Virus record (IMG/VR): IMGVR_UViG_3300049435_000120 | Span: 1 to 32,871 of that record | DNA from: a virus | Reading direction: 5' to 3' (one strand) | DNA: 32,871 nucleotides | Part shown: piece by piece, positions 1-32,871 of the stretch | Layout: every line of letters starts with the position of its first letter | How positions within the stretch are numbered: position 1 is the stretch's first letter | Position numbers and translations under genes: made by a program | The notes under the pieces: generated by a model | What the model saw: the letters and a program-made list of their open reading frames with translations, nothing else | Database searches by the model: none | Told to the model about the DNA's origin: nothing

Positions 1-447
1 ACGGTCGACGTCCGCGACCCCCTACACGTCAAGGACGTGGCTCCCCTCACCGACAAGACCTACACCCCCCAGAACATGACGGCCCTCTTCGACGCAATTG
101 GCTGCACCATTGCCAAGATGGAGGGACACCCTGGGAAGAAGATCGTCTGCGTCATCACCGACGGTCAGGAGAACTCCTCGAAGGAGTACACCCGCCCGCA
201 GATCCGCGATCTCGTCGTTGCGCGGCAAGGGAACAGCTGGGACTTCGTCTTCATGGGCGCAGGGCTCGACGCCATCGCCCAGGCAGGAGCCATCGGCATC
301 CCTGACGCCCACGTCGCGTCGTACGCCGCTTCAGCGATCGGGACGCAGTCCGTCTACCAGACCACCAGCAACGTCGTCACCCGCGGCGTCACGGGACAGA
401 ACGTGTCGTTCACCGATGAGGAACGCGAAGACCTCCAACAGTCGTAA
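1..447 (+). CDS. VWA-domain protein, C-terminal part (5' end outside window)
   Basis: The reading frame is open from the first base, so the start lies upstream and only about 148 C-terminal residues are present. Two pieces of a von Willebrand factor A fold are visible. One is a Thr in TPQNMTALFDAIG, which suits the metal-site Thr loop. The other is the hydrophobic strand KIVCVITDGQENSS, whose Asp suits the third metal-site loop. The DxSxS loop would lie in the missing part. A second core strand, WDFVFMGAG, follows. VWA proteins bind partners through a divalent metal. Phage copies are known but their role is not settled, and no partner is evident here. The stop overlaps the next start by one base (TAATG), so the two are probably translated together. 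The fold call is fairly safe; the function is open. Confidence 0.8.
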   Translation, partial: TVDVRDPLHVKDVAPLTDKTYTPQNMTALFDAIGCTIAKMEGHPGKKIVCVITDGQENSSKEYTRPQIRDLVVARQGNSWDFVFMGAGLDAIAQAGAIGIPDAHVASYAASAIGTQSVYQTTSNVVTRGVTGQNVSFTDEEREDLQQS

Positions 448-1154
448 TGGCAAAGATCGAATCGATCCCGGTAAAGGCCGTGTTAATCCCGATGACGATT
501 CTCAAACGGACCCGCTGGCTTCTGCGCAACCTCGACGCGAACGGATACGGCGGCATCTACGGTGAGAACAAACTCGCCCCGGTCCCCGAACCCGACATCA
601 ACAAAGCGAACCTCGTCGGTTCGCTGCTCACCAACGGGAACCACGGGCCGTGCATCGACCTGGACTACCCGTGCAGGCTCTACCCGTCGCGGACCCCAGG
701 CCACTTCCACCTCTACCTTGAGAAGGAAGTGACCTGGGACCGCTACGAACCTGTCCTCAAAGCGATGGCCGATGCCGGTCTCATCGAACAGGGGTACTAC
801 AAATCAGCGGCGTCGAGACAGCAGACGTTTCTGCGTCCCCCGAATCAGCTCGCCGCTCCTGCTTGCACGACCGTTCCGTCGGAACCGTCGGAGATCCTGG
901 CTCTCATCGACATGGTGCGGGCTCTCGTAGGGACCGGCCCGCCGCATGATGAGCTCGACCAAAAAATCGAGAGCATGGAAGGGCAGGTGTACAGCATGAT
1001 GGCTGCGAAGCTCGATGAGATCGTGGCGAGAAGAGCGAGCCGTGGAACCACTGCTGTGCCCAGTGAGACTGTGCCGGAGAGAAGCGACGACACCGATGGT
1101 GCGGCGGGGCCTTCTCGTGTTCGCCGCCTGCGACCCTCACGCCGAAGAGATTGA
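447..1154 (+). CDS. Conserved phage protein of unknown function, 235 aa
   Basis: The ATG overlaps the stop of the VWA gene by one base. The N-terminal 130 residues look like a compact domain, with the stretches HGPCIDLDYPCRLYPSRTPG and GHFHLYLE, then a helical part around WDRYEPVLKAMADAGLIEQGY. I recall similar CIDLD/TPGH.HLY proteins as unannotated genes in phages, but I cannot assign an activity. From about residue 165 a short helical segment (DELDQKIESMEGQV) follows. The C-terminus is a low-complexity Arg/Ser/Pro tail. The last 59 bases overlap a possible small gene in another frame. The position between a VWA gene and a methyltransferase suggests an accessory DNA-related or regulatory module, which is inference only. 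Confidence 0.78.
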   Translation: MAKIESIPVKAVLIPMTILKRTRWLLRNLDANGYGGIYGENKLAPVPEPDINKANLVGSLLTNGNHGPCIDLDYPCRLYPSRTPGHFHLYLEKEVTWDRYEPVLKAMADAGLIEQGYYKSAASRQQTFLRPPNQLAAPACTTVPSEPSEILALIDMVRALVGTGPPHDELDQKIESMEGQVYSMMAAKLDEIVARRASRGTTAVPSETVPERSDDTDGAAGPSRVRRLRPSRRRD

Positions 1155-1221
1155 CCGTGACGACTGGCAGAACTGGAAGATCTCGTGGGACAGCGAGTGG
1201 TTCGTCATCAGGAAGGGGTAG
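1096..1221 (+). CDS. Possible small protein, 41 aa
   Basis: This ORF starts inside the 3' end of the preceding gene and ends two bases before the next GTG. The product begins MVRRGLLVFAACDPHAEE and continues with a Trp- and acidic-rich part (RDDWQNWKISWDSEWFVIRKG has three Trp), a composition more like a folded small protein than a random frame. The ribosome binding site is poor: the nearest GGAG lies about 15 bases upstream, so translation would depend on coupling. An earlier in-frame start at 1015 is possible but increases the overlap to 140 bases. The function is unknown. Confidence 0.4.
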   Translation: MVRRGLLVFAACDPHAEEIDRDDWQNWKISWDSEWFVIRKG

Positions 1222-1223
1222 CG

Positions 1224-1385
1224 GTGCGCGTCTGCCCGAACTGCAAACACGTCGACCGGTACAAGGCAGAGGAGGAAGAACCCGAGGACTGGTGGTGTGA
1301 CCGGTGCTTGAGACTGCGGATCACCGACATGCTTGATGACCTCGCCGAGGTTCGGCCGCAGCGACCGGCTATGGGTGACGGATGA
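1224..1385 (+). CDS. Small zinc-ribbon protein, 53 aa
   Basis: The product has two CxxC knuckles, CPNC near the N-terminus and CDRC about 20 residues later, with Trp and acidic residues between them. This is the pattern of a four-cysteine zinc ribbon. I chose GTG at 1224 because AGGAAGGGG lies six bases before it; the longer in-frame start at 1185 would fall before that site and inside the previous ORF. The C-terminal half (LRITDMLDDLAEVRPQ) is predicted helical. The stop overlaps the methyltransferase start as ATGA, so the two are probably coupled. Small phage zinc ribbons commonly bind nucleic acid or a host protein; no specific target can be read from this one. Confidence 0.72.
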   Translation: MRVCPNCKHVDRYKAEEEEPEDWWCDRCLRLRITDMLDDLAEVRPQRPAMGDG

Positions 1386-2044
1386 AGCGCTACCACCCGG
1401 CTGTTTTCTCTGATCGCATTTTAGAATTCGTCGTGAGCAAACACCTCGTCCCACACGGAACGATCATTGATCCGTTCGCTGGGGTCGGCACCATCCATCG
1501 TCTTCGCAACCCACTCCGTTTCACCATTGGCATTGAAATCGAGGAGCCGTGGGCGAATGCGCGTCGCGACACCATCCGTGGGAACGCTCGTCATTTGCCA
1601 TTCCGTGACGAATGCTTCGATGGTGCTCTGAGTTCTCCGTGTTACGGGAATCGACTCGCTGACAGTCACAACGCCTCCGATGGTTCCGTTCGTAGGAGCT
1701 ACTCCCACGACCTCCGCCGTACGGTGGGCGACACTTCCCGCACCCTGCACCCTGAAAACGCCGGGATGCTCCACGAACGGAATCCTCTGTACTGGGACCT
1801 GCACGGCGCCGCGTGGCGAGAGCTCTGGCGGACACTGAAGGACGATGCTGTGTTCGTGTTGAACGTGAGTGACTTCATCCGGGGAGGGAAGGTCGTCCCG
1901 GTGGTGGCGAAGCATCGTGCTCTCTGCCAAGAGATCGGGTTTTCGGTCGTCAAGAGCTTCGAGATCGAAACGCCACGTCTCCGCTACGGGGAGAACAGGG
2001 AAGCGCGTGTGCCAACGGAGTCGATCCTTGTGTTCAAAAAGTAG
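1382..2044 (+). CDS. SAM-dependent DNA methyltransferase, 220 aa
   Basis: The protein has the order expected of an amino-methyltransferase with the cofactor site first. DPFAGVGTI (residues about 30-38) is the SAM-binding motif I, followed by a GIEIEEPWA strand whose acidic residues would hold the ribose. SSPCYGNRLAD (around residue 83) stands where the catalytic motif IV (DPPY/SPPY type) sits. The second Pro is replaced by Cys, which is unusual but compatible with the fold. The later LKDDAVFVLNVSDFIRGG and TESILVFKK are core strands. No restriction enzyme is next to it, so it is most likely an orphan phage enzyme modifying adenine N6 or cytosine N4 in phage DNA. The target sequence cannot be told. 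Start ATG overlaps the zinc-ribbon stop. Confidence 0.85.
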   Translation: MKRYHPAVFSDRILEFVVSKHLVPHGTIIDPFAGVGTIHRLRNPLRFTIGIEIEEPWANARRDTIRGNARHLPFRDECFDGALSSPCYGNRLADSHNASDGSVRRSYSHDLRRTVGDTSRTLHPENAGMLHERNPLYWDLHGAAWRELWRTLKDDAVFVLNVSDFIRGGKVVPVVAKHRALCQEIGFSVVKSFEIETPRLRYGENREARVPTESILVFKK

Positions 2045-2125
2045 CTCGGTAAGAGCCTCCCTGGTGTCGAATCCACCAAGAGGACGATGTTTGGAACGAC
2101 CGTTCGAATGGTGAGGAGATAGTTG

Positions 2126-2365
2126 ATGAGGAACCAGGATGAGATCGATCAGAAGATCCGGGCGATGGAGAAGGCGATCCGGAAGGAGCCCTGGCGGTAC
2201 GAGCAGCGCTTCGCCCCGCAGCCGGTGTACATGACGGCGACGGCATCGCCGCCCTCGATCGCCTTGGGTTCTCACAACTCGTTCGCTCCGGCGTCGACCA
2301 ATACGTGGGTCGTCAACGGGTCGAGCAGCAACGGCGTGTTCACCACGCTGACCACCAATCCATAA
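2126..2365 (+). CDS. Small protein of unknown function, 79 aa
   Basis: The ATG at 2126 has GAGGAG seven bases upstream; a TTG directly before it is also in frame but less likely. The N-terminal 20 residues are charged and helical (DEIDQKIRAMEKAIRKE) and resemble DELDQKIESME in the 235-residue protein of the same operon. The rest is rich in Ser, Thr, Asn and Ala with few charged residues, which is more typical of virion or extended proteins than of enzymes. The stop is followed closely by the ribosome binding site of the next gene. I do not recognise the family. Confidence 0.62.
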   Translation: MRNQDEIDQKIRAMEKAIRKEPWRYEQRFAPQPVYMTATASPPSIALGSHNSFAPASTNTWVVNGSSSNGVFTTLTTNP

Positions 2366-2376
2366 CTGGAGGATCG

Positions 2377-2550
2377 ATGTCCGACGCGAATCCGAACCCA
2401 CCGCAGGAGCCCGACCCGAATCCGCAACCTGACCCGAACCAACCCCAGGACCCGGCACCCGCCACCCCGGATGCCCCGGAGCAGCAGGTCGTGGTGAACG
2501 GTCCAACCAACCCCCCGGAGACCGATGGTGGTTCTGAGGACCCCAGCTAA
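2377..2550 (+). CDS. Proline-rich acidic small protein, 57 aa
   Basis: The ATG is preceded by CTGGAGGATCG, a strong ribosome binding site, and the frame is closed by TAA at 2548. The first half is a run of Pro, Asp, Asn and Gln dipeptides (PDPNPQPDPNQPQDP), then ATPDAPEQQVVVNG and an acidic end. Such a sequence would be disordered and strongly acidic. There is no sign of a signal peptide or membrane segment. Its good start signal and its place in the operon argue that it is made. It may be a flexible linker or decoy-type protein, but this is a guess. Confidence 0.65.
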   Translation: MSDANPNPPQEPDPNPQPDPNQPQDPAPATPDAPEQQVVVNGPTNPPETDGGSEDPS

Positions 2551-2561
2551 GAGGATGCTCC

Positions 2562-2765
2562 GTGGGCGACGAGCGCGCGAAAGCAAGGCAGCGAGCTTTG
2601 CTGCGTCTGGCATTGGAGAACCGAGAACGGTACGAGGTGATCCTGAACGAGGAACGTCTCGATCTCGGTCTGCCTCCTCGACGTCCACGTGGTGCGCGGC
2701 CTGCGGAATGGCCCGACACCGCTGCGCATGCGGGGGAACCCGACCATGCCGGTTCCAAACGGTAG
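2562..2765 (+). CDS. Small basic protein, 67 aa
   Basis: GTG start with GAGG seven bases upstream, 11 bases after the stop of the proline-rich gene. The first 45 residues are a charged helix (ERAKARQRALLRLALENRERYE) followed by EERLDLGLPPRRPRG; the end is low complexity. It is the last gene before the terminator hairpin. The mixture of Arg and Glu in a regular helix suits a small nucleic-acid- or protein-binding factor, but no known family is recognised. Confidence 0.58.
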   Translation: MGDERAKARQRALLRLALENRERYEVILNEERLDLGLPPRRPRGARPAEWPDTAAHAGEPDHAGSKR

Positions 2766-2790
2766 TTCCGAAGTCCGAGTACCTGTAGAG

Positions 2791-2825
2791 GAAGCGGGGC
2801 ACCCCGTGAGGAGGTGCCCCGCTTC
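2791..2825 (+). terminator. Hairpin terminator of the rightward operon
   Basis: A perfect 13-bp stem is formed by 2791-2803 (GAAGCGGGGCACC) and 2813-2825, with a nine-base loop. It lies 25 bases after the last rightward gene. The following bases (ATTCC) give only a poor U-tract. The stem is very stable and could also stop leftward transcripts arriving from the late operon. Confidence 0.68.
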
Positions 2826-2866
2826 ATTCCGGCTCTGGTCCCCTCGCGAACCCGCCGCGCTGGACT

Positions 2867-3013
2867 CTAGCTCACCCCGAAGATTTCCTTCAGCCAGTCC
2901 TCGGCTTCGGAAGCCCACTCGACGGCCATCGGTGCGTAGGCCGCGGCTTCGGCCTCTTCGAGCCAGTACCACGTGTCGATCCCGTCGGAGTGCCACGACC
3001 ACGGGTACTCCAT
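2867..3013 (-). CDS. Small acidic tryptophan-rich protein, 48 aa
   Basis: The product MEYPWSWHSDGIDTWYWLEE begins at an ATG with AAGGA seven bases before it, and ends EDWLKEIFGVS. It is strongly acidic with five Trp, a composition that is hard to obtain by chance. A longer in-frame version starting at 3115 is possible but would run through the opposite zinc-finger gene. It is oriented like the late operon but lies about 400 bases beyond the last late gene. It may be a distal member of that transcript or an independent small gene. The function is unknown. Either this ORF or the rightward neighbour could be false, although they do not overlap at the chosen starts. Confidence 0.48.
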   Translation of the reverse strand: MEYPWSWHSDGIDTWYWLEEAEAAAYAPMAVEWASEAEDWLKEIFGVS

Positions 3014-3052
3014 CCCGAGTTCCTTGGCGTGGCGGCCGGGCCGGAGAACAGC

Positions 3053-3247
3053 ATGAGCCTCAACGACTTTGACGACACGCCCGTTTGGGAATGCAGTTGC
3101 GGGCACCGCAACCACCTGCTCGACCCCGAATGCGGAAACTGCTACATCGACCGCGAAGAAGTGTTCTCCATCAACGGCTACCTGGCCGGTGTCGCCGCCG
3201 GTGCACGCGCCGTGATCCTCGACCGAGACGGCAACCCCATTCCCTGA
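3053..3247 (+). CDS. Small zinc-finger protein resembling RanBP2-type fingers, 64 aa
   Basis: Residues 12-30 read WECSCGHRNHLLDPECGNC. The spacing W-x-C-x-C-x3-N-x6-C-x2-C is almost that of a RanBP2-type finger (W-x-C-x2-4-C-x3-N-x6-C-x2-C), with one residue fewer between the first two Cys. The remainder (INGYLAGVAAGARAVILDRDGNPIP) looks like a short beta-rich tail. I chose the ATG at 3053, which has GGAG eight bases upstream; an earlier in-frame ATG would overlap the leftward ORF. A hairpin follows at 3261-3307. Related fingers bind single-stranded RNA or ubiquitin in eukaryotes; here the partner is unknown. Confidence 0.6.
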   Translation: MSLNDFDDTPVWECSCGHRNHLLDPECGNCYIDREEVFSINGYLAGVAAGARAVILDRDGNPIP

Positions 3248-3260
3248 GTAGGATTTTCTG

Positions 3261-3307
3261 GACGGGCGCGTGGAGCGCTGATCCCCAGCCGGTGCTCCCC
3301 GCCCGTC
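3261..3307 (+). terminator. Hairpin after the small zinc-finger gene
   Basis: GACGGGCG at 3261-3268 pairs with CGCCCGTC at 3300-3307, and an inner GGAGC (3272-3276) pairs with GCTCC (3294-3298). The trailing sequence TACTCTTCC is only mildly U-rich. It sits 14 bases after the zinc-finger stop, so a rightward terminator is the simplest reading. On the other strand it would be the first strong hairpin met by late transcripts leaving 3418, but without a U-tract. Confidence 0.4.
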
Positions 3308-3421
3308 TACTCTTCCCCCGTCGACCTCCGCGATCTCCTCGTGCTCATTCTGCTCTCGGCAATCGCGGGCTGTTTCGCCGCGGCCGTCGTCATCCTCATG
3401 TTCGGAGTCCTACTCCGCTAG
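3308..3421 (+). other. Stretch that would encode one membrane helix, no usable start
   Basis: In the frame ending with TAG at 3419, the sequence reads DLRDLLVLILLSAIAG then CFAAAVVILMFGVLLR, a convincing single transmembrane helix. The only in-frame start candidate nearby is GTG at 3341 without a ribosome binding site. The same frame is open back to the TGA that ends the zinc-finger gene (3245). It may be the remains of a small membrane protein, a readthrough extension, or coincidence. I see nothing else in 3248-3417. Confidence 0.22.
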
Positions 3422-6144
3422 CTCGTAGCTGACCAGACATCACCGAAGTCATCGTCGCTGGTCGTGATGAACATCGTACCGTTGTAGTACGACCCGCCCC
3501 AGTAGTTGTCCCCCTCCTGGAAGGCGTTCAGGTCTGTGATTGTCTTCGCTACCAGATCGATCTCGACGGTTGTCTGGCTGCTCGCTCCGCTGCCTCCACC
3601 GACCAGTCGAACGACCGTGTCGGAAACCTGGAGGATCGCCGAGCCGTACCTAGGGGCTAACTCGATACCAGTGAAATTGCCGGTCTCGACAGTCCATGTT
3701 CCCGTCCCCGGATCGAAGGAAAGAAGCACCGGGATCCACCCCGACCCACCGCTCACGCTACCAAGCGCCCAGATCAGTCCGTTGCCAGCAAACAGCATTT
3801 CCACGTCGCTCGAAGAGGAGATGGGCATATCATCCAGCTGCGTCCACGAGTTCGCCACAGGGTCATAGACGTACGCTGTGTTGACCGACCCGTTTCCCGT
3901 AGCCATCTCTACTACGCCGTCCCAGTCCGGAATGGCGTAAAACTTCCCGTCGAGAACGGCTGCGCCTCCGTAATCCTGGGCGAACGGCGGTTGCGTCCCC
4001 CGCGTCCACGTATCCCCCGGAATGTCGTACACCCACATCGACTGCAACAGTGCCGGTCCCAATAGCCACTCAGGGTCCGGGAACGACCCTCCGACACCGA
4101 ACGGTTCGACGTCGTCCCATCCGGTGTCGCCCATGAGCACATAGATCTTGTCGCCGATCCTGCCCGCGTTGCACCCCTCCGACCCGACATGGTCGGGCAG
4201 ACTGGCGAGCTCCGTCCACGTCAACATGAGAGCGTCCCAGCGGTACAGCCGATCCGACCACCACTGATTCCAATGGACGTTCCAGAAGTACCCGCAGATC
4301 ACGTACAGGTACCGCTGATCGGCGCTGGTCACGTAGGCGTACTCGTCCAGCCAATGCGGCGGCAAGGTCCGATCCCCATCACCGATCCAGATGTCGGGAT
4401 CGTCAGCCTGAGGCAGCGGAATATTGCTGTTCGGGACAGCCCTGAAGTATCTGCGATCGCGATAGCCAACCGGCCGATGGCCGATGTGGACGAACCCTGG
4501 GTTCATCCGCTGCGGATCGATCCGAGTGTCGCCGTCGAGCTCCAACCCGAGATCCAGTTCCGCTTTCGCCAACTTCATCGGATACAGCTGATCGAGAACG
4601 AAATCGAACTCGACACTGGAATCCTGAGGAAGCGCGTACCGTTCTGCGCTCGCCAGTGCATAGTCCGGGTACGGGAGGTACGGACTGTAGCCTCCGACAA
4701 CAATCGGATGCCCGTCGACCACGTCGCCTCCGAACGCTACCCGGGGGATCGTCAGATCGTCATGCACTGTCCATGTGTTGGTGGTCGGATCGTACGACTC
4801 TACCGACTGATACGGCGCGACCCCTGCTGTCGCATTCCCACCCGCCATCCACACCTGCCCATCAAACGAAAACATCGCGCTGGCGTAACGGTTGGTATGG
4901 GTCGCTTTCTCGGTGAACGTCGCGAGAGTCGGGTCGTACTCAAACATGTGGCTGGGGGCGGTGGTCCAACTCAGCGTGCTGGAAAAATATGCTTTCCCGT
5001 TGGTATGCCACGTCCCCGACGGGATCAGCATGGTTGGTTTCGTCGCTGTCGACCACACGTCCGTTGCGATGTCGTAGATGTACAGCGTTGTGGATTCGCC
5101 TGTGCAGCAGTACAGCCGCCCGTTGATCGGATCCCCGATCGCTACCGTCAGGTAGCTCGTGGGCGTCGGTGTGATCACCGCCATCGTCGCCCACGTGTTC
5201 GCCGCAGGGTCGTACCGCCATAGATTCGTGGTGGGTCCTCCGACGAACGGGTTATAGCCCCCTACGTAGTAGAGGTACGACCCAACGACCGTTACGCCAC
5301 CCCCCGTTCGAATCCCAGGCATAGGAGCTTTTGCTGTCCACACGTTCAGTGTCGGGTCGTATGCTTCAACACGAACCCCGGACGAGACAACGCTTCCGGT
5401 GCTCCACCCCCCCAGGGCGTAGAGCTTCCCGCCGATAGAAGCCGACTCGACTTCATAACGTCCACCGCTCGGCATCGGCACCACCGGTTCCCACACCGAC
5501 CCGGAAATCCGCCGAGCGTACGCACTGAACGACCCTGCGCCATCCAGAGCAACGTACGTGGTTACGGCGGTACCCGTCGTAGAGATAGCCAGATCGGCCT
5601 GTCCCGCTATCGGTCGGACCGTGGACGTGGACGTCACAATGGTCAGCGTCGGCCAGAACCCCGACCCGCCCGACTGACCATAGAGACCTCGGTACTCGGA
5701 TCCCGACGGGACATCCCCGTTGCGTTGACGGGAACTGGTCAGCGTCATCCGTGTCATACCCGACTGGTTGATACTGGTCAGGAACGCCGCCTCGCTCGTA
5801 TAAACGTCGTACGACCCTCCGGTCATGGAGTTCGCCGGGTACGACGCCAGCAGTGTCTGCGAACCGAGTGAACCGCCAGTCGTCCAGTCAGAGCTAGTGA
5901 GCGTCGACCCCCAATCGAACAGTCTTGCCTCAACGATGAACCCCGGGCCGCCACTCGAAATCTGAAGATAGGTGCGCAACGTCACCGACGTGATCGTGCC
6001 GACCACGCTTGATGTGTCGAACGCCAGTCCGATCTGATACTTGTTGCTGGTGTCCTGCCCTACATATACGACACCACCCGAAGAAGCGCCACCCGCCCAG
6101 CAATACCCGTTGGAAGCGTCGGCACTAATCGTGTACGTCGGCAT
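3418..6144 (-). CDS. Tail-associated double Kelch beta-propeller protein, 908 aa
   Basis: This is the last gene of the late operon; its ATG overlaps the previous stop (TGATG). Residues 1-170 form a beta-rich domain (YQIGLAFDTSS, TSVTLRTYLQIS, WPTLTIV) of the jelly-roll/DNRLRE-like kind found on surface proteins. Residues about 215-500 hold six Kelch motifs with the usual hydrophobic-GG and YDP..N.W signatures (GGKLYALGG, YDPTLNVW, YLYYVGGY, YDPAANTW, VWMAGG, YDPTTNTW). After a linker with EFDFVLDQLYPM, residues about 600-908 hold a second set of about six (KIYVLMGDTG, YDIPGDTW, KFYAIPDWDG, YDPVANSW, FDPGTGTW). This gives two six-bladed propellers. No signal peptide is present. The probable role is receptor or glycan recognition at the tail tip. 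The Kelch assignment is firm; binding is inference. Confidence 0.85.
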   Translation of the reverse strand: MPTYTISADASNGYCWAGGASSGGVVYVGQDTSNKYQIGLAFDTSSVVGTITSVTLRTYLQISSGGPGFIVEARLFDWGSTLTSSDWTTGGSLGSQTLLASYPANSMTGGSYDVYTSEAAFLTSINQSGMTRMTLTSSRQRNGDVPSGSEYRGLYGQSGGSGFWPTLTIVTSTSTVRPIAGQADLAISTTGTAVTTYVALDGAGSFSAYARRISGSVWEPVVPMPSGGRYEVESASIGGKLYALGGWSTGSVVSSGVRVEAYDPTLNVWTAKAPMPGIRTGGGVTVVGSYLYYVGGYNPFVGGPTTNLWRYDPAANTWATMAVITPTPTSYLTVAIGDPINGRLYCCTGESTTLYIYDIATDVWSTATKPTMLIPSGTWHTNGKAYFSSTLSWTTAPSHMFEYDPTLATFTEKATHTNRYASAMFSFDGQVWMAGGNATAGVAPYQSVESYDPTTNTWTVHDDLTIPRVAFGGDVVDGHPIVVGGYSPYLPYPDYALASAERYALPQDSSVEFDFVLDQLYPMKLAKAELDLGLELDGDTRIDPQRMNPGFVHIGHRPVGYRDRRYFRAVPNSNIPLPQADDPDIWIGDGDRTLPPHWLDEYAYVTSADQRYLYVICGYFWNVHWNQWWSDRLYRWDALMLTWTELASLPDHVGSEGCNAGRIGDKIYVLMGDTGWDDVEPFGVGGSFPDPEWLLGPALLQSMWVYDIPGDTWTRGTQPPFAQDYGGAAVLDGKFYAIPDWDGVVEMATGNGSVNTAYVYDPVANSWTQLDDMPISSSSDVEMLFAGNGLIWALGSVSGGSGWIPVLLSFDPGTGTWTVETGNFTGIELAPRYGSAILQVSDTVVRLVGGGSGASSQTTVEIDLVAKTITDLNAFQEGDNYWGGSYYNGTMFITTSDDDFGDVWSATS

Positions 6145-6551
6145 CAGTCAGCCGTCAGTACCAAGGTGTTCGCGGCGAACTGCGGAATGTCATTGGTGGC
6201 AACCGCCAGCGATGATGTCAACGCCCCCCAAGCGATCATGTTCGAAGCCGCTGTAGCTGACGCGTGGTTCATAAGCATCCAGTGCGTCAGCGTGCCCCAA
6301 CTCCCCGACGCCGTAGGGAACGTGATCGCCACCCCGTTCTTCTTCTGCGAGCTCACAGCCGCAGGCCAGTTCGTCGTGTTGTTCGTCACCGCCACTCTGG
6401 CATAACCGTTTCCGCTCGGTTCGGTTCCCAGCGTCGAATCAGTCGGCGCGGACGTGCAAGCAGCAACGTAAACCGTAGCGTCTTTGGTGAACCCCGCCCC
6501 CAGGATGGCATCCAGAATGTTGTTTTCGTAGGTGTCCGAGGCTGACCCCAC
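6144..6551 (-). CDS. Small virion protein, paralogue B of a four-member family, 135 aa
   Basis: The product has the family pattern seen in three other genes of this operon: a short N-terminal helix (SDTYENNILDAIL), a strand VYVAACTSAPTDS, the G.GYARVAV core, then ITFPTASGSWGTLTH and WGAL near the end. The GTG start has AGGAGG five bases upstream, overlapping the previous stop. Relatives in phages are usually annotated only as tail fibre or minor tail proteins. This copy has diverged in the C-terminal part: MLMNHASATAAS replaces the more usual GIYDA.TSGN. It is followed without a gap by the Kelch gene, so it may link that protein to the tail, which is inference. Confidence 0.75.
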   Translation of the reverse strand: MGSASDTYENNILDAILGAGFTKDATVYVAACTSAPTDSTLGTEPSGNGYARVAVTNNTTNWPAAVSSQKKNGVAITFPTASGSWGTLTHWMLMNHASATAASNMIAWGALTSSLAVATNDIPQFAANTLVLTAD

Positions 6552-6560
6552 TGCTTCCTC

Positions 6561-6944
6561 CTACGCCAGACTCGCCGTGATGGAACCAACAACGAACGTC
6601 ATAGCATCCGCCGCCAACAACGTTCGCGAGCTTGGCAACGGACCCTGGAACAACATGTTGCCGCTGGTGAGTGCATCCATGATGGCGCAATGCGTGACCG
6701 TACAGGCAGGCATGTTATTGAAGGTGATGACGCCAGTGTTCAACGCTATCCCGTTGCTCGGCGCACCGAACGCGACAGCCTGTCGCGCATAACTTCCCCC
6801 GGTCACCTCCGCGCCCGGTGCAGCATCCGAAGTGGTCGAGGTGAACAACGCCAAGTACACCGTGGGCGGCGACGTGTATGTCGTCGCACGAAGAACGGCG
6901 TTGAGCAGCGCATTCTCCAAGTAATCACTCAGGTTCCCACTCAC
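6561..6944 (-). CDS. Small virion protein, paralogue C of a four-member family, 127 aa
   Basis: The N-terminus LSDYLENALLNAVLR aligns with SDTYENNILDAIL and SDVYEKKILDLIF of its paralogues. VYLALFTSTTSDAAPG, GGSYARQAV, VTHCAIMDALTSGNMLF and the closing FVVGSITASL complete the family pattern. The GTG start overlaps the previous stop as GTGA and has no clear ribosome binding site, so it is probably made by re-initiation. This family is common in actinobacteriophage and other siphovirus tail modules, but its structural role is not known to me. Confidence 0.78.
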   Translation of the reverse strand: MSGNLSDYLENALLNAVLRATTYTSPPTVYLALFTSTTSDAAPGAEVTGGSYARQAVAFGAPSNGIALNTGVITFNNMPACTVTHCAIMDALTSGNMLFQGPLPSSRTLLAADAMTFVVGSITASLA

Positions 6945-7333
6945 AGCAGCACACGTCCAGACAGGTTCCCCACCGGGAAACTGATCGTGTCACCAGAACT
7001 CACCGCTCTCGGAGTGGCCAGAGCCCCCCACCACAACAGGTTCCCGCTCGTCAACGCATCGTAAATACCGACATGCGTGACTGTGCCCCAAGACGCCCCA
7101 GCGGGAGGGAACGTCACAGCGTTGTCCGATTCGATTGTTCCGTCGACAGCCGCTGACCAGTCTGTTGTCATCAGCGGCTCTCTGGCATACCCCGATCCGG
7201 TTACCTCATGCAGGTTGGGCGTGGCAGCCAATGGCTGTGGTTCTGCCACATGCAGCGACAGAAACCCAGGAATCGTGCCGCCACGAAGGGCGTAATTGAG
7301 AATCGAATTGGCGAATACAACCCCCACGCCCAT
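6941..7333 (-). CDS. Small virion protein, paralogue D of a four-member family, 130 aa
   Basis: The ATG has AGGAGG six bases upstream. The core matches the family: SGYAREPL, AVTFPPAGASWGTVTH, VGIYDALTSGNLLWWGAL, and SSGDTISFPVGNLSG. The N-terminal helix is more diverged (VVFANSILNYALRG). It is the first of three tandem copies (with the 127- and 135-residue proteins); a fourth lies some 14 kb upstream at 21231. The tandem set probably arose by local duplication followed by strong divergence and may form different positions of one assembly. Confidence 0.8.
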   Translation of the reverse strand: MGVGVVFANSILNYALRGGTIPGFLSLHVAEPQPLAATPNLHEVTGSGYAREPLMTTDWSAAVDGTIESDNAVTFPPAGASWGTVTHVGIYDALTSGNLLWWGALATPRAVSSGDTISFPVGNLSGRVLL

Positions 7334-7334
7334 G

Positions 7335-7859
7335 TCAACCTCCTGATGCTGATGTCAGCCTGCGACGTCGCAAAGCGGCGGGGGACATGTCCGCTGGCGC
7401 CGGAACGACCCCTGATCGTGCCTCCTGCTGATCTGCTACCTGCTGCAGTTGAAGCGCGGCGTACGCCACAAACGCTTCGAGAGTGAGTCTCTGCACCACC
7501 CCCCCAACAAACGTCATCACCACCGCATCAGACGTGAAGCTCAGCGGAACGAGACCGTCAACCGTTGGATCGTGCGGCTGGAAGTACACCAACCGATCAT
7601 CGACGTAGACGAGAAATGCCAAATCGGGAATCGCGAACTGAGCTCGCACTACGTCGGCGGGAACGCCGTTGACTGGAGTTACACCATCCCACCATTCCCA
7701 ACGGACGCGGTTCGCTGCCGCCGCAGCGAACGCATCCGTAGGGATGTTCAGCAGCACCGCGTCGAGTACTTCCGGAGTGAACGTGATCCCCTGGTTGGCG
7801 AACCTATCGATGAGCGTCGCCCGAGTGCCATCCTGGATTGTCACGGCCACACCGTCCAC
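7335..7859 (-). CDS. Virion-module protein of unknown function, 174 aa
   Basis: The gene starts within the last 19 bases of the upstream fibre gene at a GTG without a clear ribosome binding site; GTGs slightly downstream are possible starts. The N-terminal 50 residues are helical (ATLIDRFANQGITFTPEVLDAV), followed by a beta-rich part (RVRWEWWDGVTPVNG, LAFLVYVDDRLVYF). The sequence ends with an Ala/Gln-rich helix (LEAFVAYAALQLQQVADQQEA) and a basic tail. No family is recognised. Placed between a fibre gene and the tandem small virion proteins, it is probably part of the tail fibre complex or its chaperone. Confidence 0.7.
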   Translation of the reverse strand: MDGVAVTIQDGTRATLIDRFANQGITFTPEVLDAVLLNIPTDAFAAAAANRVRWEWWDGVTPVNGVPADVVRAQFAIPDLAFLVYVDDRLVYFQPHDPTVDGLVPLSFTSDAVVMTFVGGVVQRLTLEAFVAYAALQLQQVADQQEARSGVVPAPADMSPAALRRRRLTSASGG

Positions 7860-9202
7860 GGATGACTCAACGGATCAGCCCACCCGTAGGAGTACAAGCA
7901 GATCGACACAGTGAGATCCTGCGCTGTCGGTGGTTCGGCCGTGTCTCCCTGATCGACGTCAACGGTGAGACAATCCCCTTCAACAAGCTCCATGATCGCG
8001 GTGGGTGGCATCCGAGCACCGATCTGCAGCCCGACCGGGATCCGTGGGCGATCAGCGTCAGCCGTGAAAATCGAAGCGAAGGTTGGCGTAGCACCACTGC
8101 CTTTCTTCACATTGACGATCACCGCCTGGTTGGACGGCATGTAGCCCCGCCCCAGCGAAGCTCTCACCGCTACGATCGTGGCCTGAGGATGCTCACACAC
8201 CCAAACGTTCGTGCCGGTCAACGCGAACACGTTGCCGTCCATCGTGAACGTGACGATCTCCGGAAACGCCGACACCCCCGACAACGGAAGCCGTCCCTGC
8301 GCTTCCGCCATGTCGGTCAGCTGAACCTTCGCCGGGCTCCCCACCGTCACGCCCTGCAGCGGCGGCTGCCCAAACGTTGTCGGTGTCCCCACGTCCGTGT
8401 AAGGCGACACCGACTGTGTCGTCAACAATGAGTTCGTGTAATCGTTGACCGTGAACGTGCGGTAGATCCGCCACGACCACCCAGCCGGAAGCGCCGTAGG
8501 CAAAGAGAGAATCACCGAGTTCGTCTGCCGAGTCGTGTTCGTCAACGGTCTCGTCCGGTCACAGTTCGGCGCCAGCCCAGTATCAACGAAAGTCGTTGGG
8601 GGTGTCGCCATAGACATGTCAACCGACGCAACGAAGAAGTAGCCGGGACCGTCCGGGGCCTGACGGTACACATTGAACGCGGTCGCTCCGGACGGCAACG
8701 CAGGCAACGTGATTGTGATGGCGTTCGTTGATGTCGCCGAATCGACCAGGAGATACTCCGGGTTCACAGCGGGCGTTTCGAAGTTGCTCACTGCCCCCGA
8801 GTAGGCGGAGAGGACGTAGTAGTAGTTGCCCGGAAGAAGTGTGCCTCCTGTCGTAGCGAACGACAGGTTGGGTTTCGCCGGGGTTTGGATCTGCGCCGGG
8901 GTGTCCACGAACGCTTCGGGAGAAGCCCCCGATTCGGTGCCGGTGGGACTGATCATCGTGTACCGATAGAAGACCCGTCGCCCGGACGGCAGAACCCCTG
9001 ACGTCGACACGACCGTGAGCGACGCCCCCAACGTCGGAGTGTTGCTCGTTCCTACCCCACCGCTGTGGTGATGTCCTTCAACCCCGAGGAAGAGCAGGAG
9101 GTCTTCGGTATCGCGGTCGGCGTCAGAGAACTTGTAGCTGTCGTCGGAGATGTTGTCCCCGACGTTGATTTTCTTCAGTCCATACCGACTCGTGAATCCC
9201 AT
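7841..9202 (-). CDS. Tail fibre or minor tail protein with Fn3-like segments, 453 aa
   Basis: The N-terminus (GLKKINVGDNISDDSYKFSD) followed by LLLFLGVEGHHHSGG looks like a conserved virion-attachment segment, and HHHSGG-type motifs are common in phage fibres. Residues about 75-290 contain two or three repeated beta modules marked by FYRYTMISPTGTES, YYYVLSAYSG, AFNVYRQAPDGPGYF and WRIYRTFTVND, which resemble fibronectin type III-like strands. The C-terminal 150 residues (ATIVAVRASLGRGYMPS, VIVNVKKGSG, GDCLTVDVDQGDT) look like a beta-sandwich tip domain seen in other phage tail proteins. The start has GGGAAAGGG just upstream. It is likely structural and involved in adsorption. Confidence 0.78.
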   Translation of the reverse strand: MGFTSRYGLKKINVGDNISDDSYKFSDADRDTEDLLLFLGVEGHHHSGGVGTSNTPTLGASLTVVSTSGVLPSGRRVFYRYTMISPTGTESGASPEAFVDTPAQIQTPAKPNLSFATTGGTLLPGNYYYVLSAYSGAVSNFETPAVNPEYLLVDSATSTNAITITLPALPSGATAFNVYRQAPDGPGYFFVASVDMSMATPPTTFVDTGLAPNCDRTRPLTNTTRQTNSVILSLPTALPAGWSWRIYRTFTVNDYTNSLLTTQSVSPYTDVGTPTTFGQPPLQGVTVGSPAKVQLTDMAEAQGRLPLSGVSAFPEIVTFTMDGNVFALTGTNVWVCEHPQATIVAVRASLGRGYMPSNQAVIVNVKKGSGATPTFASIFTADADRPRIPVGLQIGARMPPTAIMELVEGDCLTVDVDQGDTAEPPTAQDLTVSICLYSYGWADPLSHPWTVWP

Positions 9203-9262
9203 GTGCCCTTTCCCTTCACCGCTCCTGGCAAGGAGATCGTCTCGGCCGCTTCTGAATCTGAA

Positions 9263-12001
9263 TCACCAGCGAGCTCGCAGATTCTGACTCTTTCGAATCA
9301 CCACGTTTGACGGTCGACTGATGGAAGGGACCCGCGTAACGACACCCGTCGTTGACGGCGCGAATGCAGCATGGTCATCGGACTGGCTGAAAATGTGCCC
9401 ATCCGGGAACCCGTCCGCCTCCCATTCAGCGCGACTGACGTAAGAAAGATTCATGAAGGGGGCATCCCCTCCGATGCTCCCAGGTCCGCGTTCGAACCGG
9501 AACAGGAGCCCACCAAGATCGTCGGTGGCATAGAGATAGTTGCCATCACGCGAGTAGCAACACTCGATCATCTCGTCGGCAAAGTTACCCACCCGCGCCC
9601 AAGATCCCAACTGGTATGTATTTGTGACGACCTTGTCCCATGAAATCTCCACGAGAGCTCCGATGGGATATGCGTGACGAACCGCCACCACCAGACCATC
9701 ACCGCCGGGATGTACATCCAACCCCCAGTTCCCTTGCACGATCGGGTTGCTGCCAATCCGCGTGAAAGGCAACTGATCTTCAATGTCCCCCCACAGCAAC
9801 CACGGCTCGTACAACCCTGTTATCGGGTCCGTCGTATAAATTCCGGCCGGATGCGAGTTGTCATACACCGCCCCGATAAGCAAACCGTCTGAGGCCAGGA
9901 CACCATCTGGCACAACCATCGAGTTCCACGGCGTACTCACGGTCTGATCGCTCAACACCACATCGCTGACAAAATCTCCAGTCTCCGCATCCAAAACAAC
10001 CATCATATTTCGTCGGGAGTAAGCCGCTATAGCGTAGATGAGGGTGCCATCCGCCGAGTAAACAGGGGGCGTGTCGATGCCAAAGTTTGCCAGGCTCCAC
10101 AGCACATCCCCAGCAATGTTCATGCAGACAAGATCCATATCGCCGAACCATCCGGGGACGCAGAAGGTTTGCCCGTCTGGACTAACCGCCGGTCCGTACC
10201 CCCAAGTATCTCGACCCTTCGCGTAGGGATGGACCGCAACCAGATTCCCTTCGTCGTCAAGGAACATCAGCGCGGCGCAGTTTTCTGGAACGGGACTGTC
10301 GGGGAACGCGGAGAGAAACGGCCGTGCGCTTTCAGGGTATGTGGCGAGCCAAACATCTCTCAACATTCCGTCCTGGACTGAGCTCCCATGGTAGTTCTCT
10401 AAACCAGTTATCGCTACGACAATCGACGCTTGGGTGGCGTCCATCATCGGACCGAATGGGAGCTCTGCGTCAGGACCTGCGATAGCCAAACTTGCAACAA
10501 GCCAGCTGCCCGCCGGATATCCGCCCGACTCGTCCTCAACGATGTAGCTGCGAGCGTCCAGCGGATTGCGCTCGAAAAACGCCACCGTGGGCTTCCTCGG
10601 CCCCTGCGCTACCGCTGGCACAGCCGGTCGGAGAGAGATCGCTACCTGTGCCGTCGACGCACTAAGAGAGGACAGTTGCTGCCCATTGCCCCATGTCCAA
10701 ACGGGAGCGAATGGCGTTCCAATCCAGGCTAGCCGATCGATGGTCGCAAATCGGATCTGTCCGTAGCTCCCAAGACCAAGTCGAGAAACATAGCCTCTAT
10801 CTTGATACGAACCATATGTCCCCAGTCCGTAAGAAGGGTTGTCTACATAGAAATTCGTGACCGTTGTTGTCAAAAAGAGAGTCTGGATGAGTCTCGCGTT
10901 GTTGTAGCTGACGGTGATCGGATCAGATTCAGGGGATCCTTCCGCCGGGGACATTCCCTGTACCGCGTCGATCGGGTTCGTCGGATGGACACCACGATAG
11001 ATGGTGATATCCACCTGAGTGCCGGGCCCAAGCGATCCAATAGTCGTTGGATCGCCCGTCTGCCACACCTTGTAGGCCACCAGGCACCGCGGGTCGGTAT
11101 TCGAATATAGAGAGGTCCAGCCAGACGGCAGCGTAATCGCGTTTGCCGTCGGCGCCCACGCCTGAAGTAAGAGAAAATCTCCCGGCTGCACCGCATACCA
11201 GTTGTTCCCTGGAGCAGCCAAATCGAGCGTGTAAGGGTCGTATTGTCCCGTTGTATAAAAGTAGCTCGGAATCGGCCCAAAATCCTGGAAGCTGGTCATC
11301 ACTCCCGGATCTGGATCCGGATAGACAATCGTTGACCCGGAGCTCTTCGCTCCGACAATGTCTAGACTGCGATGCGTATCGAGGTACTCGGAGTAAGCAT
11401 ACGAGCCAGCGTCACCTGTGCTAAACCCCGTCCCGTATCGAGGTATCGCTCCCATGCCTCGATACACGATCGCGTCGAATCGCCAAAGCACGCTACGATC
11501 CACGGTCCAGCTAAACACCTGAGTCCTGTCAGCCATGAATCGATAGGCGGATTGGATGAACCGCACACCGTTCACCCCGGAAAGATGCAACCATCCGCTG
11601 CTCGTCGCGTTCTGGGTTCTCAGTGGCGGATGCTGCTCGACAAGGCTTACGCCTCCAGTGACCTCCGTAACACAGAGCACGAGTATGACAACATCACCCT
11701 TTTGCCCCGGCACCGCCAGCGTCGCCGGGTTCCCCACTCCTTCATTCCGATACTCCCCAACGGACGTTGGAAAAGGATTGGCCGCTTGGTAGAAGGTGAC
11801 TGTCGTCCCAGACGGATATTGCCAACTGACTCCAGTGACAAGCAGAAAGGAGGTGGGTGTTTTCCCCTGGTACGAATAGAGCGGACCGTTGGCGATCCTG
11901 ATCCAACCATTCGCTGGGAAACCGGACGTCGAATCCACCGTCACGTTCGTAGGACCACTGACACTCTGCATCCCCACAAAATGGGCTACGAGTGTCGTCA
12001 T
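9263..12001 (-). CDS. Tail fibre with lectin-like modules and a C-terminal beta-propeller, 912 aa
   Basis: Residues 1-75 form a small beta domain (NVTVDSTSGFPANGWIRI, LVTGVSWQYPSGTTV). Two related modules follow. The second, about residues 265-475, has GDFLLLQAWAPTANAITLPS, GWTSLY and YKVWQTGDPTT, a pattern shared with the 260-residue protein just upstream. From about residue 480 to 880 the sequence has propeller character of the quinoprotein/YVTN kind: AVSPDGQTFCVPGW, LVCMNIAGDVLWSL, PPVYSADGTLIYAIAA, VVLDAETGDFVSD, YSRDGNYLYATDDLGG. There is no ribosome binding site before the ATG; a 12-codon ORF overlapping it (ATGA) may supply coupling. The probable role is cell-surface recognition. The module boundaries are approximate. 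Confidence 0.78.
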   Translation of the reverse strand: MTTLVAHFVGMQSVSGPTNVTVDSTSGFPANGWIRIANGPLYSYQGKTPTSFLLVTGVSWQYPSGTTVTFYQAANPFPTSVGEYRNEGVGNPATLAVPGQKGDVVILVLCVTEVTGGVSLVEQHPPLRTQNATSSGWLHLSGVNGVRFIQSAYRFMADRTQVFSWTVDRSVLWRFDAIVYRGMGAIPRYGTGFSTGDAGSYAYSEYLDTHRSLDIVGAKSSGSTIVYPDPDPGVMTSFQDFGPIPSYFYTTGQYDPYTLDLAAPGNNWYAVQPGDFLLLQAWAPTANAITLPSGWTSLYSNTDPRCLVAYKVWQTGDPTTIGSLGPGTQVDITIYRGVHPTNPIDAVQGMSPAEGSPESDPITVSYNNARLIQTLFLTTTVTNFYVDNPSYGLGTYGSYQDRGYVSRLGLGSYGQIRFATIDRLAWIGTPFAPVWTWGNGQQLSSLSASTAQVAISLRPAVPAVAQGPRKPTVAFFERNPLDARSYIVEDESGGYPAGSWLVASLAIAGPDAELPFGPMMDATQASIVVAITGLENYHGSSVQDGMLRDVWLATYPESARPFLSAFPDSPVPENCAALMFLDDEGNLVAVHPYAKGRDTWGYGPAVSPDGQTFCVPGWFGDMDLVCMNIAGDVLWSLANFGIDTPPVYSADGTLIYAIAAYSRRNMMVVLDAETGDFVSDVVLSDQTVSTPWNSMVVPDGVLASDGLLIGAVYDNSHPAGIYTTDPITGLYEPWLLWGDIEDQLPFTRIGSNPIVQGNWGLDVHPGGDGLVVAVRHAYPIGALVEISWDKVVTNTYQLGSWARVGNFADEMIECCYSRDGNYLYATDDLGGLLFRFERGPGSIGGDAPFMNLSYVSRAEWEADGFPDGHIFSQSDDHAAFAPSTTGVVTRVPSISRPSNVVIRKSQNLRARW

Positions 12002-12036
12002 GACGCTGTCGTTATCACGAGTTGCAGAGCCGTCAT
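11998..12036 (-). CDS. Bridging minicistron, 12 codons (MTALQLVITTAS)
   Basis: Its ATG overlaps the TGA of the 260-residue gene (ATGA), and its own TGA overlaps the ATG of the 912-residue gene (again ATGA). The gene downstream lacks a ribosome binding site. The simplest role is a translational relay that carries terminating ribosomes across a 35-base gap. The peptide itself need not matter. Overlaps at both ends could be chance, hence moderate confidence. Confidence 0.4.
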   Translation of the reverse strand: MTALQLVITTAS

Positions 12037-12815
12037 ACCTGCCTCGACCGACTGTCGCGCGTGTTTTCCGTACGTCGAGGTTTCGCCTTCACGACGGAGC
12101 CCAGCACAACCATAGGTTCAGCGAGCGGAGGTGGCGGAGGTGGCGGAGGTGGCGGAGGGACGGCCGACGGTAGAACCCATTGAAGCGCGTAGACCTCCAT
12201 TGGATCTGAACCGGAGCCGATGAACGACCCTCCTGGAGCGACGCCTGCTGCAGGCAGAACATGCGACATGATCAGATCGCTCGGATACCCACTCCCAATC
12301 GCCCCAGAGTAGCCAGCTTCATAAACGTAGGTACTCCCCGCTCCGTGACCAACGGCATAGTCGCTTCCAATCCCGAAAGCGAACGCGACATCACCCGCTT
12401 TGATTTGCGAACTCGCGATCGGGTCGATGTATCCGTCGTGGGTCGTTGTCACATGCACCGCCGAGTGAAGAGTCGACGGCCCTGCCGTTAACCGGAAACC
12501 AAACAGGCTGCACCAGACCATGCCGGTATGGAGCAGTAGAGTCCCATGCGAAGTCGTCCAGCCTGTCGGGTCGCCGGTGTGCCATTGCCGCGTCCATACC
12601 CGTAACGTGGCACGACTCCCGATCCCTTCTCCGACAAGGCTCCAACCAGTGGCATCGAAAGTGACTGACGTAGCACTGCCCCAGAAAATCGTCTGGAACA
12701 GCCAGTCCCCATCCTGAACGCTCGTGTACACCCCGTCATAGCCCAGTGATGTCGCGTCAGTAGTGGTACCCCAATTTTCACCGACAAATGTCACGGCGGG
12801 CGAAAGGGTAAGCAC
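12033..12815 (-). CDS. Virion protein with lectin-like domain and polyproline tract, 260 aa
   Basis: GTG start with AAGGAG six bases upstream. The first 215 residues are one beta-rich domain with GDWLFQTIFWGSATSVTF, TGWSLVGEG, RVWTRQWHTGDPTGW and MVWCSLFGFRL. The GDWL...GW...W.TGDPT pattern is shared with a module of the 912-residue fibre, so the two are paralogous. Then follow 11 consecutive Pro, encoded by a 9-base tandem repeat, and a basic tail ending KAKPRRTENTRDSRSRQV. The polyproline part is probably a rigid spacer and the basic tail may contact another virion part or the cell surface. It belongs to the fibre block. Confidence 0.74.
   Translation of the reverse strand: MLTLSPAVTFVGENWGTTTDATSLGYDGVYTSVQDGDWLFQTIFWGSATSVTFDATGWSLVGEGIGSRATLRVWTRQWHTGDPTGWTTSHGTLLLHTGMVWCSLFGFRLTAGPSTLHSAVHVTTTHDGYIDPIASSQIKAGDVAFAFGIGSDYAVGHGAGSTYVYEAGYSGAIGSGYPSDLIMSHVLPAAGVAPGGSFIGSGSDPMEVYALQWVLPSAVPPPPPPPPPPPLAEPMVVLGSVVKAKPRRTENTRDSRSRQV
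12125..12159 (-). repeat. 9-bp tandem repeat encoding a polyproline tract
   Basis: On the + strand GCGGAGGTG occurs three times in a row followed by GCGGAGGG. On the coding strand it gives 11 Pro. The unit is a multiple of three, so copy-number change would lengthen or shorten the spacer without breaking the frame. Confidence 0.85.
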
Positions 12816-12824
12816 GACTTCTCC

Positions 12825-13058
12825 TTAAAGCTGGGTGATCCGACGCAAGGGTCCTGCTGGACCCGAAGAATCGTCTGAAGGATCGGGTGACGGCACCGTC
12901 GGAACGGCTGCTTGTGCCGTCACCCGATCGACGCGTTCCCCCTCATTTCTTGCCGTTCTGCGACCGACCCGAGGGTCACTCAATAGTTGAGCTACCAACA
13001 CTTCCAGGTCAGAAACCCGTTGCGTCAGGGACACAACATCAGCAGGCGTGTCTGTCAT
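12825..13058 (-). CDS. Small coiled-coil protein, 77 aa
   Basis: The ATG overlaps the stop of the 1,167-residue repeat protein by one base (TGATG). Residues 8-28 (VVSLTQRVSDLEVLVAQLL) show hydrophobic residues at heptad positions and would form a short coiled coil. The rest is disordered and rich in Pro, Ser and Asp, with a basic patch (RVGRRTARNEGERVDR). It is the second of two short coiled-coil genes flanking the repeat fibre gene (the other is at 16568). It may trimerise, cap or chaperone that fibre, but this is only suggested by position. Confidence 0.66.
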   Translation of the reverse strand: MTDTPADVVSLTQRVSDLEVLVAQLLSDPRVGRRTARNEGERVDRVTAQAAVPTVPSPDPSDDSSGPAGPLRRITQL

Positions 13059-16000
13059 CAGGGTCTCACTTTCGTTCGTGACCTGCCGATCACCGTCATA
13101 GCCGGAGGCGGCGTAATCGGCGCTATGGCAGGATCAATGATCGTCAGATCGCTGTCTCCAACCAACAGAATAGAAGCACCCCAGATCACCCGGAGCGTAC
13201 CAACGGCGGTCGACGTACCCGCCGAGCTCCCCCGGAGGTTCTCGACGGTGATCGTTCCAGTTGCGGTGCCGACACCGGCGCTGGACCCAACCAGCCCAAC
13301 GACGAGCGTCCGAACGACCGTGTCAGTGAGCGTCTCAGCGTCCGTCGACGTCCGAGCGACGGCTGTGCCGCGTCCTGCTGTTTCCGTCGTAGTGCAGCTG
13401 TCGCTACCCGTTCTGGGCAGGGACACTGTTCTGCTCAACACCTCCACGGTGGCGCGAGTATCGGCGGAACTCCGCATCGCCGCGGGAGCTCGGATGGCCA
13501 CCTCTGTCGAAACAAGCGTTTCGCTGCCAGTTCTGGTCGAGCTCAGCGACCTGGTCGCCGACTCCGTAGTGACAAGCGAATCAGAGCCTGTGCGTTTCGG
13601 TGCCTGAGTAGCAGTCAGCGTCTCCGCTGCCGTCTCAGCGTCAGAACCGGTGCGTGCCTCGGTGGTCGAGCGGGCCACTGCCTCTGAAGTGATCAGCGAG
13701 TCGGAGTTCGCCCGGGATCGAGTAGCGGTCGCCGAGGAAGTGTCGGTGGTGGTACGTGTATCGGCCCCCGAACGAACAAGGCTCTCTGCTCGAACAGCGG
13801 TTTCGCTGGTGGTCAGCGCGTCGGTGAGCGCCCGGGGGCGGGTAGCCGTGGCCGAACAGGTATCGGAGGTGCTGCGGGTATCTGGTGGACCGCGCGCCAA
13901 AGCGGTGGCACGTGTTGCGGATTCGGCTTCGGAGACCGCGTCGGAGACGGTGCGAGAGGCGACCTGGGTGACGGCAGTCAGAGTCTCCGTGATGGTCAGC
14001 GTGTCGCTGATCGTCCGACTGGCGTGGAAGCTCCGAACGACCGTTTCAACAGTGGCGACCGTCTCGCTGGTGAAGCGGAACTGGGCGCCCCCACCGAGAT
14101 CTTCGAAGAAGAAGACAGAGTCGGAAGTTGTACGAGTCCGAGCAATTAAGGTGGAGGCGGTGTCCGTCTCAACCAAGGTGTCCGCGAAGGAACGGCTCGC
14201 TGCCTGAGCTCTGGCCAGAGTCTCGGCGGTCGTCCGAGTGTCAGCAGACGACCGAGCATCGGCGGTGGTCTTCGTTGAGACCTCAGCACAGAGAGCCACA
14301 TCGGCAGCGGAACGCGTTGAGGACAGGGAACGTGTTGCGGTTTCGCTGAGAACGGTCGTGTCGGTGACGGCCCGGTTTCGAGTGGCCGTCACCGCACCGG
14401 TGTCGGAAGTGGTTGTGGTATCGGAACCGGCACGGGTTTCGGCGGAGACCCGTGTCACCGTCTCAGCAAGGCTCTTTGTATCGGAACTGGTTCGGCCAAG
14501 AGCGGCACTTCGAGTGGACGTGTCGGAGAGCCCGGTGGTGTCGGCGCCGGAACGGCCGAGACTGGTCGAACGAGTAGCCGTATCGGTGAAGGTCCCAGCG
14601 TCGGTTGCGTTGCGTTGACTGGAGACACCCCGTGTGACGGTGTCGGCCGTAACGAGCGTGTCGGTGATCGCCCGGACACGTGTCGATGTCGCCGCTCCGG
14701 AATCGGAGACGGTGGTGGTGTCGCTACCTGTCCTCGTTTCAGCGGAAACCCGCGTGACGGCATCGACACTGACCCGCGTCTCGGCCGCTGCCCGACCGGT
14801 AGCGGTGGCCCTGGTGGCAGTCTCGGCGGTGGTCTCAGTGTCAGCTGTGGCCCGGCCTAGCGCCGCCTGACGAACAGCCGTCTCGACAACGGCGACCGTG
14901 TCAACGAAAGATCGCTGGCTGGCGACTCCACGGCTGGCCGCGTCGGTGAGCGTCAGCGAATCCGAGATAGCTCTCGGCCTGGTTGACGTTGCCGCAGAAG
15001 TGTCGGTGGTGATCAGACTGTCGAGCGTTGAGCGGGATTCCGCTGCAGCACGCACGACGGTTTCTGTCTCGGCGCACGTCTCTGCCCCAGTGCGGGAGAG
15101 CGCCTCCCCACGAGTGCTTGCATCCGAGAATGTCGTTGCTTCGGTAGCCGCGCGAGTTTCGGTGGTAACTCTCGTTGCAGTTTCAACGAAACCGCGAGTG
15201 TCTGGAGGGGCGCGGGCCAGTGCCTCGGACCGCAGAATCGCTTCTGCCTCTGCCACCACATCGCTGGCGGTCCGGGCCAGCGTCCGGTAGGTGGCCGTCG
15301 CCGCGCTCTCCACAAGAGAAAGCGTCTCCGCCGCCGTCCTCGACGCCGCCAAGGAACGGGAAGCTGTTTCTGCAGACGGCAGCGTCTCTGGAGCCGTGCG
15401 TGCCTGCACGTTCGTCCGAACAACAACGTCAACCGTGGCGAGCGAATCTCCACTGGAACGAGCGAGAGACGACAGTAGAGCCACGTCACTGATGGAGTCC
15501 GTGTCGCTGGTTGTGCGAGCCAGAACGATCGCTCTGAGACTCGCGTCGGCTTCTCCAGTCGTTTCGCTGGCGTTCCTCGCCTGAGTAACAGCACGTTGAA
15601 CAGCGTCGGCGAGCGTTTCCGTATCGGTACCCATCCGAGCTACCGCTGTCGACTTTGTCGCCGTTTCTGTTGTCGTCTCGATGTCCGCCAGAGCCCGCTT
15701 CGGGCTGTAGATACCAGCGACGGTGTCTGTCTCGGTTAGGGAGTCGGAGATGGCCCTCGGCCTGATCGCGGTGGCGGCGGCAGTATCCGTCTCTGTCAGG
15801 GCATCTGTCCCCGTGCGAGCTTCGACACGGCTCGCCGCCGAAGCATCCGTTGTGGACAGCGTGTCTGCCGGAGAACGCTTCGGGTCGTAATCCCGAATGA
15901 CGGCCTCGGAGATGGACGCCGTCTCGGCCAACACCCGTTGCGGGTCGTAGTCGCGGGCCAGAGAGTCAATCTCGGCGAGAGACTCAGCCGTGGCACGAAG

Positions 16001-16561
16001 CTGAACGTTGCGACGCACAACGGCGTCGACCTCAATCAAAGCGTCCGTCCCGGTACGAACAGAAGGACCGGTTCGAACGGCAGCATCTGTCGACACCTTG
16101 GATTCAGCCGTCGTCCGGGCTTGCAGATTGGAACGGACGACAGCGTCCGAGTCGATCAGTGCCTCAGAGCCGGGGCGAACCAAGACGTTTTGACGGACGA
16201 CTGTCTCCGTAGTGGCAAAGCTGTCCGTAATTGCCCGCGGCCTGGTAACGAATGCCGCTGCCGTGTCGGTAGTGGTTTGGGTCTCCGACGTAGAGCGAAC
16301 AAGGGCAGTCCCCCTTGTTCCGACCTCGGACGTCGTCTCGGCCTCAGACGGAGAACGGACAAGGGCGTTACGACGAGCTACCGCTTCGGCAGTGGCCTCC
16401 GCCTCAGGCAGCGAACGGAATAGGGCGTTGCGACGAGCTACCGCTTCAGCGGTGGTCTCCGTATCCGTTGCAGTCGTTACAGAGACGTTGGCATCAGCTA
16501 GACCGTAGAAGGCGATCCAGCTACTTCCATAGAAGCCACTGTCGAAGGAATTGGTGGGCAT
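13058..16561 (-). CDS. Giant 20-residue-repeat protein, probable solenoid fibre, 1,167 aa
   Basis: Residues 1-31 are aromatic-rich (FDSGFYGSSWIAFYG), probably the virion-attachment end. Residues 32-1089 are about 53 degenerate repeats of 20 residues, an example being RTGTDALTETDTAAATAIRP. Nearly every unit has Arg at position 1, Asp/Glu at 5, Asp/Glu at 11 and often Arg at 15, with Thr/Ser/Ala elsewhere. Cys, Pro and aromatics are rare, except one unit around residues 810-828 with FFFEDLGGGAQF. The last 78 residues contain two GSSAGxxTAxGT modules and a hydrophobic end. There is no signal peptide. A constant 20-residue period with a regular charge pattern suits a beta-solenoid or other elongated trimeric stalk. 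Translation appears coupled to the preceding gene, whose TAA is six bases upstream. A fibre role is inferred from location. Confidence 0.75.
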   Translation of the reverse strand: MPTNSFDSGFYGSSWIAFYGLADANVSVTTATDTETTAEAVARRNALFRSLPEAEATAEAVARRNALVRSPSEAETTSEVGTRGTALVRSTSETQTTTDTAAAFVTRPRAITDSFATTETVVRQNVLVRPGSEALIDSDAVVRSNLQARTTAESKVSTDAAVRTGPSVRTGTDALIEVDAVVRRNVQLRATAESLAEIDSLARDYDPQRVLAETASISEAVIRDYDPKRSPADTLSTTDASAASRVEARTGTDALTETDTAAATAIRPRAISDSLTETDTVAGIYSPKRALADIETTTETATKSTAVARMGTDTETLADAVQRAVTQARNASETTGEADASLRAIVLARTTSDTDSISDVALLSSLARSSGDSLATVDVVVRTNVQARTAPETLPSAETASRSLAASRTAAETLSLVESAATATYRTLARTASDVVAEAEAILRSEALARAPPDTRGFVETATRVTTETRAATEATTFSDASTRGEALSRTGAETCAETETVVRAAAESRSTLDSLITTDTSAATSTRPRAISDSLTLTDAASRGVASQRSFVDTVAVVETAVRQAALGRATADTETTAETATRATATGRAAAETRVSVDAVTRVSAETRTGSDTTTVSDSGAATSTRVRAITDTLVTADTVTRGVSSQRNATDAGTFTDTATRSTSLGRSGADTTGLSDTSTRSAALGRTSSDTKSLAETVTRVSAETRAGSDTTTTSDTGAVTATRNRAVTDTTVLSETATRSLSSTRSAADVALCAEVSTKTTADARSSADTRTTAETLARAQAASRSFADTLVETDTASTLIARTRTTSDSVFFFEDLGGGAQFRFTSETVATVETVVRSFHASRTISDTLTITETLTAVTQVASRTVSDAVSEAESATRATALARGPPDTRSTSDTCSATATRPRALTDALTTSETAVRAESLVRSGADTRTTTDTSSATATRSRANSDSLITSEAVARSTTEARTGSDAETAAETLTATQAPKRTGSDSLVTTESATRSLSSTRTGSETLVSTEVAIRAPAAMRSSADTRATVEVLSRTVSLPRTGSDSCTTTETAGRGTAVARTSTDAETLTDTVVRTLVVGLVGSSAGVGTATGTITVENLRGSSAGTSTAVGTLRVIWGASILLVGDSDLTIIDPAIAPITPPPAMTVIGRSRTKVRP
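13295..16468 (-). repeat. 53 in-frame 60-bp degenerate repeats
   Basis: The repeat domain of the 1,167-residue gene has a 60-base period at the DNA level, but units are diverged and only the codon pattern is kept. Three units depart from 20 residues by one or two. Units 28-30 and 33-35 are more alike (VTRVSAET followed by R.GSDTTT.SD), which suggests a later duplication with a period of five units. Confidence 0.85.
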
Positions 16562-16567
16562 GGTTCG

Positions 16568-16789
16568 TTACACGACTTCGTCCCGCCGAACCGCGCAATC
16601 AGCCAGTTCCTTCTTCAACTGGTCGACGTAGCCACTCTTGAGGGAGTTTTCGTAGAGCAGTTCGCTGACCCGACGGTTGAGCAATTCGATCTCGGTCTGG
16701 AACCGCTGAGTGAGATGGGGAATGACGAACTCAGGATCGACAATTGTCTGCGGAGGAGCATCCTCGGGTACTTGACCATTGCTATTCAT
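16568..16789 (-). CDS. Small coiled-coil protein, 73 aa
   Basis: The ATG has GAGGTGG seven or eight bases upstream. After a disordered acidic start (VPEDAPPQTIVDPEF), residues about 24-66 form a helix with heptad spacing of Leu, Ile and Val (LTQRFQTEIELLNRRVSEL then LYENSLKSGYVDQLKKEL). It sits between the YadA-like fibre gene and the 20-residue-repeat gene. Short coiled-coil proteins of this kind are frequent near siphovirus fibre genes. A role as fibre trimerisation factor or small virion component is plausible but unproven. Confidence 0.72.
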   Translation of the reverse strand: MNSNGQVPEDAPPQTIVDPEFVIPHLTQRFQTEIELLNRRVSELLYENSLKSGYVDQLKKELADCAVRRDEVV

Positions 16790-16818
16790 TAACTCGCCAC
16801 CTCGTCATTCTCTTACCA

Positions 16819-19119
16819 TCACGCGCTCGTCTCGTAGGTGAACGTGGTGCTGATAATGTCGCCCGTCCCCCAGGTGAAAGGCACGGTACTCTGAAGGTCA
16901 TAGAAGGTGGTGTAAGTGCCGTCCGATCTCCATCCTCGGATATTCACGGCACCCCCGGCGCTGTCCCATTCGGAGAACCCACCGTACAGATTGATCGCGG
17001 CGTCGGTAAACATGGCAGGGCCGAAAATCGAATCGGTAATCCACGAATTCACAGCTAAGGGCAGTGTGAACTTGGTGCCCGCCCCTACTGCACTGGTCGA
17101 TCCCAGAACGAAGATGAAAACGATGGTCACCGACTTGGCCTGACGGACGTACTTGGCGGTGAGCGTCCCGTTGCCCACCGTCATATTGGTCAAGGTGGGT
17201 GACCAGGTGATCCACGCTCCTGGTGTGACCGCCCCACCTGACAGAGTCAGTGTGCCGGGGATGTTCACATCTTCAGTTGCTGTACCTAGGCGGACCTGAT
17301 TGGCAGCCGTCGTCGTCGCCCCGGCGCCGAGAGCTACAGCGGTTGCATGGGACGCAGTGGTCGACGTACCGATAGCTACCGAACTCGTGCCCGAAGCAGC
17401 GGACACCGATCCGATGGCTATCGCGGTAAACCCGGCGGTTGCTCCTGGAGCGCCCGACAGGGAACCTCCGATCGCAACTGCCGCTGTAGCTGTCGCCCGA
17501 GCGCCAGCGACAGCGGCAGTGTTGCCTCCCCCGATGGCGATGGACGAAGCACCAGTCGCCTGTGGGGCACTCGTACCGTCCTGCCCTGAACCAATAGCGA
17601 GAGCCGCTACAGATGATGCTGCTACGGCAAACGCTCCAACAGCAATACCCTGACCGATCTGACTGTTCGCCTTACGACCGATGGCAATAGCATCGGCTAC
17701 AGAGGCAGAGGCTCCGGCGTTGGTGGCGTCACCAGATCCGATGGCAATAGCACTGGCAGCAGACGCCCTCGCCCCGGCGACCGCCGTACCGTTTGACGCC
17801 CCGATGGCGATAGCACCCTGAGCGCTGGCGATGGGGGCAGCAGTGGCGCTAACTCCGGCTCCGATCGCAATGGCCTCTGCTCCGGTAGTGGCCTGGGCGA
17901 ATGAACCGATTGCGAGGCTCTGAATGACTGACGCCACGGAAGTACGACCGAAGGCGATGGCGTCAGAGGCTGACGCAGATGCTCCTGCATTGGTAGCGTC
18001 TCCACCACCAATGGCGAGGGTATAGCTAGCGCTAGCTCTCGGACCCGTTCCTGTCGAAAAAGATGCTCCAATAGCCACTGCTCCCGGCTGAGTCGCTTGA
18101 GCAGAACCCGCAAGGAAAGCACCGGCACCAATAGCGACTCCCTGTCCCTGCGACGAGAGAGCGAACGCTCCAATAGCAATGTTCTGGCTCTGAGAGGCGA
18201 CCGCACCGGGGCCGAGGGCCACGGTAAGGCCGCCAGTAGCCGCCGCCCCAGCGAGAGCGGCCGTTCCGGAGCCAATGGCTATACAGCCGGGGTTGCTAGC
18301 TCGGGCTCCAGCGACCGCTGTATCGTCAGAAGCACCGATGGCAATAGCACCCTGAAAGGACGCGATAGGTGCAGCGGTAGCACTGATCCCAGCGCCTATC
18401 GCAATTGCTTCGGCTTGCGTTGTCGCTTGAGCAAAAGCCCCAATGGCAATGCCCTGAATGATCGAGGCGACAGATGCACGTCCCAGGGCAATAGTGTTCG
18501 CCACAGACGCCGAAGCCCCAGCGTTCGTGGCGTCACCCGATCCGATCGCGATGGCACTGGTGGCCGACGCTTTAGCTCCAGCAACCGCAGTGGCGTTGCT
18601 TGCTCCGATGGCGATGCTGCCCTGCGCCGTGGCCGCGGGACTGGCCGTGGCGCTGACACCTGCCCCGATGGCGATGGCTTCGGCACCGGTGGTCGCCTGG
18701 GCGAAGGACCCGATGGCGATACCCTGGATGATGCTGGCGACCGATGTCCGACCGATGGCGATGGAGTCGGTGGCGATAGCGCTGGCCCCGGCGACCGTCG
18801 CACTGCCCCCACCGATGGCAACGGAGGTGGTCCCCGAAGCGCGGGCTCCGAGGATCATCGGGGCCCCACTTGCCCCGATGGCGATGCTGTTCACCCCGGT
18901 GGCCGCCGGGGCGGCCGCGATGGTCGTTCCTCCACCAAGAGCGAGCGCACCCGTCGCATTCGCCAGGGCGTAGCGCCCGACGGCGACCGCGTCATCCACG
19001 TCGGGGATGTTGGCGCCGATGCGACCCGCCTGTGACCACCTACCCAGGGCGATGGTGCCGTCGCCCTGGTTGACCGAAGGCCCGGCCAGCACCAACCCCG
19101 AAGGAGTGCCATTATTCAT
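16819..19119 (-). CDS. YadA-like beta-roll tail fibre, 766 aa
   Basis: Residues about 20-600 are made of AIAIG motifs spaced 15-21 residues apart, the hallmark of the YadA-head left-handed beta-roll that forms trimers. A super-repeat of about 91 residues with five AIAIG motifs (for example ASIIQGIAIGSFAQATTGAE) recurs about five times. ANQVRLGTATEDVNIPGTLT ends the roll in the usual way and leads into a C-terminal tip (WITWSPTLTNMTVGNGTLTA, YVRQAKSVTIVFIFVLGS) like tips of other phage fibres. There is no signal peptide and no C-terminal membrane anchor, so it is a phage fibre and not an autotransporter. Its likely role is the receptor-binding long fibre. Confidence 0.88.
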   Translation of the reverse strand: MNNGTPSGLVLAGPSVNQGDGTIALGRWSQAGRIGANIPDVDDAVAVGRYALANATGALALGGGTTIAAAPAATGVNSIAIGASGAPMILGARASGTTSVAIGGGSATVAGASAIATDSIAIGRTSVASIIQGIAIGSFAQATTGAEAIAIGAGVSATASPAATAQGSIAIGASNATAVAGAKASATSAIAIGSGDATNAGASASVANTIALGRASVASIIQGIAIGAFAQATTQAEAIAIGAGISATAAPIASFQGAIAIGASDDTAVAGARASNPGCIAIGSGTAALAGAAATGGLTVALGPGAVASQSQNIAIGAFALSSQGQGVAIGAGAFLAGSAQATQPGAVAIGASFSTGTGPRASASYTLAIGGGDATNAGASASASDAIAFGRTSVASVIQSLAIGSFAQATTGAEAIAIGAGVSATAAPIASAQGAIAIGASNGTAVAGARASAASAIAIGSGDATNAGASASVADAIAIGRKANSQIGQGIAVGAFAVAASSVAALAIGSGQDGTSAPQATGASSIAIGGGNTAAVAGARATATAAVAIGGSLSGAPGATAGFTAIAIGSVSAASGTSSVAIGTSTTASHATAVALGAGATTTAANQVRLGTATEDVNIPGTLTLSGGAVTPGAWITWSPTLTNMTVGNGTLTAKYVRQAKSVTIVFIFVLGSTSAVGAGTKFTLPLAVNSWITDSIFGPAMFTDAAINLYGGFSEWDSAGGAVNIRGWRSDGTYTTFYDLQSTVPFTWGTGDIISTTFTYETSA

Positions 19120-19122
19120 CGG

Positions 19123-19527
19123 TCAATAGTCCCCGCCGAAGGCTTCCACCTTGAGGATGGAGGCGTTACCGGCAATCGACTGGCTGGCCCGCAGACTCCA
19201 GTTGACGGGTATCCAGAAGTTGACGTAACGGTTGCTGGCCCGGAACGGCGCAACGGTGGTCGAAGCTGTGATGGCCGTCACTGTGATGGTGTCGAAGATG
19301 TGGTAAGTGGTGTTGTCGTAGAGGAACAGGTAGACCAGCCCAGCCACCGTGGTGGCCACCAGAGTGGTCTGACTGGCATGGACCACCACCTCCTCGATTT
19401 TGGTCCCGCTGGCTCCGGCCGTGACGATGGTCGAAGCCACCGTCGGTACCTGGAGGTTCGTCTCCGCCGCGCCGAGGAGCGCCGCCCCGAGCTTGACCGT
19501 CGCCGCAAATGCCGGATCAGCAGCCAT
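19123..19527 (-). CDS. Conserved small virion protein, 134 aa
   Basis: ATG with GAGGTGA about seven bases upstream. The sequence is beta-rich: NLQVPTVASTIVTAGASGTK, IEEVVVHASQTT, GLVYLFLYDNTTYHIFD, VNFWIPVNW. A pattern of TAGASGT followed by a V..A..TT.AG..YLFLYD strand is common among small proteins in phage tail modules, where they are generally hypothetical. It stops three bases before the YadA-like fibre start and so is likely co-translated with it. A jelly-roll-like fold is a guess from strand pattern. Confidence 0.75.
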   Translation of the reverse strand: MAADPAFAATVKLGAALLGAAETNLQVPTVASTIVTAGASGTKIEEVVVHASQTTLVATTVAGLVYLFLYDNTTYHIFDTITVTAITASTTVAPFRASNRYVNFWIPVNWSLRASQSIAGNASILKVEAFGGDY

Positions 19528-19535
19528 GACTCACC

Positions 19536-20054
19536 TCACTTGAAGTTGGCTCGGGCGTAGGAGCGAACGGCGTAATTGCGGAGCTTGCCGGTGATCGTTC
19601 CGTTGCTGACAAACGAGCCGTCGCTCTGGACCCTAGCGAGGATGACCGGAGTGGAGTCCTGCCACTGTTGGAGATCGACGGACTGAGAGGCGAAACCCCT
19701 GACCGTGATCGGAGTCAGCAAAGCGTAGAACAGTCCAGCGTTCAGCTCATCGACGGTGACCGAGTCAAGGATGTGCATGATTGAGTTATTCGGTGCTGCA
19801 CCATGAATCTGACCCGAGGTCCCGTCGAAACCACGCTGCCCCACCGTGACCGTGGTACCTGCAATCGCAGAGCAGAGGATCTTCTCTTCTGTCGCCAGGC
19901 CGCGGTCCACCACCACCACGAACGGAGTCGCCGTGAACGTCCAGCCAGTCGAAGAGGAGAGCGTGAACGTCCCGCCTACCCCCGGCACGGTCGCAGTCAT
20001 GCTCCCCACGACCGTGGTAGGGACCGCGGCGCCAGCAAAACCGCGTCGGGTCAA
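19536..20054 (-). CDS. Tail fibre connector-like protein, 172 aa
   Basis: The start is TTG at 20054; an in-frame TAG lies two codons upstream, so no longer start exists, and the next Met is 18 residues in. The N-terminus MTRRGFAGAAVPTT leads into FTLSSSTGWTFTATPFVVVV, DRGLATEEKILCSAI and GTTVTVGQRGFDGTSGQIH, a module I know from phage fibre N-termini. Here it is followed by DSVTVDELNAGLFYALL and a short C-terminal strand domain (ITGKLRNYAVRSYA). It probably links fibre to baseplate. Its start overlaps the stop of an 11-codon ORF (TTGA), which has a strong ribosome binding site. Confidence 0.78.
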   Translation of the reverse strand: MTRRGFAGAAVPTTVVGSMTATVPGVGGTFTLSSSTGWTFTATPFVVVVDRGLATEEKILCSAIAGTTVTVGQRGFDGTSGQIHGAAPNNSIMHILDSVTVDELNAGLFYALLTPITVRGFASQSVDLQQWQDSTPVILARVQSDGSFVSNGTITGKLRNYAVRSYARANFK

Positions 20055-20086
20055 GAGCTAGACCACCTTCCGTACTCGTCTCCCAT
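20051..20086 (-). CDS. Leader minicistron, 11 codons (MGDEYGRWSSS)
   Basis: The ATG has AAGGAG six bases upstream, one of the better ribosome binding sites in the operon, yet the ORF is only 11 codons. Its TGA overlaps the TTG start of the 172-residue gene (TTGA). A likely role is to load ribosomes and pass them to that weak TTG start. A chance ORF cannot be excluded. Confidence 0.4.
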   Translation of the reverse strand: MGDEYGRWSSS

Positions 20087-20112
20087 GCGGACTCCTTCAT
20101 TCAGTTGACCGA

Positions 20113-20826
20113 TTAGCTGATAGTCACGGTCTCTGTAACGGTCAGGGAGTCGGTGCCGTTGTTGGTTATGATGGCGTCCGCTGACAGGTTCGTCTCGTAC
20201 ACCATGATCCCCGTCGTGGTCGTGGACGGCGCTGCTGCGACCTGGTGCTGGAAGATCCCCACGCGGTGGACCGTCGAGCTCGCCGGGTCGGTACCCGTCG
20301 AGGTGAACGTCTTGGTCAGCGTGTAGGTGGCTGTACCCACAGTGTGGGCGTAAGCCGCGATGGCCCGGTTGAGCCCACCCGAACCGTTCCAGATCTCCGA
20401 CACGGTCGTGCCGTCGTTGGTCAGGAACGGGTGAGTGGCAGCAATGGTGAGGGTAGCCACCGACAGACCCATGTAGGCGGCGGGCGCGTTCCCGGGCACG
20501 ATGACGTACTGACCAGTAGCGGGAGTCGTCCCCACCAAACCCGTAGCCGGGTCGGTCCACTGGTCAAGCGTGATGACCGCCGGGGGGCCAGCAGTGTGCT
20601 GCAGGATCACGCCGTAACGAGCACCGAGGACCAGCATCTTCCCGATCAGCGCCCCAGTGTTGTGGGGCGGACCACCCGACGAACCCGTAGGACCAGTCAC
20701 GCCGGTGAGGCTGGCGCTCGTAGCGGTGATCGAACCCACACCGCCAGCGCCCTGCATGTACGCCGCCGCCACCACGTTGGCGCTCTGAGCAGCGATTGCG
20801 TCGATGCCGTTGTTGACCTTGCTCAT
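20113..20826 (-). CDS. Virion protein, 237 aa
   Basis: The ATG overlaps the previous stop (ATGA), with GGAGG about ten bases upstream. The sequence is Ala-, Gly- and Thr-rich with many short strands: GALIGKMLVLGARYGVIL, AVITLDQWTDPATGLV, ATYTLTKTFTSTGTD, TVHRVGIFQHQVAAAPS. It ends in NNGTDSLTVTETVTIS. This type of composition and the position between small tail proteins argue for a structural protein of the tail tip or fibre. The first 25 residues (NNGIDAIAAQSANVVAAAYM) are helical. I cannot name a family with certainty. Confidence 0.72.
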   Translation of the reverse strand: MSKVNNGIDAIAAQSANVVAAAYMQGAGGVGSITATSASLTGVTGPTGSSGGPPHNTGALIGKMLVLGARYGVILQHTAGPPAVITLDQWTDPATGLVGTTPATGQYVIVPGNAPAAYMGLSVATLTIAATHPFLTNDGTTVSEIWNGSGGLNRAIAAYAHTVGTATYTLTKTFTSTGTDPASSTVHRVGIFQHQVAAAPSTTTTGIMVYETNLSADAIITNNGTDSLTVTETVTIS

Positions 20827-21215
20827 ACCGGCTCACCTCCCTCAGGGGCAGGCGCCTCAGGCGCCGTCTCGCTCGACGAATTGGGGATGCCGCTCTCCAT
20901 CGGGACGAGCAGCGCGGGGCCGGTGACGATGACCTCGAACTCGTCCGGGCGTCCGCCACAACCGAAGTGCTTCTGCAGAATCGCTTCCAGGTCGGGGTCC
21001 TCGGAACAGGACACCCACGCCGGAGGGGCGTCGCTCTGGTGGGACCACAGGTTCGTAGCGTCCTGGAGGATGCCCAGCAGGTTGCGGTCCGGGGGGATGC
21101 TCATCGTCGTTACGGACTGGTCGATGTGGTTGGCTCGATACCGGGTCTGGAGGCCCGTCTCGGGATCGGTGACCATGCTGATCACGGATACGTTGCCTAG
21201 TTCGATGGTCGGCAC
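20823..21215 (-). CDS. Conserved small tail-module protein, 130 aa
   Basis: GTG start with TAGGAGG eight bases upstream. Residues 1-50 are beta-rich (IELGNVSVISMVTDPETGLQ). The centre reads SHQSDAPPAWVSCSEDPDLE and AILQKHFGCGGRPDE, with two Cys about 20 residues apart. The C-terminal 30 residues are a Pro/Glu-rich tail. Proteins with a PPAWV.C.D..LE..L..HFGC pattern are familiar from actinobacteriophage structural modules but lack a defined role. It overlaps the next gene by four bases. Confidence 0.72.
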   Translation of the reverse strand: MPTIELGNVSVISMVTDPETGLQTRYRANHIDQSVTTMSIPPDRNLLGILQDATNLWSHQSDAPPAWVSCSEDPDLEAILQKHFGCGGRPDEFEVIVTGPALLVPMESGIPNSSSETAPEAPAPEGGEPV

Positions 21216-21230
21216 AAAAACCGCCTCCTA

Positions 21231-21665
21231 TCAGTCTTGAGTCATTGTCAAAGAGGAGACGGCGCACGTAACCGTGTCTCCTGAACTGATCGTTCTCGGT
21301 GTGGTCAGGTCGCCCCAGTAGACGAGATTCCCTCCAGTCGAAGCGTCGAAAATGCCGAACTGGGTGACGACACCCCATGCTCCCGTAGCCGTCGGGAACG
21401 TGATCGTGCTGTTGTTCGTCGTTGTCCCCAGCGAACCGGAAGCAGCGGTCCAACCAGGAGATCCCGAACGAGGAACAGCAACTCGGGCGTAAGAAGCGCC
21501 CGACACCTCAGTGCCGCCACCAGCATCCGATGGAGTGGCCGTGAACAGCCCGACCCACAGATTCGTGGCATCGAGACCCAACGGGACAGTCGCGGACGCG
21601 TTGGCATTCCTGAAGATCAGGTCCAATATCTTCTTCTCGTACACATCCGACATGGATCCGGCCAT
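21231..21665 (-). CDS. Small virion protein, paralogue A of a four-member family, 144 aa
   Basis: The ATG has AGGAG six or seven bases upstream; a second Met (MSDVYEK) four codons later has no such site. The sequence is the most typical member of the family: SDVYEKKILDLIF, LWVGLFTATPSDAGGGTEVS, GASYARVAV, ITFPTATGAWGVVTQFGIFD, GGNLVYWGDLTTPR and SSGDTVTC. Members of this family are frequently annotated as phage tail fibre proteins without experimental support. The other three copies are at 6144, 6561 and 6941. It is placed just after the hub-proximal genes, so it may occupy a more central position than the tandem copies. Confidence 0.8.
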   Translation of the reverse strand: MAGSMSDVYEKKILDLIFRNANASATVPLGLDATNLWVGLFTATPSDAGGGTEVSGASYARVAVPRSGSPGWTAASGSLGTTTNNSTITFPTATGAWGVVTQFGIFDASTGGNLVYWGDLTTPRTISSGDTVTCAVSSLTMTQD

Positions 21666-21673
21666 TCGATCTC

Positions 21674-22078
21674 CTAAGGAGTGAGCGGGTTGGTCAGACC
21701 CGTCCCCTCAACCTGCCAATGCGCAGTTGCTGTCATATCTGTCGGCCCGTCGGCCACCAAAACAAACTGGGCCCCCGTGTAGTACGTCACGTTGTTCCTC
21801 ACCGTCGTCTTCCAAGAACGGACCATCACATTCACCCGTGGGAAACTGCCCGCCACCAGCGCTTGGTTGCCGCCGAGCTCCGCTCCGAAACTCACCTGCG
21901 GCGGGTCGATGAAGAACCACACCGGGAACGACACATCGAACGTCGATTCACCCGCCCCCTGGAAATCGACACGTCCGTACACCTGATAGCTCTTGCCCTG
22001 CACCGCCTTCCCCTGCTCCACGCGAATCTGTTGAGCGTTGAGAGCAGGCTGGACGTTACGAATCCTGGGGGCGGCCAT
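21674..22078 (-). CDS. Minor tail protein candidate, 134 aa
   Basis: ATG with AGAGGA about five bases upstream; overlaps the small basic gene before it by 23 bases. After a helical start (IRNVQPALNAQQIRVEQGK) the protein is beta-rich: YQVYGRVDFQGAGESTFDVS, FPVWFFIDPPQVSFGAEL, FPRVNVMVRSWKTTV, YYTGAQFVLVADGPTDMTAT. The last part resembles small receptor-binding sandwich domains in phage tails, but the similarity is only in strand pattern. The location directly after the hub suggests a baseplate component. Confidence 0.7.
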   Translation of the reverse strand: MAAPRIRNVQPALNAQQIRVEQGKAVQGKSYQVYGRVDFQGAGESTFDVSFPVWFFIDPPQVSFGAELGGNQALVAGSFPRVNVMVRSWKTTVRNNVTYYTGAQFVLVADGPTDMTATAHWQVEGTGLTNPLTP

Positions 22079-22211
22079 GACGTTCCTCTATGTGGGGCGG
22101 TGAAGGTGTGGGACGTGACCCTTGTCGTTTCTTCCGCCACGACTCCTCAACTCGTCGCTGCAACGCCTTCGGTAATTCCGAATGGTCACGGAACGGTTCG
22201 CCGACCTTCAT
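22056..22211 (-). CDS. Small basic protein between hub and minor tail genes, 51 aa
   Basis: The ATG overlaps the hub stop as ATGA, and the ORF fills the 130-base gap before the next gene, overlapping it by 23 bases. The product starts MKVGEPFRDHSELPKALQRR and is rich in Arg, Lys, Glu and Pro, with no hydrophobic segment. The tight coupling at both ends supports translation. The function is unknown; a helical start (ELPKALQRRVEESWRKK) suggests a peptide that binds another tail protein or nucleic acid. Confidence 0.58.
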   Translation of the reverse strand: MKVGEPFRDHSELPKALQRRVEESWRKKRQGSRPTPSPPHIEERHGRPQDS

Positions 22212-25200
22212 GACGCCCTATGGATTTCGTGTTCACGGTTCGTTCCTGTCCCCGTGATCTGTGCTGTACGACCAGGACCAACCCGGTTCGTGGTCAGCTG
22301 ATACGTCCACACGCCCGTGTCGAAATCGTGACTCGAAGAGATTCCCCGGACGTAATGCACGTCCGTCTCCCCTGTGATCTCCTCGTAGACCCGCACCTGA
22401 TCGTTGATTTGGATGGCGGGGTGAGCGACGCACGTCACCGTCCCCTGCAAAAGCTGGAAGGCCATGAACACTTCGATCAGCGCTGCCATGTCTTCCTGTT
22501 GCTTCTTCGTGATGTTGAGAGGCACCGGCAGCATCGCTGGTCGGACCATCCCTCGAAGAAGCTGTGTGATGAGGTCGTTCGAGGGGACACGCCGCGTGGT
22601 GATCGTCGTATCCGTTGCAATGGTCGGGTCGTCCGACGTGACGATGAGCTCCGAGCGGGCGGGGGCATCGACGTATGACAACGCGTATGTCATCAGGAGG
22701 AGGCGTTCGTCGAGTTCCGGGATCTCCCCGGTCCGCTGCCCGGTCTCCTGGATGAAATTGCCATAGGTGTACCAGTTCGGCGATTCGAAGCGGGCGCCAC
22801 CTTCCTCATCCACCCAGAAGTGGAACCCGACGATGTCCTTCACCGCCTTGATGCCATCGATAATCGGCTTCTTGTCGAATGTGTCCGGAGGGAAAGCATC
22901 GTTGGCGAACGTCCCGGTGGTCTCCAGGCTGCCGTACACCTCGCTCGTGCCACGCAGAAGCCACCCTGCCCACAGCAACAGATCCCTGATGATGTCGGTG
23001 AAGTCGGAGTAGTTGCCGTCGAACCGTTTCGTTCCCGAGTAGTCGAGAGGCAGCGACCCTTCGAAGGGAGCGGTACCGAATGAGAACACGCCGCCATCAC
23101 CAGCTACGACGAGATACCCCTCTCCGTCGTTTGTGGCGTCCATGCCGATGATCGGGTCGTTCAGGGCTGTCAACGCCGCTGCGTAGTCTCCATTTGCCGT
23201 CTGGTAGACCGCTGCCCCCAGGGCGTAGACGGAGCCTTTCTGGCTCACGACCCAGTAGCCGTCTCCTTGGGGTCGAGCCGCCATCCCTGCCGCCGTGTCG
23301 TCAACGGGGATGGGAGCGTTGTTGTAGTAGACAGCATCACCGAAAGCGAAGACATGCCCGCGTTCAGTCAGAATCCAGTAGCCGTTTCCGGATGGAGTTG
23401 CCGCCATGTCGACAGCAGGCGATTCGAGCAGCCCAACTCCACTGCCGTGGAAGGCTGCATTCCCGAACGAGAAGACGCCACCGTCCCTGCCGAGGAGCCA
23501 ATACCCTCGCCCTGAAGGGTGAGCAACGATGCGCCAGATCCGTCCCGACCCATTCGGATCAACCGTGGCACGACCGTAGTACAACGCCTCGCCGAACGCG
23601 AAGACAGCACCGTCCGTCCCAGCTGACCAGTACCCCCGTCCCAGCGGATCCATGTCGAATCCGACCATCGGAGCAGCGTCGACGCCCCCGACAGCGTCCC
23701 CCATGTCCGTCGCGTTCCCAAACTGGAAGACGCCACCGCCGTCAGCGACAAGCCAGTAGCCGCCATTGTCTGAGGTTCGAGCCATACCCCGAACCGCGTA
23801 CGGCGTAGACCCCAACGAACCATGGAACCCCGCATCCCCATAGGAGAAGATCCCGCCATCGGCAGCGACGAGCCAGTAGCCGCCATTCGTAGTCGTCGGG
23901 ACGATGTCGATGACCGGCTGACTCAACGGTCCGGCGTTCGCCCCGCCGTGATAGGTCGCGTTCCCGAAGGCGAACACGGCACCGTCGTCCGCAACGATCC
24001 AGTAGCCACCACTGTCAGAGGTTCCGGCTATCCCGGTAGCAGACGCTCCCGGAGCAACCGAAGCGTTGCCGTGGTAGCCAGCGTTCCCGTAGGCGTACAC
24101 CGCTCCGTCCTCAGCGAGGAGCCAATACCCAGCACTGTTCGATGTTCTCGCCATGTCAGCGACGACGACGCTGGTAGCGGGCTGATCACCGACATTGGCA
24201 GCGTCGCCAAGCGCCCAGATGACCCCGCTCCCGGAAAGAAGCCAGTAGCCATGTCCCGTGTGGGTTGGCTCGATGGCAACGAGGCTCTCGATGTCCACCA
24301 AAACTGGCCAATCTCCGATACTCCCATAGTTGATCGCCGCCCCGAGGGTGAACACCTCGCCACCCGTGTTGAGTACCCACAGGCCATCTCCCGTCGGCGT
24401 GGCGGCAACCCCAGCGATACTGCCAACACTTCCCGCTCCCCGCGACCCGAAGAACGTCGTGTTGTAACAGAACACCCCGCCGTCCGTGCCGAGGAGGCCA
24501 TATCCCTGACTGTCTGCATCGAAGGCGATATCCGTGACATACCTTCGACCTTCGGATCCCGGTCCGAAAGTGACCGTTCCCGCCGCCGGATCGATCCGGT
24601 CATACACGTTGATCGCCGGATAGAAGAACGGCACATAGTTCCAGCGGGAGTACGCCAACGGATATTTCCCTGGCGGCATGAACGGCAGATACATCTGCTG
24701 CTCGATGAGAAGCTTGCACATGTCTCTGCACGTCAGCGTGATGAGCCCGTCGGTGCCGAGCGCTACCTGGTCGATCAGCCACACCCCGCTGAGAAGCAGG
24801 TTGCCGTCCTGAACAGCCTGGACGAGCGTCTTCCCGTACCCGCCGTACCCTTCGTAGGTTCGCAGCAGAGCGTTGGGGATGAGAACGTCAACCCAGTCGG
24901 TCGGCATCGGTTCCCATCGCGTAGCCAGCGAAGGGTCCCGCAACCGCCACGAAAGATAGCCGGGGTTCCCTACACGTCGCCGCGCCGTGCTGATCGTTGC
25001 GAGGCTCTCGGTGTTGTACAGCACGATCGTGCACGACGCCGCGTCGGTGTCGACTCCTCGGTCCCAGCTGATCGACTTGAGATTCGGAATCTCCGTTTCG
25101 ATCTGAGCGTTGTTCACGTCCTGGAACCAACGAAACGGGAGCTTCCCCGGGTCCGTGGTGAAGACGTCACTGACTTGCCGAAGGCTCCAGTCCTTCTCGA

Positions 25201-25342
25201 CCGTCAAACGACCGTTGGAACGATTCTCTCCGATGAACGGCGCGACCTGCCGAGGGACACCGGCCCCGAGGAGATCCTTCATGTACTGGGGTATGGTCCT
25301 CACGAAATCACTGCCGCCGAAGCCTGGTAGGTATGGCGCCAC
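22208..25342 (-). CDS. Tail hub protein with inserted 12-repeat propeller-like domain, 1,044 aa
   Basis: Residues 1-265 (IPNLKSISWDRGVDTDAASC, WVDVLIPNALLRTYEGYGG, GLITLTCRDMCKLLIEQQMY) and 771-1044 (YSDFTDIIRDLLLWAGWLL, DIVGFHFWVDEEGG, AIQINDQVRVYEEITGETDV) resemble the two halves of siphovirus tail hub proteins that follow the tape measure and bind the Dit ring. Between them residues 280-770 hold 12 repeats of 40-47 residues, each with GYWLVxxDGGxFxFGxAxxxG. This repeat is known to me from secreted actinobacterial proteins, where it is thought to form propeller blades. The GTG start overlaps the previous gene by 43 bases. The hub call rests on synteny and general pattern; the insertion is plain in the sequence. 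Confidence 0.82.
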   Translation of the reverse strand: MAPYLPGFGGSDFVRTIPQYMKDLLGAGVPRQVAPFIGENRSNGRLTVEKDWSLRQVSDVFTTDPGKLPFRWFQDVNNAQIETEIPNLKSISWDRGVDTDAASCTIVLYNTESLATISTARRRVGNPGYLSWRLRDPSLATRWEPMPTDWVDVLIPNALLRTYEGYGGYGKTLVQAVQDGNLLLSGVWLIDQVALGTDGLITLTCRDMCKLLIEQQMYLPFMPPGKYPLAYSRWNYVPFFYPAINVYDRIDPAAGTVTFGPGSEGRRYVTDIAFDADSQGYGLLGTDGGVFCYNTTFFGSRGAGSVGSIAGVAATPTGDGLWVLNTGGEVFTLGAAINYGSIGDWPVLVDIESLVAIEPTHTGHGYWLLSGSGVIWALGDAANVGDQPATSVVVADMARTSNSAGYWLLAEDGAVYAYGNAGYHGNASVAPGASATGIAGTSDSGGYWIVADDGAVFAFGNATYHGGANAGPLSQPVIDIVPTTTNGGYWLVAADGGIFSYGDAGFHGSLGSTPYAVRGMARTSDNGGYWLVADGGGVFQFGNATDMGDAVGGVDAAPMVGFDMDPLGRGYWSAGTDGAVFAFGEALYYGRATVDPNGSGRIWRIVAHPSGRGYWLLGRDGGVFSFGNAAFHGSGVGLLESPAVDMAATPSGNGYWILTERGHVFAFGDAVYYNNAPIPVDDTAAGMAARPQGDGYWVVSQKGSVYALGAAVYQTANGDYAAALTALNDPIIGMDATNDGEGYLVVAGDGGVFSFGTAPFEGSLPLDYSGTKRFDGNYSDFTDIIRDLLLWAGWLLRGTSEVYGSLETTGTFANDAFPPDTFDKKPIIDGIKAVKDIVGFHFWVDEEGGARFESPNWYTYGNFIQETGQRTGEIPELDERLLLMTYALSYVDAPARSELIVTSDDPTIATDTTITTRRVPSNDLITQLLRGMVRPAMLPVPLNITKKQQEDMAALIEVFMAFQLLQGTVTCVAHPAIQINDQVRVYEEITGETDVHYVRGISSSHDFDTGVWTYQLTTNRVGPGRTAQITGTGTNREHEIHRAS
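23033..24505 (-). repeat. 12 in-frame propeller-like repeats inside the hub gene
   Basis: Each unit begins GYWLV or a close variant (GYGLL, GLWVL, GYWIV, GYLVV) followed by DGG.F.FG.A..HGS. Unit lengths are 40, 45, 40, 41, 42, 40, 42, 43, 41, 41, 47 and a shorter last one. Units are diverged at the DNA level, so the array is old, not a recent tandem expansion. Confidence 0.9.
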
Positions 25343-25674
25343 GGGTGGCTCGCCTTCCTGCCGCGAGTCGGATTGAACGAAGTCAGGTACACCCAGAACT
25401 GGCGTCCAAGATCATCGGTCAGCCGGATCTTGTTCCGCTTACCGAACCACACAATGAACGCGTCCAGTTGTGCCTGTTCGAGGATCGTGCCGCTGAAGTC
25501 GATCTTCTTTGGATCGTCGCGCCCCTCGAAAACCAGCATTGCCCCGTCAGGAGCCGCCGCTGTCTGATATTCGATCTTCTTGACCAGCCCAGGGGTTCCC
25601 CCTTCGTTGGGGTTGATCGCGAACGTGTACGTCTCGCTCGTGTACGGATCGAAGAAGGTCCATCTCGTCACCAT
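25300..25674 (-). CDS. Minor tail protein, small distal-tail-like, 124 aa
   Basis: I chose the ATG at 25674, one base after the tape measure stop, with AGGA seven bases upstream; the frame is open further but that part lies inside the tape measure. The product runs MVTRWTFFDPYTSETYTFAI, then FEGRDDPKKIDFSGTI, FIVWFGKRNKIRLTDDLGRQ and FWVYLTSFNPTRGRKASHPW. Proteins with FEGRD.P..I.FSGT.L and LTDDLGR.FWVY..SF.P.R are found directly after tape measure genes in many actinobacteriophages and are called minor tail proteins. It is likely the distal ring or tail-completion protein joining tube to hub. The exact structural role is inferred from gene order. Confidence 0.78.
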   Translation of the reverse strand: MVTRWTFFDPYTSETYTFAINPNEGGTPGLVKKIEYQTAAAPDGAMLVFEGRDDPKKIDFSGTILEQAQLDAFIVWFGKRNKIRLTDDLGRQFWVYLTSFNPTRGRKASHPWRHTYQASAAVIS

Positions 25675-25675
25675 G

Positions 25676-28600
25676 TCAGTTCCTGCTCGGATAGATGCTT
25701 GAGTACGTCCCGACCCGACTCGGCTGGTTGACCAGATCAACGAACTGGTCAATCGACCCCTGATAGTCCGTGGCGTTGTAGTTGTGCATCACGATCGAAA
25801 CCTGTCGGTTGTCGTTGTATCCACCGCCCGCAGCCCCCGTTGCACCCAACCGGTTCACCTCATACAGGGTTGGCAGCTTGAGGTCACCGAGGTTGAACTG
25901 GAGATCCGAGCTCGTCGAAGTCATCAGCGAGTGAATGCGGCGAAGCAAGTCCCGCGTCGCTTTCTGGTTGTTCGCCACAAGCGGAAGTTCGGCTTCGAGT
26001 TGAGCAACAGCCTGACCCTTAGTGATCTGGTTCATCTCCAACTGGAAGTCGATGATGTCCTGCGTGTTCGAGACCTGCGCCGCAATCGCTGCCGCAGCAT
26101 CCGTCGCTACCGTCCCCTTCAGCTGGTTGAGATATTCATCTCCCGCCCCGCCTTGAGCAACGGCTCGCGCCAGCGCCGCTTTGTCACTATCAAGACGCAG
26201 CCGAGTTGCCTTCACGTCGTCACCGACAGCGCTCGCCATCGTGATCAGCAAGTTCGTGCGCGAATCCGCCACGATCTGCAAAGCGTCCTTGTAGCCCTGA
26301 TCAGCCTTGATCTGTTGTGCCAACGCGTCAGCCGTCGCTGCATCACCATGGGCGTTCGCTACAGCAGCCTTCGCGTCCGCCTGAGCGGTCTTTGCGTCCT
26401 CGATAGCGTTTGGCAACGTCCCAATCCGGGCACGTGCAAGCTTCCGATTCGCCGCATCCACCGCGACGCTGGCGTCCGTCAAACCGTTTTGAGCATCGTT
26501 GACTTGAGCTTGGGCTGCTTCAAGCTGAGCGTCCGTTGCCCTCGCGTCGCCCGTCAACGCCTTCAACCCGGCCAGATTGGCCTTCGCCGCATCCAGCGAA
26601 ATCCCGGCTTGAGTAACCGGATCCCGAGTTTGCGACTTCTTCAACGTGAACTTACTCTGAGCGTCCTGAATCGCTTGGCGTTGCGATGCAACGATGTCTA
26701 CTGCAGACGCCCCAACCGTGAACGCCTTTCGTCCAGCGTCCCACTTGAAGCTCATCCCGAAGATATCGATGGTGTACCCATCCGGGATAAGGTCCCACGG
26801 CGAGACTGCCGTCGGCGGTGCTGGCGGCGCTCCCTGAACCGGTGGCGTCGTCGCCCCTCCAGGACCCCACTGATCCGCCTTCACCCCCGATGTAGGCACA
26901 GGAGGGGCACTCGGAACCCCGAACCCAGGCAAAGCAAAAGCGGGGGTCGGCTGAGTCGGCCGAGAAGGACCCGGAGGACCCGCTATCTCTCCGAGCGCGA
27001 AAGGAGGAGGTGTCGCCGTAGTGCTTGGCGCCGCCAACCCTGCCAACAGATTCTCTGGGAGAAGACCCGCATTCGCCAAATCTTCCGGTGAGATCGTGGT
27101 GCCCTGAGCAAGGATTTTCAGTGCGGCGATGGCGTTCTGAGAGTGATCCGCCTGCGACTTCAGAATCGCCTGCTTCAACTGGAGAATCTTGAGAACATCT
27201 CCCTTGGCGGCTTCAGTCCCAATGTCGGCCTGAGCCAGTGCCGCTTCGATCTTCCCTATTTCGGCAGTGATCCCCCTCTCGGTGTCCCTCGATGTCCCAC
27301 CAAGAGCGGCGATCAACGAAACCTGCTGGTCTCCCCAGGACGCCACGGTGGCGACAGAGTCCTGGGCCAAGCCGGTCAGCGTGTCAATCTCCTGCAGAGT
27401 CTTCGAAGTGTCAGCACCGGCTGCTACCTGAGCAGCAAGGATGTTTCGGTTCCGAAGCAAAGCGGCGTTGATCGCATCAAACGCCTCCGTTGTGGTCTTA
27501 CGACCAGCCTTGAATCCCTTCACGACCTCATCAGCCGTTTGGATGATCGCCCCCGCCGCCTGGTCAGCGGTGTCCTTCCCTACGGTGATCGCCGCATCGA
27601 CCTGGGCTTTGATCTTCGGGTCGAGTTTGAGGCTGTCCAGCAACGTCTTAGCCTCAACAATGGCCTTCGCGTCCCCGTTCCCGATCCGGTCTATCAGGCT
27701 CTGCAGCGACACCGCCCGCGACTTCGAGAAGAGCCCCAGAGCACCGAGTCTGGTTGTCTCGGTACCGAGATTGCCGCCGAGTCCCGGAACGTTCTTAAGG
27801 GCCGTCAACGAAGCAATCGATGACGCCGTCTGCGACGCGACCTCAGCTTTCTGCGCTTCCTTGACTGGCGTGTCAAACCCAACCGCTCCAGCCAGACGCT
27901 CCAGGAGGCTCTGATGTCCCAGGGCAAGGTCATCGATGACCTTTTGCTTCTGGGCGTTCCCCTCATCCAGCGTCTTCTTGGCGAGTTCATAAAACTTTTG
28001 GCCCTGCGTCGCCAACTTTGCCTTCACGCCCTGATAGGCAGCGTTCGCGGCGAGGATCGACCCGGCGATGAGTACCGGACCGGCAAGAGCGCCGAGCGTC
28101 CCAGCCACTCCCAACTCGGCCCCTCCGACGACAGCACCCTCTTCCCCCGCCGCCGCCGCTCCCCCGCCGCGCCGTAGCGCCCCAAGGCCACCCTGACGAC
28201 CAAGAGCGAACCGCTGCCGCGCCGTCAGAGCGGCTACGTCGGCCGCTCCTTCCGCCTCGACCACGGCGGCGGGTCCCAAGATTCGCGTTTTCAACTGCCC
28301 ACCAAAACTCAAGGCCACCTGAATGGCCTTGATGGCGAGCGCCAAAGCGGCCAGTCGTCCGACCATGTGGCCGGTTGCATCATTGAACGCGACGAAGATC
28401 TTGAGGAGACCACCAAAGGCCGCACCGAAAATCCCGGCAACGTTCGCTATGTCCTTCAGTAGGTCGCTGATCCCCGCCCTGGCGAGGGAATCGCCAAGCT
28501 GGCGGAGCCCTTCCTTCAGCCGGGCGATCCCCTGGGCCAAGGTGTCCTGAGCCGCGGCGTTGGCGAGGGACAGCTTCCCGTTGTCATCGATGTGGGCCCC

Positions 28601-30649
28601 TTCCTTCTGCAGTGCAGGTCCCAAGTTGTCGAGGAGGACCTTGAAGGTCGCCATCTCTCGACGGTTAGCGATCAGCTTCAGAAGCGCGCTCTGAGCACTC
28701 GCGCCAATCTGGTTCCAGCTTTGAGCGATGAGGATCAGGCCAGGGCCGGTCTGCCCGGTGGCAAAGTCCTTCGTGAGCTCGCTCATCTGCGGCGCCAGAG
28801 CGGGGATGCGACCAGCCAGTTCGAGGATCTTGTCCATGTTCTGACCGGCAGCGGTTGCTACCCGGTCGAACAGGTCCGCGGCAGCTGTCCCGCCAATCGA
28901 GATGCGTTGCTGCAAGGTCCCTGCAATCGCACCCAGTTGCTCCAACGAAACGCCTGTTGTGGCAGCAACCTCGGCAGCGCGACCAAAGAACGCGATCGTT
29001 TCCTTGACGCTGACACCCATACGCTGAGAAATGCCGATGACCTTGTCACCGATGGCGCCAATGGTCGTGTCGAACGCCAGAGCGGCAGGCTCCAGGCTCT
29101 TGAAGATCTCCTCGCCCGGGAGACCCGTCACGACGCTCAGCTGCCCAATTGCCTTCGTTGCCTCCCCTGCCTGCTGAAGGTTCTGGTAGACCCCGAAGGC
29201 TCGTTGATAAATGACGGCAAGTTGATCAGCAGCGAGCCCCAGATCCTTCGACATTGACAGGATCGATGCACGGGCCTTGTCGAACTGGTTCCCCTGTCCG
29301 ACTGCCTCCATCTGGAGTTTGACCTGAGCGAAGACGAGTTCGAGCTTCTCAGCTTCCTGCACCATCGACGTGACGGTCTGCAGCGTCTGACGGATCGACA
29401 GACCGGCAATGGCGTACTGTCCGGCGATTAGTGCCCGAGAGGCAACCGACTGGCCCAGTGTCGCCTGTTCGAATGGGTCCTGAGCGTTGCCGCTGGTAGC
29501 GCCTCTTAGGCGAGCGCTGAGGCCCTGGAACCTCGTAGGAGTGGTCCCCTGCCTGGCGAGATCGGCGTTCCGGGCGTCAATAGCTTCCTGCTGGACCGCC
29601 TTCGTGTAGGCCCGAGTAGCGTTGAGCTTCTCCGCGTCGGCCTTGACGGACTGGTCCGTCCCGGCCTTCGCTCGCGCCAGGCTCGCCGCTTCCTGCGCTG
29701 AAAGTTGCCCGAGCCTGACCCTCTCCTCTTGGATCTTCTCATTCCCGGCGATCGCCTCGGCCTTCTGGCGGGCCTCCTTCGCTTCCGCTTCCGCCAAAGC
29801 CGTATGCGCGGCGTCAAACCGTGGATCTTCTACCCGTTGTCCGGAGATCCCGGCTTTGGTCTGGAGAGCCGAAATGTCCTGCCCTGCCCGCGCCTTCAGA
29901 TAATCAGGGTGAGTTGAGAGTTCGTGGTGCAGCGCATTGGAGAGCTCTTGACGAGCGACCTCCAAGGTCACCATTGCCTTGACGGCCTTGTCGGTTACCC
30001 TCTCCTCTTCGAGAATCTTCGAAGAGAGAATGTGTCGCGCTTCGTTCAGCGCTACCGTCGCCTCGATGTATTGCCTATCGGCGATGAGGGTGCGAACTGC
30101 CGCTTCCGCCTCGCGCTGATGTTCGGCTGGCGTCAGATCGTCGTCGCCACCGCCAGTTCCTGTCCCCCTACCACCACCCGGACGTCTCGGCGGAGCACCG
30201 CCAACCCCAGCCCCAGTCGCCGTACCGCGAGTCTGGTCTCGGATCTCCTTCTGGGTGATATGCGGCGCCCCAGCTTTGCTGAGCGCTTCCAGCGTCGCTT
30301 CGCTGAGTTGCTTTTCGAGCGCCCTAATACGGTTCGTGACCTGACTGCGGATCTGCCCCGCCTCCCGCGGAGTGATCTCTCCTCTCTCCTGCAACCCCGT
30401 GATTTCACGCTCGACGCCTTGACGACCGGTGGTCAGCTTGTACTGCGCTACTTGCAGTAGCGCAGCCTGCTTCGCCGGTTCGTTCTTCGGAGCGCCAGTC
30501 TTGTCAACAGCCGTTGCGGACCGAACGCTCTTCAGGAACGCGTCGACGTAGCTGTCGGTCGTCGCCTTCATCTTCTGAAGGCCAGCCTCATACGCCGAGG
30601 TGTTCAGACCGATCTTGACTTCGCCGCTGAGAGCGAAGTTGCCTGCCAT
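25676..30649 (-). CDS. Tape measure protein, 1,657 aa
   Basis: The length, the high helix content and the place directly after the frameshifted chaperone pair identify it. The N-terminal 130 residues are helical (LNTSAYEAGLQKMKATTDSY), then comes a Gly-rich linker (about residues 145-170). A central conserved part around residues 460-620 (YQRAFGVYQNLQQAGEATKA, GISQRMGVSVKETIAFFGRA, GVSLEQLGAIAGTLQQR) matches tail tape measure cores. Two hydrophobic stretches (about 750-785 and 845-875) could enter the host membrane during DNA entry. A Pro-rich linker (about 1208-1287) precedes a long Ala-rich helical end. At roughly 0.15 nm per residue the tail would be near 250 nm. No lytic enzyme motif is visible. 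ATG overlaps the chaperone stop (TGATG). Confidence 0.92.
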   Translation of the reverse strand: MAGNFALSGEVKIGLNTSAYEAGLQKMKATTDSYVDAFLKSVRSATAVDKTGAPKNEPAKQAALLQVAQYKLTTGRQGVEREITGLQERGEITPREAGQIRSQVTNRIRALEKQLSEATLEALSKAGAPHITQKEIRDQTRGTATGAGVGGAPPRRPGGGRGTGTGGGDDDLTPAEHQREAEAAVRTLIADRQYIEATVALNEARHILSSKILEEERVTDKAVKAMVTLEVARQELSNALHHELSTHPDYLKARAGQDISALQTKAGISGQRVEDPRFDAAHTALAEAEAKEARQKAEAIAGNEKIQEERVRLGQLSAQEAASLARAKAGTDQSVKADAEKLNATRAYTKAVQQEAIDARNADLARQGTTPTRFQGLSARLRGATSGNAQDPFEQATLGQSVASRALIAGQYAIAGLSIRQTLQTVTSMVQEAEKLELVFAQVKLQMEAVGQGNQFDKARASILSMSKDLGLAADQLAVIYQRAFGVYQNLQQAGEATKAIGQLSVVTGLPGEEIFKSLEPAALAFDTTIGAIGDKVIGISQRMGVSVKETIAFFGRAAEVAATTGVSLEQLGAIAGTLQQRISIGGTAAADLFDRVATAAGQNMDKILELAGRIPALAPQMSELTKDFATGQTGPGLILIAQSWNQIGASAQSALLKLIANRREMATFKVLLDNLGPALQKEGAHIDDNGKLSLANAAAQDTLAQGIARLKEGLRQLGDSLARAGISDLLKDIANVAGIFGAAFGGLLKIFVAFNDATGHMVGRLAALALAIKAIQVALSFGGQLKTRILGPAAVVEAEGAADVAALTARQRFALGRQGGLGALRRGGGAAAAGEEGAVVGGAELGVAGTLGALAGPVLIAGSILAANAAYQGVKAKLATQGQKFYELAKKTLDEGNAQKQKVIDDLALGHQSLLERLAGAVGFDTPVKEAQKAEVASQTASSIASLTALKNVPGLGGNLGTETTRLGALGLFSKSRAVSLQSLIDRIGNGDAKAIVEAKTLLDSLKLDPKIKAQVDAAITVGKDTADQAAGAIIQTADEVVKGFKAGRKTTTEAFDAINAALLRNRNILAAQVAAGADTSKTLQEIDTLTGLAQDSVATVASWGDQQVSLIAALGGTSRDTERGITAEIGKIEAALAQADIGTEAAKGDVLKILQLKQAILKSQADHSQNAIAALKILAQGTTISPEDLANAGLLPENLLAGLAAPSTTATPPPFALGEIAGPPGPSRPTQPTPAFALPGFGVPSAPPVPTSGVKADQWGPGGATTPPVQGAPPAPPTAVSPWDLIPDGYTIDIFGMSFKWDAGRKAFTVGASAVDIVASQRQAIQDAQSKFTLKKSQTRDPVTQAGISLDAAKANLAGLKALTGDARATDAQLEAAQAQVNDAQNGLTDASVAVDAANRKLARARIGTLPNAIEDAKTAQADAKAAVANAHGDAATADALAQQIKADQGYKDALQIVADSRTNLLITMASAVGDDVKATRLRLDSDKAALARAVAQGGAGDEYLNQLKGTVATDAAAAIAAQVSNTQDIIDFQLEMNQITKGQAVAQLEAELPLVANNQKATRDLLRRIHSLMTSTSSDLQFNLGDLKLPTLYEVNRLGATGAAGGGYNDNRQVSIVMHNYNATDYQGSIDQFVDLVNQPSRVGTYSSIYPSRN

Positions 30650-30900
30650 CAGTTCACCTGACGCAGCTTCTGCGCATACTCGTTCGACATCATCGGGGAC
30701 TCTTCTCTAGGAGTGCCGTACTTCTCCGCCCTGACGTCCTTCAGCTTCTCGAACCACATTTCCAACTCGTGGTCCACGCTCCACATCCACTCCGGCGGCA
30801 TCTCCTCCTCAGGCAGGTTCTCCTGCCACGACAAGATGTTGTTGGAGTGCTCGACGGCCTTGTACAAGTCGATCGGAACCTCGCTTACAGAACGGCAACC
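30649..30900 (-). CDS. T extension of the tail assembly chaperone, made by -1 frameshift
   Basis: After slippage at CCCCCCG the ribosome would read GCRSVSEVPIDLYKAVEH and then the typical second-chaperone segment EEEMPPEWMWSVDHELEMWF, ending with AQKLRQVN. The frame has no ATG and only a TTG without a good ribosome binding site, so independent translation is unlikely. The predicted fusion with the upstream ORF is about 360 residues. The PPEWMW..D.EL..WFE pattern is characteristic of T segments in actinobacteriophages. Such fusions bind the tape measure and recruit tail tube subunits during assembly and are absent from the mature virion. Confidence 0.85.
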   Translation of the reverse strand, partial: GCRSVSEVPIDLYKAVEHSNNILSWQENLPEEEMPPEWMWSVDHELEMWFEKLKDVRAEKYGTPREESPMMSNEYAQKLRQVN

Positions 30901-31730
30901 GGGGGGCCAGAGAGTGGCAATACCTCCGCCTCGCTTGGCGGTTCGGACGATGGAGAGGAATTGGGGTTCTTGGGCGAGTCTTTTCCCGAGGAGACATCCA
31001 CCACCATCTCCTGGTAGGCGATGCTCAGAGCTCCGAAGGTCTCGGGGGCCAGCCGATCAATCGCGTCCCGACTCTGGAAGTAGTAGACCTCGTGGTTTCC
31101 CTGCTCGCGGGTCGAGTACAACACCTCGCAGGCGCGGTACTCCCGCAACCACCCCAAACCCGCCTTCAGTTCGAGTAGCCGGTCCACGGCACGCGACCGG
31201 ATCTCTTCCATCTCCGTGGATTCGTAGTCCCGCTTCAAGTTCTCAATGTCGGGACGGACCTTTTCCTCCACGCTGTCAGCGAACCGCTTGAGCTCCAGGA
31301 ACACTCGCCGCGCCTCCGGGTCCTCCGGGTTCTCGGCGTACCGCGTCTTGAGCCCCTGCTCCTCGTCCTCCCACAGATCCTGCAGACCGATGAGGTAGCC
31401 GTCCTTCGCCCACTCGTCAGAAAAAGCCATTTCCTTCTCGGCCGACTCGCTGAGCTTCCCGACCTCCTCAGCAATCAGGTACTCGACCAACACCTCCCGC
31501 CCGCCCATCTCATCGACGTCGGAGTAGGTCTCCTGCCAGTCCTCCGCGTTGCGATCATGACGGGCCATGAGCAGCTTCGCTTTCGCTGCCCCGGCCCGCC
31601 TGATCGCCTTGTCGTGATCGAGTGGCGTGAGCTTCTGCAGCCACACCGTGATCGGATCGTCCTTCCCATCATCCAGAGTGAACTCTCGTCCGACCACATA
31701 CAGATCTTCGAGTCTGCGTCGCTTCGCCAT
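30885..31730 (-). CDS. Tail assembly chaperone G, 281 aa
   Basis: ATG with GAAGGAG seven bases upstream, placed between tail tube and tape measure genes. The protein is mostly helical and charged: RRRLEDLYVVGREFTLDDG, VWLQKLTPLDHDKAIRRA, then long Glu/Arg helices (RSRAVDRLLELKAGLGWLRE). A C-terminal disordered Ser/Pro tail (SPKNPNSSPSSEPPSEAEV) holds the slippery site. The unshifted product ends four codons after that site. Like lambda gpG, it should help tape measure and tube assembly. It is longer than many G proteins, but synteny and the frameshift leave little doubt. Confidence 0.88.
   Translation of the reverse strand: MAKRRRLEDLYVVGREFTLDDGKDDPITVWLQKLTPLDHDKAIRRAGAAKAKLLMARHDRNAEDWQETYSDVDEMGGREVLVEYLIAEEVGKLSESAEKEMAFSDEWAKDGYLIGLQDLWEDEEQGLKTRYAENPEDPEARRVFLELKRFADSVEEKVRPDIENLKRDYESTEMEEIRSRAVDRLLELKAGLGWLREYRACEVLYSTREQGNHEVYYFQSRDAIDRLAPETFGALSIAYQEMVVDVSSGKDSPKNPNSSPSSEPPSEAEVLPLSGPPVAVL
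30900..30906 (-). promoter_or_regulatory. -1 ribosomal frameshift site C_CCC_CCG
   Basis: Read leftward in the G frame the codons are GGC-CCC-CCG, giving the heptamer C CCC CCG of the X XXY YYZ type, four codons before the TAA of the G protein. A -1 shift enters the T frame with no stop until 30649. A GGAGG lies 16 bases upstream and may act as a stimulatory element. No strong downstream pseudoknot is obvious. Confidence 0.85.
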
Positions 31731-31785
31731 CTCCGACTCCTTCTATGCTCCGAAGAGCGTCCTGTTTCCGTGAAGCCTTCAGTGA

Positions 31786-32871
31786 TTAGGGTCGCGCCCC
31801 GTCGTAGACGTAGAGCTTTCCGGTGTCACTCTGGAATGCGAACTGCGGTTCGAGCTTCTGCCCGACCCGACCTTGGACGGGCGGCGGAGTGAACCGAGCA
31901 TCCGGGATATACAGCGTCTTCATCCGGACGCCGGTGTCAGGGTTGCTGATCCGGAGCTCGATGGGAACGCCGATCGAGGTGGACGGACCGGCGATCTCAC
32001 CGCCAGGGATGTTCGTGACCTGGAAGATCTTGTCCCACAGATCCTGCGGATCACGGGGACGGACGGTGATCGTGCCGGTCACGTCAGGAACGTCGTAGTC
32101 CTGCGCGACGTAGTGGTAGTTGCCGAACTCTTCGTCGTTGTCGAGGTTGACTCGCCAGGACACTTCGAAGCTCTGCACGCCGGTCCACCGGGTGAACACG
32201 GGAGTGGCATCTGTAGTGCCGATGTAGACGTCGATGTCCTTGCCACGTACGGCGGCGGGCTTGACGCTGACGCCTTGGTGGACGTTCTGCGGGAACGAGG
32301 CTGCAGTCGTCGATCCATAGACGACTCGGACTGTTGACCCGACCGGCGCCGCAGCAGTCAACGTGACGGCGGTGGTGCTGTCGGTGTAGTCCACTCCGTG
32401 GAACAGCCGCTTGTAGGTTCCGGCGGTGGTGATGTAGCAAACCCCGAGCGCGTAGATAGTCGAACCGCGCTCGTGGTACGGCAGAGCAGTGTGGGCGAAG
32501 GTGTACGGCCCGGTCCCGGCGGCGGGAAACTCCTGGTAGTACGGAGTGCCTGGGATGTAGTAGATCGAGTCGCCCCGAAGCGTGAACGCCTGCGTGGCGT
32601 TGGCTCTGGTGCCGAATCGGTAGGTGGCGTTCTCCAGGGTCAGGTAAGGGATGGCGATCCCTCTGACAATGTCGAAGCTCCCGGGCGCCGACTTGAACGG
32701 GGAGATCACATCGATCGGCTTGGCGTGGACGAAGTCGAACTGCTGCCCCGATACGTTGGCAGTCGGATCCACGAAAGTGAGGAGCGACTCGATCTCGGTG
32801 GAGACATCGAGCGACTCAAGATCGAAGCTCAGGTCGGGGATGTCCCTGACCGTTGCGACTGTCTCCCAGTT
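31786..32871 (-). CDS. Major tail tube protein candidate, 5' end outside window
   Basis: The frame is open to the right edge (NWETVATVRDIPDLSFDLES upstream of the first possible GTG), so the true start is outside; 361 residues are visible. The sequence is beta-rich: TFVDPTANVSGQQFDFVHAK, YRFGTRANATQAFTLRGDSI, VKPAAVRGKDIDVYIGTTD and VQSFEVSWRVNLDNDEEFGN. The second half, VTGTITVRPRDPQDLWDKIF followed by QVTNIPGG, resembles tail tube proteins of actinobacteriophages, as does the place just before the tail chaperones. Tube subunits stack as hexamers around the tape measure. A 55-base gap with a small hairpin separates it from the chaperone gene. Confidence 0.78.
   Translation of the reverse strand, partial: NWETVATVRDIPDLSFDLESLDVSTEIESLLTFVDPTANVSGQQFDFVHAKPIDVISPFKSAPGSFDIVRGIAIPYLTLENATYRFGTRANATQAFTLRGDSIYYIPGTPYYQEFPAAGTGPYTFAHTALPYHERGSTIYALGVCYITTAGTYKRLFHGVDYTDSTTAVTLTAAAPVGSTVRVVYGSTTAASFPQNVHQGVSVKPAAVRGKDIDVYIGTTDATPVFTRWTGVQSFEVSWRVNLDNDEEFGNYHYVAQDYDVPDVTGTITVRPRDPQDLWDKIFQVTNIPGGEIAGPSTSIGVPIELRISNPDTGVRMKTLYIPDARFTPPPVQGRVGQKLEPQFAFQSDTGKLYVYDGARP

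Follow-up and report, generated by a model that had tools for sequence, protein, structure and literature searches.

A predicted phage tail hub carrying two probable tandem beta-propellers at the variable site of a little-known hub family

The stretch of DNA analysed here (the window; an IMG/VR virus record of 32,871 bases) encodes a protein that is predicted to be a trimeric tail hub of the gp27/gp44 type, in which an insertion separates the first tube-like domain from the hub domain that follows it. The insertion would consist of two tandem six-bladed beta-propellers, placed at what appears to be a socket for modules that bind the host surface. From modelling of a relative and comparison with sister hubs, we consider it fairly probable that this whole reading is correct, including the binding of glycans of an actinobacterial host by the twin-propeller insert.

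The interval 22208-25342 on the minus strand is a single uninterrupted open frame of 1044 codons. The start sites of relatives align with V14 of this frame and the GTG codon found there overlaps the stop codon of the upstream gene as GTGA, a 4-base overlap of a type also seen in several relatives; the hub gene is therefore likely to start at this GTG (Table 1). The upstream gene encodes a Dit-like distal tail protein, whose counterpart in the relative L001 also matches phrog_33 (E 8.2e-4), and it is in turn preceded by a probable tape measure gene, recognised by its length only; relatives likewise have a gene of comparable length before that of the Dit-like protein. The hub gene follows both, and tape measure, Dit, hub is the usual gene order of siphophages.

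Table 1. Positions of the hub gene, its parts and the two genes upstream of it (residues are those of the 1044-residue frame)
Feature	Coordinates	Strand	Basis
Tail hub gene	22208..25303	-	Open frame; longest frame from 25342; probable start GTG 25303, 1031 aa
N-terminal hub half, residues 14-234, ending YPLxYxR	24641..25303	-	Conserved in 18 hubs; hub fold in relative L004
Insert and linkers, residues 235-775, 541 aa, at the variable site of the hub family	23018..24640	-	Junctions YPLxY / GNYxDY; same conserved flanks
First six repeat units, residues 266-515, predicted six-bladed propeller 1	23798..24547	-	Unit HMM; window model low-confidence here
Last six repeat units, residues 516-768, predicted six-bladed propeller 2	23039..23797	-	Unit HMM; window model
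C-terminal hub half, residues 776-1044, starting GNYSDFTDIIRDLLLW	22211..23017	-	Conservation; PHROG matches; fold in relative L004
Dit-like distal tail protein gene, 124 aa, overlapping the hub start by 4 bases	25300..25674	-	phrog_33 Dit, E 4.4e-4
Probable tape measure gene, 1657 aa	25676..30649	-	Length and position; no curated family match

Both flanks of the insert are conserved in 17 other hubs. The N-terminal flank of the window protein is 38-63% identical to that of the aligned hubs, with further hubs also matching, and the C-terminal flank is 42-76% identical to that of relatives. Profile searches of the flanks gave weak hub and tail matches among the PHROGs: the C-terminal flank matched phrog_12858 (annotated as unknown) in seven of nine relatives, phrog_1887 (tail protein) in four of the nine and phrog_196 (baseplate hub) weakly in one (E 0.046), and the N-terminal flank gave one very weak match to a baseplate-hub PHROG. 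Sequence searches of the solved structures yielded no match, whether the query was the complete protein, either of its flanks or the discoidin-like domain described below. An AlphaFold2 model of the window protein, built from 11 sequences, was poor (mean pLDDT 48.3). It did not resolve the first propeller, but residues 600-710 reached pLDDT 67-90 and residues 427-768 matched propellers with Z of about 16; this model was used for the propeller only, being too poor elsewhere.

A relative of 769 aa, L004, is 47% identical to the window hub and carries one six-unit array and no discoidin-like domain. Its AlphaFold2 model (26 alignment rows, mean pLDDT 69.9) matched the MuSo2 43 kDa tail protein (3cdd_D, Z 19.0, 299 of 331 residues, model range 24-759) and Mu gp44 (1wru, Z 18.6) in the PDB, with hub-match ranges of up to 24-767. 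Further matches, 8v3w_H (Z 18.5) and 3d37_A (Z 17.8), also had ranges spanning the propeller, and the diffocin hub, contractile-injection-system hubs and VgrG proteins were included. The hub targets are short (~330 residues for Mu gp44 and MuSo2) and their alignments start before the insert and end after it, whereas the insert range, 257-500, was matched separately, by propellers, indicating that the two flanks belong to a single hub that the insert divides. Short viral tail proteins (372-437 aa) could be aligned along the full length of the L004 model, spanning about 780-800 columns, and the T5 tail tip is present in the Foldseek list for this model. The Mu gp44 and MuSo2 hubs thus resemble the two L004 flanks taken together (Z 18.6-19.0 over 290-299 residues); the window hub differs from them by a propeller insert of ~540 aa at one point and has no sequence match to solved hubs. 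We propose that the window flanks form a gp27/gp44-type tail hub, in agreement with an earlier note on this DNA, which had suggested that the joined flanks are hub-like. By structure the assignment is strong, though obtained on a relative, and by sequence it is weak; because the window's own model is poor, it draws on L004, the PHROG matches and the gene order.

A repeat-unit HMM detected exactly 12 GYW(L/V)xxDGG units in the window protein, within residues 272-764, at 29-55 bits each and with a whole-protein E of 5.7e-140, far above chance; the 12 repeats of GYWLVxxDGG type between the hub halves, described in the earlier note, were thereby confirmed. The L004 model folds its six units into six three-stranded blades (residues 262-494), a complete six-blade ring, and the best PDB match of this insert was the NHL domain of TRIM2 (7b96_A, Z 20.7, 222 residues, over 260-495). 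The NHL domain of TRIM2 is a six-bladed propeller. The Pfam propeller families RCC1, Kelch, NHL and WD40 gave nothing above cut-off in the window hub, the best score being 13.4 bits for RCC1_2 against a cut-off of 22.

To place the insert within its family, hubs were collected with flank profiles; a single-protein scan using the C-terminal flank gave no match, and alignment-based profiles were needed. As collected, the family comprises 18 distinct hubs, those of the window, of Caudovirales GX15bay as the one named record and of 16 IMG/VR contigs; nearly all come from environmental viral contigs. Between the conserved YPLxY and GNYxDY motifs the insert varies from 199 to 659 aa. Eleven of the 18 hubs have the repeat at this site, and the other seven hold only a discoidin-like domain there, of ~200 aa, with weak resemblance to F5/8 type C or NedA-like galactose-binding domains (best E 7.6e-4). 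Propeller and discoidin-like domain occur together in eight hubs, and three (window, L001 and L004) have the propeller without the discoidin-like domain, as judged from insert length and sequence. Twelve units fill the slot only in the window hub and in that of L001, which is 71% identical to it and has the same 12-unit array; the nine other arrays at this site are of six units. The hub of GX15bay (QBQ74878.1; MK557849.1, L002 13956-17870) shares both flanks with the window hub (~40% identity) and has a propeller of six units in the same slot; unlike the window hub, it has a discoidin-like domain before the propeller and a second six-unit array after the C-terminal hub half.

The idea that the insertion is peculiar to this hub is not supported, since the same insertion is found in most of the family; it is close to a standard part of these hubs, though a variable one, which is the outcome that the earlier note had named as counting against it. 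The 18 hubs show a fixed site, presence and absence of modules and swapping of inserts, as in evolved tail proteins. As far as these sequences tell, one isolated capture does not account for the insertion, which recurs and is swapped within a little-known hub family. Support in the tree of the hub flanks is too low to tell in what order the propeller and the discoidin-like domain were gained and lost.

Sister hubs carry other modules. The L050 hub (8031-10781) has four LysM domains inside its C-terminal half (PF01476, E 2.4e-21), the L053 hub (8010-10976) has a peptidoglycan peptidase fused to its C-terminus (Peptidase_M15_4, E 1.7e-14), the L020 hub ends in a GDSL hydrolase (E 6.1e-12), and the L012 and L019 hubs have weak B_lectin matches. 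Because members add LysM, peptidase M15, GDSL and probable lectin domains, the hub of this family probably behaves as a socket for candidate wall-binding or sugar-related modules. We also noticed that the LysM insertion of L050 marks a second insertion site in the hub, and that the L008 hub (6213-8822) has ~170 aa inside its N-terminal half that look PA14-like by eye and have no Pfam match. In L005 (7950-11039, 10930-11850) an apparent intein lies directly after the propeller (GNY / CVDIDTEIL ... YITGN / TDYSD), with a frame break inside it.

Swappable binding domains are well known in Dit proteins, in fibres and in separate receptor-binding proteins. The evolved Dit of lactococcal skunaviruses has a variable inserted domain at a fixed site, with none in some phages and two in others, and recombinant phages linked Dit with inserted carbohydrate-binding domains to adsorption to exopolysaccharide-bearing hosts (PMC10688798). 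Like the hubs described here, it is a core protein of the tail tip with a variable insert at a fixed site; there the Dit ring carries carbohydrate-binding modules, whereas in the window family the hub carries propellers and other modules with a presumed binding role. In phage phi11, Gp45 is a trimer; the propeller of each subunit has five blades and a cavity into which GlcNAc of teichoic acid could fit (PMC4901313). Gp45 is a separate, peripheral receptor-binding protein, whereas the window propellers are predicted to be six-bladed and lie inside the hub. The hub of phage lambda also has insertion domains, HDII-ins1 and HDII-ins2, which are not propellers (PMC11101478). Our literature search for a propeller inside a tail hub found no report, and a whole family that swaps modules inside the hub, beside the DNA exit, with propellers of host type is without precedent in the literature searched.

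The wall-related families in sister hubs, together with the precedents of the skunavirus Dit and phi11, suggest that the propellers bind glycans or the cell wall. In the window hub the usual discoidin-like domain is missing and the propeller is doubled, and with three copies of the hub, six propellers would surround the tail tip, just outside the ring. During adsorption these would bind surface or wall glycans of a presumed actinobacterial host, and once bound would press the tip to the wall and position it for injection. The propellers might instead be structural, bracing the tip or anchoring another tail protein (a fibre, the Dit or a minor tail protein) without touching the host. Propellers often serve as scaffolds for contacts between proteins, the hub gene is followed by those of large unassigned proteins, and seven of the 18 relatives lack the propeller, so that it is not core; but the LysM, peptidase M15, GDSL and lectin-like modules of sister hubs point to the wall, and we regard a purely structural role as rather unlikely.

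If glycan binding is the role of the insert, the phage would attach to the wall through a type of module that actinobacteria themselves place on secreted proteins. A broader proposal, which we put forward tentatively and judge less likely than not, is that in this lineage of actinobacterial phages the junction of the first and second hub domains serves as an interchangeable receptor cassette, fitted with host-type propellers, and that host preference follows the module. The hub insert is a defined cassette with natural presence and absence variants and, through the inserts alone, offers a way to test which part of the tail recognises the host cell in uncultured actinobacteriophages.

The origin of the propeller was examined by searches of a genome collection and by trees. 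Matches came from only two MAGs, both titled Actinomycetes, with about 75-80 matches in each, the best of them 43-48% identical, and propeller matches were present in 18 out of 100 genomes belonging to that class. Many of the host repeat proteins start with a signal-like segment and carry other domains, the domain identities being a reading by eye. Together with the L004 model, these matches bear out that the insert is a propeller whose repeat type is frequent among secreted actinomycete proteins. The secreted actinomycete GYWxVxxDGG proteins share the repeat with the window hub, mostly in six units; they differ in being attached to other secreted domains and in falling on a separate branch of the propeller tree. 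With the two longest rows left out, host and hub arrays lie on opposite sides of one branch (97/94), and with all rows the branch has support of 92/96; the tree is unrooted, and the window arrays lie nearest to the host side. The window arrays are also closer to host arrays than to most other hub arrays.

The earlier note had suggested capture from a host surface or wall protein. That this phage recently took the domain from a secreted wall protein of its host would fit the abundance of the repeat in the two MAGs and the closeness of the window arrays to those of hosts; yet host and hub arrays separate at 97/94, the 12-unit array predates the split from L001, and nine other hubs have a six-unit array at this site. 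The data thus give no support to a recent capture from the sampled hosts, and we consider such an event very unlikely. An old transfer between host and hub propellers, in either direction, may have occurred. Constraining the two window propellers together, as expected for a tandem duplication, gave a borderline result (p-AU 0.0499), and a single origin of the window propellers and the L004 array was not rejected (p-AU 0.196). Across 395 genomes from the class to which one host MAG belongs, no hub match was found; this search had no positive control and says little about prophages. A plasmid search gave no match.

The propellers could also act as an enzyme (a glycan hydrolase or lyase) that opens the way to the membrane. 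Phage endosialidases are among the propeller folds (PMC4901313), and the GX15bay hub bears an annotation as glycoside hydrolase family 25; but the window hub has no match to any Pfam enzyme family and the GH25 label is without Pfam support, leaving this reading with a slim chance. We rejected a GH25 domain in the GX15bay hub, as neither it nor the window hub has a Pfam GH25 match; the label probably reflects repeats shared with host GH25-like proteins.

The earlier note had left it between two six-bladed propellers and one large ring. According to the unit HMM, the arrays of all 11 propeller-bearing hubs have either six units or 6+6, one unit of L006 and some of GX15bay scoring very low. Host arrays sampled had six whole units in 10 of 15 cases, five whole and two part units in three, five in one and seven in one. 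Since every family array has six or 6+6 units, two propellers are favoured in the window insert, as much more likely than one ring. A single ring closed by all twelve units, which are contiguous and without a long spacer, is highly improbable, given that six is the unit number of all the other hub arrays and of most host arrays sampled, and that the six units of L004 model as one propeller with a six-bladed best match.

Other genes of the window, all on the minus strand, were also noted; no tRNA genes were found in it. A second, unrelated protein of propeller type is encoded at 3418-6144, a Kelch-repeat protein of 908 aa (PF01344, E 2.6e-29; phrog_12615, phrog_16120). The 766-aa protein encoded at 16819-19119 has eight YadA_head repeat matches (PF05658, E 2.9e-6) and is probably a trimeric fibre or spike. 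Four small genes, at 6144-6551, 6561-6944, 6941-7333 and 21231-21665, all match phrog_240 'head protein' (E 4e-15 to 7e-28); three of them are in tandem, and all lie downstream of the hub gene.
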